64,000 nucleotides of DNA from Actinacidiphila sp. DG2A-62 (GTDB lineage Bacteria > Actinomycetota > Actinomycetes > Streptomycetales > Streptomycetaceae), in contig NZ_JAYMGI010000002.1 in NCBI RefSeq assembly GCF_035825295.1, forward strand, positions 992,001 to 1,056,000. The letters are read 5' to 3'. Every line of letters begins with the position of its first letter. The first letter of the stretch is position 1. The notes under the pieces were generated by a model, which worked only from the letters and a program-made list of their open reading frames with translations, made no database searches and had not been told where the DNA came from. Both the position numbers and the translations under genes were made by a program. Of this stretch, positions 1 through 64,000 are shown piece after piece.

Positions 1-2
1 GG

Positions 3-581
3 TGGCCGATCCGGCAGCGCCCGGGCCTTGGGACGGTCTCCAACGTCTTCCTGGTGGGCGCCTTCATCGACCTGACGATGGCCGTGGTGCCGCACTACGA
101 TGCGCTGGCCGTGCGCGTCCCGCTGCTGGTGGCGGGCGTGGTGCTCAACGGCCTGGCGACCGGCCTCTACATCACCGCGCGCTTCGGGCCCGGCCCGCGC
201 GACGGCCTGATGACCGGGCTGCACCGCAGGACCGGCCGGTCGGTGCGGCTGATCCGCACCGGCATCGAGGTGACCGTGCTGGCGGCGGGCTTCGTGCTGG
301 GCGGCGGGGTGGGCGTGGGCACGGTGCTCTACGCGGTCGCGATAGGCCCGCTCGCGCAGTTCTTCCTGAAGCTGTTCGCGCTGCCCGAGGAGGGCGGGGC
401 CGGTCCCGGTGATCGCGACGCCGACGGCGACGGCGACGCCAAGGGGGTGCGGGCCCACCGAGGCGCGCGGGCCGACCGAGGCGATCGCGACAGCCGCGGC
501 GGTTCCGGGGGCCGCCCGGCCGATCCTTCTGCGCGGGTTCGCCGGGAAGCGCCCGAATGCGCGGCGGCGGACCCGATTTAG
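3..581 (+). CDS. YczE/YitT-like integral membrane protein, 5'-truncated
   Basis: The reading frame is open from the first base and ends in TAG at 579-581, so the N-terminus lies outside the window. About 125 residues of hydrophobic sequence remain, starting with the RPGLGTVSNVF stretch. Three to four membrane spans can be seen (around VPLLVAGVVLNGL, TVLAAGFVLGG and VLYAVAIGPLAQFFL), separated by the RFGPGPRDGLMTGL loop typical of YczE-type proteins. The last 55 residues are a charged Asp/Gly/Arg-rich tail that may be poorly conserved. The family has no firmly established function. The next gene, rbpA, is 256 bp away and has its own promoter. Confidence 0.75.
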   Translation, partial: WPIRQRPGLGTVSNVFLVGAFIDLTMAVVPHYDALAVRVPLLVAGVVLNGLATGLYITARFGPGPRDGLMTGLHRRTGRSVRLIRTGIEVTVLAAGFVLGGGVGVGTVLYAVAIGPLAQFFLKLFALPEEGGAGPGDRDADGDGDAKGVRAHRGARADRGDRDSRGGSGGRPADPSARVRREAPECAAADPI

Positions 582-626
582 CCTTCGGGCGTGCGGACCG
601 GTAGTGTACGCGGTTGGCCCTGAAGC

Positions 627-656
627 TTGACCGTTACTGCACGCAAAACATACGAC
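627..656 (+). promoter_or_regulatory. Candidate housekeeping-type promoter upstream of rbpA
   Basis: TTGACC (627-632) and TACGAC (651-656) are separated by exactly 18 bp, close to the vegetative sigma (HrdB) consensus TTGACN-N18-TANNNT. A transcript starting near 663 would carry a leader of about 175 nt to rbpA. It lies upstream of the sigma-R element, so rbpA may have two promoters. This is a consensus match only. Confidence 0.45.
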
Positions 657-748
657 ATCACCGGGTGACATCTTCGTCCAGATGTGACAAATCGGGCACC
701 GGTGGGTACAAACAGGGGCGACACGACGGGCGACGCATCTCCCGAAAC

Positions 749-775
749 GGGAATCTTCACCGCCGACCGGACGTT
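749..775 (+). promoter_or_regulatory. Sigma-R (SigR) type promoter of rbpA
   Basis: GGGAAT at 749-754 is followed, after exactly 18 bp, by GTT at 773-775. This matches the thiol-oxidative-stress sigma-R consensus GGAAT-N18-GTT. Transcription would start near 782-785, about 55 nt before the rbpA start codon. In S. coelicolor rbpA is a known member of the sigma-R regulon, which supports the assignment. The motif and spacing are visible here; the regulation is inferred from that precedent. Confidence 0.82.
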
Positions 776-837
776 GACCGGATGACGACGACAGCGACAC
801 CTGTCCTGTGGGCGACCAAGCCCGGGAGGCACGATTC

Positions 838-1212
838 ATGAGTGAGCGAGCTCTCCGCGGCACGCGACTCGGGGCCACCAGCTACGAGACCGACCGCGGC
901 ATCGATCTGGCCCCGCGCCAGACCGTGGAGTACGCATGCCGGAACGGCCATCGATTTGAGATGCCGTTCTCGGTTGAGGCCGAGATCCCGCCGGAGTGGG
1001 AGTGCCGCGCCTGCGGCCAGACCGCCCTGCTGGTGGACGGCGAGGGCCCCGAGGAGAAGACCAGCAAGCCCGCGCGCACGCACTGGGACATGCTCATGGA
1101 GCGGCGCACGCTGGAGGAGCTGGAGGAAGTGCTGGCCGAGCGGCTGGCCGTCCTGCGCTCCGGGGCGATGAACATCGCCGTGCACCCGCGGGACAACCGA
1201 AAGAGCGCGTGA
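838..1212 (+). CDS. rbpA: RNA polymerase-binding protein RbpA
   Basis: This 124-residue protein is an actinobacterial RNA polymerase accessory factor that binds the principal sigma factor and stabilises open complexes. The start is ATG 838 because GGGAGG (824-829) sits nine bases upstream and the product begins MSERALRGTRLG, as in other RbpAs. Cys34, His38, Cys56 and Cys59 are at the classical zinc-site positions. They are followed by the acidic C-terminal sigma-interaction helices (RRTLEELEEVLAERL). A sigma-R promoter at 749-775 links it to disulphide stress. A hairpin at 1231-1250 and a 38-bp palindrome at 1294-1331 lie downstream, facing convergent fxsA. Confidence 0.97.
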   Translation: MSERALRGTRLGATSYETDRGIDLAPRQTVEYACRNGHRFEMPFSVEAEIPPEWECRACGQTALLVDGEGPEEKTSKPARTHWDMLMERRTLEELEEVLAERLAVLRSGAMNIAVHPRDNRKSA

Positions 1213-1230
1213 CATCGTTCGGGGCTCGGC

Positions 1231-1250
1231 CCGGCTCGCTCCCGAGCCGG
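1231..1250 (+). terminator. Hairpin just downstream of rbpA
   Basis: CCGGCTCG (1231-1238) and CGAGCCGG (1243-1250) form a perfect 8-bp stem with a CTCC loop, beginning 18 bp after the rbpA stop. There is no T-tract. It is likely a first terminator stem ahead of the longer palindrome at 1294-1331. Confidence 0.5.
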
Positions 1251-1293
1251 CGCTGAGCCCCCTTTTGTGCCCTGAGCAGGTGCCCCCAGGCTT

Positions 1294-1331
1294 GTGAGCG
1301 GGCCCGGTCCGGCCGGACCGGGCCCGCTCAC
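1294..1331. terminator. 38-bp perfect palindrome between convergent rbpA and fxsA
   Basis: The whole 38-bp segment is self-complementary, with 19-bp half-sites meeting at 1312/1313. It sits between the stop of rbpA (1212) and the stop of fxsA (1356) on the opposite strand. That is the right place for a bidirectional terminator. There is no U-tract, as is common in Streptomyces. Confidence 0.65.
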
Positions 1332-1355
1332 TGCGCTGCGCGGCCCTCGACGGCC

Positions 1356-1964
1356 TCAGCGGCGGTCGTCGTCCACGACCTCGCCCTGGATGACCTTGCC
1401 GTCCGGGCGGTGGATACGCGCCTGCTCCTCGGCCTGGCGCGCCTGCTGGAAGAGGTCGCCGAAGGAGCCGGGGTCGCCCGTGGCGGCCGGGTGCCGGCGC
1501 AGATGGCGCTCGGCGGCGCGTTCGGCGCCCGCGCCGATCAGCCGCCGGGTCGGCGGGAAGAGCAGCAGCAGCGCCACCGCGTCGGAGACGAAGCCCGGGA
1601 TGATCAGCAGGATGCCGCCCAGCATGTGCAGTCCGGTGCGGCCGCCGCCGGCCGGGGCCGCCGGAGCCTCGGGCGCGGCCCGGCCGCTCTGCCGGGCCTG
1701 CTGCGCCTGCACCGAGGCGGTCAGATTGCGCCACGCGCTGCGCCCGGCCCGCTTGATCGCGGCGGCGCCCAGCACGAAGCCGGCCACGATGCACAGGAAC
1801 ACCACGAAGCCGCTCGTCGCGTCCGCCACCGCGATGAGCAGCCATATCTCCAGCACCGCCCACGCCGCGACGGCCAGCGGCAGCAGCCGCACCCGCCTGC
1901 GCCGGCGTCCTGGCGCCTGGGGGGCCGGGCGCGGACGGACCGGGGGCGGTGAACTCGTCGTCAT
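1356..1964 (-). CDS. fxsA: FxsA family membrane protein
   Basis: The product is a 202-residue protein of the FxsA family (cytoplasmic membrane protein; the E. coli member was named as a suppressor of F-plasmid exclusion of phage T7). The start at 1964 is ATG with GGGGG two bases upstream. Hydrophobic segments lie at LLPLAVAAWAVLEIWLLI, GFVVFLCIVAGFVLGAAAI and LHMLGGILLIIPGFVSDAVALLLL. The last has the family-typical GxLLxxPGFxTD-like signature. The N-terminus is Pro/Arg-rich. A C-terminal tail of about 60 residues is charged and cytoplasmic. It is convergent with rbpA and divergent from the membrane protein at 2047. Confidence 0.85.
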   Translation of the reverse strand: MTTSSPPPVRPRPAPQAPGRRRRRVRLLPLAVAAWAVLEIWLLIAVADATSGFVVFLCIVAGFVLGAAAIKRAGRSAWRNLTASVQAQQARQSGRAAPEAPAAPAGGGRTGLHMLGGILLIIPGFVSDAVALLLLFPPTRRLIGAGAERAAERHLRRHPAATGDPGSFGDLFQQARQAEEQARIHRPDGKVIQGEVVDDDRR

Positions 1965-2046
1965 ACCCCCAAGTGTGCCAAAGACGAGGTAAAGGCCGGG
2001 TCGGTGCGGCCGACCGCGGTGGACTCGGGACTCGCGCCCGGACACG

Positions 2047-2778
2047 ATGTCCGGCGTGAGCCACTCCCCCGCCGCCCCGCCAGGTCCGACACCCCCGCGC
2101 ACGCCCCGCCAGGAGCATGCGCTGCCCGCCTGGCGGCGGGTGACCCGCGGCGAGCCGCGCTGGGCCTCCACCGCGTCCGTGGTGGCCGTGGTGGCGATCC
2201 AGCTCACCCTGCCGGCCCGGCTCGCGGCGCACCCGCGGGCCCTGATGCCGGCGGTGGAGACCGCGCTGCTGCTGGTGCTCGTGCTGATCAACCCGCACCG
2301 GATCGAGCGCCGCTCGCGCACGTACCGGGTCGCCGCGCTGACGATGACGCTGGTGATCACCGGTGCGAACGCGTACTCGGCGATCCGGCTGGTGGCCGGG
2401 CTGGTCCGCGGCACCGACGCCTCGCCGGCCGGGACGCTGCTGCTGACCGGCGGCGCGATCTGGCTGACCAACGTCGTCATCTTCGCGCTGCTGTACTGGG
2501 AGCTGGACCGCGGCGGCCCGGCCGCCCGCGCGCAGGGCGAGCGCGACGTGCCGGACTTCCTCTTCGTGCAGATGCAGTCGCCGGAGCTGGCCCCCGCGCA
2601 CTGGGAGCCCGCCTACTTCGACTACTTCTACCTGTCCTTCACCAATTCCACGGCCTTCAGCCCCACCGACGTGATGCCGGTGACGCGCTGGGCGAAGGCC
2701 CTGATGCTCGCGCAGTCCGCGGTGTCGCTGCTGACGGTGGTGCTGGTGGTGGCCAGGGCCGTCAACATCCTCACGTGA
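2047..2778 (+). CDS. Integral membrane protein with an ion-channel-like pore region
   Basis: This is a 243-residue membrane protein of unknown function. Predicted spans are STASVVAVVAIQLTL, VETALLLVLVLIN, VAALTMTLVITGANAYSAI, LLLTGGAIWLTNVVIFALLYW and a C-terminal SAVSLLTVVLVVARAVNIL. Between the last two is FYLSFTNSTAFSPTD. It occupies the place of a pore helix plus selectivity filter in two-helix K+ channels but lacks the TxGYGD signature. ATG 2047 is used; an in-frame GTG at 2056 is an alternative. It is convergent with ppm1, whose stop is only 22 bp away. The channel resemblance is my inference, not an assignment. Confidence 0.8.
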   Translation: MSGVSHSPAAPPGPTPPRTPRQEHALPAWRRVTRGEPRWASTASVVAVVAIQLTLPARLAAHPRALMPAVETALLLVLVLINPHRIERRSRTYRVAALTMTLVITGANAYSAIRLVAGLVRGTDASPAGTLLLTGGAIWLTNVVIFALLYWELDRGGPAARAQGERDVPDFLFVQMQSPELAPAHWEPAYFDYFYLSFTNSTAFSPTDVMPVTRWAKALMLAQSAVSLLTVVLVVARAVNILT

Positions 2779-2799
2779 CGGGCCGCTCCCCCGCCGGGG

Positions 2800-3567
2800 T
2801 CACTGCTGCTTGCGGCCGACGACCTTCCCCGCACGCGCGCCCACGCCCCACGCGGTGACCCGCCACAGCGCCTCCGCGACGATCGCCCGGCTCATCTTGC
2901 TGTCGCCGCGCTCGCGCTCGACGAAGGTGATCGGCACCTCCACCACGTGGAAGCCCGCCTTGACCGCGCGCCAGGCCAGGTCGACCTGGAAGCAGTAGCC
3001 GGCCGAGGCGACCTCGTCCATGCCCAGGCCCTCCAGCGTCTCCCGGCGGAAGGCCCGGTAGCCGCCGGTGACGTCGTGGATCGGCACGTCCAGCATCATC
3101 CGCGAGTAGCGGCTGCCGCCCCGGGAGAGGTACTCGCGGGACTTCGGCCAGTTGACCACCCGGCCGCCGGCGATCCAGCGCGAGCCCAGCACCAGGTCGG
3201 CGCCCTTGAGCGCGGTGAGCAGCCGGGGCAGCTCCTCGGGCTGGTGGGAGCCGTCGGCGTCCATCTCGACCAGCACGCCGTAGCCGTGCTCCAGGCCCCA
3301 GGCGAAGCCCGCGAGGTAGGCGGCGCCCAGGCCCTCCTTGCCCTTGCGGTGCAGCACGTGCACGTGCTCGTCGGAGGCGGACAGCTCGTCGGCGAGCTTG
3401 CCGGTGCCGTCGGGGCTGTTGTCGTCGGCGACCAGCACGTCCGCGTCCGGCACCGAGGCCCGGACCCGGCGGACGATCGGCTTGACGTTCTCGGCCTCGT
3501 TGTAGGTCGGGATGATGACCAGGACCCTGCCGAGCGGGCCGAAACGCCGCTGCTCGTCCTCGTTCAC
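2800..3567 (-). CDS. ppm1: Polyprenol phosphate mannosyltransferase (Ppm1/Dpm type)
   Basis: This 255-residue GT2 glycosyltransferase transfers mannose from GDP-mannose to polyprenol phosphate at the membrane, supplying the donor for protein O-mannosylation and cell-envelope glycans. Seen: the N-terminal nucleotide-binding strand [25 protein letters not shown], the metal-binding DAD in VEMDADGSH, and [16 protein letters not shown]. There is no C-terminal membrane domain, so it is a stand-alone catalytic subunit. GTG 3567 starts 5 nt after the lnt stop, and its ribosome-binding site AAAGGG lies inside the end of lnt. The lnt-ppm1 pairing recalls the fused or adjacent genes in mycobacteria. Confidence 0.92.
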
Positions 3568-3572
3568 TGCTG

Positions 3573-5369
3573 CTACTGCCCTTTCGCCGTGCCGGTGCGG
3601 TCGCGCCTGCCGAGGGCGACGGCGGCCGCGCAGGACAGGAGCCCCACCATAGCGAGAGTCCACTCCGGAGCGGCGCCGACGCGGTCGGCGACGGTCTTCT
3701 CGTCGCGCAGCGGGATGTCCGCGCTCAGCACCTGCTGGGTGAACTCCGCGCTGCGCTGTTCGATCTTCCCATCCGGCGCGACGATCGCGCTGATCCCGCT
3801 GGTCGCGGCGGTGACGACGGCCCGCCCGTGCTCGATGGCGCGCAGCCGGGACATCGCCAGCTGCTGCTGGGGCTGCCCGGTGCGGCCGTAGGTGGCGTTG
3901 TTGGTCTGCACGACGATCGCGCGGGCGCCGGCGTTGACGGTGTCGCGCACGATGCCGTCGTAGGCGACCTCGAAGCAGATGACGTCGCCGAGCCGGGCGG
4001 GGCCGATCTGCAGCACCCCGGTGTCCTTGCCGGGGTAGAAGTCCCGCGGGATCTCGTTGAGCATCGGGACGACCTTGGTCAGCTCCTTGCGGAACGGCAC
4101 GTACTCGCCGAACGGCACCGGGTGCTGCTTGGTGTAGTGGGCGCCGGGCCCGGTGACCGGGTCCCAGACGATGCCCTCGTTCTGCACGTGGTCCTTGTCG
4201 GGGCCGTCGACCAGGACGCCGACCAGCACCGGCACGCCGACCGCCTGCACGGCCTCGGCGATCTTGTAGTACGCGGCGGGGTTGCGGAAGGGGTCGAGGT
4301 CGGAGGAGTTCTCCGGCCACAGCACCAGGTCGGGCTTGGGGGTGCGGCCGGCCTTGATGTCGGCGGCGAGCTTCAGGGTGGCCTGCACGTGGTTGTCCAG
4401 GATCTTCATCGGGCGGCCGAGGAAGTGCAGGCCGGGCTGCTGCACGTTGCCCTGGACGACGGCGATCCGCACGTGCCCGTCGGCGTCGGTGTGCACCGGC
4501 ACGAACAGCCCGGCGCAGAAGACCGCGGCGGACAGCAGCAGCGCGCCGGCGCCGGGCAGCGCGGCCCGCAGCGTGCGCGGCAGGCCGCCGCGCACCTGCC
4601 GGTGGGCGGCGAGCACGGCGGCGGCCAGCAGGGTGCCGCTGAGCGCCACCGCGAAGCTGACCAGCGGCGCGCCGCCGAGCGCGGCCAGCGGGGTGTACGG
4701 GGAGCCGGTGTTGGCGAAGGCCAGCCGACCCCAGGGGAAGCCGCCGAACGGCAGCCGGTCGCGCACCAGTTCCTGCGCGACCCACAGGCACGCGGTCCAC
4801 AGCGGCCAGCCGCGCAGCCGCCCGCAGACCACGATCAGCGCGGTCATGGCGACGAAGTACAGCGCCTCGACGCCGGACAGCACCACGACGGCGATCCAGA
4901 TCACCGAGCGCAGCCAGACCAGCAGCCACAGGAAGAAGGGGAAGGCGAAGGCGAAGCCCAGCCAGGCGCCCTGGCGCACCGTACGGCCGCGCAGCAGCAC
5001 CGACAGGCCCGCGACGGAGACGATCGACAGCGGCCACACGTCGTAGGGCGGGAAGGAGGCGGCCATCGCCAGGCCGAGGGCGGCGGCGACGGCGCTGCTG
5101 GGCGCGGCGGCGCGGGCGGTGACGGCGAAGCGCGCCCGCCGCGCGGCCCAGACGGCGCGGCGGCCCCGGGCAGGCTCGGGGGCGGCTCCCGCGGCCGGTG
5201 TGCCCGGTGCGGCCGCCGGGTGCGGGGCCGAGCCGGGCGGGGCGGCCTGCGGGGCCTCCTGCGGGGCCTCCTGCGAGTCCGGGGCGGTCGCTTCCGCGTC
5301 CTCGGGGAGCGTCGCCGCGGGGCGGGACTGCGGGCGCAGCCGGGGGGTGGGATCGGGGCGCAGGCCCAC
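3573..5369 (-). CDS. lnt: Apolipoprotein N-acyltransferase
   Basis: The 598-residue product would N-acylate diacylglyceryl-lipoproteins at the outer face of the membrane. An N-terminal region of about 85 residues is Pro/Ala/Glu-rich. It is followed by about six membrane spans (for example [13 protein letters not shown] and [15 protein letters not shown]), then a nitrilase-fold catalytic domain. The expected Glu-Lys-Cys residues lie in [22 protein letters not shown] and [12 protein letters not shown] 5369 is chosen because GGAAGG sits six bases upstream. The frame stays open for another 450 bp but has no better signal. It ends 5 nt before ppm1, so the two are co-transcribed. Confidence 0.9.
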
Positions 5370-5797
5370 GGTGCGGCCTTCCTGCAGGTGGAGAGAGGTG
5401 GTGAAGGCGACCGTACCTCCTGTTCGCCCACGCGTCAGTCGCGGGTCGGCAAAGCGCGGCCCCGCGGCCGGGCAAGAGCCGGCCGCCGCGCGAAGCGACG
5501 GAACGGGCCCGGATGCCCTTCGGGCCGACCTGGGGCTCGCTGGCTGCGGGCCGGCGCGAGGCCGTTGTCTACTGGGCGTCCGGGCCCTTCCCGGGTCACA
5601 CCTGCCGATCGGGCGGCGCTCCCACTCCGTACCCTCGCGGGCGGAGCGACCCACTGGCGAGCCGCGCGCCGCGTCGCAGGCGCTGGACCTGGCTGCCAGT
5701 GGCGGCGTGCACGTGCGGCGCGACGCCCCATGGCCCAGCGGTGGTCGACGCAACGGCGGAGAGCCCCCGGTCCGACGTCCTGTGGTGGACTTGGCCG

Positions 5798-5828
5798 AAC
5801 CTACTCGCCTCCGACCGACACCTGTCAA
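5798..5828 (-). promoter_or_regulatory. Candidate promoter for lnt-ppm1
   Basis: On the minus strand a perfect TTGACA (5828-5823) is followed by TAGGTT (5803-5798). The spacer is 19 bp, one or two longer than ideal. It lies about 430 bp from the lnt start codon. The -35 match is strong; the distance to the gene makes the assignment tentative. Confidence 0.4.
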
Positions 5829-5836
5829 CACCCCTG

Positions 5837-5869
5837 TGACCTGCGGGGTTTCAGCAAATCAGCAGGTCA
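5837..5869. repeat. Inverted repeat TGACCTGC-N17-GCAGGTCA
   Basis: Perfect 8-bp arms at 5837-5844 and 5862-5869 flank a 17-bp spacer. The element lies just upstream of the candidate lnt promoter and about 80 bp past the end of the amidohydrolase gene. It could be an operator for the lnt promoter or a hairpin. The sequence alone does not decide. Confidence 0.4.
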
Positions 5870-5949
5870 GTGAGGAGTGGCCGACGACCCGGCGACACGC
5901 CGCCGCCCGGCCAGGGCACACCGTTCGGACGCATGGCGGCGGCGGGCCC

Positions 5950-7683
5950 TCACCCGTTCGGACCCGCGTACACGGTCCGTCCGCCCACCACCGTGCGCAG
6001 CGCGGTCGGCAGCGGACCGCCGGGGGTGAGGTCGGGCAGGCCGGGGGTGCCGGAGCGGGGGTCGGTCGACCAGTTGGCGACCCGTTCGTCGGGGGCCTGG
6101 ACGACCAGGTCGCCGACGCTCCAGACCGCGTAGTCGGCGGGCGCGCCGGGCACCAGGACGCCCGCGTCGTCGCGGCCGACGGCCCGCCAGCCGCCGCGGG
6201 TGTGCGCGTTGAACGCGGCGCGGGCGGAGATCCGGTGCTCCGGTGTGCGGTGGAAGGCCGCGGCGCGCACCGCGCCCCACGGGTCGAGCGGCGTGACCGG
6301 ACTGTCCGAGCCGAGCACCAGCGGCACCCCGGCGCGGGTCATCGCCGCGTACGGATTGAGGGCCGCGGCCCGCTCCGCGCCCAGCCGCTGCGCGTACATG
6401 CCCTCCGCGCCGCCCCACGCGGCGTCGAAGGCGGGCTGCACCGAGGCGACCAGGCCGAGGTCGGCGAAGGCGGCGATGGACTCCCGCGACATCAGCTCGG
6501 CGTGCTCCACGCGGTGCCGCAGCGCGCGCACCCGGGCCAGGCCCAGCTCCTCGGCGGCGGCCCGCGCGCCGGCCACGACGGCGTCGATCGCGGCGTCGCC
6601 GATGGCGTGGAAGCCGGCCTGGACGCCGGCCCGCGTGCACACCAGCAGGTGCCGGGCGATGGTGTCGGCGTCCAGGTGGGCGATGCCGGTGCCGGGCGCG
6701 TCGGCGTAGGGCGCGTGCAGGTGGGCGGTGCGCGAGCCGAGGGAGCCGTCCACGAAGAGGTCGCCGCCGGCGCCGACCGCGCCGAGGTCGCGGAGTCGGT
6801 CCAGGTCGGCGGACCCGGTCGCGGCCTGCGCCCAGTAGCCGATCACCCGGGGCCCGGCGGGGTCCTGGCGGCCGTCCTGCCCGGCGGCCAGCGCGAGCAG
6901 CGCGGTCAGGTCCTCCTCGGAGGAGATGTCGGGGCCCGCGCACTCGTGCAGGGTGCCGATGCCGCGCGAGGCGGCGTGCGCGAGTGCCGCGCGCTGGGCG
7001 GCGGCCCGCTGCTCGGGCGTGATCGCGCCGTGGGCGGCGCGCCGCACGGCGTGGTGGGCGTCGCGGGTCAGCGGCCCGTCGGGGTCGTACCCGGGCAGGT
7101 CGCGGACCCCGGGCACCAGGTCGAGCAGCGCGGTGGTGACGGCGGCGGAGTGCACGTCGGTGCGGCTCAGGTAGAGCGGCCGGCCGCCGGCCGCCCGGTC
7201 CAGCTCCTCGCGGCCCGGCGCGCGCCGCTCCGGCCAGCGCGTCTCGTCCCAGCCGTGGCCGAGCAGGACGCGGTCGCCGGGCCGGGCGGCGGCGTGCGCG
7301 GCGATCCGCTCCAGCGCCTCGGGCAGCGAGCGGGCGTCGCCGAGGTCCAGACCGGTCAGCGCCAATCCGGTGGCGGTGACGTGCACGTGGGCGTCGGTGA
7401 ACGCCGGTGCGACCAGCGCGCCGTCCAGGTGCACCACCGCGTCCACGCCGTCCGCGAAGGAGTCCGCGGCGCCCTCCGAGCCGACCCAGGCGACCGTGCC
7501 GCCGTCGACGACCATGGCGGTCGCGAAGGGGTCGGCCGGGCTGTAGACGAAGCCGCCGCGCAGCAGCACGGTGCCGCCGGGAGCGGGGGTCGCGGCGGGG
7601 TCGGCGACGTGGTGGGCGGGGGCGGCGCCGGTCGGGGACGGCGAGGGGGCGGGGGTCGCCGCGGGGGCGGTGCTGTCGTGCAT
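5950..7683 (-). CDS. Amidohydrolase family 3 (YtcJ-like) metal-dependent hydrolase
   Basis: The 577-residue enzyme belongs to the amidohydrolase superfamily (Amidohydro_3), a TIM-barrel metallohydrolase with unknown natural substrate. Seen: the metal-binding HxH in FTDAHVHVTATG near residue 100, then FVDGSLGSRTA, HAIGDAAID, RVEHAELMS and a late metal-binding Asp in LGSDSPVTPLDPWGAV. A composite beta-sandwich at both ends includes the closing VVGGRTVY strand. The start is ATG 7683; the first 35 residues are Ala/Pro-rich and may be unstructured. An Lrp regulator lies upstream on the same strand, separated by a repeat-rich 236-bp gap. Confidence 0.88.
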   Translation of the reverse strand: MHDSTAPAATPAPSPSPTGAAPAHHVADPAATPAPGGTVLLRGGFVYSPADPFATAMVVDGGTVAWVGSEGAADSFADGVDAVVHLDGALVAPAFTDAHVHVTATGLALTGLDLGDARSLPEALERIAAHAAARPGDRVLLGHGWDETRWPERRAPGREELDRAAGGRPLYLSRTDVHSAAVTTALLDLVPGVRDLPGYDPDGPLTRDAHHAVRRAAHGAITPEQRAAAQRAALAHAASRGIGTLHECAGPDISSEEDLTALLALAAGQDGRQDPAGPRVIGYWAQAATGSADLDRLRDLGAVGAGGDLFVDGSLGSRTAHLHAPYADAPGTGIAHLDADTIARHLLVCTRAGVQAGFHAIGDAAIDAVVAGARAAAEELGLARVRALRHRVEHAELMSRESIAAFADLGLVASVQPAFDAAWGGAEGMYAQRLGAERAAALNPYAAMTRAGVPLVLGSDSPVTPLDPWGAVRAAAFHRTPEHRISARAAFNAHTRGGWRAVGRDDAGVLVPGAPADYAVWSVGDLVVQAPDERVANWSTDPRSGTPGLPDLTPGGPLPTALRTVVGGRTVYAGPNG

Positions 7684-7733
7684 ACGGCCAGTCTGCCCCG
7701 GCCCGCGGACATCCCCGCCCACGGGGGTACGGG

Positions 7734-7832
7734 CGCGGGGGTACGCGGGCTGCGGAGGCCGCGCCGGTCGGGGGACGGCGGGCGCCGGAGGCGGCGCCGG
7801 TCGGGGGACGGCGGGCGGCGCGTACCCCCGCG
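7734..7832. repeat. 14-bp inverted repeat enclosing two 24-bp direct repeats
   Basis: Perfect 14-bp arms (CGCGGGGGTACGCG at 7734-7747 and its complement at 7819-7832) flank 71 bp. Inside are two identical 24-bp direct repeats at 7761-7784 and 7794-7817, with a period of 33 bp. It lies between the Lrp gene and the amidohydrolase start. It could form a long hairpin or bind a regulator; no function is shown. Confidence 0.6.
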
Positions 7833-7919
7833 GAGGCGGCACGGCGCCGCGCGTGTCCGCGCGTGTCCGCGCGGTGGCGAAACCCGGCGGCGCGCCCGGC
7901 CCCGGACGCCGGCGGCGGG

Positions 7920-8360
7920 TCAGACGCGCGGCGGCCGGGACTCGTAGGGCGTGGAGAGCACCACCGTGGTGCGGGTGGAGACGCCGGCCAGGGTGCGGAT
8001 GCGGCCGAGCAGGTGCTCCAGCTCGATCGGGGTGGCGACCCTGACCTTCAGGATGTAGTTCTCGTCGCCCGCGACGCTGTGGCACGCCTCGATCTCGGTG
8101 ATCTCGGCCAGCCGGTCGGCGATGTCGTCGGGGGCGCTGGGGTCGAAGGGCTTGACCGAGATGAACGCGGTCAGCGACAGGCCCACCGCCTCCGGGTCGA
8201 CGATGGCCGCGTAGCCGCGGATCACGCCGCGCTGCTCCAGCCTGCGCACGCGCTGGTGCACCGCCGAGGTGGACAGGCCCGTCGCCTTGCCCAGATCGGT
8301 GTAGCTCATCCGCCCGTCGGCGACGAGAAGTTCCACGATGTGCCGGTCCAGCTCCTCCAC
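7920..8360 (-). CDS. Lrp/AsnC family transcriptional regulator
   Basis: The product is a 146-residue feast/famine regulator. The N-terminal helix-turn-helix covers MEELDRHIVELLVADGR to TGLSTSAVHQRVRRLEQRGVI (residues 1-45). A C-terminal RAM ligand-binding domain follows, with a beta-strand pattern around GDENYILKVRVATPIELEHLL. GTG 8360 is the start, with AAGG about ten bases upstream. The frame agrees with the canonical Lrp N-terminus. Targets are not evident. The amidohydrolase downstream and the alditol oxidase upstream are candidates because they share the strand. The gene is 85 bp from aldO. Confidence 0.93.
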   Translation of the reverse strand: MEELDRHIVELLVADGRMSYTDLGKATGLSTSAVHQRVRRLEQRGVIRGYAAIVDPEAVGLSLTAFISVKPFDPSAPDDIADRLAEITEIEACHSVAGDENYILKVRVATPIELEHLLGRIRTLAGVSTRTTVVLSTPYESRPPRV

Positions 8361-8445
8361 AGCGGTGACCTTACCGGTAGGGCGGCCGGTCGCGTCACGT
8401 CGCGGGAGCGCCGTGCCGGGCCCCGGTCCGCTCCCCCGCTGCGGG

Positions 8446-10094
<1,649 letters not shown>

Positions 10095-10619
10095 ATGCGC
10101 AATCACGTGCGCCACAGCCGCGGCGAACGCGGCACCTCCGCCTTCGAGGAGGGCGAAGCACGCGAGCCGCTGCCCGTCCCGGTGCTCACCGGCCTCGCCG
10201 CCCCCGGCGCCGGAGCCGCCGGTGACAGCGCCGACGACGACGGCAGCGGCGACGACATCCTGTCCGCACTGCCGGACGACGACGCGGAGGAGGCGTTCGA
10301 GGACGAACTCGCCGATGTCGTACGCCTGTCCTGCCCCGACTGCGGCCGCCCGATCGCGGTCGTCGCGGACCGGGACACGCTTCCCCAGCACGCCGTGTGC
10401 CCCACGCCGTGGGACCCGTTCGGCCTGACCGTCTGCCCGGGCTCGGGCCGCGCGGTGGCCGACGCCCGGCCGCTGGACGCCGGGCAGGACGAGCCGCAGG
10501 AGCGGGCCGTGCTGCTCACGCTGCCCGCCGGGCTCGACTGGCGCACGCAGCCGTTCTCGCACGTCGGCGGCCCCGGCTCGCGCCCGATGCGGGTGCCGCC
10601 GCAGCGCCTGGCCGCCTGA
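10095..10619 (+). CDS. Hypothetical acidic protein with a Cys4-type zinc-ribbon-like segment
   Basis: This 174-residue protein has no function I recognise. ATG 10095 is preceded by AGGGGG at 10082-10087, an unusually good ribosome-binding site. An N-terminal basic segment (NHVRHSRGERG) leads into a strongly acidic region (DDDGSGDDILSALPDDDAEEAFEDELADV). Then comes LSCPDCGRPIAVV...HAVCPTP...LTVCPGSG, which could hold one metal ion through four cysteines. The rest is Pro/Arg-rich. It is cytoplasmic, with no signal peptide or membrane span. It is convergent with the acyl-CoA dehydrogenase. Confidence 0.8.
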   Translation: MRNHVRHSRGERGTSAFEEGEAREPLPVPVLTGLAAPGAGAAGDSADDDGSGDDILSALPDDDAEEAFEDELADVVRLSCPDCGRPIAVVADRDTLPQHAVCPTPWDPFGLTVCPGSGRAVADARPLDAGQDEPQERAVLLTLPAGLDWRTQPFSHVGGPGSRPMRVPPQRLAA

Positions 10620-10641
10620 CGGCCGCTCCCGGCGCGCTGTC

Positions 10642-10671
10642 GGGGCCCGCGCCGCGATCGCCGCGGGCCCC
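10642..10671. terminator. Hairpin between convergent genes
   Basis: GGGGCCCGCG (10642-10651) and CGCGGGCCCC (10662-10671) are perfect 10-bp arms around a 10-nt loop. They lie 22 bp past the stop of the Cys-rich gene and face the end of the acyl-CoA dehydrogenase. A bidirectional terminator is likely. Confidence 0.55.
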
Positions 10672-10740
10672 CGCGCCGCCGCCCACGCCGTGGCGCGCCC
10701 GCCGCTCCCGCGGTCGGGCGCACCCCGGCGCGCCGGCGGG

Positions 10741-11922
10741 TCAGTCCCGCGTCTCGGGGCCCGCGACGTGCCGGGCGACGACCATCCGCTGGATCTGGTT
10801 GGTGCCCTCGACGATCTGCAGCACCTTCGCCTCGCGCATGTACCGCTCCACCGGGAAGTCGGCGGTGTAGCCGTAGCCGCCGAGCAGTTGGACCGCGTCG
10901 GTGGTGACCTTCATGGCGGTGTCGGTGCAGAACAGCTTGGCCATCGCGGCCTGCGCGGAGAACGGCTCGCCCGCGTCGCGCAGCCGGGCCGCGGCCAGGT
11001 AGAGCGCGCGGCCGGCCTCGATGCCGGTCGCCATGTCGGCGAGCATGAAGCGCAGCCCCTGGAAGTCGGCGATCGGCCGGCCGAACTGCCGGCGCTCGTG
11101 CAGATAGGCCACCGCCGCCTCCAGCGCGGCCTGGGCGACGCCCGTGGCGCACGCGGCGATGCCCAGGCGCCCGGAGTCCAGCGCGGCCAGCGCGATGGCG
11201 AAGCCCTGGCCCTCCTCGCCGATCCGCCGGGAGTCCGGCACGGTCACCCCGTCGAAGTGGATCTGCGCGGTCGGCGAGCCCTTCAGGCCCATCTTCCGCT
11301 CGGGGGCGGCCGCGCTCAGGCCGGGCGCGTCGCCGGGCACGAGGTAGGCGGAGATGCCGTGCGCGCCCTCGCCGCCGCTGCGGGCCAGCACGGTGTAGAA
11401 GTCGGCGACGCCGCCGTGGGTGATCCACGCCTTGGTGCCGTCGAGGGTCCAGTCGTCGCCGTGGCGCACCGCGCGGGTGCGCAGGCTGGCCGCGTCGGAG
11501 CCGGAGGTCGGCTCGGACAGGCAGTAGGCGCCGAGGGTGGCGCCGCCGAGCATGTCCGGCAGGTGGTCGGCGCGCTGCTGCTTGGTGCCGAAGGCGGCGA
11601 CCGCATGGCTGGCCAGGGTGTGCACGCTGACGCCGAGGCCGACCGTGAGCCGGGCCGCCGCCAACTCCTCCAGCACTTGGAGGTACACCTCGTACGGCTG
11701 GCCCCCGCCGCCGTACTCCTCCGGATAGGGCAGGCCGAGCAGACCCGCCTCGCCGATCAGCGTGAAGACCTCGCGCGGGAAGCGCCCGGCGTCCTCCTCC
11801 TGCGCCGCCTTCGGGGCGATCTCGCGCTGCGCGATCTCCCGGGTCAGCGCGAGCAGCTCGCGGGCCTCCTCGGTGGGCAGCCGCCGCTGTGGCGCTGCGG
11901 GCGAAGCGGGGTGCGACGTCAT
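10741..11922 (-). CDS. Acyl-CoA dehydrogenase
   Basis: The 393-residue flavoenzyme would desaturate acyl-CoA at the alpha-beta position in fatty-acid or branched-chain amino-acid breakdown. It has the usual three-domain layout. An N-terminal helical domain is followed by the flavin-contacting LSEPTSGSDAASLRTRA and KAWITHGGVADF. The C-terminal helical domain carries ERRQFGRPIADFQGL and LQLLGGYGYTADFPVERYMRE-type sequence. VEGTNQIQR holds the likely catalytic base Glu372. ATG 11922 is used, with GGAGG eight bases upstream. Substrate chain length cannot be read from the sequence. It is divergent from the kinase gene with a gap of 186 bp. Confidence 0.93.
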   Translation of the reverse strand: MTSHPASPAAPQRRLPTEEARELLALTREIAQREIAPKAAQEEDAGRFPREVFTLIGEAGLLGLPYPEEYGGGGQPYEVYLQVLEELAAARLTVGLGVSVHTLASHAVAAFGTKQQRADHLPDMLGGATLGAYCLSEPTSGSDAASLRTRAVRHGDDWTLDGTKAWITHGGVADFYTVLARSGGEGAHGISAYLVPGDAPGLSAAAPERKMGLKGSPTAQIHFDGVTVPDSRRIGEEGQGFAIALAALDSGRLGIAACATGVAQAALEAAVAYLHERRQFGRPIADFQGLRFMLADMATGIEAGRALYLAAARLRDAGEPFSAQAAMAKLFCTDTAMKVTTDAVQLLGGYGYTADFPVERYMREAKVLQIVEGTNQIQRMVVARHVAGPETRD

Positions 11923-12108
11923 CGGCACATCCTCCCTGTCGGGGGCGACGGCGGCGGCCGGCCAGGGTGTGGCGGCTCCGTCGGGTGAGCAGTACCCGCA
12001 TCCGTCGTCCTGTGCCGGGTCTCGGCACGTTCCGACCAACGGTTACGGCGGGTTGGAGTATGCCCGATCGGCGGCACGCCGTCACCGGTGACCGTCTACG
12101 CTTCGGCC

Positions 12109-14169
12109 ATGGACTTGCTGGGGGAGGCCGATCCGCGGTCGATCGGCGGCTATCCGCTGTTCGCGCGCCTCGGCGCGGGCGGTATGGGCCAGGTGTACCT
12201 GGCACGGACACCGGCCGGACGGCCGCTGGCGCTGAAGACGCTGCGCGGCGAGTTCGGCGGCGATCCGTCGTTCGGCGAACGGTTCGCGCGGGAGATCCGC
12301 AGCGCGGACCTGGTGCGCTCGCCGTGGACCGCGGTGGTGGTGGACTACTCCCCGGCCGGCTCCGGGCCGCAGTGGCTGGCCACCGAGTACGTGCCGGCGC
12401 CGTCGCTGGCGGAGTGGGTCGCGGCGGCGGGGCCGCTGCCGCGCGACGCGCTGACGGCGCTGGCGGCCGAGCTGTGCGAGGGGCTCCAGGCGGTGCACCG
12501 GGCGGGGCTGGCGCACCGCGACGTGAAGCCGTCGAACGTCCTGCTGCCGCGCACCCGGCCGCTGCTGATCGACTTCGGCATCGCGCGGGCCGCGGAGGAC
12601 TCCCGGCACACCCGGGCCGGCGGGGTGATCGGCTCCCCCGGCTACATGGCGCCCGAGCAGGCCACCGCGGGCGTCTCGGCCGAGCCGGGCGACGTCTTCG
12701 CGCTGGGCGCGGTGCTGGTCTACGCGGCCGCCGGCCGCGGACCCTTCCACCGGCCGGGCGAGGAGGCGTCGACGCCCTCGCTGCTGTACCGCGTCGTGCA
12801 CGAGGAGCCCGATCTCGGCGGCGTGCCCGAGGAGCTGCTCCCGTTCGTCCGGGCCTGCCTGGCCAAGGACCCGGCCGCGCGGCCGACCGCCCGTGACGCG
12901 GCGGCGCTGCTCCCGGCCGCGGGGGCAGGGACCCGGGCGGGCGACCGGACCGCCGCCGCGTGGGCGGCGCACCTGCCGCCCGGTCTGGACGCGGAGATCG
13001 CCTCCCGCGAGGCCGCGGCCGCAGCGGCCCTCGGCCGGGACCCGCACGCAGGCGCGGGCGCGGCGGGCACCGCGCCGACGGCGTCCCCCGCTGCGGCCGC
13101 CGGCGCGGTGGGCTCCGCCGGCGCGGTGGCCTCCGCCCGAGCGCTGAGCGACGGCCGGCCGCCGGCGGCCCCCGCCGGTACAGCCTCCGCCGGTGCGGGC
13201 CACGCGGACGGTGCTGGCCTGGCGGGCACGGGCCACGCGGGCGGCGCGGAGCACGCGGGAAGCACCGGCCACGCGGGCGGTACGCGCCTGGCGGGCGGTG
13301 CCGGCCCCGTGGGCAGTGCCGGCCGCCCGGGGACCGGCCACGCCGGCGGTACGGCGCTGGGGCCGTCGCCGTACTCGCCCGGAGTGGCCGCGCAGGCGGG
13401 CCCCGGCACGGCCGCCACCACGCCGTACGGCCATCCCGCGTACGGCCGGCAGACCGCGCCGCAGACCGCTCCGGCGCCCGGCGTGGGACCGGCCGGTCCC
13501 ACGGCACCCGCCGGCTGGGGCGGCGTGCCCCGGCCGGTGCCCACGGGGCCGGGGCAGCCCCGGCGCGGCAGGGGCGTGCTGGTCGCCGCGGTGGTCGCGG
13601 GTGTCGTCGTGCTGGCGCTGCTCGGGCTGCTGATACGCAACCTGGCCGACTCCTCGAAGGGCGACGACGCGAACGGCTCGGGCGGCGGCTCGGGCGGCCC
13701 CACCACCTCGTCCACTGCCTCCGCCGCCACCTCCACCTCCGCGTCCACCTCCGCGTCCACCGGCGCCGTGGACCCCGACGCGCTGCCCGCGTCGTGGGTC
13801 GGCACGTGGAGCGGCACCGGCCCCGGCGACCCGAGCGGCTCGGGGGGCGGGCCGCGCACCGACAGCTTCAAGGTGACGCTCACCCTGACCGGCGGCCGGC
13901 GCGGCGACGTGGTGGGCCGTCAGGTCAGCCACGTGCACGACATGGACTCCAGCGCCGACGCGGGCTGCACCGAGACGCTCAAGCTGGCGTCGATGGACGG
14001 GGACACCGCACGGTTCACCGCGGTGACCGCGCGCCACACCGACAGCTCGGCCGGCGGCGTGTGCCTGCCGGGCAACACCTACGAGGTGACGATGGTCGAC
14101 GGCGCCCTGCACCTGGGCGCCGGTTCGCAGGCGGCGGGGTCGCCGGCCACGTTCACCAAGGTGACCTGA
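12109..14169 (+). CDS. Transmembrane serine/threonine protein kinase (PknB type)
   Basis: The product has 686 residues. The kinase domain covers residues 10-275 with GAGGMGQVY, the invariant Lys in LALKTL, catalytic HRDVKPSNV near 139, DFGIAR near 155 and GSPGYMAPEQ. All key residues are present, so it should be active. Residues 290-485 are a long Gly/Ala/His/Pro-rich linker with degenerate GHAGG repeats. One membrane span (VLVAAVVAGVVVLALLGLLI, about 490-511) is followed by a Ser/Thr stretch and an extracellular domain of about 130 residues starting at ASWVGTWSG. That domain resembles other kinase sensor domains but has no known ligand. ATG 12109 is preferred; GTG 12088 is possible. Confidence 0.92.
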   Translation: MDLLGEADPRSIGGYPLFARLGAGGMGQVYLARTPAGRPLALKTLRGEFGGDPSFGERFAREIRSADLVRSPWTAVVVDYSPAGSGPQWLATEYVPAPSLAEWVAAAGPLPRDALTALAAELCEGLQAVHRAGLAHRDVKPSNVLLPRTRPLLIDFGIARAAEDSRHTRAGGVIGSPGYMAPEQATAGVSAEPGDVFALGAVLVYAAAGRGPFHRPGEEASTPSLLYRVVHEEPDLGGVPEELLPFVRACLAKDPAARPTARDAAALLPAAGAGTRAGDRTAAAWAAHLPPGLDAEIASREAAAAAALGRDPHAGAGAAGTAPTASPAAAAGAVGSAGAVASARALSDGRPPAAPAGTASAGAGHADGAGLAGTGHAGGAEHAGSTGHAGGTRLAGGAGPVGSAGRPGTGHAGGTALGPSPYSPGVAAQAGPGTAATTPYGHPAYGRQTAPQTAPAPGVGPAGPTAPAGWGGVPRPVPTGPGQPRRGRGVLVAAVVAGVVVLALLGLLIRNLADSSKGDDANGSGGGSGGPTTSSTASAATSTSASTSASTGAVDPDALPASWVGTWSGTGPGDPSGSGGGPRTDSFKVTLTLTGGRRGDVVGRQVSHVHDMDSSADAGCTETLKLASMDGDTARFTAVTARHTDSSAGGVCLPGNTYEVTMVDGALHLGAGSQAAGSPATFTKVT

Positions 14170-14210
14170 GACGCGGCAAGGGCGCCGGGACGCCGGGGCC
14201 CGGCCCGCTG

Positions 14211-14248
14211 AGCCCACGTCGGCGAGCCGCTCAGCCCACGTCGGCGAG
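14211..14248. repeat. Short tandem duplication at the 3' end of the GGDEF-EAL gene
   Basis: AGCCCACGTCGGCGAG occurs at 14211-14226 and again at 14233-14248, a 22-bp period. The second copy contains the last codons and part of the stop of the GGDEF-EAL gene. The first lies just past the stop. It looks like a local slippage duplication in the gap between convergent genes. Confidence 0.6.
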
Positions 14249-16405
14249 CGTCAGCGTGTGCAGCCGCTCGGGCGGTCCCGGCTTGGCGTAGTACCAGCCC
14301 TGGCCGTGGTCGCAGCCGAGCGCCCGCAGGTGGTCGGCCTGGGTGCGGGTCTCCACGCCCTCGACGGTGACCGTCAGGCCCAGCCCGTGGGCGAGCGAGA
14401 CGATGCCCTCGACGATCTTCAGGTCGACCGGGTCGGCCGGCCTGCGGCGCATCCCGCGGGTGAAGGCACGGTCCAGCTTGAGCACGCTGACCGGCAGCCA
14501 GCGCAGCGAGCTGAGGTTGGAGTAGCCGGTGCCGAAGTCGTCGAGGGCGATCTCGACGCCGAGGTCGGCGATCCGCCGCAGCGGTTCGAGGGTGTCCTCG
14601 TCCGCGCCGATCAGCGCGCTCTCGGTGACCTCCAGGCACAGCGAGGCGGGCGGCAGCCCGGTGCTGTCGAGTATCGCGGCGACCTCGCGGACCAGGCCGG
14701 GGTGCTGGAGCTGGATCGGCGAGACGTTGACGTTGACCCGCGGCGGCCGGCCGTCGCCGTGGTGGTCGCGCTGCCAGGCGCGGGCTTGCTCGGCGGCGTT
14801 CTCCAGCACCCAGCGGCCCAGCGGCACGATCTGGCCGGTGCTCTCGGCGAGCGGGATGAAGTGGTCGGGGCCGAGCACGCCGTGCGCCGGATGGCACCAG
14901 CGGACCAGCGCCTCGGCGCCGAGCACCGCGCCGTCCTGGAGCGCGATCAGCGGCTGGTACTCGATGAAGAACTCGCCGCGCTCCAGCGCGCCGGGCAGCC
15001 GGTTGGTCAGTCCGTGCCGGGTGATGGCGCGGGCGTCGGCGTCCGGGTCGGCGACCTCGTAGCGGTTGCCGCCCAGCTCCTTGGCCCGGTACATGGTGAT
15101 GTCGGCGCTGCGCAGCACGTCGGCGGCGGCCCGGGAGCCGACCGGGCCGTGCACGATGCCGATGCTGCCGTGCACCGGCAGTTCGCGGCCGTCGAGGGTG
15201 ACGGGGTCGGCGAGCGCGTCCAGGACGCGCTGGGCCAGGCCGGTGACCGCGCGCAGGTCCGGCGGGTCGGTGTAGAGGGCGACGAACTCGTCGCCGCCGA
15301 TCCGGGCGACGATCTGGTCGTCGTCGGTGAGGCAGCCGCGCAGCCGCTCGGCGACGGCCACCAGCAGCCGGTCGCCGACCGCGTGGCCCAGGCTGTCGTT
15401 GACCGCCTTGAAGCCGTCGAGGTCGAGGTAGCAGACGCCGATCCGGCTGTCCGGGCCGGTGCCCTCCAGCGCCTGGTCCAGGCGTTCGAAGAACAGCGCC
15501 CGGTTGGGCAGTCCGGTCAGCGCGTCGTGGGTGGCCTGGTGGCGCAGGGTGCGCAGCAGCCCGCGGCGCTCGGTGATGTCCTCCATCAGCGCGATCTGGT
15601 ACTGCGGGCGGCCGGCGGCGTCGCGCAGCAGGGAGACCTGGAGGTTGGTCCACAGCACCGTGCCGTCGGCCCGCGGGAACGCCTTCTCCACCTGGTAGCC
15701 GTCGCGATCGCCGCGGACGAGTTCGGCGTTCAGGCCGTAGTTGGCGGCCAGGTCGTTGTCGGGGTGCACCCACTCGCTGACGTTGCGTCGGGTGGCGTGC
15801 GCCTGGCTGCCGAACATCCGGGTCAGCGCGTCGTTGACCTCCAGCACGTTGCCGTCCATGTCGGCGATGCCGATGCCGACGGCGGCGCTCTCGAAGACCG
15901 CGCGGAAGCGCTCCTCGCTGGCCGCCAGCGCCCGTTCGGCGTCGGCCTGGGCGGCGAGCGCGGCGCGGGAGATCGACTCCTGCTCGGCCAGGGTGCGTTC
16001 GCGCAGCGCCTGGGAGAAGCCGACGGAGATCGCGTGCTGCAGCCGCGAGCAGCGGACCCGTGCCTCGTCGGCCGGGATCCCGGGGCCGGGCGGGCAGTAG
16101 AGCACCAGGTAGGCGTCGACCACGCCGAGGATGCTCGGCAGCGCCTCGGGGTCGGTGCAGTGCGCGGCGACCAGCGCGGCGCCGACCGGCACGGCGGCAC
16201 GCGGGTCGAAGGGCCGGGCGGCCAGCGCCTCGCGCAGCACCCGGGCCAGCGGCACCAGGTGCCCCTCGAACTCGCCGCGGGTCATGGACGTCGCGGTGAC
16301 CGGGTAGATGGCCCGGCTCCATATGGCCGCGAAGCGGCGGAGGCTGTCCTCGGGCTCCGGTCCGCCGTCCGCGGACCGGCCGGCCGCCACCGGGCCCGCT
16401 GTCAC
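14231..16405 (-). CDS. PAS-GGDEF-EAL cyclic di-GMP turnover protein
   Basis: The 724-residue soluble protein has an N-terminal alpha-helical region (1-150), a PAS sensor (about 165-280), a GGDEF domain (IGGDEF near 370) and a C-terminal EAL domain (GAEALVRW near 493, NVNVSPIQL, LEVTESAL, ALDDFGTGYS, VEGVET). Both catalytic motifs are intact, so it may make and degrade c-di-GMP. The inhibitory RxxD I-site before GGDEF is absent (DDDQ). No membrane span is seen, unlike many Streptomyces relatives. GTG 16405 overlaps the methyltransferase stop by 4 bp (GTGA), implying translational coupling. In Streptomyces c-di-GMP controls development through BldD. Confidence 0.93.
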   Translation of the reverse strand: MTAGPVAAGRSADGGPEPEDSLRRFAAIWSRAIYPVTATSMTRGEFEGHLVPLARVLREALAARPFDPRAAVPVGAALVAAHCTDPEALPSILGVVDAYLVLYCPPGPGIPADEARVRCSRLQHAISVGFSQALRERTLAEQESISRAALAAQADAERALAASEERFRAVFESAAVGIGIADMDGNVLEVNDALTRMFGSQAHATRRNVSEWVHPDNDLAANYGLNAELVRGDRDGYQVEKAFPRADGTVLWTNLQVSLLRDAAGRPQYQIALMEDITERRGLLRTLRHQATHDALTGLPNRALFFERLDQALEGTGPDSRIGVCYLDLDGFKAVNDSLGHAVGDRLLVAVAERLRGCLTDDDQIVARIGGDEFVALYTDPPDLRAVTGLAQRVLDALADPVTLDGRELPVHGSIGIVHGPVGSRAAADVLRSADITMYRAKELGGNRYEVADPDADARAITRHGLTNRLPGALERGEFFIEYQPLIALQDGAVLGAEALVRWCHPAHGVLGPDHFIPLAESTGQIVPLGRWVLENAAEQARAWQRDHHGDGRPPRVNVNVSPIQLQHPGLVREVAAILDSTGLPPASLCLEVTESALIGADEDTLEPLRRIADLGVEIALDDFGTGYSNLSSLRWLPVSVLKLDRAFTRGMRRRPADPVDLKIVEGIVSLAHGLGLTVTVEGVETRTQADHLRALGCDHGQGWYYAKPGPPERLHTLTLADVG

Positions 16406-17214
16406 GCCTTCAGTCCCACACCGGCGAGGCCGTTGAACACGGCCGGGTCCTCGTCTCCCTCCGGCGGGGTGTCGGGACGCCAGTAGGGCAGGGCGACGAT
16501 GCCGGGCTCGACGATCTCGAAGCCGGCGAAGAAAGGTTCCAGCTCCTCGGCGGTGCGGGCCAGCAGCGGGGTGGAGGTGCGCTTGTACGTCTCGGCGACC
16601 TGGCGTTCGGCCTGCGGGGTGGGGCCCAGCACGGTGGCGTGGGTCATCACCATGATGCTGCCGGGGGCGAGGGCGTCGCGCAGCGTGGCGATGATCTCGG
16701 CGGGGTGCTCGTCGTCGGGCAGGAAGTGCACGACGGCGACCAGCATCAGCGCGATCGGCCGGTCGAAGTCCAGCAGCCGGCGGGTCTCGGGGTGCTCCAG
16801 GATGGACCGCGGGTCGCGCAGGTCGGCGGCGGCGATGGTGGCGTTGTCGTTGCCCTGCAGGACGGCCTTGCTGTGCGCGACGGCGACCGGGTCGTTGTCG
16901 ACGTAGACCACCCGGGCGCCGGGGCTCTCGGCCTGGGCGACCTCGTGGACGTTGCCGAAGGTCGGGATGCCGGAGCCGATGTCGAGGAACTGGGTGATGC
17001 CGCGCTCGACCGCGAAGCGCACCGCGCGGCGCATCACCGCCCGGTTCGCCTGGCCGATTTTCGGGATGCCGGGGAGCGCCGCGAGGGCCACCCTGGCGGC
17101 TTGCCGGTCGACCTCGAAGTTGTGCGAGCCGCCGAGGAAGTAGTCGTAGATCCGGGAGACGCTCGGCACGGTGATGTCGACGCCCTGCGGGGCCCACGAT
17201 GGACGGTCGCTCAC
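16402..17214 (-). CDS. S-adenosylmethionine-dependent methyltransferase (PF04672/DUF574 type)
   Basis: The 270-residue protein belongs to the SAM-methyltransferase family that is greatly expanded in actinomycetes. Seen: the family N-terminus VPSVSRIYDYFLGGSHNFEVDR, the SAM-binding FLDIGSGIPTFGNVHE, VVYVDNDPVAVAHS, and PIALMLVAVVHFLPD. The substrate is unknown for the family. GTG 17214 is preceded by GGAGAG. The stop overlaps the start of the GGDEF-EAL gene, so the pair is one transcript. That suggests a role linked to c-di-GMP signalling, although no such role is established. Confidence 0.92.
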   Translation of the reverse strand: MSDRPSWAPQGVDITVPSVSRIYDYFLGGSHNFEVDRQAARVALAALPGIPKIGQANRAVMRRAVRFAVERGITQFLDIGSGIPTFGNVHEVAQAESPGARVVYVDNDPVAVAHSKAVLQGNDNATIAAADLRDPRSILEHPETRRLLDFDRPIALMLVAVVHFLPDDEHPAEIIATLRDALAPGSIMVMTHATVLGPTPQAERQVAETYKRTSTPLLARTAEELEPFFAGFEIVEPGIVALPYWRPDTPPEGDEDPAVFNGLAGVGLKA

Positions 17215-17542
17215 GGTTTGTCTCTCCAGGTCATGGGGCTGGGCGGACGCGTCTGGCCGGATGCCGGCACGGGGTGGCGGCCCCGCGGCGCGTTTGCAGT
17301 CGCTCACGGCCGCAGTCACGAGGCTACTGATCACCTGTTCGGAGTGAAACACAGAACCGGAGATCCGAGGTCCGTTTTCGGACAACAAGCACCGGCATGT
17401 GCACGTGCGAAAACGCGCAGGTGCGGGTACACGAAAGAACGGCGGCGGGCCCGCGACCGGATCCGGTCGCGGGCCCGCCGTAGGGTTCAGCGGACTCCCG
17501 GGAGGCGCGCGGCGGGCCGCCGCGCGGGGCTCGGCGGAGGGC
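17215..17542. other. Intergenic region downstream of the chitinase gene
   Basis: The 328-bp gap separates the methyltransferase start from the chitinase stop, both on the minus strand. It contains the palindromic terminator at 17443-17480. Nearer the methyltransferase is an AT-richer stretch (17320-17400) that must hold that operon's promoter, but I cannot pick a confident -35/-10 pair. No gene is seen. Confidence 0.45.
17443..17480 (-). terminator. 38-bp palindromic terminator after the chitinase gene
   Basis: Positions 17443-17480 are a perfect palindrome (19-bp half-sites around GGATCC). On the minus strand it is followed within a few bases by TTCTTTC, a modest T-rich run. It lies 62 bp past the chitinase stop, so it should terminate that transcript. 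Confidence 0.75.
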
Positions 17543-18784
17543 TCAGCAGGGGCCTTCGTCCACCCAGACGCCCCACTGGCCGGTCGTGCCGGGGACCTCG
17601 TTGGTGGTCCACCACTGGGCCTTCCACTTGTGCCCGTTGTACTGCACCTCGTTGCCGCCGACGTAGACCGCGCCGGCGGTCCAGGTGGGCAGGTTCGCGC
17701 AGTTGCCGCCGGGCGAGGTGGGCGGCGGGGTGGTCGGCGGGTTGGTGGGCGGCGTTGCACCCGCGAACTGCACGGAGTACTTGGCGAACTCGTAGTCGGT
17801 CTGCGGCACGCTGCTGCACGAGCCGGACGTGCTGCCGTTGTTGTCCGGCGGGCTGCACTGCCGGTCGCGGTTGAGCGACCAGAAGGTGAAGCGGCCCATG
17901 CCGTGGCTGGTCGCGTAGTTCAGCACCGTCTGGAAGTCCGACTGGTAGAAGTACTCGCCGGAGTCGCTGCGGCCGTTCATGCCGGAGAAGCCCTCGTGGG
18001 CGTAGGCGGTCGCGGTGTCCCAGCCGAAGGTGTTCTTCAGCAGGCCGTTGAAGGAGTCGAGCGCGGCGGTCTGCGAGGCCGCCCCGTTGAAGCCGCCGTC
18101 GAACGGCATGATGGAGAAGTTGTTGGGCGTGAAGCCCTGTGCCTTGGCCTCGTTGAGCATCTGCTGGCCGAACCAGCCGGTGCCGGCCGCGGTGCCCGGT
18201 GTGGTCACCGAGACGTAGAGACCGGGGTTGTTCTGCTGGAGGATCTTGGCCGCGCCGATCTCGTGGGAGACCGCGGCGGTGTTCTCGTACTCCGGCTCCT
18301 CCAGGTCGAAGTCGATCGCTTTGAGGCCGTACTTGGTGATGACCTGCTGGTAGGCGGCGGCGGTCGAGGCGGCGTCGGAGCACGCCTGGCCGAGCTTGGT
18401 GCCGCCGTAGCCGCCGATCGAGATGGAGACGTCGCCGCCCTTGGCGCGGATCGCGGAGATCACGTTGCCGACCGCGGTGTCCGAGGAGACCGGCGCGGTG
18501 CCGCCCCAGGTCGGGCTGCAGCCGCCGCCGTTGGGGGCCAGGATGAAGGCGAGCTGGAACGCCTTCAGGCCGGTCGCGTCCATGATGGCGGTCGCGCTCG
18601 GCGGGTTGTTGTCCAGCGGCATCAGGTACGGCGCCGCGGCGTACCACTGGCTGCTGAGGGCGGCGTGCGGCGTCACGGTGGCGCCGTCGGCCTGCCCCGC
18701 GCCGAATGCCGTCGCGGCGCCCAGCCCGGCGACGGCCAGGGCCGCGGCGGCCACGCCCGAGCCGATTGCTTTCACACGTTTCAC
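17543..18784 (-). CDS. Secreted GH18 chitinase with C-terminal chitin-binding module
   Basis: The 413-residue extracellular enzyme hydrolyses chitin. A Sec signal peptide (KRVKAIGSGVAAAALAVAGLGAATAFGAGQADG) is followed by a GH18 barrel. The catalytic motif is IDFDLEEPEYE, with Glu as acid/base, and GGDVSISIGGYGG is the second conserved strand. A Pro/Thr linker (PPTNPPTTPPPTSPGG) joins a CBM5/12 module (LPTWTAGAVYVGGNEVQYNG, WKAQWWTTNE). GTG 18784 has AGGAGG six bases upstream. Two DasR-like elements at 18850 and 18879 suggest induction by chitin breakdown products. A protease gene lies immediately upstream on the same strand. Confidence 0.95.
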   Translation of the reverse strand: MKRVKAIGSGVAAAALAVAGLGAATAFGAGQADGATVTPHAALSSQWYAAAPYLMPLDNNPPSATAIMDATGLKAFQLAFILAPNGGGCSPTWGGTAPVSSDTAVGNVISAIRAKGGDVSISIGGYGGTKLGQACSDAASTAAAYQQVITKYGLKAIDFDLEEPEYENTAAVSHEIGAAKILQQNNPGLYVSVTTPGTAAGTGWFGQQMLNEAKAQGFTPNNFSIMPFDGGFNGAASQTAALDSFNGLLKNTFGWDTATAYAHEGFSGMNGRSDSGEYFYQSDFQTVLNYATSHGMGRFTFWSLNRDRQCSPPDNNGSTSGSCSSVPQTDYEFAKYSVQFAGATPPTNPPTTPPPTSPGGNCANLPTWTAGAVYVGGNEVQYNGHKWKAQWWTTNEVPGTTGQWGVWVDEGPC

Positions 18785-18849
18785 GTCGGACCTCCTGTGG
18801 GGGAACGTGGCAAGCAGAATCCTGCGCTGACGCGAACCCGTCAATGTTT

Positions 18850-18861
18850 TGGTCCAGACCT
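18850..18861 (-). promoter_or_regulatory. Chitinase-type operator TGGTCCAGACCT
   Basis: TGGTCCAGACCT is identical to the 12-bp element described as a direct repeat in Streptomyces chitinase promoters. It also resembles the DasR site core TGGTCTAGACCA. It lies 66 bp upstream of the chitinase start codon. The sequence identity is recalled from the literature, not computed. Confidence 0.7.
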
Positions 18862-18878
18862 TTAGAGCAACCCACAAG

Positions 18879-18894
18879 ATTGGTCTCTACCACC
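18879..18894 (-). promoter_or_regulatory. DasR-like (dre) element upstream of the chitinase
   Basis: ATTGGTCTCTACCACC matches 12 of 16 positions of the DasR consensus ACTGGTCTAGACCACT. It lies 29 bp (start to start) from the element at 18850. The same element with one internal change recurs upstream of the protease gene at 20553. Confidence 0.65.
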
Positions 18895-18916
18895 TGGCGC
18901 GACAGGGGCCGACGCG

Positions 18917-18950
18917 AGGACCCCACCCCCTCGAACGGGGGTGGGGTCCT
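18917..18950 (-). terminator. Terminator hairpin after the C39-like protease gene
   Basis: GGACCCCACCCCC (18918-18930) pairs perfectly with 18937-18949 across a 6-nt loop, and an outer A-T pair makes 14 bp. It lies 51 bp past the protease stop and upstream of the chitinase regulatory elements. It should insulate the two genes. Confidence 0.7.
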
Positions 18951-19000
18951 TGGGACGCGCGGGACTCACGAGGCCCCCGCGCCGGCTCGCGGCGCCCGGG

Positions 19001-20416
19001 TCAGACGACGCCGACCGACGCCAGCGCGCGCCGCTGGCCGGGGCTGGGGAAGGCGGGGAAGTAGAGGTAGCACACCCCGCCGGTGCCCGAGCCGGTGCCG
19101 CCGGACGCGGTGATCCGCTTCGTACGCAGCCAGATGGTCTCGAACTGGGCCCGCTTGTAGACGTTGCGGACCGCGTCGTCGCTGTCGCTGGCCGGGTCGT
19201 TGGCCACCACGTCGCCCTCGGGCGTGAACCCGGCGATGCACATCAGGTGGCCCGAGGTGCCGTAGCCCGCGCCGTCCAGCTCGGAGGCCAGGAAGGACTG
19301 GGACGTTATCACCGGGATGCCGGCCTTGATCAGCCGCTCCACGTCGTTCAGCGAGTGCAGCCGGGTGATGACGCCCTGCAGGTCCTTGTAGGTGGCGGCG
19401 TAGGCGGCGTTGAACGGCCAGTTGCCGCAGCCCTCGTACTGGTAGTCGTAGGTGTAGCGGGCGCCCTGGTCGACCTGCGGGTCGGCGTACGAGGGGTCGA
19501 CCCAGGCCAGGTCGGCCGCGGTGGGCCCGCGGCCCCAGTACTCGATGACCATGGTGGACGAGGTCGGGCTGCACCAGGCCTCGCCGCCGTTGTCGTACTC
19601 GGGGTACTGGCCCTTGTGAATGTTCTGCGAGTAGCGCGGCACCGGCAGTTCGACACCCGCGCCGACGCCCGGCGTCGAGGTCGGCACGGTGAAGCGGTCC
19701 GGGATGTTCGACGCCATCGCGCCCAGCCGCCAGACCAGCGGCGTCGCGGTGCTGCCGGGCTTGCGGAAGAGCGTCAGCCGCAGCCGGTAGGAGGCCAGCA
19801 GCGGGCCCGCGGCGGTGTCGTCGATGGAGAAGGTGTCGGTCCAGATGCTGCTCTTGCCGTCGGTCTGGTCGTCCACCGAGGTGCGGCGGATGTCCTCGGG
19901 GCCGTCGCCCGCGGTCCAGCGGCCCATCACGTACGCCGGCGTCGCGGTGCCGTCGGTGTAGGTGCCGAGCAGTTCGACCTGCAGCCAGGTGCCCGCAGGG
20001 GTGTGCGCGTTCCAGGAGGAGATCAGCTCGCTCGCCGGGTGCGGCACCGTGCGCTCCGGCGACGTCCAGGAGGCGTACTCCCAGGTCGCGGTGGTCCCGG
20101 TGTGCGGGTCGGTGTAGTCCAGCGTGCCGGTGGCCCGGCCGATGGCGACGCCGGGCCGCCGTCCGGGGACCGGCACGGTGCCGTGGTGGGTGCCGAACAG
20201 CCAGTCGGGCAGCGACGTCCACCCGTGGTAGTCGACCGGCGCGGCGTCGGCGGCCGCGGCGCCGCCCGGCGCGTGCGGTGCGGCGCCGGCGGCCGGCCCG
20301 GCGGCGTCCGGCGCCGCCTCGGGAGCGGCGGCGGACGCGGTCTGCGCGGTCGCGGTGGCCGCGGCCGCCGCGAGCGCGGCGGTCAGTACGGCACGCCGGG
20401 GCGCGGTGTGGGTCAT
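19001..20416 (-). CDS. Secreted C39-like cysteine peptidase family protein
   Basis: The 471-residue exported protein starts THTAPRRAVLTAALAAAAATATAQTASA, a long signal peptide with one Arg pair (Tat possible). After an Ala/Pro-rich stretch comes a beta-rich domain (about 70-260), then a papain-like C39 fold. Likely catalytic residues are Cys near 282 in GGEAWCSPTSSTM, His in GTSGHLMCIAGF and Asp/Asn in VVANDPAS. ATG 20416 has GAGGGG upstream. The promoter region carries a DasR-like element almost identical to that of the neighbouring chitinase, so both may act in breakdown of fungal or arthropod walls. The substrate is unknown. Confidence 0.87.
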   Translation of the reverse strand: MTHTAPRRAVLTAALAAAAATATAQTASAAAPEAAPDAAGPAAGAAPHAPGGAAAADAAPVDYHGWTSLPDWLFGTHHGTVPVPGRRPGVAIGRATGTLDYTDPHTGTTATWEYASWTSPERTVPHPASELISSWNAHTPAGTWLQVELLGTYTDGTATPAYVMGRWTAGDGPEDIRRTSVDDQTDGKSSIWTDTFSIDDTAAGPLLASYRLRLTLFRKPGSTATPLVWRLGAMASNIPDRFTVPTSTPGVGAGVELPVPRYSQNIHKGQYPEYDNGGEAWCSPTSSTMVIEYWGRGPTAADLAWVDPSYADPQVDQGARYTYDYQYEGCGNWPFNAAYAATYKDLQGVITRLHSLNDVERLIKAGIPVITSQSFLASELDGAGYGTSGHLMCIAGFTPEGDVVANDPASDSDDAVRNVYKRAQFETIWLRTKRITASGGTGSGTGGVCYLYFPAFPSPGQRRALASVGVV

Positions 20417-20545
20417 GGGTTCCCCTCGGTTTCCCTCGACGTGGACGGGAATGCCGCCGCGCCCGCGGACAGGCGCGGGGCGGCGGTGCGCACCACTATG
20501 GTCGTTCGCCCGCCGTTTCCACCAGGCTTGTCGGCCCGCCATCAG

Positions 20546-20568
20546 GACCAATATTGGTCTCCACCATT
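20546..20568 (-). promoter_or_regulatory. DasR-like element upstream of the C39-like protease
   Basis: ATTGGTCTCCACCATT (20553-20568) matches 12 of 16 positions of the DasR consensus. It differs at only one base across its first 14 from the chitinase element at 18879. It overlaps a perfect 14-bp palindrome, GACCAATATTGGTC (20546-20559). It lies about 135 bp upstream of the protease start and a few bases past the end of the upstream peptidase gene. Confidence 0.6.
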
Positions 20569-20573
20569 GGCGC

Positions 20574-21704
20574 TCACCCGGGGAGAACCACCAGGTCACG
20601 CCCGGTCAGATTGAGCCGCTCGCCGCCGTCCGGGGTGCACACCGCGATGTCCTCGATGCGCGCGCCGAAGGTGCCGGGCAGATAGATGCCCGGCTCGACG
20701 GAGAAGGCCATGCCCGGCTCCAGCGCCCGCGTGCTGCCGGCCACGATGTACGGCTCCTCGTGCGTCTCCATGCCGATGCCGTGGCCGGTGCGGTGGACGA
20801 AGTGCTCGCCGTCGCCGGCCGCGGCGATGATGTCCCGGCCGACCGCGTCCAGCTCCTCGGAGGTGATGCCGGGCCGCACCGCGTCGGTCTGCGCGGTCTG
20901 CGCGCGCAGCAGCACCTCGTACAGCTCGCGGAAGGCGGCCGGCGGCTCCCCCACGGCGTACGTGCGGGTGGAGTCCGAGCAGTAGCCGTCCTCGGTGGTG
21001 CCGCCGATGTCGACCACCACCGGGTCGCCGGTCCTGATCACCCGGTCGGAGACGTCGTGGTGCGGGCTGGCGGAGTTGGGGCCCGAGCCGACGATCACGA
21101 AGTCCACGGTGGCGTGGCCCGCCTCGATGATGGCGTCGGCGATGTCCTTGGCGACCTCGCGCTCGGTGCGGCCGGGCCTGAGCCACTCGCCGACCCTGCG
21201 GTGCACCCGGTCGATCGCCGCGCCGGCCCGGCGCAGCGCCTCGACCTCGCCGGGGGACTTGCGCATCCGCAGCACCGAGAGCACGTCGCCGGCCAGCGCG
21301 GCCTGGGCGCCGGGCAGCGCGGACTGGAAGGCCAGCAGCTTCTCGGCCCACATCTGGTTGTCGACCGCGAACGCCCGGGTGCCGGCCGGCAGCCGGCGGG
21401 CGATCAGCTCGTACGCGTCGTCGGTCTCGTCGTAGGCGGTGACCTCCAGGTCCAGGCCGCCGGCCGGGGAGGCGAGCGCGGCGGGGTGCTCCAGCCGGGG
21501 GACGACGAGGAAGGGGTCGGCGCTCGCCGGGACGACCAGGCAGGTCAGGCGCTCCAGCGGCAGCGCCTGATAGCCGGTCAGGTAGCGCAGGTCGGCGCCG
21601 GGGGCGATGAGCAGGGCGTCCAGGCCGGCGTCGCCGACCGCCCTCTTGGCGCGGGCCAGGCGCTCGGCGTCCAGCGGGCCGGCTCCCGCGGTGCGTTCGT
21701 CCAT
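20574..21704 (-). CDS. M24 family Xaa-Pro aminopeptidase (PepP/PepQ-like)
   Basis: The 376-residue cytoplasmic metallopeptidase would remove N-terminal residues preceding proline. An N-terminal creatinase-like domain (about 1-140) is followed by the pita-bread domain. The two-metal ligands can be followed: VVVDIGGTTEDGYCSDSTRT (two Asp), HRTGHGIGMETHE (His), VEPGIYLP (Glu) and GARIEDIAV (Glu). ATG 21704 is the start. Its stop abuts the protease regulatory element, so the two genes may be read together at a low level. Confidence 0.93.
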   Translation of the reverse strand: MDERTAGAGPLDAERLARAKRAVGDAGLDALLIAPGADLRYLTGYQALPLERLTCLVVPASADPFLVVPRLEHPAALASPAGGLDLEVTAYDETDDAYELIARRLPAGTRAFAVDNQMWAEKLLAFQSALPGAQAALAGDVLSVLRMRKSPGEVEALRRAGAAIDRVHRRVGEWLRPGRTEREVAKDIADAIIEAGHATVDFVIVGSGPNSASPHHDVSDRVIRTGDPVVVDIGGTTEDGYCSDSTRTYAVGEPPAAFRELYEVLLRAQTAQTDAVRPGITSEELDAVGRDIIAAAGDGEHFVHRTGHGIGMETHEEPYIVAGSTRALEPGMAFSVEPGIYLPGTFGARIEDIAVCTPDGGERLNLTGRDLVVLPG

Positions 21705-21840
21705 GCGGCCACGCTAACTCCCCGCCTGGGACGCCGCGCGTATTTTTCGTCCCCGTGCGGCGTCGCGCCCGCCCCGCCGGGCCGGGACGCGGCTCATGGG
21801 CGGACGCGACCCCGGACGCGACACAACGTAGAGTCGACGC

Positions 21841-22425
21841 GTGGAGGAGCCGGACTGGGGAGATGCGGTGGCCGCACGCGAACCGTCGTGCGGGCCGGTG
21901 AGACTGGTCGCCGTCGACGGCCACGCCGGTTCCGGCAAGACCACCCTGGCCGGCAGCATCGCCGCGGCCCTGGGCGGCGCCCCCGTCGTGCACACCGACG
22001 ACCTGGCCACCCACGACGAGCCGTTCGCGTGGACCGGACGGCTCGCCGCCGAGGTGCTCGCCCCGTTCGCCGCCGGCCGCCCCGCCCGGCACCGCGTCTA
22101 CGACTGGACCGCGCGCGCGTTCCGCGGCACCCGCGAGATCGCGCCGGCGCCGGTCGTCCTGCTGGAGGGCGTCGGCTCCGGCCGCGCCGCCCTGCGCCCG
22201 CACCTCGCGCTGGTGCTGTGGCTGGAGGTCGACCCGTCCATCGCCCGCGCGCGCGGCCTGCGCCGCGACGGCCCGGGGCTCGCGCGCTTCTGGACCGGCT
22301 GGACCCGCGCCGAGGACGAGCACTTCGCCGCCGACCCCACCCGCCCGTACGCCGACCTGCTGGTCCACCAGACGCCGGACGGCTACCGCGCCGCGCCGGG
22401 GCCCTCCCGCGATCACCGAGGGTGA
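21841..22425 (+). CDS. P-loop nucleoside/uridine kinase-like ATPase
   Basis: The 194-residue protein carries a Walker A motif (VDGHAGSGKTTLAG, about residues 24-37). Next come the substrate-site acidic pair VVHTDDLATHDEPF and the arginine-rich lid region around RARGLRRDGPG. VVLLEGVGSG matches the uridine kinase/AAA pattern in this family. The phosphate acceptor is not determined. GTG 21841 starts the frame; the gap to the divergent peptidase gene is 136 bp. The C-terminus (GPSRDHRG) runs up to the candidate RNA region. Confidence 0.82.
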   Translation: MEEPDWGDAVAAREPSCGPVRLVAVDGHAGSGKTTLAGSIAAALGGAPVVHTDDLATHDEPFAWTGRLAAEVLAPFAAGRPARHRVYDWTARAFRGTREIAPAPVVLLEGVGSGRAALRPHLALVLWLEVDPSIARARGLRRDGPGLARFWTGWTRAEDEHFAADPTRPYADLLVHQTPDGYRAAPGPSRDHRG

Positions 22426-22519
22426 TCACTGAATATGCCCGGGTGACCACCCGCCGGACGGTCCGCGACGGCCGCGCACACCCGCCTGCGGCGTCGGGCG
22501 TAGGCCGCGCCATCACCGC

Positions 22520-22549
22520 TTGACCGCCTGGGTATGCAGCAATTACGTT
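22520..22549 (+). promoter_or_regulatory. Housekeeping-type promoter TTGACC-N18-TACGTT
   Basis: TTGACC (22520-22525) and TACGTT (22544-22549) are separated by 18 bp, an excellent match to the Streptomyces vegetative consensus. The expected start is the A at 22557, seven bases past the -10. That base is also the first base of a hairpin. Confidence 0.65.
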
Positions 22550-22556
22550 TTCAACT

Positions 22557-22621
22557 AGCGGTCTTGGACGACCGCTCGCAGAACGCGGAGCCCCCGGTTG
22601 TTCCCCCGTGACCGGGGGCTC
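22557..22621 (+). ncRNA. Candidate small RNA or attenuator with two hairpins
   Basis: Beginning at the predicted transcription start, AGCGGTC (22557-22563) pairs with GACCGCT (22570-22576) around a TTGGAC loop. After 11 nt, GAGCCCCCGGT (22588-22598) pairs perfectly with ACCGGGGGCTC (22611-22621) around a 12-nt loop containing CCCCC. The second stem would work as a terminator, giving an RNA of about 65-75 nt. It could instead attenuate the downstream AAA+ gene. It matches no RNA family I can name; the C-rich loop faintly recalls 6C RNA but the architecture differs. Confidence 0.4.
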
Positions 22622-22904
22622 TGCTCTGCCCCCAACCCGCTGCCGCCGCCCGTGATGTCCGATCCACGCCCGCGCGCGCTCACCGTGCGTGAGCACCCGG
22701 CGCTCGTCCGTCCCCGCGCCCGGCGCACGATGCGGACCACCGCGATCTTCGTCGCACCCTACGGCGCCGCGAACAACGCGGGTACGATGCGAAACGGGGT
22801 GGCGCAGCGCCTGGGGAACGCTGCTGCATGCCTCAACTCCCGCCCGGCCGTGCCGGGTTGGGCGAGGCGTCGGCGAGGCGGGGGACTGGTTAGGTGGGGA
22901 CTTG

Positions 22905-24800
22905 ATGGACTTCGGCACCGACCGCCCGGGCTCCCCGGCCGACTTGGCCTGGCTGCGCGGCGTCGACGCGTACACCGTCGGCGCGTACGCGCAAGCCGAG
23001 GAGGAGTTCAGGGCCGCGGTGCGGATGGACCCGGGCATGGCGGACGCCTGGCTGGGCCTGCACGCGCTGCGCGCCGACACCTCGACGGCGCTGCTGCAGA
23101 TGTACCGGCACCGCGAGCGCTTCGGCGAGCAGCGCGCCGGCCACCGCAGGACCCTCAACTCCTGGTACTGGCTGGGCTGGTGGGTGCAGCCCGTGCTGGA
23201 GACCAGCCGCGACCTGCTGCTCGCGCACGCCTCGCACTGGCTGGACGGCCGCCATGTCGCCGAGCTGGACCAGGCGTTGGCCGACTGCCCGCCGGTCGAC
23301 ACCGATCCGCAGGTCCGCTTCCTGCACGCCTGCCGGGCGTATCTGGTCAAGGACTGGGAGCACCTGGTGCGGCACACCGAGCCGCTGCTCGGCGACCCGG
23401 TCCTGGGCATCGAGGCGGGCCTGTTCGGCGGCATGGCCCGGGTCCGGCTGGAGATGTGCGGCCAGGCCGAACCGCTGCTCGCCGCCGCGCTGATGCGCTG
23501 CCGCAGCGAGCAGCCGCAGCGCAAGGAGCTGCGCTACTGGCTGGCCCGCGCCTACGAGGGCACCGGCCGCACCGCGGCCGCGGTGCCGCTGTACCGGGCG
23601 GTGCACCGGGTGGACCCGGCGTTCATGGACACCGCGGCCCGGCTGGCGGCGATCCACGAGTCCGACGACGGCCTGGACGAGGGCGCGGGCCTGGCCGCGG
23701 TGTCGCTGGCCGGCGCCGGCCAGTCCGTGCCCGAGGGCGGCGCCGACATGGAGGCCGCGCTGCTGGCCGACGCCCCCTCGGGCGGAACCGCGGCGGCCGA
23801 GCTGGACGACCCGCTGACCGCGCCGGGCCCGATCGAGGACCCGCTGCGGGACCGCTCGCAGAGCTCCTTCGGCGCGGCGGCGGCGCCCCAACTGCCGCTG
23901 GGCGGCGCCGATCCGGTGCTGCTCACCCAGGCGCTCGCCGAACTCGACCGGATGGTCGGCCTGGAGCCGGTCAAGCGCCAGGTGCGGGCGCTGTCCGCGC
24001 AGTTGCGGATGGCCGGGCTGCGCTCGGCGCAGGGCCTGCCGGTGCAGCCGCCCAAACGGCACTTCGTCTTCTCCGGCCCCTCGGGCACCGGCAAGACCAC
24101 CGTCGCGCGGATACTCGGCCGGGTCTTCTACGCGCTCGGGCTGCTCGGCGGCGACCACCTGGTGGAGGCCCAACGCTCCGATCTGGTCGGCGAGTTCCTC
24201 GGCCAGACCGCGGTGAAGGCCAACGAGCTGATCGACTCCGCGCTCGGCGGCGTGCTCTTCGTGGACGAGGCGTACGCGCTGTCCAACTCCGGTTACAGCA
24301 AGGGCGACGCGTACGGCGACGAGGCGCTGCAGGTGCTGCTGAAGCGGGCCGAGGACAACCGGGACCGGCTGGTGGTGATCCTGGCCGGCTACCCCGAGGG
24401 CATGGACCGGCTGCTGGCCGCCAACCCCGGGCTCAGCTCCCGCTTCACCACCCGCGTCGACTTCCCCAGCTACCGCCCGCTGGAGCTGACCCGGATAGGC
24501 GAGGTGCTGGCCGCGGAGAACGGCGACCACTGGGACGACGAGGCGCTGGACGAACTGCGCGCGATCAGCGGGCACGTGGTCGACCAGGGCTGGGTGGACG
24601 AGCTGGGCAACGGCCGGCTGCTGCGCACCCTGTACGAGAAGAGCTGCGCCTACCGCGACCTGCGGCTGTCGGAGTACCCGGCCACCCCCACCCGCGAGGA
24701 GCTGGCCACCCTGCGGCTGCCGGACCTGATGCAGGCCTACGGCGAGGTGCTGTCGGGCCGCGGCCCCGCGCTGCCGCCGCCCGAGCCCACCGCCGAATAA
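22905..24800 (+). CDS. EccA-like (CbxX/CfqX family) AAA+ ATPase with TPR-like N-terminus
   Basis: The 631-residue protein has an N-terminal helical TPR-type region (about 10-290), an acidic linker and a C-terminal AAA+ module. The module has Walker A GPSGTGKTTVAR (about 391-402), Walker B GGVLFVDEAYAL (about 448-459), KRAEDNRDRLVVILAGY (sensor 1) and a SSRF arginine-finger region. This is the layout of EccA, the cytosolic ATPase of mycobacterial type VII secretion. No other ESX component (EsxA/B, EccB-E, mycosin) is present here. ATG 22905 is the start. Its substrate is unknown; a chaperone or remodelling role is inferred. Confidence 0.88.
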   Translation: MDFGTDRPGSPADLAWLRGVDAYTVGAYAQAEEEFRAAVRMDPGMADAWLGLHALRADTSTALLQMYRHRERFGEQRAGHRRTLNSWYWLGWWVQPVLETSRDLLLAHASHWLDGRHVAELDQALADCPPVDTDPQVRFLHACRAYLVKDWEHLVRHTEPLLGDPVLGIEAGLFGGMARVRLEMCGQAEPLLAAALMRCRSEQPQRKELRYWLARAYEGTGRTAAAVPLYRAVHRVDPAFMDTAARLAAIHESDDGLDEGAGLAAVSLAGAGQSVPEGGADMEAALLADAPSGGTAAAELDDPLTAPGPIEDPLRDRSQSSFGAAAAPQLPLGGADPVLLTQALAELDRMVGLEPVKRQVRALSAQLRMAGLRSAQGLPVQPPKRHFVFSGPSGTGKTTVARILGRVFYALGLLGGDHLVEAQRSDLVGEFLGQTAVKANELIDSALGGVLFVDEAYALSNSGYSKGDAYGDEALQVLLKRAEDNRDRLVVILAGYPEGMDRLLAANPGLSSRFTTRVDFPSYRPLELTRIGEVLAAENGDHWDDEALDELRAISGHVVDQGWVDELGNGRLLRTLYEKSCAYRDLRLSEYPATPTREELATLRLPDLMQAYGEVLSGRGPALPPPEPTAE

Positions 24801-24809
24801 CGTGCGCCG

Positions 24810-24859
24810 GGCCCGGCGGACGCGCCCGGGGACGCGCCCGGCCCGGCGGACGCGCCCGG
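24810..24859. repeat. 20-bp direct repeat downstream of the AAA+ gene
   Basis: A 20-bp unit beginning GGCCCGGCGGAC occurs at 24810-24829 and 24840-24859, a period of 30 bp. It lies in the short gap between the AAA+ gene and the convergent CBS-protein gene, just before a hairpin. It looks like GC-rich slippage sequence. Confidence 0.5.
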
Positions 24860-24876
24860 CCCGCCGGCGGCGGCCC

Positions 24877-24897
24877 CCGGTCGGCGCCGCCGACCGG
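24877..24897. terminator. Hairpin between convergent AAA+ and CBS genes
   Basis: CCGGTCGGC (24877-24885) and GCCGACCGG (24889-24897) form a perfect 9-bp stem with a 3-nt loop. It sits 77 bp past the AAA+ stop and 40 bp before the end of the convergent gene. A shared terminator is likely. Confidence 0.55.
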
Positions 24898-24936
24898 CAT
24901 CCGCCGCTGCGCGTCCGCCGGCCGGGCCGACCCGTG

Positions 24937-26115
24937 TCAGGGCTGCGCCACCGCCCGGGCCGGGTCCGCCAGGCCCTCCCCGGCGCCGCCGGAGCCCGCG
25001 CCGTCGGAGCCCGCGCCGCCGGAGCCCGCGCCACGGGAGCCGCCCGCGGACCGCCCCGGTCCCTCGGGCTCCTCGGCGGCGGTGTGCGCCGGGTCGCGGA
25101 CCTCGCCGACCAGCATCTCCAGCACGTCCTCCAGGGCGACCAGGCCGAGCACCCGGCCGGAGGCGTCGGCGACCGCGGCCAGGTGGGTGGCCGCCCGGCG
25201 CATCGCGGTGAGCGCGTCGTCCAGCGGCAGGTCCGCGGCCAGCGTGGTCATCGGCCGCCACAGCCGGGCCGGCACCGGCCGGTCCGGGTCGTCGGCGTCC
25301 AGGACGTCCTTCACGTGCAGGTAGCCGAGGTAGGCGGGGCCGCCGCCGGCCGCGGGACCGGCCACCGGGAAACGCGAGTAGCCGGTGCGCACGGTCACCT
25401 CCTCGACCTGCCGCGGCGTCGCGGAGGGCTCCAGGGTGACCAGCTCGGCCGGGGTGAGCAGCACCTCGGTGACCGGGCGGGTGCCCAGTTCCAGCGCGTC
25501 CTCCAGGCGCTCCTGCTCGTCGTGGTCGAGCAGGCCGGCCTGCCGGGCGTCCTCGACCAGCTCGGTCAGCTCCGCGCTGGTGAAGACCGCGTCGACCTCG
25601 TCCTTCGGCTCGACGCCGCAGGCCCGCAGGATCAGCCGGGCGCTCGCGCCGAGCACCACGATCACCGGGCGGAAGACGCGCGCGAAGCCGACCAGCCCCG
25701 GGCTGAGCCACAGCGCGGTCTTCTCCGGGTCGGCCATCGCCAGGTTCTTCGGCACGAGTTCACCGATCACCAGGTGCAGGAAGACCACCAGCGCCAGCGC
25801 GATCACATAGCCGGCCGGGTGCACCAGGTCCTCGGGGACCCGGACCGCGGAGAACAGCGGTTCCAGCAGGCGCGCGACCGTCGGCTCGGCCACCGCGCCG
25901 AGGGTCAGCGAGCAGACCGTGACGCCGAACTGCGCGGCGGCCATCATCTGCGGCAGGTGCTCCAGGCCGTACAGCACCGTACGGGCCCGGCGCTGCTCGC
26001 CGGCGAGCGGTTCGATCTGGCTGCGGCGGACCGAGACCAGGGCGAACTCCGCGCCGACGAAGAAGCCGTTGCCGAGCACCAGCAGGACGGCGAAGAGGAG
26101 TTGCAGCGCGCTCAT
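24937..26115 (-). CDS. CorC/HlyC-type membrane protein (DUF21 plus CBS pair)
   Basis: The 392-residue protein has an N-terminal CNNM/DUF21 transmembrane domain (LLFAVLLVLGNGFFVGAEFALV to about 170). Two CBS motifs follow (about 190-340; GYSRFPVAGP, LGYLHVKDVL, VLGLVALEDVLEMLVGEV). There is no CorC_HlyC C-terminal domain; instead the tail is Gly/Ser/Ala-rich. Relatives are implicated in divalent cation (Mg2+/Co2+) handling. ATG 26115 overlaps the stop of the upstream paralogue (ATGA), so the two are translationally coupled and may form a heteromer. Confidence 0.9.
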   Translation of the reverse strand: MSALQLLFAVLLVLGNGFFVGAEFALVSVRRSQIEPLAGEQRRARTVLYGLEHLPQMMAAAQFGVTVCSLTLGAVAEPTVARLLEPLFSAVRVPEDLVHPAGYVIALALVVFLHLVIGELVPKNLAMADPEKTALWLSPGLVGFARVFRPVIVVLGASARLILRACGVEPKDEVDAVFTSAELTELVEDARQAGLLDHDEQERLEDALELGTRPVTEVLLTPAELVTLEPSATPRQVEEVTVRTGYSRFPVAGPAAGGGPAYLGYLHVKDVLDADDPDRPVPARLWRPMTTLAADLPLDDALTAMRRAATHLAAVADASGRVLGLVALEDVLEMLVGEVRDPAHTAAEEPEGPGRSAGGSRGAGSGGAGSDGAGSGGAGEGLADPARAVAQP

Positions 26116-27683
26116 CGTCCGCCCGCCTCCCCCGCGCGGTCGCCCGCCGCGTCGGCGGTGTCCCCGGCGTCGGCGGTGTCCACGGTGTCAGCGGTGTCAG
26201 CGGTGTCCATGGCGCCGGCAACGTCCGCCAAGCCCGCGGCCTCACCGGTGTCCGCGGCGTCCCCCGCGGGGCGCGGCGCGCCGACCGTGCCGACCCGCTC
26301 GGCCGGCGCGGTGACGCGCTCGCGGCGCGCCGGAGACGCGGCGGCCTCGCCGCCCTCGGGGGCCGTCGCGCCGCCCGCGTCCTGCGTGCGGACGATCCGC
26401 ACGCGTTCGGCCCGGTGGTGACCGACCTCCTCCACCCGCAGCAGCCAGCCCGGCAGCTGCGCGGTGTCGCCGGGCGCGGGGATGCGGCCCAGCAGGTCGG
26501 CGACCAGGCCGGCCACCGTCTCGTACGGGCCCTCGGGCGCGGTCAGGCCGATCCGGCCGAGGGTGTCCACCCGGCAGCCGCCGTCGGCGTCCCACGCGGG
26601 CCGGCCCTCGTCGGCCGGCGCCTGGGCCAGCTCGGGCAGGTCGACCGCGTCGTGCTCGTCGCGCACCTCGCCGACCAGCTCCTCGACGATGTCCTCCAGG
26701 GTGACCACGCCCGCGGTGCCGCCGTACTCGTCGACCACCACCGCGATGGGCTGCTGGCTGCGCAGCAGGCCGAGCAGCGTCTGCGCGGGCAGCGTCTCGG
26801 GCACCAGCAGCGGGGCGACCGCGATCCGGGCGACCGGGGTGCGGGCGCGCAGCTCGCCGGGGACCGCGAGGGCGTCCTTGAGGTGGACCATGCCGCTGAT
26901 GTCGTCCAGCCGCTCGCGGTAGACGGGGAACCGGGACAGGCCGGTCGCGCGGGTCAGGTTCAGGACGTCCGCGGCGGTCGCGGTGTCCTCCAGCGCGCTG
27001 ACCCGGACCCGGGGCGTCATGACGTTCTCCGCGGTCAGGTCGGCCAGCGACATGGTGCGCACGAACAGGTCGGCGGTGTCCTGCTCGATCACCCCGGCGA
27101 GCGCGGAGTGCCGGGCCAGGGAGACCAGCTCGGTGGGGGTGCGGGCGGAGGCCAGCTCGTCGGCCGGCTCCACGCCGAGCATCCGCACCAGCTTGTTGGC
27201 CGCGCCGTTGAGCAGTTCGATGACCGGGCGGAAGGCGCGGGAGAAGGCCCGCTGCGGACCCGCGACCATCCGGGCCACCGCCAGCGGCCGGGAGACCGCC
27301 CAGTTCTTCGGCACGAGCTCGCCGACCACCATCTGCAGCGCGGAGGCGACCGCCATGCCGAGCACGACCGCGACGCCGGACGTCGCGCCGTCCGGGACGC
27401 CGGCCGACCCCAGCGGGCCTTCGAGCAGGCGGGCGAGGGCAGGTTCGGCGAGCATGCCGACGACCAGCGAGGTGATGGTGATGCCGAGCTGGGTGCCGGA
27501 CAGCTGGAAGGAGAGTTTGCTCAGGGCGGCGACGACGCTGCGGGCGCGGCGGTCGCCCTCGGCCGCGGCCCGCTCGGCGGCCGGCCGCTCCACGGTCACC
27601 AGGCCGAACTCGGCGGCGACGAAGAAGCCGTTGGCGAGGATCAGGACGAGGGCCGCCGCGAGCGGCAGGAGGGAGCTGATCAT
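26112..27683 (-). CDS. CorC/HlyC-type membrane protein (DUF21-CBS-CBS-CorC_HlyC)
   Basis: This 523-residue paralogue of the next gene has the full layout. It has a DUF21 membrane domain (LAAALVLILANGFFVAAEFGLV, MAVASALQMVVGELVPKNWA), two CBS motifs (MTPRVRVSALE, GLSRFPVYRE, GGTAGVVTLEDIVEELVGEV) and a CorC_HlyC domain ending about residue 430. The last 90 residues are low complexity with repeated DTAD units (DTADTADTVDTADAGDTAD), visible in the DNA as GTGTC repeats at 26150-26210. ATG 27683 starts the coupled pair. The function in cation homeostasis is inferred from family members. Confidence 0.92.
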   Translation of the reverse strand: MISSLLPLAAALVLILANGFFVAAEFGLVTVERPAAERAAAEGDRRARSVVAALSKLSFQLSGTQLGITITSLVVGMLAEPALARLLEGPLGSAGVPDGATSGVAVVLGMAVASALQMVVGELVPKNWAVSRPLAVARMVAGPQRAFSRAFRPVIELLNGAANKLVRMLGVEPADELASARTPTELVSLARHSALAGVIEQDTADLFVRTMSLADLTAENVMTPRVRVSALEDTATAADVLNLTRATGLSRFPVYRERLDDISGMVHLKDALAVPGELRARTPVARIAVAPLLVPETLPAQTLLGLLRSQQPIAVVVDEYGGTAGVVTLEDIVEELVGEVRDEHDAVDLPELAQAPADEGRPAWDADGGCRVDTLGRIGLTAPEGPYETVAGLVADLLGRIPAPGDTAQLPGWLLRVEEVGHHRAERVRIVRTQDAGGATAPEGGEAAASPARRERVTAPAERVGTVGAPRPAGDAADTGEAAGLADVAGAMDTADTADTVDTADAGDTADAAGDRAGEAGGR

Positions 27684-27939
27684 GGTGCCGCCGCTCCTGG
27701 TCGCCGGGAGGTCCCGGAGGAAGGGGCGGCGCTGGTACTACAGGACGGTTCGTCCATCGGGGTGGGGGTGTCACTCCTCGGCTGGTCGGTGCCCCGCGGC
27801 CGGCGCGGGCGGTGGTGCTGCGGGGCGGGCCCGTCGGCTCGCGGCCCGCATCCAGGGTAATCACTGCGGCGTTGCGTGCGAAGGACGGCGTGGCGCGCCC
27901 CGCGCCATGTGGCGGGGACCACACGGTGCGGGCGGCGGG

Positions 27940-28503
27940 TCAGGCGTCCCGGTGCGGTCCCGCGGTGCGCTCGCCGCGGGCCTCGCCGAGCTCCTGCGCC
28001 AGCGCGCGCAGCCGCCGCGCGTCGCGCAGCGCCTGCTGCCGGGCGATGCCGGGCTGGATGCCCATCACCGCCAGGGTGGTGCCGTCCGCGAGGTCCAGGT
28101 GCACCCACGCGTCGCCGTGCCGCAGGTTGACCCCGAGGATCTCGGCCCAGGCCAGGCGGCGCCGGACGGTGAGGTTGACCACGGTCAGCCCCTCCGCGTC
28201 GGCGACCGCCCGGGGCCGCGCGAGCAGGGTCAGCACGGCGCCGATCAGCACCCCGGTGACCACCACGGTCACCCGGTCGCCGGTGCTCCACGGCGACGCG
28301 CCCTCGCGCGGCATCAGCACCGCGACGGTGCTGAGCACGACGACCAGCGCCACGGCGAGCGAGAGCAGCAGCACCCGGGTGACCAGCGGCCGGAAGGTGA
28401 CCGGCAGGCCCAGCGCGGCGGCCGGCGCGCCGTCGCCCGCGGGGCCGGAGGGGCCGGGCGCGGCGGGGCCGTCGCCGGCCGGCCCGGAGGCGGGGCCGCT
28501 CAC
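27940..28503 (-). CDS. PH-domain-like membrane protein coupled to hisG
   Basis: The 187-residue protein has an Ala/Pro-rich N-terminus and two membrane spans (VTRVLLLSLAVALVVVLSTVAVL and VTVVVTGVLIGAVLTLLA). A bacterial PH-like beta domain follows (GLTVVNLTVRRRLAWAEILGVNL and WVHLDLADGTTLAVMGIQ). GTG 28503 overlaps the hisG stop by 4 bp (GTGA), so it is the last member of the riboflavin/histidine transcript. Its role there is unknown. It has no resemblance to a histidine or flavin enzyme. Confidence 0.85.
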   Translation of the reverse strand: MSGPASGPAGDGPAAPGPSGPAGDGAPAAALGLPVTFRPLVTRVLLLSLAVALVVVLSTVAVLMPREGASPWSTGDRVTVVVTGVLIGAVLTLLARPRAVADAEGLTVVNLTVRRRLAWAEILGVNLRHGDAWVHLDLADGTTLAVMGIQPGIARQQALRDARRLRALAQELGEARGERTAGPHRDA

Positions 28504-29348
28504 AGCCGCGCGGCGTGGATGCCGGTGGTGAGGATCGCGCGGGCGCCCAGGTCGTACAGCTCGTCCATGATCCGCTGCGCGTCCGCGGTGGGGACCATGG
28601 CGCGGACGGCGACCCAGCCCTCGTGGTGCAGCGGGGAGACGGTCGGCGACTCCAGGCCGGGGGTGAGGGCGACGGCCCGCTCGACCTGCTCGACCCGGAT
28701 GTCGTAGTCCATCATCACGTAGCGGCGGGCGACCAGGACGCCCTGCAGGCGGCGCAGGAACTGCTGCACCTTGGGCTCCTCGGGGTCGGCGCCGGTGCGC
28801 CGGACGACGACCGCCTCGGACTCCATGATCGGCTCGCCGAAGGTCTCCAGACCGGCGTTGCGCAGCGAGGTGCCGGTCTCCACGACGTCCGCGATGGCGT
28901 CGGCGACGCCGAGCTTGATCGCGGTCTCCACCGCGCCGTCGAGGTGCACCACGGAGGCGTCCACGCCGTTGTCGGCCAGGTGCTTCTCGACCACCCCCTC
29001 GTAGGAGGTGGCCACGGTGCGGCCGGCCAGGTCCTGCACGCCGGTGGCGGTGCCGGGGCGGCCGGCGTAGCGGAACGTCGAGCGGGCGAAGCCGAGTTGC
29101 AGGATCTCCTCGGCGTTGGCCCCGGAGTCCAGCAGCAGGTCGCGGCCGGTGATGCCGATGTCCAGCCGCCCGGAGCTGACGTAGATCGCGATGTCGCGCG
29201 GGCGCAGGTAGAAGAACTCGACGCCGTTGGCGGCGTCGACCATCACCAGTTCCTTGGACTCCTTGCGCTGGCGGTCGCCGGCCTCATGCAGCATGGCCGC
29301 CGCCGGTGCGGACAGTGAGCCCTTGTTGGGGACGGCGATGCGCAGCAT
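28500..29348 (-). CDS. hisG: ATP phosphoribosyltransferase (long form)
   Basis: This 282-residue enzyme catalyses the first step of histidine synthesis, joining ATP and PRPP. It opens LRIAVPNKGSLSAPA and contains IAIYVSSGRLDIGITGRDLL, the PRPP-binding loop-type LGVADAIADVVETG, and a C-terminal regulatory domain (about 205-282; LTPGLESPTVSPLHHEGWVAV). The regulatory domain marks it as the long form that is inhibited by histidine. ATG 29348 lies 104 bp after hisE, so a separate promoter is possible. Confidence 0.97.
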   Translation of the reverse strand: MLRIAVPNKGSLSAPAAAMLHEAGDRQRKESKELVMVDAANGVEFFYLRPRDIAIYVSSGRLDIGITGRDLLLDSGANAEEILQLGFARSTFRYAGRPGTATGVQDLAGRTVATSYEGVVEKHLADNGVDASVVHLDGAVETAIKLGVADAIADVVETGTSLRNAGLETFGEPIMESEAVVVRRTGADPEEPKVQQFLRRLQGVLVARRYVMMDYDIRVEQVERAVALTPGLESPTVSPLHHEGWVAVRAMVPTADAQRIMDELYDLGARAILTTGIHAARL

Positions 29349-29452
29349 GAGGACGGGTTCCTTCTCTTCGGGGCGTTTCGTGCGGGCGGACGGAGGACGT
29401 GCGGCGGACGGCACGGCGGGAGGACCCGGGGGCGGGACGGCTCCGGCCGTGC

Positions 29453-29725
29453 TCACAGATGGGCGTAGACGTCGTCCAGGGAGATCCCGCGGGCGACCAT
29501 CATCACCTGGACGTGGTACAGCAGCTGGGAGATCTCCTCGGCGGTGGCGTCGGCGCCCTCGTACTCGGCGGCCATCCACACCTCGGCGGCCTCCTCGACC
29601 ACCTTCTTGCCGATCGCGTGCACGCCCTTGCCCACCAGCTCGGCGGTGCGGGAGGTGCCGGGGTCGCCGGTGGCGGCCTTGTGCCGGAGCTCGGCGAAGA
29701 GCTCCTCGAATGTCTTGTTCGCCAT
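29453..29725 (-). CDS. hisE: Phosphoribosyl-ATP pyrophosphatase
   Basis: This 90-residue MazG-like enzyme performs the second step of histidine synthesis. The family signatures [24 protein letters not shown] (metal-binding Glu cluster) and [14 protein letters not shown] are all present. It is a stand-alone HisE, not fused to HisI, as is normal in actinomycetes. ATG 29725 follows ribH by 33 bp, so it is probably transcribed with the rib genes. Confidence 0.97.
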
Positions 29726-29758
29726 GGTGGTCCTAGCGTACGGGGAACCGGGCCCGGC

Positions 29759-30244
29759 TCACCTCCACGGTTCGGATACTGAACGCAGCAGGGCCGCGGT
29801 CGCCACCGCCGCGGTCACCGCCTCGTGTCCCTTGTCCTCGGTCGAACCGGGCAGCCCGGCGCGGTCCAGGGCCTGTTCCTCGGTGTCGCAGGTGAGCACG
29901 CCGAAGCCGACCGGCACGCCGGTGTCCACCGAGACCTGGGTGAGTCCGGCGGTCACGCCCTGGGAGACGTACTCGAAGTGCGGGGTGCCGCCGCGGATGA
30001 TCACCCCGAGCGCCACGATCGCGTCGTAGCCGCGGCCGGCCAGCACCTTGGCCACCACCGGGAGTTCGAAGCTGCCCGGCACCCGCAGCAGCGTCGGCTC
30101 GTCGATGCCCAGGTCGCGCAGGGCGCGCACGGCCCCGTCGACCAGGCCGTCCATCACCTGGGTGTGCCACTGCGCCGCGATCACCGCGACCCGCAGGTCG
30201 GCGCAGTTCTTCACGGTCAGCTCGGGGGCGCCCTTACCGCTCAC
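29759..30244 (-). CDS. ribH: 6,7-dimethyl-8-ribityllumazine synthase
   Basis: The 161-residue enzyme condenses the RibBA and RibD products to lumazine. Seen: [57 protein letters not shown] with the conserved substrate-site histidine, and [16 protein letters not shown]. The length is normal. GTG 30244 has GAGGAG upstream. It follows ribBA by 74 bp and precedes hisE by 33 bp. Confidence 0.97.
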
Positions 30245-30318
30245 GGGTGCTGTCTCCTCGGTACGTCGGTACGTGCTGGGGGGTACGGGGGGTCGTGCGG
30301 GTGTCGTGCGGGTGTCGT

Positions 30319-31587
30319 TCAGTGGCCGGAGGCGTCCAGCCAGGGCAGGTCGTGGCCCATCCGGTCGCGCTTGGTGCGCAGGTAGCGCAGGTTGTGCTCG
30401 CCCGCGGCCACCGGCACCGGTTCGACGCCCAGGACGTCCAGGCCGTGCCGGACCAGCGCACCGGTCTTGTCGGGGTTGTTGGTCATCAGCCGCAGCGACC
30501 GCACGCCGAGGTCGGCGAGCATGTGCGCGGCGGCGCCGTAGTCGCGCGCGTCGGCGGGCAGGCCGAGTTCGAGGTTGGCGTCGAGGGTGTCGCGCCCGCG
30601 CTCCTGCAGTTCGTAGGCGCGCAGCTTGGACAGCAGGCCGATGCCGCGGCCCTCGTGGCCGCGCAGGTAGAGCACCACGCCGCGGCCGGCCTCGGCGACC
30701 CGGCGCAGCGCGGCCTGCAGCTGCGGGCCGCAGTCGCACCGCTGGGAGCCGAAGACGTCGCCGGTCAGGCACTCGGAGTGGACCCGGACCAGCACGTCGG
30801 AGCCGTCGCCGATGTCGCCGGCGACCAGCGCGATGTGCTCCACGCCGTCGGCGGTGCTGCGGTAGCCGTAGGCGGTGAAGTCGCCGTAGGCGGTGGGCAG
30901 CGCGGTGTGCGCCTCGCGCCGCACGGTGGGCTCGCTGGAGCGGCGGTAGGCGATCAGGTCCTCGATCGAGATGATCGCCAGGCCGTGCTTGCGGGCGAAG
31001 GGCACCAGCTCCGGCAGCCGGGCCATGGTGCCGTCCTCCAGCGCGATCTCCACGATCGCCGCGGCGGGCCGCAGTCCGGCCAGCCGGGCCAGGTCGACGC
31101 CGGCCTCGGTGTGTCCCGCCCGGGTCAGCACGCCGCCGGGCCGGGCCCGCAGCGGAAAGACGTGGCCCGGTCTGACGAAGTCCCCGGCGGTCGCGGTGGG
31201 GTCGGCCAGCAGCCGGATGGTGGTGGCGCGGTCGGCGGCGGAGATGCCGGTGGTCACGCCGTGCTCGGCGGTCGCGTCGACCGAGACGGTGAACGCGGTG
31301 CGCATCGACTCGGTGTTGGCCTCGACCATCTGCGGCAGGTCCAGCCGGTCCTGGGCGGGCCCCTCCATCGGCACGCAGATCAGCCCGCGGCACTCGTTCA
31401 TCATGAACGCGACCGTCTCCGGGGTGATCTTCTCGGCGGCCACGACGACGTCGCCCTCGTTCTCCCGGTTCTCGTCGTCGACGACCACGACCGGGCGGCC
31501 CGCGGCGATGTCGGCGACGGCCCGTTCGACGGGGTCGAGCCGGAGCGTGGCGGTCCAGTCGTCCTGCAGTGCGGTAACGGCGCTCAT
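30319..31587 (-). CDS. ribBA: Bifunctional DHBP synthase / GTP cyclohydrolase II
   Basis: The 422-residue protein combines RibB (about 15-215; [36 protein letters not shown]) and RibA (about 220-422). The GTP cyclohydrolase II zinc site is in [40 protein letters not shown] and [10 protein letters not shown] follow. It supplies both precursors of riboflavin. ATG 31587 overlaps the ribM stop (ATGA). Confidence 0.97.
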
Positions 31588-32348
31588 GCCGCTACTCCTT
31601 CCGCGACGTCGGTGCCCTGGGAATCCTGGGGGTGGTCGGTGACGGCGCCGGGTGCGGCGTCGTCCCGGTGCTCGGAGCCGCGCTGTACGGGGTCGGCGCC
31701 GTCCTGCTCCGCGGGTCCGCGGCCGGCGGGCGCCGCCCGCCGGGTCTGCTGCCACCACGCGTACATGCCGGCGAGGACCAGGACGAAGTAGATGATGTAG
31801 ACGAGCCCGGAGAAGGGCAGGCCGCTGTGGAAGTTGAGCGGCACGCCGACCACGTCGACGGCGAGCCAGGCGAACCAGAACTCGACCCAGCCGCGTGCCT
31901 GCGCGACCATCGCGGCGAGCGTGCCGACGAAGATGTACGCGTCCGGCCAGGGGTTCCACGACAGCGACGGGTAGGCCAGGAAGAGCGAGGCGACCGCGAC
32001 GGTGCCCAGGCCGGTGGCCACGACCAGCAGCGCGCGCTCCTTCCAGGTGGCGAAGCGGATCGCCACCCGGCCGCTGTCCGCCCGGCCGCGCCGCCACTGG
32101 AACCAGCCCCAGCCGGCCACCGTGATCACCACGAACTGCTTGCCGACGCCGCCGCCGAGCTGCGCGCTCCAGAACGCGGCGACCAGCACCGCGCCGGACA
32201 GCAGCTGCACCGGCCAGGTGAGCATCGCGCGCCGCCAGCCGAGGGCGAGCGCGGCCAGGCCCAGCAGGTTGCCGATCATGTCGGACCACATGACGTGCTG
32301 GTCGAAGGCGGTGAACGCCTCGCTGTTCAGCCAGTGCAGGGCGCTCAC
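31584..32348 (-). CDS. ribM: PnuC-family riboflavin transporter (RibM)
   Basis: The 254-residue membrane protein has about seven spans (for example [47 protein letters not shown] and [18 protein letters not shown]). It carries the PnuC-type aromatic motifs WFQWRRG and [18 protein letters not shown]. PnuC proteins move nicotinamide riboside by facilitated diffusion. The version inside FMN-riboswitch operons of Streptomyces and Corynebacterium is the riboflavin carrier RibM/PnuX. The operon position (GTG overlapping the ribE stop, stop overlapping the ribBA start) supports RibM. The C-terminal 45 residues are hydrophilic. Confidence 0.88.
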
Positions 32349-33031
32349 TTGACGGCCTCCGCAGCGCGGACGCGTGCCGCGGCGTCCGGGGTGTCGCCGG
32401 CGGCGGTTCCCGGGACGCCCGCGCCGGCGGCCTGGTCCGCCGCGCGGTCGCCGAGCATCCGCTCGACGTACTTGGCGATGACGTCGACCTCCAGGTTGAC
32501 CGGGTCGCCGGGCTGCTTGATGCCGAGCGTGGTCAGCGCGAGGGTGGTCGGGATGAGGCTGACGCTGAACCAGTCGGGCGCGGCGTCGACCACGGTGAGG
32601 CTGATGCCGTCCACCGTGATGGAGCCCTTCTCGACCACGTAGCGGCTCAACTGCGCGGGCAGCGCGATCCGGACGATCTCCCAGTGCTCGGCGGGGGTGC
32701 GCTCCAGCACGGTGCCGGTGCCGTCGACGTGGCCCTGCACCAGGTGGCCGCCGAGCCGGCCGCCGAGGGCCATCGGCCGCTCCAGGTTGACCCGGGAGCC
32801 GGGGGCGAGCGCGCCGAGGCTGGAGCGGTTCAGGGTCTCGGCCATCACGTCGGCGGTGAAGGAGCCGTCGCCGAACTCGACGACGGTCAGGCAGACGCCG
32901 TTGACGGCGATCGAGTCGCCGTGCTTGGCGCCTTCGGTGACGACGGGTCCGCGGACGGTGAACCGGGAGGCGTCGCCCAGATTCTCGACGGCGGTGATCT
33001 CACCCAGTTCTTCGACGATTCCGGTGAACAC
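32345..33031 (-). CDS. ribE: Riboflavin synthase, alpha chain
   Basis: This 228-residue enzyme dismutates two lumazines to riboflavin. It shows the two internally duplicated barrels: [11 protein letters not shown] and [12 protein letters not shown] in the first, then [13 protein letters not shown] and [12 protein letters not shown] in the second. GTG 33031 is one base after the ribD stop, with AGGAGA upstream. The last 35 residues are an extra Ala-rich tail. The stop overlaps ribM. Confidence 0.97.
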
Positions 33032-33032
33032 T

Positions 33033-34163
33033 TCAGCTCTCCTGGGGAGTTCGGGGAGTGGGGACGGCGGTGAGGCGCAGGTCCGGCCCGAGGCGGGCGA
33101 CATCGGTCACGGCCAGCCGCAACGCCTGGGCGATGGTGCTGATTCCGGCGTCGGCCAGGGCCGCGGGCCCGGCGCCGAGCAGCGCGGGCGCGAGGTACGC
33201 GGTGACGGCGTCGACCGCGCCGGCCGCGACGAACGCGCCGGCCAGCGTCGGGCCGCCTTCCAGCAGGACCGAGCGGACGCCGCGGGCGTGCAGTTCGGTC
33301 AGCAGCGCGGGGATGTCGAGACCGGTCCCGCCCGCGCCGCCGGTCCCGCCCGGGGCGGTGGCCGCGTACGGCAGCCGGACCGTGTCGACGCCCGGCAGGT
33401 GGGAGGTGTCGGCGTCCTTGCCGACCGCGACCAGGGTGGGAGCGGCGTCGTCCAGGACGGGCGCGGTGGGGGTGATGCGGGCGCGGGTGTCGACGACCAC
33501 CCGCAGCGGCTGGGTGGCGCCGTCGATGCCGCGCACCGCCAGGTGCGGGTCGTCGGCGACGAGGGTGCCGGAGCCGACCACGACCGCGTCGGACTCGGCG
33601 CGCAGCCGGTGCACGTCGGCGCGGGACTCGGCCGAGCTGATCCAGCGGCTGGTGCCGTCGGCGGCGGCGATCCGGCCGTCGAGCGTGGCGGCGTACTTCC
33701 ACCGCACGTGCGGGCGGCCGAGCCGGACCGAGGTGAGCCAGGCGGTGTTGACCGCGGCGGCCTCCTCCGCGAGCAGCCCGCCCTCGGTGTCGACGCCGGC
33801 CGCCCGCAGGGTCTGCGCGCCGCCGGCCGCGGCCGGGCTAGGGTCGGCGACCGCGTACACGACGCGGGCCACGCCGGCCTCGATGAGCGCCTGGGCGCAG
33901 GGGCCGGTCCGGCCGGTGTGGTTGCACGGTTCGAGGGTGACCAGCGCGGTGCCGCCGCGGGCCCGGTCGCCGGCCGCGCGCAGCGCGTGCACCTCGGCGT
34001 GCGGGCCGCCGGCCCTGCGGTGCCAGCCCTCGCCCACGGTCTCGCCCGCGGCGTCGAGGACGACACAGCCGACCACGGGGTTGGGGGCGGTGGCGCCGAG
34101 GGCGCGTGCGGACAGCGCGATCGCGCGCCGCATCGCGGCTGCTTCCGTGGCGGTGTCGGCCAC
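33033..34163 (-). CDS. ribD: Bifunctional pyrimidine deaminase / reductase
   Basis: The 376-residue protein carries out steps 2 and 3 of riboflavin synthesis. The N-terminal deaminase has the zinc site HAEVHAL and [11 protein letters not shown]. The C-terminal reductase has [22 protein letters not shown] and [17 protein letters not shown] 34163 is chosen because AGGAGG is five bases upstream. It is the first gene after the FMN riboswitch, so its translation or leader is the direct control point for the whole unit. Confidence 0.96.
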
Positions 34164-34300
34164 CGGGTCCTCCTGCCTCATCGGGCACGGACTCCGGGGC
34201 ATCGGGACTCAGCGGGGTTTCTCCGGGGGTTCTGGCGCCTGCGGTCCTCGCGCTTCGCGCGGTCCCGCCTGCGGCGGCGAACTCCTGAGTGAACGCCCGC

Positions 34301-34429
34301 CGCGCACTGCCTCCCATCCGGACTTTCACCGTCGGTCCAGGAATTTCACCTGGTCAACCGGCCGCTGGTTGCGGTCGGGTCGCGGACTGTAACCGCCGGT
34401 TCGGAATTTCACCGACCCCGGAGTGCGCG
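34301..34429 (-). promoter_or_regulatory. FMN riboswitch (RFN element)
   Basis: Read on the minus strand, the segment has the RFN core. GGTCGGTGAAATTCCGAACC and GGCGGTTACAGTCC are followed by CCAGGTGAAATTCCTGG and GACGGTGAAAGTCCGGATGG. The closing P1 stem is AGTGCGCG (34422-34429) with CGCGCACT (34301-34308). The ribD start is 138 nt downstream. The expression platform lies in that GC-rich interval. FMN binding would shut down ribD and the genes behind it. Confidence 0.96.
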
Positions 34430-34808
34430 AACGTCACTACTGACTTCAGTCTGCCACGCCCGCTCCCCCTGCTCCAGCCTCCGCCTGTGCACTGCCTCAC
34501 ACAGGGCACGTCCGAAGTAACGCGCGGCGACGGGTCCGGGCGCGCGGGCGGCGGGGAAACGGCAGGCGGGGCGGGCGGGCGGCGGCGACGCCGGGCCGGG
34601 ATCGGGAGGCTGCGGGCCGGGGTTGGGGACTGCGGCCCGGCCCGGCCCGGCCCGGCAGGCGGCGGCCCGCGCCGCCCGTCCCGGCAGGCGGCGGGACGGG
34701 CGGCGGGACGGGGTGCGAGGTCGGCCCGGCAGGCGGCGGGGCGGGCCGCGGGGTCGGCCGCGCGGGGCGGGGGCGGTCGGCCGCTCGCGCGGCCGGCGCG
34801 GGCGGGGG
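34430..34808. other. Intergenic region upstream of the FMN riboswitch
   Basis: The 379-bp gap separates the riboswitch from the end of the ROK gene. The first 80 bp must contain the rib promoter, but no strong consensus is visible. From 34560 to 34800 the sequence is nearly pure G/C with GGCCC runs and recurrent copies of CCCGGCAGGCGGC. Frames are open on several strands but I see no gene. Confidence 0.45.
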
Positions 34809-36196
34809 TCAGCCCTGCGGGCTGAAGAGGTCGTCCTGCGCGGCGTCCATCGCCGTGACCACCGCGCCGCGCAGCACGGGCTGCGCGCCGGCCACGGTGG
34901 GGACGACGGCGGTGTGCAGCGGGGAGATGGCCGCGAGCCGGTCGGCGACCCGGTCGGCGAGCGCGGCGCCGCCGGCCTGGCCGACCTCGCCGGCCAGCAC
35001 CACCTGGCCGGGGTCGAGCACCGCGCACATCGCGGCGGCGCCGAGCGCGATCCGCCCGGCCAGTTCGTCGAGGAAGCCCTCCCCGCGGACCCCGCGGCCA
35101 GGGCGGCGCGCACGGCCGCCGCGGCGGCGTCCGCGTCGTCGTCGCGTTTGCGGGTCCCGGCCGGGGCGGGCGCCGCGACGGGCACGCCGTGCCGGTCGGC
35201 CAGGGCGCGCACGGCGCGTCCGCCGACCAGCCCGTGGTAGCCGCTGTCGCAGTCCGTCGCGGTGGGCAGCGCGCCGTCGGGCGAGATCGGCAGGAAGCCG
35301 ACCTCGCCCGCGCCGCCGGAGACGCCGCGCCGCAGCCGTCCGTCCAGCACGACCGCCGCGCCGACGCCGGCGCCCAGCCACAGCAGCACGAAGGTCTCCG
35401 CGTCCGGCTCCCCCTCGTCGGCCCGCGCCTCCTGATACCGCGGCCCGCCGGCGCGCTCGTGCGGCAACCCGGCGCGGCGCCCGTCCCGGCCGCCCGTCTC
35501 TGACGTCTCCGCGCCCGCACCCCGTTCGTCCGCGCCAGCTCCGCCCTCCGCGCCGGCTCCGCCCTCCGCGCGGGCCCGCTGCTCGGCGACCGCCGCGAGG
35601 TTCACCTCGTTCTCCAGCAGCACCGGCACGCCGAAACTCTTGCGCACCTCGTCGACCAGATCGCCGTGCCAGCCGGGGAGCGCCCGCGTGGTGCGGATGC
35701 GGCCGGTGACCGGGTCGATCATGCCGGGCGCGCCGAAGGCGACGGTGTGCAGCGCGTCGGCCCCCGCGTCCCGGGCGGCGCCACGCAGCAGGCCGATGCC
35801 GTCCCGCACGGTGGCGGCGGGATCGGCGTCCTGCGGCACCCGCAGCGACGCGCGGGCGACCGTACGGCCCAGCAGGTCGGCGATCTCCACCCGCACGGAG
35901 TCCAGCCGCACGTCGAGTCCCGCGACGTACGCGCGGTCGGCGACGATGCCGTAGACGCGGGCGTTGGGGCCGCGGTTGGACTCCCCCGCCTCGCCGACGA
36001 CCTCGATCAGGCCCGACTCCCGCAGCCGCTCGACCAGATCGGCCACGCTCGGCCGCGACATGCCGATGAGGTCCCTCAACCGCCCGGCGGTGAGCGGGCC
36101 TTCGCGCTGCAGCAGGCGCAGCGCCAGCCGGTCGTTGATGGCCCGGGCGGTGCGGGGCGAGGCGCCCCTCCCGGCGTGCACGCGGGAGACGGTCAT
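34809..36196 (-). CDS. ROK family transcriptional regulator, frameshifted
   Basis: Residues from ATG 36196 give a ROK regulator. It has an N-terminal winged helix (NDRLALRLLQREGPLTAGRLRD, SRPSVADLVERL), then the ROK fold (VAFGAPGMIDPVTGRIR, LLENEVNLAAVAEQ, LWLGAGVGAAVVLDG, RGVSGGAGEVGFLP). At the C run 35081-35084 the frame is lost. The true C-terminus (GFLDELAGRIALGAAAM to AAQDDLFSPQG, stop 34809) continues in another frame. Restoring one G on the coding strand gives about 462 residues. A 60-residue Gly/Ala/Glu/Arg insert interrupts the fold. It is divergent from an MFS gene with a palindromic operator between them. The shift may be a sequencing error. Confidence 0.85.
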
Positions 36197-36395
36197 GGGG
36201 CGATCCTTCCAGAACGGGGGCCTGGCCCCGCCCGGCGCCGCACCGGCCGGGCCGGCGCCGTGCCCACTCCCGGCGAGGGTCCGGACGAGGCCCCGGCGGA
36301 ACGCTCCGGGCGGACGTCCCGCGGCGAACTCCGCGCGAGGGGGGCACTCGGCGCGACGGCCTCGACCGCGGCAGCCGGGGCAGCCGGGCCGCGCC

Positions 36396-36425
36396 TTAAC
36401 TTTCAGGCAGGCTTCCTGATAGTTT
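36396..36425 (+). promoter_or_regulatory. Leaderless promoter of the MFS gene
   Basis: TTAACT (36396-36401), an 18-bp spacer and TAGTTT (36420-36425) place the transcription start on the A of ATG 36432. There is no Shine-Dalgarno sequence before that ATG, which fits a leaderless mRNA. The promoter is entirely covered by the palindrome 36398-36424. Confidence 0.6.
36398..36424. promoter_or_regulatory. Palindromic operator between the ROK and MFS genes
   Basis: AACTTTCAGG (36398-36407) and CCTGATAGTT (36415-36424) match as inverted repeats at 9 of 10 positions around a 7-bp spacer. The element spans the -35 to -10 interval of the MFS promoter. Location and form suit a ROK repressor site. The link to this ROK protein is inferred. 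Confidence 0.65.
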
Positions 36426-36431
36426 ACGCCC

Positions 36432-37664
36432 ATGGAGAGCGCTCCCACCGCGTCACGGTGGTCACCGCGCGGCGTCCGCGGCCACCACGCCGCCATCGCC
36501 GTGGTCTTCGCCGTGCACGGCGCGGTGCAGGGCACCTTCGCCGCCCGCATCCCGTGGATCAAGGACCATCTGGGCCTGGGCGCGGGCGCGTTGGGCCTCG
36601 CGCTGGTGTGCCCGGCGATCGGTTCGATGCTGTCGATGCCGCTGGCCGGTCGGGTGGTGCACCGGCTGGGCTCGCGGACCGCGCTGCGACTGCTGCTCGG
36701 CATGTGGTGCTCGGCGCTGGCGCTGCCCGCGCTGGCGCCCGGCCTGCCGTGGCTGTGCCTGGCGCTGCTGGTCTTCGGCGGCAGCGCGGGCATGGCGGAC
36801 GTGGTGATGAACGCGGTCGGCGTCGCCGTCGAGGAGCGCAAGGGGAAGTCGATCATGTCGGGCCTGCACGGCATGTGGAGCGTGGGCACGCTGACCGGCG
36901 CCGCGATCGGCGTGCCGGCCGCGCACGCGGGCCTGGACGGCCGGTCCCACCTGGCACTGATGGCGGCGGCGCTGCTCGCGGTCTCCCTCGCCGCGACCGC
37001 GCGGACGCCCGACATCCGCTCCGCGCGGGACCAGGACGCGCCGCCGCGGTTCGCGCTGCCGCCGCGCTCGGCGCTGGTGATCGGCGCGGTCGGCTTCTGC
37101 GCGGTGTTCGCCGAGGGCGGCAGCGCGGACTGGTGCGCGGTGTACCTGCGGGAGGTGGCGCACGCCTCGCCCGCGATCGCCGCGCTCGCGTACACGGCGT
37201 TCTCCTGCACGATGGCCGCGACCCGACTGCTCGGCGACCTCGCGGTGCGCCGGCTGGGCGCGGCGGCGACGGTCAGGGCCGGCGGGGGCGTCGCCGCGGT
37301 GGGCGGGCTGCTGGTGGTGGCCGCCGGTTCGCCGGCTCCGGCGATCGCCGGATTCGGCCTGGTGGGCGTGGGCATCGCGGTCGTGGTGCCGCTGTGCTTC
37401 GCCGCCGCCGGGCGGCGCGGGCCGGTGCCCAGCCAGGCGATCGCGGGCGTCGCCACGGTCACCTACACCTCGGGGCTGGTGGCGCCGGCGGCAATCGGCG
37501 GCATCGCCGGAGCGAGTTCGCTGACGGCGTCGTTCGGCCTGGTCACCGTGCTGATGCTGGGCCTGGTGCTGGGCGGCGGGGTGGTCCGCTCGGCGGGTAC
37601 GACGGTCGCCGCCTCGTCGGGCGCGGACCGGGAGGGCGTCACGACCGCGAGCACGTCGCCGTAG
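36432..37664 (+). CDS. MFS transporter
   Basis: The 410-residue protein has about twelve membrane spans, for example AVVFAVHGAVQGTFAARIPW, LCLALLVFGGSAGMADVVMNAVG and FGLVTVLMLGLVLGGGVV. GRVVHRLGSRTALR fits the MFS loop 2-3 signature. The GMADVVMNA and GLHGMWSVG stretches are typical of a YbjJ/FucP-like MFS subgroup common next to ROK genes in Streptomyces. The substrate is unknown; a sugar or sugar-derived compound is a guess from the ROK partner. ATG 36432 has no ribosome-binding site and is probably leaderless. Confidence 0.9.
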   Translation: MESAPTASRWSPRGVRGHHAAIAVVFAVHGAVQGTFAARIPWIKDHLGLGAGALGLALVCPAIGSMLSMPLAGRVVHRLGSRTALRLLLGMWCSALALPALAPGLPWLCLALLVFGGSAGMADVVMNAVGVAVEERKGKSIMSGLHGMWSVGTLTGAAIGVPAAHAGLDGRSHLALMAAALLAVSLAATARTPDIRSARDQDAPPRFALPPRSALVIGAVGFCAVFAEGGSADWCAVYLREVAHASPAIAALAYTAFSCTMAATRLLGDLAVRRLGAAATVRAGGGVAAVGGLLVVAAGSPAPAIAGFGLVGVGIAVVVPLCFAAAGRRGPVPSQAIAGVATVTYTSGLVAPAAIGGIAGASSLTASFGLVTVLMLGLVLGGGVVRSAGTTVAASSGADREGVTTASTSP

Positions 37665-38064
37665 CGGCCGAGGCCGTGGGGAGGCCGGAGGCCGGGGCTG
37701 GAGGGACCGCGGGGCGCCGCGCGGGCCGGGCATCGACGCGGGCCGTCCGGCGGATACCGGACCTTTGTCACCAAGGGGGCCCGGCGGGCGCGCACGGGGG
37801 AATCGAGCCCGCCGGACCTTCTTCCACGGTAGCGGTCCCCCGCCGCCGCTTGGGGTGACCCAGCGGCAATTCATGCCGCGCGAATACGCCATGGCACAGG
37901 CGCGCCGCCATCTTCCGCGCCGCGTACGGGAGTTGGCGCGCAGGTAGGGGTCCTGGACGACGGTCGGAACGGGTGCGGTCGGGCGTTCGGGCGGTCGGCG
38001 TATTCCGTGGCCGCGGCCCGCGCGCCGCGCCCGCCGCGCGGCGGCGTCCCCGGAAGCTGTCCGC
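37665..38064. other. 400-bp gap downstream of the MFS gene
   Basis: No gene is supported. The first 80 bp are GC-rich with GGCCG repeats and could terminate the MFS transcript. A less GC-rich patch at 37760-37950 has a 24-codon frame (ATG 37873 to TAG 37947) without a ribosome-binding site. The last 80 bp before 38065 hold GGAAG as a weak ribosome-binding site for the next gene. Confidence 0.4.
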
Positions 38065-39012
38065 ATGCGCACAGTGACAGGCGGTTCCGGACGCCCTACG
38101 GCACCCCACTCCACCGAAACGGGCGGAACCGGGCATTCGCGATGCGAACCGGGCGAGGCCGGACCGGACGACAGCGCTCGCGACCACGACACCGCCCGAC
38201 ACCACGACGCTCGGCACCACGACACCACTCGGCACCACGACATCCCCGCCCCCGCTGACCCGTGCCCGGACCCCCTCCCCCGTCCCACGGGGCCCGCGGG
38301 CGGACGGCGGCCGGCCGGGTCCCGGCGGCGGCCCGGCGCACTCGCCGAGGAGCCGCGACGCGAGCGGCCCGGGGTGGAGGACGCGGCACGGCGGATGCGC
38401 CGGCTGGCGCGGGAGCAGGGGCACGGGGACGGAGTCGCCGTCTTCGCCCGGGTGTACACCTCGGTGACCGAGGAGATCGCGCGCCGGGTGGCGGCCGGCG
38501 ACTTCGCCGATCCCGCGGCGGCGGGGACGCTGGCGACGCTCTTCGCCGGGCGCTTCCTGGACGCGGTCGCGTCGCCGCACCCGCCGGCCTGCTGGCGGCC
38601 GCTGCTGCGCTCCCGCGACCGTACCGGCCTGCATCCGCTCCAGTTCGCGCTGGCCGGCGTGAACGCGCACATCGGCCACGACCTGCCGCTCGCCGTGGTG
38701 GACGCCTGCCGCGCCACCGGGCGCGAACCGGCGGCGCTGGAGGGGGACTTCGACCGCGTCGGCCGGGTGCTGGCCGCGATCGAGGTGCGGGTCAGGGAGG
38801 AACTCATGCCCGGCCCCGACCCGTTGGAGGCGTGCGAGCCGCTCACCCACCTGATCGGCACCTGGAGCCTGTCCCGGGCCCGGGACGCCGCGTGGGCCTC
38901 GGCGCTGCTGCTGTGGTCGCTGCGCCGCCGTCCGCGGGCCTACCGCGAGTGCGAGCGCCGGCTGGACGCCGCCGTGGCACTGGTCGGCCGGCTCCTGCTG
39001 ACCCCGGTGTGA
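38065..39012 (+). CDS. DUF5995 family protein
   Basis: The conserved part (about residues 104-315) begins VEDAARRMRRLAREQ. It contains DGVAVFARVYTSVTEEIARRV, FLDAVASPHPPACWRPLL, LQFALAGVNAHIGHDLPLAVVDACR and ARDAAWASALLLWSL. This is the all-helical DUF5995 pattern of unknown function, with conserved His/Asp residues that might bind metal. Before it, residues 1-103 are low complexity, with Asp/His repeats (DHDTARHHDARHHDTTRHHD) encoded by CACGACACC-type repeats. ATG 38065 is the longest start; GTG 38374 would give only the conserved domain. It is convergent with davB. Confidence 0.75.
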   Translation: MRTVTGGSGRPTAPHSTETGGTGHSRCEPGEAGPDDSARDHDTARHHDARHHDTTRHHDIPAPADPCPDPLPRPTGPAGGRRPAGSRRRPGALAEEPRRERPGVEDAARRMRRLAREQGHGDGVAVFARVYTSVTEEIARRVAAGDFADPAAAGTLATLFAGRFLDAVASPHPPACWRPLLRSRDRTGLHPLQFALAGVNAHIGHDLPLAVVDACRATGREPAALEGDFDRVGRVLAAIEVRVREELMPGPDPLEACEPLTHLIGTWSLSRARDAAWASALLLWSLRRRPRAYRECERRLDAAVALVGRLLLTPV

Positions 39013-39041
39013 CGGGGGCGGCGGCCCTCCGACGGCAGTGC

Positions 39042-40760
39042 TCAGTCCTCCGGCAGCTCCACCGGCGCGATCTCGTCGAAGACGTCGCCGGGCCCCGGGT
39101 TGGCCGGGTCGGTGGCGCCGCCGAGGTGGTGCATCACGCCCCACACCGCGTTCAGCGCGGTCTGCACCGCGCCCTCCGCCCAGCCCGCGGTCCACGACAC
39201 GTCGTCGCCGGCCAGGAACAGGCCGCGCCGGTCCGCGGGCAGCGCGTCCTGCATGAAGTGCGTGAACAGCCGGCGCTGGTAGCGGTAGTGGCCGGGCAGG
39301 TTCGCCTTGAACGCGCCCATGAAGTAGGGCTCGTCCTCCCAGGAGACGGTCACCGGGTCGCCGATGACGTGCCGGCGGATGTCGACGCCGGGGTAGATCT
39401 CGCCGAGCGACTTGAGCATGACCTCCATCCGCTCGTGCGCGCTCAGCGGCAGCCACTTCAGGCTGTCGTCGCACCAGGTGTAGGACAGGCAGATGACCGC
39501 GGGCCGGTCCGGGCCGTCGTCCAGCAGGTAGGTGCCGCGGGTCATCCGGTCGGTGAGCGTCATGGACATCACGTCACGCCCGGTGCGCGGGTCCTTGTCG
39601 CGCCAGAACGGCCGGTCGACCGGCACGAAGAGCTTGCTGGACTCCATGTAGTGGGTGCGCTCGACAGCCGTCCAGTGGTCGATCGGCAGCAGCGAGTCGT
39701 CGCAGGCGATCTTGGAGAGCAGCATCCAGCTCTGCGCGGTGAACACCGCCGCCCGGTAGGAGCGGATGGCGCCGGTCGCGTCGGTGACGGTGATCCGGTC
39801 GCCGGCGGTGCGGTACAGCCCGGTGACCGCGGGCCGCGGCGTGCCGCCGTGCAGCGAGGCGAGCGAGGTGCCCTGCGGCCAGTGCAGGATCTTGTCCGGC
39901 GCGCGCTCCCACAGCCGCAGCGGCAGTTGCTGGCTGCCGCCGACGATGCCGCGGTGGTCGTCGTCCGCGCCGGTGTAGACGACCCGGAGGATCTCCAGGA
40001 TCGAGTTGGGGAAGTCGGTGTCCCAGCCGCCGGTGCCGAAGCCGACCTGGCCGAAGATCTCCCGGTGCCGGAAGGAGCGGAAGGCCGGCGAGTCGCACAG
40101 GAAGCCGTAGAAGGTCTGGTTGTCCAGGCGTTCGACCAGCGCGGACCACAGAGCGCGGATGCGCGGCACGTCGCGGGTGCGCAGCGCGTGCTGCATGGCG
40201 GAGAAGTCGGCGCCCTCCTCCAGGCAGGTGTTCCAGGCGTGCATCACCTGGTGGTAGACCTCGGGCAGGTCCTCGACCGATGTGGCGTAGTGGCTGCGCC
40301 CCTTGAGGTCGACGACGGTCGAAGGCGTCGCGGGGGCCAGCGGGTTGGGGAACGGCTTGGTGCGCAGGCCCACCAGGTCCACGTAGTGCTGGAACGCGGT
40401 GGAGGACGGCGGGAAGCGCATCGCGCCCATCTCCGCGGTGAGTTCGTCTCCCCCGGCGATGCCCGAGCAGCCGTCGAAGCCCACCGTGCGCAGCCGGCCG
40501 CCGATCCGGTCGGCCTCGTACACCACCGGGCGCAGGCCCATCGTCATCAGTTCGTACGCGGTGACGATGCCGGACAGACCGCCGCCGATGACCGCGACCT
40601 CGGTGCCGTGCTCGGTGGCCGGCACGGAGCCGAGGCCGGCCGGGTGCGCGAGGTAGTCGTCGTAGGCGTACGGGAAGTCGGGGCCGAACATGGTCAGCGG
40701 CGGCTGTGCCCGAGCCGGGTGGTGCGGCTCCTCGTGGACGGCGGTGGGCACGGACGTCAT
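39042..40760 (-). CDS. davB: L-lysine 2-monooxygenase (DavB-like FAD amine oxidase)
   Basis: The 572-residue flavoprotein matches Pseudomonas putida DavB, as I recall that sequence, along its whole length. MFGPDFPYAYDDYLAHPAG is at the start, followed by the FAD dinucleotide motif VAVIGGGLSGIVTAYEL (about 55-71), MGAMRFPPSSTAF, FGQVGFGTGGWDTDFPNSI, MTLTDRMTRGTYL, MGAFKANLPGHYRYQ and GLFLAGDDVSWTAGWAEGA. DavB oxidatively decarboxylates lysine to 5-aminopentanamide. The next step would be done by the nitrilase-type protein encoded just upstream. ATG 40760 lies 100 bp after davA. Related amino-acid monooxygenases remain possible. Confidence 0.85.
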   Translation of the reverse strand: MTSVPTAVHEEPHHPARAQPPLTMFGPDFPYAYDDYLAHPAGLGSVPATEHGTEVAVIGGGLSGIVTAYELMTMGLRPVVYEADRIGGRLRTVGFDGCSGIAGGDELTAEMGAMRFPPSSTAFQHYVDLVGLRTKPFPNPLAPATPSTVVDLKGRSHYATSVEDLPEVYHQVMHAWNTCLEEGADFSAMQHALRTRDVPRIRALWSALVERLDNQTFYGFLCDSPAFRSFRHREIFGQVGFGTGGWDTDFPNSILEILRVVYTGADDDHRGIVGGSQQLPLRLWERAPDKILHWPQGTSLASLHGGTPRPAVTGLYRTAGDRITVTDATGAIRSYRAAVFTAQSWMLLSKIACDDSLLPIDHWTAVERTHYMESSKLFVPVDRPFWRDKDPRTGRDVMSMTLTDRMTRGTYLLDDGPDRPAVICLSYTWCDDSLKWLPLSAHERMEVMLKSLGEIYPGVDIRRHVIGDPVTVSWEDEPYFMGAFKANLPGHYRYQRRLFTHFMQDALPADRRGLFLAGDDVSWTAGWAEGAVQTALNAVWGVMHHLGGATDPANPGPGDVFDEIAPVELPED

Positions 40761-40860
40761 GGGCGGTTCTCCTGGACTGCGGCGGTGGGTCCGCGCGGTG
40801 GCGGCGAGGGGAGGACGGGGGCGGGGCGGACGGCTGTCGGGCGGCGGGGCGGCGGACCGG

Positions 40861-41670
40861 TCACCCGGAGGGGCCGAGCGAGCGGTACAGCTCCGGGCGG
40901 CGGTCGGCCAGGTACGGCGTCTCGGCCCGTGCGCCCCGCAGCACCTCCAGGTCGACGTCGGCGACCAGCAGTTCGGGCCCGGCGCCGGCCCGTGCCCGCA
41001 CCGCGCCGTCGGGTCCGGCCAGGCAGCTCAGCCCGGCGAAGTCGAACTCCCCTTCCGGGCCGCACCTGTTGACGTAGGCGATGTACAGGCCGTTCTCGTA
41101 CGCGCGGGCGGGGACCAGGGTGTGCGCGACGAATTCGTAGGGGCGCATCAACGCGGTGGGCACCACGAGGAGTTCGGTGCCGGCCAGCGCGTGGGCCCGT
41201 ACCGCCTCGGGGAATTCGACGTCGTAGCAGATCAGCAGGCCGACGCGGACGCCGCCGAGGTCGGCCTGCACCACCGGGTGCTCGCCCGCCGTGAACACGG
41301 CGCGCTCGTAGGCGCCGAACAGGTGCGTCTTGCGGTAGGCGGCCAGGGTGCGGCCGTCCGGGCCGACGAGCCGGGCGGTGTTGTGGACGCGCGCGCCGTC
41401 CCGCTCGGGGCAGCCGTAGACGACGGCCACGCCGTGCCGGGCGGCGATGGCGGCCACCGTGCGGGCGGCCGGTCCGTCGGCGGGTTCCGCGGCGTGCGCC
41501 ATGCGGTCGCCGAGCGCGTAGCCGGACAGGAAGAGCTCGCCGGTGGCCAGCAGCGCGGCGCCGCGGGCCGCGGCCCGTGCGGCGGCGTCGTCCAGGGCCG
41601 CCAGGGCCTCGTCGGCGCCGTCGGGGACACCGCGGGGACCTTGCAGCAGCGCGGTGCGCAACGGCGCCAT
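40861..41670 (-). CDS. davA: 5-aminopentanamidase (DavA-like nitrilase superfamily amidase)
   Basis: The 269-residue carbon-nitrogen hydrolase has the Glu-Lys-Cys triad: Glu45 in ATGELFLSGY, Lys114 in YRKTHLFG and Cys148 in LLICYDVEFPE. Length and context match DavA, which hydrolyses 5-aminopentanamide to 5-aminovalerate in lysine catabolism. ATG 41670 has GAGG upstream. It is the first gene of the davA-davB pair. Two 14-bp direct repeats at 41769 and 41800 lie upstream. DavT/DavD, which would carry 5-aminovalerate to glutarate, are not in this window. Confidence 0.83.
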   Translation of the reverse strand: MAPLRTALLQGPRGVPDGADEALAALDDAAARAAARGAALLATGELFLSGYALGDRMAHAAEPADGPAARTVAAIAARHGVAVVYGCPERDGARVHNTARLVGPDGRTLAAYRKTHLFGAYERAVFTAGEHPVVQADLGGVRVGLLICYDVEFPEAVRAHALAGTELLVVPTALMRPYEFVAHTLVPARAYENGLYIAYVNRCGPEGEFDFAGLSCLAGPDGAVRARAGAGPELLVADVDLEVLRGARAETPYLADRRPELYRSLGPSG

Positions 41671-41768
41671 GGGGCCTCTTTCGCCTGGTCAGAAGGGTCG
41701 TGGAAGGTCGCTTCGACGGTACGGCCGACCCGGCGGCGAACGGAAGGCGTGATCCTTGCGCCCTGGGG

Positions 41769-41813
41769 GGCGATTCGTTGCGTGTCACCGGCACGGAACG
41801 GCGATTCGTTGCG
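41769..41813 (-). promoter_or_regulatory. Two 14-bp direct repeats upstream of davA
   Basis: GGCGATTCGTTGCG occurs at 41769-41782 and 41800-41813, exactly 31 bp apart, about three helical turns. The repeats lie 99-143 bp upstream of the davA start. Same-face repeats are typical of activators such as Lrp/AsnC proteins, and one is encoded 1.5 kb away. The link is inferred. Confidence 0.5.
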
Positions 41814-41913
41814 CACACGTCCCCCGAAGGTGTGACGGTGCGCCGCGGGCAGACGCGCGGCGCGCGCACAAAGGGCGCGAGGCGCGGAGAAGACGCGAGG
41901 CGCGGAAGGGCGC

Positions 41914-41949
41914 GGCGCGCTGGGGGATCACGGCGCGCTGGGGGATCAC
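41914..41949. repeat. 18-bp tandem repeat
   Basis: GGCGCGCTGGGGGATCAC occurs twice head to tail (41914-41931 and 41932-41949), followed by the start of a third copy. It lies in the gap between davA and the DUF2382 terminator. It looks like a short tandem expansion. Confidence 0.6.
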
Positions 41950-41965
41950 GGCGCGGGAAAGGGCG

Positions 41966-41998
41966 CGGGCGCCCGCCCCGGTGTGGGGCGGGCGCCCG
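41966..41998 (-). terminator. Terminator after the PRC/DUF2382 gene
   Basis: A perfect 14-bp stem (41966-41979 with 41985-41998) closes a 5-nt loop. It lies 67 bp past the stop of the DUF2382 gene on the minus strand. There is no clear T-tract. Confidence 0.7.
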
Positions 41999-42064
41999 GG
42001 CCGTGCTGCGCCCGGATCGGTGCTTCGGCACGGACCGGCCGGCGGCGCCGGCAGGCCGGGTCGG

Positions 42065-43063
42065 TCAGCGGAACCGCTGGTCGCGGCGGTCCTGCCCGGT
42101 CTCCCGCGTGCCCTTCCGCTCGCTCTCGACCGCGGCGGTGTCGGACTCGATCCGCTCCTTGCGCACCCTGCCGTGCACGGTGCGCTGCTCGGTGTGCTCC
42201 TCGACCCGCATCCGCACGCGCTCCTTGGGCACGATACGGGTGTCGACCACCGGCTGCTCCTCGTGGAGCGTCACGACCTGCTCGTCCTCGGTGATCGAGG
42301 ACTCCCCGATGCCGGACCGGGTGGCGTCGGTGATCGGCTCGCGTTCCAGCCGGATCTCCTCGTGCGTGACCGGTACGGTCTGCTCGACGTCCTCGACGTC
42401 CACCACCTTGTGCAGCCGGGCCCGGCCGGCCTCGCGGCGCTCGACGTGGACGCTCATCTCCTCCTCGGAGCGGATCATCTCCTCGCCCAGCGTCTTGCCG
42501 GAGTCGCCGGCCGCCGCGTCGGCGGAGAGCCGCTCGGCGGGTCCGGTGCGGCCGGTCGCGTAGGCCGCGGGGCCCGCGCCGGCGCCGATCCCGGCCTCGC
42601 TGCCGGACACGGCGTCGGCGTCCCGGCCGCCCCTGGCGTGCCGTCCGCCGCCGCCTGCGGCCCCGGCAGCTCCGGCCGTGCCCGCCGCGGCTCCCCCGGC
42701 CGCCGCCTTCTGGCCGGTGCCCTGGCCGGCCCTGCCGCCGCCGGCGTTCTCCAGGCCGTAGTAGGCGTAGAGGTGGCGCTCCTCCTCCACCGAGAGATGT
42801 CCACCCGAGTCCACGTCGACGTTGGGCGCGCCCTTGACCTTGTCCTTGTCGTACGGGATCTCCAGGTGGTCCTCGACCAGTCGTGCGGACCGGGTCGGCA
42901 CGAAGGTCTCGTTGTTGCCGAAGAAGCCGGTCTTGACGGTCACCCACTCGGGGTCGCCGGTGGCGTCGTCCAGATACATGTGCTTCGCGTCGCCGATCTT
43001 CTTCCCCTCCGAGTCGTGCACCGGATGGCCCACGACCTGGGATATCTGCTCGCGCGTGATCAT
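42065..43063 (-). CDS. PRC-barrel and DUF2382 domain protein
   Basis: The 332-residue protein begins with a PRC-barrel domain (about 1-110; GHPVHDSEGKKIGDAKHMYLDDATGDPEWVTVKTGFFG). A Gly/Ala-rich linker follows, then a C-terminal DUF2382 domain (about 205-315; EEEMSVHVERREAGRARLHKVV, EHTEQRTVHGRVRKERIE). The pattern is common in actinomycetes and cyanobacteria in general-stress proteins, but no activity is known. ATG 43063 is preceded by GGAGG. It is cytoplasmic, with no signal or membrane span. Confidence 0.9.
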   Translation of the reverse strand: MITREQISQVVGHPVHDSEGKKIGDAKHMYLDDATGDPEWVTVKTGFFGNNETFVPTRSARLVEDHLEIPYDKDKVKGAPNVDVDSGGHLSVEEERHLYAYYGLENAGGGRAGQGTGQKAAAGGAAAGTAGAAGAAGGGGRHARGGRDADAVSGSEAGIGAGAGPAAYATGRTGPAERLSADAAAGDSGKTLGEEMIRSEEEMSVHVERREAGRARLHKVVDVEDVEQTVPVTHEEIRLEREPITDATRSGIGESSITEDEQVVTLHEEQPVVDTRIVPKERVRMRVEEHTEQRTVHGRVRKERIESDTAAVESERKGTRETGQDRRDQRFR

Positions 43064-43199
43064 CTGTCGCCTCCTCGGGCTGACGTGGCCGATCTCCGAT
43101 CCGGCCTCACCATCCGCATTGCCCCGATCCACCGGGCAAAACCCCCCAAAGGCGACCAACTGCGACATTTACCCGCGCTGGGCGGCAGGGGGACGCGGG

Positions 43200-43655
43200 T
43201 CAGTCGGGGCTGCCGGCGCCGTAGCGGCGCACCAGCGGCGAGAGGACCAGGACCGACTTGGTCCTGGTCACGAAGGGTTCGCCGGCGATCTTCTCCAGCA
43301 CCTGCTCGAAGTGCCGCACGTCGGAGGCGAAGACCTGGACCACCGCGTCGGCCTCGCCGGTGACGGTGGACGCGGAGGCCACCTCCGGGTAGCGGGCCAG
43401 GCCGCGCCGGATGTCGGAGGGTGAGGTGTTGTGCCGGCAGTACAGCTCGACCAGCGCCTCGGTCTGCCAGCCGAGCGCGGCCGGGTCCACCCGTACGGTG
43501 AAACCGGCGATCGCGCCCGAGGCCAGCAGCCGGTCCACCCGGCGCTTGACGGCGGGCGCGGACAGCCCGACCTCGGCGCCGATGTCGGCGTAGGAGCGGC
43601 GGGCGTCGGCGGCCAGCGCGCGGACGATGCGTTCGTCGAGTTCGTTCAGCGGCAC
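43200..43655 (-). CDS. Lrp/AsnC family transcriptional regulator
   Basis: This 151-residue regulator has an N-terminal helix-turn-helix (LDERIVRALAADARRSYADIGAEVGLSAPAVKRRVDRLLASG). A RAM domain follows (about 65-150; ASTVTGEADAVVQVFASDVRHFEQVLEKI). GTG 43655 starts it, 41 bp after guaB1, so the two may be co-transcribed. It is the nearest regulator to davA-davB and a candidate for lysine-responsive control; that is inference. It is not closely similar to the Lrp protein at 7920. Confidence 0.93.
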   Translation of the reverse strand: MPLNELDERIVRALAADARRSYADIGAEVGLSAPAVKRRVDRLLASGAIAGFTVRVDPAALGWQTEALVELYCRHNTSPSDIRRGLARYPEVASASTVTGEADAVVQVFASDVRHFEQVLEKIAGEPFVTRTKSVLVLSPLVRRYGAGSPD

Positions 43656-43696
43656 GTCCGGGAGTCTGGCACGCGCGGCGCCGGCCGGCGCGCCCG

Positions 43697-45506
<1,810 letters not shown>

Positions 45507-45656
45507 GCGCCGATGCTGCCACAACCGGACATCCCGGGCGCGGCAGCGCGCCCGCGCGCGCCGCGTCGGCACGTCTCGGGACGCGTCCGGGCGACTTTAG
45601 GACGCCCGGCGGGACTCGGCGGCGCCGGGCCGGGGCCCGGCAGCGCCCCACGCGGC

Positions 45657-46670
45657 TCAGGAGCCGTCGGGGTCGGCGCGCTCCAGGGCCGGGCGGGCGG
45701 CCGGCGCGGTGCTGCCCAGCAGCCGGTCCGCGGCGGCGATGTCGGTGACCAGGCTGGTCACCAGACCGGAGCGGAGCACCGCGTCGATCGCGGCGGCCTT
45801 GCGCCGGCTGCTGGCGATGGCCAGCACCTCCGGGATGCGGCGCAGCCGGTCCGCGTCGATGGTGATGCAGCGCTCCCCCAGGTCGCGGCCGACCCGGCGG
45901 CCCTGCGCGTCGAACAGGTGCGAGGACATCTCGGCGGCGACGCCGAGGCCCGCGTAGTGCTCGCGCTCGGCGTCGGTGAGCGCGTCGTGCACGGTGGAGA
46001 TCCCGGCCTCCCACGAGCCGACCGAGACCACCGCGACGGTCACCTTGTCGAAGTAGCCCATCGCCGCGGCGATCTGGCTCTGTGAGCGCAGCGCCGCGGC
46101 GGTGCCGGGGTCGGCCAGCACCATCGGCGCGTACAGCGGGTGCGCCTCGCCGCCGGAGACCGCGGCGGCCGTGCGGACCGCCTCGACCGAGCCGCGCTCG
46201 GCGGTCCCGACGTCGTAGACGCCGGTCAGCTGCACGACCGTGCAGGGCGCGAGCCGGTCCAGCGCGTTGGCCATGGTGATGATCGAGCGGCCCCAGGCCA
46301 GGCCGAGCACGTCGCCGTCGTCGACCAGCTCGCCGAGCAGGCCGGCGGCCACCGCGCCCAGATTCTCCGGGTCGGGCGCGTCGGCCTGGTCGGCCGGCGT
46401 CTCGACCACCACCGCGTGCCGCAGCCCGTAGTGGGCGCGCAGCGCGTCGGAGCGCTCGGCGTCCAGCTCCGCGGGCACCCTGATCTCGATCCTGACCAGG
46501 TCGCGTTCGAGGGCGGTCTCCAGCACGCGGGCCACCTTGAAGCGGCTGACCCCGAACTCCTCGGCGATCTGGATCTTCGACTTGCCCTCCAGATAGAAGC
46601 GACGTGCCATCGCCGCCGCCTGGACCATCTCGCCGGGGCCCATGCGTACCTGTGTGCGGCCTGCGCTCAC
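45657..46670 (-). CDS. SorC/DeoR-type sugar-binding transcriptional regulator
   Basis: The 337-residue regulator has an N-terminal helix-turn-helix (AAAMARRFYLEGKSKIQIAEEFGVSRFKVARVLETAL, about 15-55). A large C-terminal sugar-phosphate-binding domain follows (GDVLGLAWGRSI, CTVVQLTGVYDVGTAERGSVEAVRT, DKVTVAVVSVGSWEAG). GTG 46670 is the start. It is next to rpe on the same strand with a gap of 157 bp. A pentose-phosphate-linked sugar phosphate as effector would make sense but is not shown. Confidence 0.92.
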   Translation of the reverse strand: MSAGRTQVRMGPGEMVQAAAMARRFYLEGKSKIQIAEEFGVSRFKVARVLETALERDLVRIEIRVPAELDAERSDALRAHYGLRHAVVVETPADQADAPDPENLGAVAAGLLGELVDDGDVLGLAWGRSIITMANALDRLAPCTVVQLTGVYDVGTAERGSVEAVRTAAAVSGGEAHPLYAPMVLADPGTAAALRSQSQIAAAMGYFDKVTVAVVSVGSWEAGISTVHDALTDAEREHYAGLGVAAEMSSHLFDAQGRRVGRDLGERCITIDADRLRRIPEVLAIASSRRKAAAIDAVLRSGLVTSLVTDIAAADRLLGSTAPAARPALERADPDGS

Positions 46671-46827
46671 GTCCCTACTCCCCAGTCGCCCACTTGATCA
46701 GCTCCTCCGCTCATCCTCCCAGACCCGCGGGGTTACGGGCGCGTAACCTTGCAGGAGCGCGCATATCCGCACAGGAACGTTTTCCTGCCGGACACCGGGC
46801 GGTCCACCGGGCCCCGGACGCGGGGGC

Positions 46828-47493
46828 TCAGTGCGGGCCGGCCGCCTCGGCCCGGGCCCGCAGCGCGCGCACCGCCGCCGCCGGGTCGTCCGCGCCGTAG
46901 ACCGCGGAGCCGGCCACGAAGACGTCCGCGCCGGCCTCGGCGCAGCGCTCGATGGTCTCGGCGGAGACGCCGCCGTCGACCTGCAGCCACATCTGCAGCC
47001 CGTGCCTGGCGATCAGCTCCCGGGTGCGGCGGATCTTGGGCAGCATGATGTCAAGGAACGCCTGGCCGCCGAAGCCCGGCTCCACGGTCATGATCAGCAG
47101 CATGTCGAGTTCCGGCAGCAGGTCCTCGTACGGCTCCACGGGCGTGGCGGGCCGGAGCGCCATCGAGGCGCGGGCGCCCTTCGCGCGGATCTCCCGGGCC
47201 AGGCGGACCGGCGCGGCGGCGGCCTCGGCGTGGAAGGTCACCGAGGAGGCGCCGGCCTCCACGTAGGCCGGCGCCCAGCGGTCGGGCTGCTCGATCATCA
47301 GGTGGCAGTCCAGCGGGATGCCGGTGGCCTTGCGCAGCGACTCCACCACCGGGACCCCCAGCGTGAGGTTGGGGACGAAGTGGTTGTCCATCACGTCGAC
47401 GTGGAGCCAGTCGGCTCCCTCCACCGCCTGCGCCTCCTCGGCGAGCCGGGCGAAGTCCGCGGACAGGATGCTGGGGCTGATCTGCACGGTCAT
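46828..47493 (-). CDS. rpe: Ribulose-phosphate 3-epimerase
   Basis: The 221-residue TIM-barrel enzyme interconverts ribulose 5-phosphate and xylulose 5-phosphate. Motifs: [34 protein letters not shown] (metal-binding His/Asp), [29 protein letters not shown] and [15 protein letters not shown]. The length is normal. ATG 47493 is the start. It is followed by the SorC regulator gene. Confidence 0.97.
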
Positions 47494-47529
47494 ACGCCCA
47501 GGAAACCAGATCAGGGGACCCGCCGACAC

Positions 47530-47679
47530 AGCCGGTGGCCCCGGCCCCGCACGGTCCGGGCCCCAGCCCGCGCCGCCCCAGCCCGCGCCGCCCCGGGCCG
47601 CGCCGCCCCGGGCCGCGCGGGTCAGGCCGCGCGGGTCAGGCCGCGCCGCCCCGGGCCGCGCGGGTTCAGGCCGTACGGG
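47530..47679. repeat. GC-rich short tandem repeats upstream of rpe
   Basis: The interval from about 47560 to 47679 is built from imperfect tandem copies of CCCGCGCCGCCCC, GGGCCGCGCCGCCCC and GCGCGGGTCAGGCC units. It separates rsmB from rpe on the minus strand. Frames are open only because of base composition. I see no gene. Confidence 0.55.
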
Positions 47680-49143
47680 TCAGGCCGTGCGGCGCAGCAG
47701 CGCCAGGTACATCGCGTCCGTGCCGTGCAGGTGCGGCCACAGCTGCACGTCGGGGCCGTCGCCGAGCGAGGTGACGCCGGGCATCAGCGGCCGCGCGTCG
47801 ACGCGTTCCGCCGCGGCGCGGCCGGAGCGCAGCACGTCGTCCACCACCGCGCGGGTCTCGGCCAGGTGCGGCGAGCAGGTCGCGTAGCCGACGACGCCGC
47901 CGACCCGTACCGCCTGCAACGCCTCGGTGAGCAGCCCGCGCTGGAGCGGTCCGAAGCCGCCGACGTCCTCCGCGCGCCGCCGCCAGCGGGCCTCGGGGCG
48001 GCGGCGCAGCGCGCCGAGCCCGGTGCAGGGCACATCGACCAGCACCCGGTCGAAGCTGCCGGGCGCCCACGCCGGGCGGGTGCCGTCGGCCACCACCACC
48101 TGGTACGGGCCCGGGTTGCCGTGCAGCGCGCGGCCGACCAGCCGGGCGCGGTGCGGCTGCTTCTCCGCGGCGACCAGCCGGGCGCCGCGGCCGGCGGCGA
48201 GCGCGGCCAGCAGCGCGGCCTTGCCGCCGGGGCCCGCGCAGCCGTCCAGCCAGCGCTCGTCGCGGCCGTCCAGCGGGGCCGCGGCGAGCGCGGCGGCGAC
48301 CAGCTGGCTGCCCTCGTCCTGCACGCCGGCCCGGCCCTCGCGCACCGCCTCGACCGCCGCCGGGTCGCCGCCCTCGGCGAGCCGCACCGCGTACGGCGAC
48401 CAGCGTCCCGGCCCGACCGCGCCGGCCGGCAGCGACGCCTGGATCTGCGCGGGCGTGGTCCGGCCGGGCCGGGCGGCGAGGGTGACCTCGGGGCGTTCGT
48501 TGTCGGCGGCGAGCAGCTCCTCGATGCCGGCCCGGCCGCCGCCGAGCGCGTCCCACAGCGCGGAGACGATCCAGCGCGGGTGGGAGTGCACGATCGACAG
48601 GTGCTCCTCGGGGTCCTCGTCGTACGGCGGGGCGACCTGCGCCAGCCAGCCGTCCAGGTCGTGCGCGCAGATCCGGCGCAGCACCGCGTTGACGAACCGG
48701 GCCCGGCCGTCGCCGAGCACCACCCGGGCCAGCTCGACGGTCGCCGAGACCGCGGCGTGCGCGGGGATGCGGGTGGCGAGCAGTTGGTGCGCGCCGAGCG
48801 CGAGCACGTCGAGCACCGGCGGGTCCACCTCGCGCAGCGGCCGGTCTACGCAGGCCGCGATCACCGCGTCGTAGGTGCCCTGGTGGCGCAGCGTGCCGTA
48901 GACCAGTTCGGTGGCCAGCGCCGCGTCCCGCCGGTCGAACGTGCCGCCCTTGGCCGCCGCCTGCTCCTCCGCGCCCCGCAGCAGCGCCGGCAGGACGAGG
49001 TTGGCGTACGCGTCGCGCTCGTCCACCGCCCGCAGCGCCTCGAAGGCGAGGATGCGGACGGGGTCGCGCTGCGGTCGCCGGTACGGCTTGCCGCCCCCGG
49101 CGCTTTTCGGGCGGCCGGGGCTGCGGCGGGTGGTCTCGGTCAC
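47680..49143 (-). CDS. rsmB: 16S rRNA (cytosine-5) methyltransferase RsmB-like
   Basis: The 487-residue protein has an N-terminal NusB-like RNA-binding domain (about 25-165; VRILAFEALRAVDERDAYANLVLP, LGAHQLLATRIPAHAAVSATVELA). The C-terminal m5C methyltransferase domain has the SAM site LDGCAGPGGKAALLAALA. It also has both motif cysteines: motif IV DVPCTGLGALRRRPEARW and motif VI YATCSPHLAETRAVV. GTG 49143 is used; an in-frame start at 49194 is possible. The order def-fmt-rsmB is widely conserved. Confidence 0.95.
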   Translation of the reverse strand: MTETTRRSPGRPKSAGGGKPYRRPQRDPVRILAFEALRAVDERDAYANLVLPALLRGAEEQAAAKGGTFDRRDAALATELVYGTLRHQGTYDAVIAACVDRPLREVDPPVLDVLALGAHQLLATRIPAHAAVSATVELARVVLGDGRARFVNAVLRRICAHDLDGWLAQVAPPYDEDPEEHLSIVHSHPRWIVSALWDALGGGRAGIEELLAADNERPEVTLAARPGRTTPAQIQASLPAGAVGPGRWSPYAVRLAEGGDPAAVEAVREGRAGVQDEGSQLVAAALAAAPLDGRDERWLDGCAGPGGKAALLAALAAGRGARLVAAEKQPHRARLVGRALHGNPGPYQVVVADGTRPAWAPGSFDRVLVDVPCTGLGALRRRPEARWRRRAEDVGGFGPLQRGLLTEALQAVRVGGVVGYATCSPHLAETRAVVDDVLRSGRAAAERVDARPLMPGVTSLGDGPDVQLWPHLHGTDAMYLALLRRTA

Positions 49144-49327
49144 GAGAAAGGTGCTCCGCGGTCGGTGTCGAGGTGGTGCGGTGGTCGGCGTCAAGCGTAC
49201 GTCGGGCGCGCGGCGGCAGCCCGGGGTGAGCGTCGGCGCAGGTGGGCGCGGTGGTCGGGGATCGAGGGGCGAGCGGGCGGACGCCGGGTGCCGGGCCGTG
49301 CGCGGCGGGCGTCCGGGGGCCGGTGGC

Positions 49328-50257
49328 TCAGCCGAGCCGCGCGCCGGAGGACAGGCGCAGCCCGCGGGCCCAGTCGGCGGCGGGCATCCGCTTTTTGCCC
49401 TGGGCCTGCACCTCGCCGAGCCGGACCGCGTGGCTGCCGGTGCCGACCAGCACCGCGTTCTTGGCCACGTCCAGCTCGCCGGGGGCGAGGTCGTCGCGCT
49501 CGGGGGCGAGCCGCACCGGGCCGAGCTTCAGCCGCTCGCCGTCGATCAGCGTCCACGCGCCGGGCGCCGGGGTGCAGCCGCGGACCAGCCGGTCCACCCG
49601 CAGCGCCGGGGCGGCCCAGTCGACCTGCGCGTCCTCGACGGTGATCTTGGGCGCGAGGGTGATCCCCTCGGCGGGCTGCGGCTGCGGCGCCAGTTCGCCG
49701 CGCTCGATGCCGTCCATGGTCGCGGCCAGCAGCCGGGCGCCGCTGAGCGACAGCCGGGTGAGCAGGTCACCGCTGGTGTCGGCGGGCCGGATCTCCTCGG
49801 TGACGACGCCGTAGACCGGGCCGGAGTCCAGGCCCTGTTCGATCAGGAACGTCGACGCGCCGGTGACCTCGTCGCCGGCCATCACCGCGTGCTGCACGGG
49901 CGCCGCGCCGCGCCAGGCGGGCAGCAGCGAGAAGTGCAGGTTGACCCAGCCGTGCGCGGGCACGTCCAGCGCCGCCTTGGGCAGCAGCGCGCCGTAGGCG
50001 ACCACCGGGCAGCAGTCCGGGGCGATCTCCCGCAGCCGGGTCAGAAAGTCCTCGTCGCGCGGCCGGGCCGGCTTGAGCACCTCGATCCCCGCCTCCTGCG
50101 CGCGCTGCGCGACCGGGCTGGCCAGCAGCCTGCGCCCGCGGCCCGCGGTCGCGTCGGGCCGGGTGACGACGGCGACCACCTCGTGCCGGTCCGAGGCGAG
50201 CAGGGCGTCGAGCGCGGGGACGGCGACCTCGGGGGTGCCGGCGAAGACGAGCCTCAT
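49328..50257 (-). CDS. fmt: Methionyl-tRNA formyltransferase
   Basis: This 309-residue enzyme formylates initiator Met-tRNA. Seen: [20 protein letters not shown], the formyl-transfer site [63 protein letters not shown] in the C-terminal tRNA-binding domain, and DWARG near the end. ATG 50257 follows def by 110 bp. Confidence 0.97.
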
Positions 50258-50367
50258 CGTGCGGGGTGTGCCTCTCGGTGGACGGACGCGGTGGATCGTA
50301 CGGGCGGTTGCGCGGCGGCGGGCACGCGCGGGCGGGCCGGCGGGTGCCGGGGGGCGCCCCGGAGCGG

Positions 50368-50913
50368 CTACAGCGCGCGGCCCAGGGTGTCGTGCGGGGA
50401 GAGCTTGACCCGCGGCGCGTCGCCGTTCGCCCACTCGGCCTCGCGGATCGCCCGGAGCGCGGCCTTGCGCTGCTCGGCGTCGAGCCGGTCGATGAAGATC
50501 ACCCCGTCGAGGTGGTCCGTCTCGTGCTGGATGCACCGGGCCAGCCGCTGGGTGCCCTCGATGGTGACCGGGTCGCCGTACATGTTGAAGCCCTTGGCGA
50601 CCACGCCGTACGCGCGGACGCAGTCGTACATCAGTCCGGGGAGTGACAGGCAGCCCTCGGGGCCGTCCTGCTCCTCCTCGCTGAGCGTCAGGTCCGGGTT
50701 GATCAGGTGGCCCAGCTCGCCCTCGACGAAGTACGTGAACACCCGCAGCGAGACGCCGATCTGCGGCGCGGCCAGGCCGGCGCCCGGCGCCGCCTGCATG
50801 GTCTCGGTCAAGTCCCTGACCAGGTTGCGCAGTTCGAGGTCGAAGGTGGTGACGGGCTGTGCCGTCATGCGCAGCACCGGGTCGCCGAACAGGCGGATGG
50901 GCTTCACGGACAC
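50368..50913 (-). CDS. def: Peptide deformylase
   Basis: This 181-residue metalloenzyme removes the formyl group from nascent proteins. The three motifs are present: [18 protein letters not shown] with the metal-binding Cys, and QHETDHLDG with both metal-binding His. GTG 50913 has AGGAGC upstream; GTG 50907 is an alternative. It starts the def-fmt-rsmB cluster. Confidence 0.97.
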
Positions 50914-51065
50914 GTGGGGCTCCTGGTGCCGGGCGGGCGTGGGCGGAGCCCGATTCTACGGCGGCGCGCCCCGGGGGTGCACACGGCTTCGCGCGCCCCC
51001 CGGCCGGGTCGCCGCGCCCCTGGGTGCGTGACCCCGCGGGGCGGTGGCGCGTTGGTCAAGAGAGT

Positions 51066-51085
51066 TTGACCCGAAATCGGGTCAA
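51066..51085. promoter_or_regulatory. 20-bp perfect palindrome upstream of a helix-turn-helix gene
   Basis: TTGACCCG (51066-51073) and CGGGTCAA (51078-51085) are perfect inverted repeats around AAAT. The element lies in the divergent gap between def and the helix-turn-helix gene, about 80 bp before the latter's start. It looks like a dimeric operator. Autoregulation by the downstream gene is possible. Confidence 0.6.
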
Positions 51086-51167
51086 TGGCACGTCCGTACG
51101 TATCGCACACCGGGCCCGCGGGACGTCGGGTCCGCCCACGCACACCGCCGGTTGGAGAGGCTTGTTG

Positions 51168-51638
51168 ATGCCCGACCACGCAACCCCTGATGCCCAGGCC
51201 CGCGCCAGTCTGCACCTGTTGGTGCGGGACATCGAGAGGGTCCGCCGACAGGTGGACGCGCTGCGCACCCTGACCGCCCAGTTGGGCAATGTGTACCGGC
51301 CGCGGCGCGGCGGCCCCACGGCCGGATTCGTGGTGTACGGGCGGGCGCCCGCGCCGACCGTGCGGCTGGCCCAGGAACTGCGCGACAACGTGGAGGCGCT
51401 GGTCACCGCCGCGGTGGAGTTCGACCGGTCGCTCGGGTTCTCCTGGGACGCGGTGGGCTCGGCGCTGGGCGTGACCAAGCAGGCGGTGCACCGGCGCTAC
51501 GGTGGCCGCCGGCCCGCCGCGGCCGCCGCCTCCCCGGCCGCCCCGGACGCCTCGCCGCTGCGCCCGGCGCCCGCGGTCGCGCCCCTCCCCTCCGTCCCGG
51601 CGGCCCGCACGCCGCTCTCGTCGCCGCACACCCCCTGA
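51168..51638 (+). CDS. Helix-turn-helix protein of unknown role
   Basis: The 156-residue protein begins with a helical region ([28 protein letters not shown]). It carries a helix-turn-helix at [22 protein letters not shown] (about residues 88-110). The tail is Pro/Ala-rich and disordered. ATG 51168 has GGAGAGG directly upstream. Small proteins of this type sit near priA in Streptomyces. No target is known. The 20-bp palindrome in its promoter region is an obvious candidate site. It is convergent with priA. Confidence 0.85.
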
Positions 51639-51649
51639 GTGCAGCGCGA

Positions 51650-51685
51650 CGCTGGGCGTTGAGCCCGCCGGGGCAGCGCCCAGCG
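51650..51685. terminator. Hairpin between convergent genes
   Basis: CGCTGGGCG (51650-51658) and CGCCCAGCG (51677-51685) pair perfectly around an 18-nt GC-rich loop. The hairpin fills most of the 61-bp gap between the helix-turn-helix gene and priA. A bidirectional terminator is likely. Confidence 0.55.
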
Positions 51686-51699
51686 CCGAGCCGGCCTGA

Positions 51700-53802
51700 C
51701 TAACCGATGTCCGGGGGGTCGAGGCGGATGATCAGGGGGCCGGGGGCGCTGCGCGCGGCCCGGTGCACGCGGGCGTGCTTGAGCGCCGCCGCGAGCGCCG
51801 CGCCGGCCGCCGGCGGCACCCGGACCAGGAGGCGTTCCCACGCCTCTCCGCGGGGACGCCCCGGCGGCGCGACCGCCGGCACCGGCCCGAGCAGATCCGC
51901 CCCCGGCGGCAGTCGCACCGTGTCCACCAGGTCCGCGACCGCCGCGGGCGGCCCGCTGACCGCGGCCATCCGAGCCACCGGGGGGAACCGCAGCTCCGCC
52001 CGCTCCGCCAGCTCCCGCAGCGCGTGCCCCGCCGGGTCCCACCGCACCAGGGCCTGCACGGGCCGGAGCGTCGGCTCGGCGAGCACCACGACGGTCCCGC
52101 CGTCCGCGGCCGGCCGCACCAGCGCCGCGGCCAGCGCCCAGCGGCGCAGCGCCTCCTCGCCGGCCCGCAGGTCGGGCCGGTTCAGCAGCGCCCAGCCGTC
52201 GAGCAGCAGCGCTGCGGCGTAGCCGGGACCGTCGGGCACCGGCTCGGCGCCGGGCGTGGCGACGATCAGCGCGGGGCTGTCGCCGACGGTGGCCAGCACA
52301 GTGTCGCGGCCGGACGTGCGTACCGGCACACCGGCGAACGCCCGGCCCAGCTCCTCGGCGGTGCGCCGGGCGCCGACGACCTGGGCGCGCAGCCGGAAGC
52401 CGCCGCACTGCGCGCAGGACCAGTCGGCCGCGGGCCGCCCGCACCAGCCGCAGGCCGGGGTGCCGCCCTGTTCGCCGACCTCCAGCGGTCCCGCGCAGGC
52501 GGCGCACCGCGCGGGCTCGCGGCAGCGGTCACAGGCGAGCCGGGGGACGTAGCCGCGGCGCGGCACCTGCACCAGCACCGGTCCGGTGGCCAGCGCCTCG
52601 CGGGTGACCTGCCAGGCCAGCGTGGGCAGCCGGGCGGCGCGGGCGGCCTCGTCGCGGGCCTGGTCGGCGTCGGAGACCGTCCGCACCAGCGGCGCGGCGG
52701 CGCGCACCTGCTCGCGGGCCGCGGCCAGCGGCAGCGCCCAGCCGCTCTCCACCAGCTGCGCGCCCTCGACGGTGCTGGTGACGCCGCCGAGCAGCAGGGC
52801 GGTGCGCTGTTCGCGGGCGCGCAGCAGCAGCACGTCCCGGGCGTGCGGCTGCGGGGCGTGCTGCTCGGCGTGGCTGGAGTCGCCGTCGTCCCACAGCGCG
52901 ACCAGGCCGAGGTCGGCGACGGGCGCGAACGTCGCGGCCCGGGTGCCGACGACACAGCGCACCGCGCCGCGGCTGACGGCGAGCCAGCGCCGGTAGCGCT
53001 CCTCGGGCCCGGCGTCGGCGGTGAGCAGGACGTGCCGTCCCGCGCCGATCAGCTCGGTGAGCGCCGCGTCGACGCGGGCGGCGGCGCGGCCGTCCGGCAG
53101 CACCGCGAGGGCGCCGCGGCCGGTGGCCAGCGCGGTGGCCAGCGCGGTGGCCAGTTCACGCGGCCAGTGCGGTCCCGGCAGCGCCAGCCACACCGCGCGC
53201 GGGGTGTCGCCGCGGGCCAGCGCCTGCAGGTACGCGGGGCCGGTGGTGTAGCGGGTCCAGCTGCCGGGCTCGGGCAGGGCGGGGTCGGGCAGCCGCTCCG
53301 GCGAGGGGTCGCGCTCGGCGCGGGCCATCCGGGGCGGCACGGCGAGCTGCACGACGTCGGCGAGCGCGCCGGCGTAGCGGTCGGCGACCTGGCGGCACAG
53401 ATCGAGCAGCTGGGGGCCCAGGACCTGCTCGGGGGACAGCACCTGGGCGAGCGGGGCGAGCGGGCCGTGGAAGTCGCTGTCGGCCCTGCGCTCCACGATG
53501 AACCCGTCGTGCAGGGTGCCGCCCTCGCGGCGGCCCTTGACCACGCGGGCGCCGAAGCGGACGCGGACCCGGACGCCGGGCTGGGCGTCGGCGTCCATCG
53601 CGGCGGGCACGGCGTAGTCGAAGAACTGGTCCAGGTGGACCAGGCCCTTGTCGACGAGGACGCGGGCGACCGGGAGCCCGTCGGCGAGCGCCGCGCCGCG
53701 CCAGGTCCGCGGCAGCGCGCGGGGACGGTCCGCGGGGCGGGGGGTGTCGCGAATCAACGCGAGCTGCTCCGCGGGGTCGTCCTGGTCGCTCACGTCGGCC
53801 AT
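51700..53802 (-). CDS. priA: Primosomal protein PriA-like, helicase motifs degenerate
   Basis: The 700-residue protein keeps the PriA N-terminal 3'-DNA-binding domain (VARVLVDKGLVHLDQFFDYAVP, GVRVRVRFGARVVKGR). It also keeps the zinc-binding insert with eight cysteines (CDRC, CAAC, CGWC, CAQC, about residues 420-467). The ATPase motifs have decayed: where GxGKT should be the sequence reads VLPDGRAAARVDAAL, and the DEEH Walker B box is LWDDGDSSHAE. This is the known actinobacterial form, expected to lack helicase activity and act structurally in replication restart. ATG 53802 is the start. It follows metK on the same strand. Confidence 0.93.
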   Translation of the reverse strand: MADVSDQDDPAEQLALIRDTPRPADRPRALPRTWRGAALADGLPVARVLVDKGLVHLDQFFDYAVPAAMDADAQPGVRVRVRFGARVVKGRREGGTLHDGFIVERRADSDFHGPLAPLAQVLSPEQVLGPQLLDLCRQVADRYAGALADVVQLAVPPRMARAERDPSPERLPDPALPEPGSWTRYTTGPAYLQALARGDTPRAVWLALPGPHWPRELATALATALATGRGALAVLPDGRAAARVDAALTELIGAGRHVLLTADAGPEERYRRWLAVSRGAVRCVVGTRAATFAPVADLGLVALWDDGDSSHAEQHAPQPHARDVLLLRAREQRTALLLGGVTSTVEGAQLVESGWALPLAAAREQVRAAAPLVRTVSDADQARDEAARAARLPTLAWQVTREALATGPVLVQVPRRGYVPRLACDRCREPARCAACAGPLEVGEQGGTPACGWCGRPAADWSCAQCGGFRLRAQVVGARRTAEELGRAFAGVPVRTSGRDTVLATVGDSPALIVATPGAEPVPDGPGYAAALLLDGWALLNRPDLRAGEEALRRWALAAALVRPAADGGTVVVLAEPTLRPVQALVRWDPAGHALRELAERAELRFPPVARMAAVSGPPAAVADLVDTVRLPPGADLLGPVPAVAPPGRPRGEAWERLLVRVPPAAGAALAAALKHARVHRAARSAPGPLIIRLDPPDIG

Positions 53803-53882
53803 CTTCGCAGACCGGTCGGACAGCCGGCGGCCGGCGCGGCCCGGGGCGCCGCGGCCGGCCGGGCGGGCGGGGTCCGCGGTCG

Positions 53883-53908
53883 CGCGGCGGGGGCGGACCC
53901 CCGCCGCG
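53883..53908 (-). terminator. metK terminator hairpin
   Basis: An 11-bp perfect stem (53883-53893 with 53898-53908) with a 4-nt loop lies 10 bp past the metK stop on the minus strand. It separates metK from priA. Confidence 0.65.
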
Positions 53909-53918
53909 GACGGTCGGG

Positions 53919-55136
53919 TCAGAGCCCCGCGGCCGCGCGGAGTGCGTCGACGCGGTTGGTGCGCTCCCAGGTGAAGTCCGGGAGTTCGCGGCCGAAGTGG
54001 CCGTACGCCGCGGTCTGCGCGTAGATCGGACGGAGCAGGTCCAGGTCGCGGATGATCGCGGCCGGGCGGAGGTCGAAGACCTGGGAGATGGCCTGCTCGA
54101 TCTTCTCGACCTCGACGTGCTGGGTGCCGAAGGTCTCGACGAACAGGCCGACCGGCTCGGCCTTGCCGATCGCGTAGGCGACCTGGACCTCGCAGCGCGC
54201 GGCCAGGCCCGCGGCCACCACGTTCTTGGCGACCCAGCGCATCGCGTACGCCGCGGAGCGGTCGACCTTGGACGGGTCCTTGCCGGAGAAGGCGCCGCCG
54301 CCGTGCCGGGCCATGCCGCCGTACGTGTCGATGATGATCTTGCGGCCGGTCAGGCCCGCGTCACCCATCGGGCCGCCGATCTCGAACCGGCCGGTGGGGT
54401 TGACCAGCAGCTTGTAGCCCTCGGTGTCGAGCTTGATGCCCTCGTCGACCAGCGCCTTCAGCTCGACCTCGACCACGAACTCGCGGATGTCGGGCGCGAG
54501 CAGCGACTCCAGGTCGATGTCGGAGGCGTGCTGGGAGGACACCACGACGGTGTCCAGGCGGACCGCCTTGTCACCGTCGTACTCGATGGTGACCTGCGTC
54601 TTGCCGTCCGGGCGCAGGTAGGGGATCGTGCCGTTCTTGCGGACCTCGGTCAGCCGCTTGGACAGCCGGTGCGCCAGCGTGATCGGCAGCGGCATCAGCT
54701 CGGGCGTCTCGTCCGAGGCGTAGCCGAACATCAGGCCCTGGTCGCCCGCGCCCTGCTTGTTCAGCTCGTCCTCGGTGGCGGCGGCGCCGGCCACCCGCTT
54801 CTCGTACGCGGTGTCGACGCCCTGCGCGATGTCCGGCGACTGGGCGCCGATGGAGACGGAGACGCCGCAGGACGCGCCGTCGAACCCCTTCTTGGAGGAG
54901 TCGTACCCGATGTCGAGGATCCGGTTGCGCACGAGGGTGGCGATGTCGACGTACGCCGAGGTCGTCACCTCGCCCGCGATGTGCACCTGGCCCGTGGTGA
55001 TCAGCGTCTCGACGGCGACCCGCGAGGCGGGGTCCTCCGCGAGGAGGGCGTCGAGGATCGTGTCGCTGATCTGGTCGGCGATCTTGTCAGGATGTCCCTC
55101 GGTGACGGACTCCGAGGTGAAGAGGCGGCGGGACAC
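53919..55136 (-). CDS. metK: S-adenosylmethionine synthetase
   Basis: This 405-residue enzyme makes SAM from methionine and ATP. Seen: [38 protein letters not shown], the ATP-site [19 protein letters not shown] and the [14 protein letters not shown]-terminus. GTG 55136 is preceded by AGGGAG. SAM feeds methylation and is a known trigger of antibiotic production in Streptomyces. The 250-bp upstream region shows no SAM riboswitch that I can recognise. Confidence 0.98.
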
Positions 55137-55388
55137 ATCGCTCCCTGGGGTTGCAGCGGCTGCTGGCTGAATCTTGGCTGACGGCACGGGGCTGCGCCCG
55201 GCACATCCCGGCAAGCTTATCGTCCGTGTCGCGCCGACGGGCGGCCATCTCGCACCTTGGATATGCGGTGACCTGTGTGACCTTGTCCCGGCGGCGCCCG
55301 GCGGCGACACGGAAGGGGAGCGGCACGGGGCGGGAGAGGGGCGGGAAGGGGCGAGAAGCGGAGCGGAGGGGAAGCGGAAGGCGAGCGT

Positions 55389-56696
55389 TCAGTTCCGGCC
55401 GCTCGCACCCGGACCGGCCAGGCGTGTCGCGACCAGGTCCCACACCTGGTCGGCGAGCGCTTCCTTGGGCCCGTACGGCACCGGGGTCGAAGTGCCGTCC
55501 GCGCCGAGGACCACCGCCTCGTTCTCCTCCGCGCCGAACGCCTTGCGTTCCCCCACCTCGTTGACCACCAGCAGGTCGCAGCCCTTGCGGGCGAGCTTGG
55601 CCCGGCCGTTGGCGAGCACGTCGTCGGTCTCGGCGGCGAACCCGACCACCACCTGGCCGGCCCGCGGGCGGCGGGCGGACAGCTCGGCGAGGATGTCGGG
55701 GTTGCGGACCAGGGCGAGCGGCGGCGGCTCCTCGCCGTCCTTCTTCTTGATCTTTCCGGCGGCGTAGTGCGCGGGGCGGAAGTCGGCGACCGCGGCGGCC
55801 ATCACCACCGCGTCGGCGTCCACGGCGGCCTTCAGCACGGCTTCGCGCAGCTGCTCGGCGGTGCCGACCGCAACCACGTCGGCGCCGGCCGGGTCGGCCA
55901 GCGAGGTGTTGGCGGCCACCAGGGTGACGCGCGCGCCGCGGGCGACGGCGGTGCGCGCCAGCGCGTAGCCCTGCTTGCCCGAGGAGCGGTTGCCGAGGTA
56001 GCGCACCGGGTCCAGCGGTTCGCGGGTGCCGCCGGCGCTGATCACGACGTGCCGGCCGGCCAGGTCGGGCGCGGCGGCGCCGCGGGCCAGGGTGCGCCGG
56101 CAGACCTCGAAGATCTCGGCCGGGTCGGGCAGCCGGCCCTTGCCGGTGTCGACGCCGGTGAGCCGGCCGACCGCGGGCTCGACGACCACCGCGCCGCGGC
56201 GGCGCAGGGTCGCCACGTTCTCCCGGGTGGCCGGGTGCTCCCACATCTCGGTGTGCATGGCGGGCGCGAAGACCACCGGGCAGCGGGCGGTGAGCAGGGT
56301 GTTGGTGAGCAGGTCGTCGGCGATGCCGTGGGCGGCCTTGGCGAGCAGGTCGGCGGTGGCCGGCGCGACCACGACCAGGTCGGCGTGCTGCCCGATCCGC
56401 ACGTGCGGCACCTCGTGGACGCCGTCCCACACCCGGGTGGCGACCGGCTGCCCGGACAGCGCGGCCCAGGTGGCCTCGCCGACGAAGTGCAGCGCGGACT
56501 CGGTGGGCACCACGCGCACCCGGTGGCCCGATTCGGTGAGCCGGCGCAGCAGCTCGCACGCCTTGTACGCGGCGATGCCGCCGCTCACGCCGAGGACGAC
56601 GTTCGGCGTGCGGTCCCGCGCGCCGGGCGCGCCGCCCGCGTCGCCGGCGCCGCCGCCGTCCTGCGTGCCGCCGTCCGTACCGACCGTCGCTGCCAC
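55389..56696 (-). CDS. coaBC: Bifunctional phosphopantothenoylcysteine decarboxylase / synthetase
   Basis: This 435-residue protein performs two steps of coenzyme A synthesis. The CoaC half (about 30-215) has VLGVSGGIAAYKACELLRRL, VPHVRIGQHADLVVVAPATA with the catalytic His, and FAPAMHTEMWEHPAT. The CoaB half has HVVISAGGTREPLDPVRYLGNRSSGKQG, MAAAVADFRP and the lysine-rich KIKKKDGE. GTG 56696 is used. The first 30 residues are a Gly/Ala-rich extension. Confidence 0.97.
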   Translation of the reverse strand: MAATVGTDGGTQDGGGAGDAGGAPGARDRTPNVVLGVSGGIAAYKACELLRRLTESGHRVRVVPTESALHFVGEATWAALSGQPVATRVWDGVHEVPHVRIGQHADLVVVAPATADLLAKAAHGIADDLLTNTLLTARCPVVFAPAMHTEMWEHPATRENVATLRRRGAVVVEPAVGRLTGVDTGKGRLPDPAEIFEVCRRTLARGAAAPDLAGRHVVISAGGTREPLDPVRYLGNRSSGKQGYALARTAVARGARVTLVAANTSLADPAGADVVAVGTAEQLREAVLKAAVDADAVVMAAAVADFRPAHYAAGKIKKKDGEEPPPLALVRNPDILAELSARRPRAGQVVVGFAAETDDVLANGRAKLARKGCDLLVVNEVGERKAFGAEENEAVVLGADGTSTPVPYGPKEALADQVWDLVATRLAGPGASGRN

Positions 56697-56763
56697 GTGA
56701 CCGCCACCTTTCGCATCCCGCCGGGCCCGCCACCGGCCGGCCCGCTGCCACTCCCCCATGACA

Positions 56764-56802
56764 CACCACGGGCCCGGCGGTCGCGCCGCCGGGCCCGTGG
56801 TG
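56764..56802 (-). terminator. 17-bp stem hairpin after rpoZ
   Basis: Positions 56764-56780 pair perfectly with 56786-56802 around a TCGCG loop. It lies 20 bp past the rpoZ stop and upstream of coaBC on the minus strand. A strong terminator or partial terminator for the ihf-gmk-rpoZ transcript is likely. Confidence 0.7.
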
Positions 56803-56821
56803 GTGGTGCCGATGCGCCGAC

Positions 56822-57097
56822 TCAGACGGTCGGCGGCGCCTCGACGGCCTCGGAGGTGAGCAGCCCTGCGTTGATCTCGCGGAGCGCGATGGACAGCGGC
56901 TTCTCGTGGACGTGGGTGTCCACCAGCGGGCCGACGTACTCCAGCAGGCCCTCGCCGAGCTGGGAGTAGTACGCGTTGATCTGCCGGGCGCGCTTGGCCG
57001 CGTAGATCACCAGGCTGTACTTCGAGTCGGTGGCCTCGAGCAGCTCGTCGATCGGCGGGTTGATGATGCCCTCGGGCGTGGTGATGGAAGAGGACAC
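56822..57097 (-). CDS. rpoZ: RNA polymerase omega subunit
   Basis: The 91-residue protein shows the omega pattern: [35 protein letters not shown] and [15 protein letters not shown]. It stabilises the beta-prime subunit in RNA polymerase assembly. GTG 57097 follows gmk by 30 bp; AGGTAGAG lies upstream. Position after gmk is conserved across many bacteria. Confidence 0.97.
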
Positions 57098-57127
57098 GCT
57101 CTACCTACCCCTACTAGTGGAAGTGGA

Positions 57128-57691
57128 TCATGCAATCCCCATCAAGGCTAGCAGCTCGCTCGCTACCGCCTCGACGGAGGTGTTGACAAGGGTCGCGTCG
57201 AACTCGGGCTCTGCGGCCAGTTCGACCCGCGCGGTGGCCAGGCGCTCGTCGATGACCTCGGCCGACTCGGTGCCGCGGCCGGTGAGCCGGCGGACCAGTT
57301 CCTCCCAGCTCGGCGGCGCCAGGAAGACCAGCCGGGCCTCGGGCATCGACGCGCGCACCAGCCGGGCGCCCTGCAGGTCGATCTCCAGGAGCACCGGCTC
57401 CCCGGCCGAGAGCTTGTCGAGCACGGCGCGGCGCGGGGTGCCGTAGCGGTTGCCCGCGAACTCGGCCCACTCCAGCAGTTCGCCGTTGGCGATGAGTTTG
57501 TCGAACTCGTCGTCGTCGACGAAGAAGTACTGCACGCCGTGCTTCTCGCCGGGCCGGGGCTTGCGCGTGGTCGCGGACACCGAGAGCCAGACCTCGGGGT
57601 GCACGCTGCGCAGATGGGCGACGACCGTGCTCTTGCCGACCCCCGAGGGGCCGGAGAGCACGGTCAGCCGCGGATGTACTGCAGGGCTCAT
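57128..57691 (-). CDS. gmk: Guanylate kinase
   Basis: This 187-residue enzyme phosphorylates GMP to GDP. Walker A is [13 protein letters not shown]. The GMP-binding pattern is [23 protein letters not shown] and [24 protein letters not shown] and the lid RLTGRGTES are present. ATG 57691 follows ihf by 38 bp. Confidence 0.98.
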
Positions 57692-57729
57692 GGAGCGATT
57701 ATCCCTGCTTCACGACGGTGCCGGGACCG

Positions 57730-58053
57730 TCAGGCGGCGGTGCCGCCGAACTCGCGCTCCAGGGAGGCGATCTGGTTGGAGCCCAGACCGCGCACCCGGC
57801 GGCTCTCGGAGATGCCGAGCCGCTCCATGATCTGCTTGGCGCGGACCTTGCCGACGCCGGGCAGCGATTCGAGCAGGGCGGAGACCTTCATCTTGCCGAT
57901 GACATCGTTCTCCTGGCCCTGCTTGATCACCTCGTGGAGGGAGGCGCCGGAGTGCTTCAGTCGGTTCTTGACCTCGGCGCGCTCCCGGCGAGCCGCAGCG
58001 GCCTTTTCGAGCGCGGCAGCGCGCTGTTCAGGGGTAAGGGGCGGAAGAGCCAC
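57730..58053 (-). CDS. mihF: Actinobacterial-type integration host factor (sIHF/mIHF)
   Basis: The 107-residue nucleoid protein has the family pattern: LPPLTPEQRAAALEKAAAARRERAEVKNRLK, and a helix-two-turn-helix DNA-binding core (ALLESLPGVGKVRAKQIMERLGI, RVRGLGSNQIASLEREF). The length equals that of S. coelicolor sIHF. It binds DNA non-specifically and influences supercoiling and development. GTG 58053 gives the canonical start. A consensus-like promoter lies 108 bp upstream. Confidence 0.96.
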   Translation of the reverse strand: MALPPLTPEQRAAALEKAAAARRERAEVKNRLKHSGASLHEVIKQGQENDVIGKMKVSALLESLPGVGKVRAKQIMERLGISESRRVRGLGSNQIASLEREFGGTAA

Positions 58054-58160
58054 GCCTACGTCACCTCGGATGTAGAGCAATCGGATATGGACCGTGTAAA
58101 CCTGACCGCCCCGCGTCGCAGGGCGACGAGCGCCGCATCTGTACGGCTCGCTCTCGACGG

Positions 58161-58189
58161 AGACTAGCGGTCCGGACGGCCCAAGTCAG
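58161..58189 (-). promoter_or_regulatory. Candidate promoter of ihf-gmk-rpoZ
   Basis: On the minus strand CTGACT (58189-58184) and TAGTCT (58166-58161) are separated by 17 bp, a reasonable vegetative-type match. Transcription would begin near 58154, giving a leader of about 100 nt to ihf. Confidence 0.5.
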
Positions 58190-58279
58190 CGAGAACAGAC
58201 GAAAAGTCCTGGTCAGCCTCGATCCGCCGCCGATCCGAGGGGATATTCGGGACATACCGGAACGGGAATCGGGGTCAAT

Positions 58280-58309
58280 GGGACCGGTTGTTGAATCCGG
58301 CCCTTTTTT
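58280..58309 (+). terminator. Intrinsic terminator with six-T tract, plus-strand orientation
   Basis: GGGACCGG (58280-58287) pairs with CCGGCCC (58297-58303), with one bulged A and a 9-nt loop, and is followed by TTTTTT (58304-58309). This is the only classical stem-plus-T-tract terminator I saw, and it points along the plus strand where no gene is known. On the minus strand the same stem may end the pyr transcript (pyrF stop at 58361). Confidence 0.5.
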
Positions 58310-58360
58310 GGTCCTTTTCCCGTGCGATTGCACGACGGCAATACCGCCGGTTTCGCCCGT

Positions 58361-59256
58361 TCAGGTGAACGCCGCGCGCACCTGCTCCACGTACGAATCG
58401 ACCGCCGCGCGCAGCCTTCCGGCGTCCGGTCCGTGCCGCAGCACGTCCCGGCTGACGCTCGGCAGGACGTCGGGCAGCGCGGCCCCGAAGACCGCGGGGA
58501 GGTCGGCGGGGGCCGCACCCTGCGCGCCGACGCCGGGGGCGAGCAGCGGGCCGCCCACGGCGAGGTCGGCGCGCGCGTCGCCGATGGTCGCGCCGATCAC
58601 CGCGCCCACCGAGCCGAGCGGGGTCGCGCCGGCGTTCTCGGCGGCGATCGCGTCGAGCACGGTCTGCGCCACCGAGCGGCCGTCGGCGGCCGTGGCCCGC
58701 TGCACCTGCGCGCCCTCGGGGTTGGAGGTCAGCGCGAGCACGAAGACCCCGGACCCGGCGGCCGCGGCCGCGTCCAGCGCCGGGCGCAGCGAGCCGAAGC
58801 CGAGGTAGGGGCTCACCGTCACCGCGTCGCTGAACAGCGGCGAGTCGGGGTCGAGGTAGGTGGCGGCGTAGGCGGTCATCGTGGAGCCGATGTCGCCGCG
58901 CTTGGCGTCCATCAGCACCAGGGCGCCGCGGGCGCGCGCCTCGGCGACCGCGCGCTCCAGCACCGCGATGCCCCGCGAGCCGAACCGCTCGAAGAAGGCG
59001 GACTGCGGTTTGAAGGCCGCCACGCTGTCGCCGAGCGCCTCGACCACCGTCATCGTGAACCGCTCCAGCCCGGCCACGTCGTCGCCCAGGCCCCAGCCGG
59101 TGAGCAGCGAGGCGTGCGGGTCGATGCCGACGCACAGCTGGCCGCGGTCCCGCATCGCGCGGTGCAGCCGGGCCCCGAAGGGCTCGGGGCCCGTGCCGGC
59201 GGCCGCGCCGTCCGCCCGGCCCGTGCCGGTGTTGCTCGTCGGTCCGCTCGTGCCGG

Positions 59257-59260
<4 letters not shown>
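58361..59260 (-). CDS. pyrF: Orotidine 5'-phosphate decarboxylase
   Basis: The 299-residue enzyme makes UMP in the last step of de novo pyrimidine synthesis. It is the PyrF type 2 form found in actinobacteria: [12 protein letters not shown] near the start, [12 protein letters not shown], and the active-site [17 protein letters not shown] 59260 overlaps the pyrD stop (ATGA), so it is translationally coupled. It is the last gene of the carA-carB-pyrD-pyrF run. Confidence 0.97.
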
Positions 59261-60438
<1,178 letters not shown>

Positions 60439-60442
60439 GGTC

Positions 60443-63758
<3,316 letters not shown>

Positions 63759-63766
<8 letters not shown>

Positions 63767-64000
63767 GCTGGGCTCCCTGCTGTTCTGCCATGAGCTGGAC
63801 GAAGCGGTCGAACAGGTACGCGGCGTCGTGCGGTCCCGCCGCCGCCTCGGGGTGGTACTGGACGCTGAACGCCGGCCGGTCGAGCAGCCGCAGCCCCTCC
63901 ACCACGCCGTCGTTGAGGCAGACGTGGCTGACCTCGGCGCGGCCGAACGGGGTGTCGCTGACCCGGTCCAGCGGGGCGTCGACGGCGAAGCCGTGGTTGT
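63759..64000 (-). CDS. carA: Carbamoyl phosphate synthase, small subunit, 3' part
   Basis: Only the last 80 codons are present; the rest lies past the window end. The translated end reads [28 protein letters not shown] and [23 protein letters not shown], then [10 protein letters not shown] and a TAA stop (63761-63759). HPE holds the His and Glu of the class I glutamine amidotransferase triad; the catalytic Cys is outside the window. It delivers ammonia to CarB, whose GTG start lies within its last codons. Confidence 0.95.

Follow-up and report, generated by a model that had tools for sequence, protein, structure and literature searches.

6C RNA is reported to bind several mRNAs through C-rich loops (Mai 2019). 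No Hfq is known in streptomycetes. The 6C RNA is defined by two stem-loops with at least six C residues in each (PMC8388888), and the mycobacterial 6C RNA is reported to interact with the panD and dnaB mRNAs (PMC8628891). Very few Streptomyces small RNAs (sRNAs) of known function have been characterized (PMC8388888). Among the sRNAs described by Moody et al. in 2013, which are named after their right-hand gene, scr1434/sar6912/svr1031 is common to three Streptomyces species; it was positive by northern blotting and highly expressed, with the highest levels in aerial hyphae and during sporulation, and scr1434 was reported to form a very stable stem-loop whose loop is C-rich (PMC3765725). Within the literature searched, scr1434, sar6912, and svr1031 are named only in that paper.

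Here, we analyzed an intergenic locus in a 64,000-nucleotide stretch of DNA from Actinacidiphila sp. DG2A-62 (referred to as the window), in which a promoter, two hairpins, and a C-rich loop lie ahead of a gene for an EccA-like AAA+ ATPase. We present evidence that this locus probably specifies a stand-alone sRNA of the Streptomycetaceae that acts as a C-loop antisense RNA.

Results

A promoter with constant spacing precedes two predicted hairpins

The features of the locus are listed in Table 1. The TTGACC-N18-TACGTT promoter of the original prediction is present as described, and counting about 7 nt past the -10 box places the predicted start at 22556-22557, in agreement with the start at 22557 proposed there. 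The 7-bp and 11-bp hairpins, the latter with a CCCCC-containing loop, were likewise found where they had been placed, both in the sequence and by RNAfold, which folded positions 22553-22640 into two hairpins with a free energy of -51.1 kcal/mol (z = -6.4), with none of 200 shuffled sequences equally stable. The earlier claim that no protein gene uses this promoter within 340 bp also holds, as the next gene on the same strand, the AAA+ gene, begins 348 nt downstream of the predicted RNA start.

Table 1. Positions of the features discussed, numbered from the first nucleotide of the window
Feature	Position	Strand	Description	Basis
sRNA promoter	22520-22549	+	-35 TTGACC (22520-22525), 18-nt spacer, -10 TACGTT (22544-22549)	Sequence; homologue spacing; alignments
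Predicted small RNA	22557-22634	+	About 70-80 nt, both ends predicted	Inferred from promoter and terminal stem; scr1434 northern
Hairpin 1	22557-22576	+	7 bp, at the predicted RNA 5' end; arms AGCGGTC (22557-22563) and GACCGCT (22570-22576), loop TTGGAC	RNAfold; pair changes in the genus; support weaker than for hairpin 2
Hairpin 2	22585-22624	+	Long terminal stem, terminator-like, without U-run; perfect 11 bp GAGCCCCCGGT (22588-22598) and ACCGGGGGCTC (22611-22621), loop TGTTCCCCCGTG, extended by G-U and lower pairs	RNAfold; covariation in 82 loci
Loop of hairpin 2	22601-22608	+	Near-invariant TTCCCCCG within TGTTCCCCCGTG, proposed pairing seed	Loop conservation; predicted unpaired
Separate AAA+ -10 box	22781-22790	+	GGTACGATGC (TACGAT, 22783-22788)	Conserved in homologues
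Candidate loop-complementary block in AAA+ leader	22878-22889	+	GCGGGGGACTGG	Complementarity, G-run counts, permuted loops
EccA-like TPR/AAA+ ATPase gene	22905-24800	+	631 aa; downstream neighbor of the RNA	Pfam PF21545, PF00004, PF17866
FMN riboswitch	34300-34430	-	Ahead of ribD-ribE-pnuC-ribAB-ribH	98.1 bits
Streptomyces-metK RNA (RF03063)	55141-55253	-		72.4 bits

An E. coli-type promoter and terminator scan scored neither the sRNA promoter nor the terminator, because the -10 box is TACGTT rather than TATAAT and the stem lacks a U-run. TACGTT does fit TANNNT, the -10 motif given for 80.4% of S. coelicolor start sites (PMC4895711). In the homologues, TANNNT was present in 161 of 162 loci, in the forms TACGTT (138), TAAGTT (7), TAGGTT (7), TACTTT (5), TAGCTT (2), TACCTT (1), and TAATGT (1), and was separated from the -35 box by 18 nt (149 loci) or 17 nt (12 loci); locus L120, whose box is TTGCGT, was left out of the promoter count. 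Because TANNNT had been demanded by the scoring script in all rows and by the search pattern in 80 of them, it is the constant spacing, and not the motif itself, that constitutes the promoter finding.

The terminal stem covaries and its loop is near-invariant

The terminal stem was aligned from 82 loci of nine genera, comprising 43 distinct sequences. In this set, 94.0% of cells were paired, compared to 70.4% in shuffles, and both-side changes occurred in 15 of 17 pairs, with none of 500 shuffles reaching the observed values. The row choice used for alignment A2 (TTGACC, the CCCCCG motif, and the best stem) favors pairing and the C-run, not compensatory change. Sliding the partner strand by 1 to 3 columns abolished the pairing signal. 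Within the genus (33 sequences), both-side changes were present in 8 of 21 consensus pairs, and hairpin 1 of the same number of genus sequences displayed them in 4 of 5 consensus pairs. Across genera, the sequence of hairpin 1, located between the -10 box and the terminal stem, changes, with a mean z of -1.8 against simple shuffles and 77% of the sequences below -1. Compensatory changes in the two stems among orthologues had been proposed as a check on the original prediction; they are present, and the free-RNA reading withstood it. Separately, in diverged copies (e.g., L123, L126, L128, L131, L135, and L137) the hairpin 1 region contains GTTGA followed by GCAAC, for which an alternative GTTG/CAAC pairing is possible.

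The CCCCCG columns of alignment A2 are invariant partly through the choice of rows by that very motif; because of this, loop conservation was judged from loci found independently. All 30 genus loci retrieved by plain similarity searching carry TTCCCCCGTG, and all 15 diverged loci that were found by the covariance model R1 and retained for their AAA+ neighbor carry TTCCCCCG; at L174, a locus of another genus found via its promoter, the loop reads CTCCCCCG. In the RNA under study, the loop nucleotides are predicted to be unpaired with a probability of 0.82-1.0. Since the stem varies but stays paired and the loop is near-fixed, the stem appears to behave as a scaffold whose sequence is free to vary, and the loop as the element kept by selection.

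Distribution of the RNA

Of 35 genus genomes searched with a 151-base query, 34 contain the unit; the assembly lacking it is 71% complete. When 30 fetched genus loci were aligned, CTTGACC and TTACGTT were conserved, the first hairpin was variable, and the second was almost unchanged. We sampled 40 family genomes, 1 from this genus and 39 from genus g9, and 37 of them contained a pattern combining the -35 box, the -10 box, and the loop; none of 354 other genomes of the class did, and the backwards control gave 0 matches. The pattern is strict, so that the zero outside the family covers strict forms, diverged forms aside. At least one of the three family misses, genome G076, does harbor the RNA, with an altered -10 box (L120). 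The pattern also occurred in at least 120 stretches of named genomes, and the 80 listed comprise 77 from Streptomyces, 2 from Kitasatospora, and 1 titled "Streptosporangium nondiastaticum"; the last (L303) carries an RNA otherwise seen only in Streptomycetaceae, and its name may be wrong.

The covariance model R1 matched 278 of 297 family genomes at E <= 0.01, a figure unfit as an orthologue count: other GC-rich hairpins outside the family reach about 41 bits with this model, and one of its matches in the own genome is, by eye, the terminator behind an apparent tRNA. Because the R1 E-values mislead, the family survey rests on the promoter-loop pattern and the neighboring genes. The model also misses diverged true copies. 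Of the 22 genomes without a clear match, 21 gave an AAA+ match, which in G016 is no more than a 44%-identical paralogue; the upstream regions of 18 were inspected, and the RNA was present in 9 and not found within about 1.5 kb upstream of the AAA+ gene in the other 9. The remaining four comprise one genome without an AAA+ match, G016, and two in which the AAA+ gene is located at a contig end. In two small-genome Streptomyces (G112 and G237; loci L156 and L157), the kinase gene, which in the window precedes the RNA, lies almost directly against the AAA+ gene, and no RNA is present. As AAA+ genes are thus kept without the RNA, the latter appears dispensable in some lineages. Loci L177-L180, all of one genus, carry an enlarged form of the RNA with a longer transcript ahead of the loop.

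The original prediction had recognized no Rfam family, and a search of Rfam 15 bears this out: no family reached its cut-off for this RNA, the best sub-threshold match scoring 16 bits against a cut-off of 40.

Gene order points to scr1434

Reading from the AAA+ gene, the locus is followed by two CorC/CNNM-like genes, one unassigned gene, hisG, hisE, ribH, ribAB, a pnuC-like gene, ribE, ribD, and the FMN riboswitch. Romero et al. described an FMN riboswitch with SCO1443 as riboflavin synthase (PMC4681348). Counting nine genes back from ribE as SCO1443, and assuming colinearity with S. coelicolor, the AAA+ gene corresponds to SCO1434. Given that scr1434 takes its name from its right-hand gene, and that the RNA described here lies immediately to the left of the SCO1434 orthologue by this count, we infer that it is the orthologue of scr1434/sar6912/svr1031. 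The locus also has the stable stem-loop and C-rich loop described for scr1434, and both are conserved among Streptomyces.

The AAA+ gene is a constant neighbor, and its leader contains a loop-complementary block

The AAA+ protein has an EccA1-type N domain and scores under the NCBIfam cut-offs for EccA, SpoVK, and CbbX. Among 80 named loci chosen by the pattern alone, the AAA+ start could be placed in 74, and in every one of these the gene follows the RNA on the same strand; six were left out, four of which end 305-345 nt from the RNA and two of which are without a usable start. The same neighbor was found at every genus locus checked and at 15 diverged loci of other genera, for which the AAA+ neighbor was itself part of acceptance. 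In 5 of these 15 loci, the AAA+ gene is kept and no kinase match is found within the 3-kb locus.

The RNA loop is complementary to ACGGGGGAAC-type sequences, with up to 13 contiguous pairs when wobble is allowed. Approximately 15-27 nt ahead of the AAA+ start, the leader contains a block that reads GCGGGGGAACGA in several genus genomes and ACGGGGGCACGG in many Streptomyces, and a second G-run occupies the Shine-Dalgarno position; G-runs near start codons double as Shine-Dalgarno sequences. Two G-runs of at least four residues were found in 34 of 34 and 29 of 31 AAA+ leaders, compared to 11 of 267 and 7 of 261 background leaders, a comparison in which orthologous leaders are not independent samples and background G-runs are probably overstated, the background starts having been set by a crude gene caller according to Shine-Dalgarno strength and the AAA+ starts by homology. 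GGGGG occurs within 40 nt before the AAA+ start in 74 of 74 named loci, versus 8 of 68, 2 of 36, 2 of 36, and 0 of 2 for four neighboring genes. In this genus, none of 60 permuted loops separated AAA+ leaders from the background as well as the true loop; in Streptomyces, 2 of 60 did as well, and the true loop was better than the other 58.

In the own genome, the complementarity is moderate: the leader site pairs with the loop at -16.9 kcal/mol, with 6.7% of 267 background leaders as good, its complementarity score of 7.5 falls below the genus median of 10, and most of the site is base-paired in a predicted fold of the leader. In the genus as a whole, 16 of 34 AAA+ leaders beat every background leader; for the others, the background fraction extends to 0.25. 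The site in Streptomyces proper carries a mismatch to the loop, and its duplex energy stands out only moderately, with a median background fraction of approximately 0.06 (range, 0-0.18). Among eight genomes devoid of the RNA with leaders inspected by eye, one, G041, keeps both G-runs. Altogether, this conserved complementarity in the AAA+ initiation region, as read from sequence comparison, lends good support to a C-loop antisense RNA and moderate support to the AAA+ mRNA as its dedicated target.

A general C-loop sRNA with many G-rich targets, for which the AAA+ match would be incidental and the neighborhood a matter of synteny, differs from the C-loop antisense reading in the target step only, and we regard it as quite conceivable. 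Sampled background leaders also contain GGGGG, the complement of the loop CCCCC (31 of 267 and 29 of 261), and 6C RNA, reportedly a binder of multiple mRNAs through its C-rich loops, would be a precedent. Furthermore, the 13-nt loop complement CACGGGGGAACAA, found in 33 of 35 genus genomes, occurs once in 28 of them, at the RNA gene, and twice in five, so that no second conserved perfect site for this complement was detected among the 35 genomes. However, incidental pairing does not sit easily with an AAA+ leader that fits the true loop better than permuted loops, with G-runs far commoner there than at neighboring genes, or with an AAA+ gene that still adjoins the RNA in the five diverged loci lacking a kinase match.

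It is unlikely that the RNA binds RNA polymerase or another protein, in a 6S/Ms1-like or titrating role, instead of acting by antisense pairing. Its long stable stem and the high expression late in development reported for scr1434 (PMC3765725) would suit such a role, but the conserved part is the single-stranded C-rich loop, whereas the stem sequence varies. In addition, the part of the S. coelicolor RIP-seq study considered here concludes that polymerase association is confined to scr3559 and scr0792, a result that speaks against binding to polymerase.

The AAA+ gene appears to have its own promoter

Between the RNA and the AAA+ gene, GTAC[GC]AT was found in 80 of 81 distinct loci, and the longer form GGTAC[GC]ATGC in 74 of 81. 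The longer box is also present at L152, a locus without the RNA. Across loci, the loop and the AAA+ start are separated by 172 to 756 nt.

These features bear on the second option of the original prediction, namely, an attenuator or 5' leader, with transcripts initiated at 22557 that mostly end at hairpin 2 and otherwise read through into the AAA+ gene. The RNA and its constant AAA+ neighbor do share a strand, and the stem is terminator-like; nevertheless, the conserved -10 box between them, the variable distance, and the genomes that retain the AAA+ gene without the RNA make an attenuator very unlikely, and membership of the locus among AAA+ attenuators or riboswitches was rejected for these reasons. 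Nor does the consensus fold of the genus sequences show a competing pairing, and in the study that placed the S. coelicolor orthologue among the intergenic sRNAs, 12 others were reassigned to 5' untranslated regions (PMC3765725). The first option, a free RNA of about 70 nt, is the one that stood, in line with the conservation, the covariation, and, by gene order, the northern-positive scr1434. The conserved unit, the family-restricted pattern, and the covarying stem together indicate, at the level of sequence, that the locus is a free small RNA gene of about 70-80 nt.

That the locus is a mere conserved terminator or a peptide-coding stretch, as the terminator-like stem and a GTG in the loop might suggest, is highly improbable given that promoter spacing and loop are conserved along with the stem, that about 130 nt, including a separate promoter, lie between the end of the kinase gene and hairpin 1, and that the 3' arm of the stem and the bases after it are variable by inspection of the alignments, on which the peptide-coding reading was dropped.

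Discussion

We propose that a housekeeping-type promoter would drive synthesis of an RNA of about 70-80 nt ending in a long terminator-like stem, which would hold up an unpaired, near-invariant loop, UGUUCCCCCGUG. In the cell, this loop probably pairs with G-rich translation-initiation regions of mRNAs, like C-rich-loop sRNAs such as 6C, and the pairing would lower or otherwise change translation, with occlusion of initiation as our default guess. The likeliest dedicated target would be the mRNA of the downstream EccA-like AAA+ gene, made from its own promoter, although we put this target step forward only tentatively. By extension, RNA and AAA+ gene might form a dedicated pair throughout the family, in which the whole 12- to 13-nt loop matches the block in the neighboring leader and the RNA tunes the AAA+ ATPase in aerial growth and sporulation without Hfq; this, too, is a possibility that falls short of a firm expectation.

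The transcript itself would already be known as scr1434, if its identity by gene order is correct, with no target described in the section of PMC3765725 that deals with it. New here are the covariation-supported stem, the near-invariant loop, the family limits as sampled, the constant AAA+ partner, and the loop-complementary block in the AAA+ leader. The analysis thereby provides a fixed candidate seed for pairing and names one candidate target in which the site is defined. Should the proposed pairing prove true, a GC-rich bacterium would use contacts between G-runs and a C-loop for specific control despite the commonness of G-runs, and an uncharacterized AAA+ ATPase would be linked to development.

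Among known systems, the RNAIII-type C-loop antisense RNAs of Staphylococcus aureus resemble the RNA described here in targeting mRNAs via C-rich loops (PMC3765725); the host is a different one, and the likeness is one of mechanism only, by description. Another is scr5583 of Moody et al. (2013), a Streptomyces sRNA with a C-rich terminal loop that is highly expressed, late in development in two of three species; it belongs to another locus by its number, and its loop is 67% C (PMC3765725). With scr1434/sar6912/svr1031, our RNA shares the intergenic position, the right-hand gene (AAA+, by gene order), and the stable stem-loop with a C-rich loop; the likeness is drawn here from gene order and description, and the corresponding section of the paper gives no target, covariation, or family-wide survey (PMC3765725).

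In mechanism, the closest system is 6C RNA (RF01066), which is likewise an actinobacterial sRNA with hairpins and C-run loops. The two differ in that the present RNA usually has one loop of five C residues, the loop of hairpin 1 being TTGGAC, in place of the two C-rich loops of 6C; in that it occupies another locus; and in that it was not seen outside the Streptomycetaceae among 354 genomes of the class. Membership in the 6C family was rejected, as RF01066 gave no match in the window at its cut-off, in 22400-22950 up to E = 10, or in six related loci up to E = 5. The own genome contains a separate 6C-like RNA at C2:4782430-4782503 (L186, 1501-1574), which scores 43.6 bits, under the cut-off of 47. 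Among the enlarged forms of the present RNA, L179 and L180 contain a second GTTCCCCCG hairpin, which gives them a 6C-like layout.
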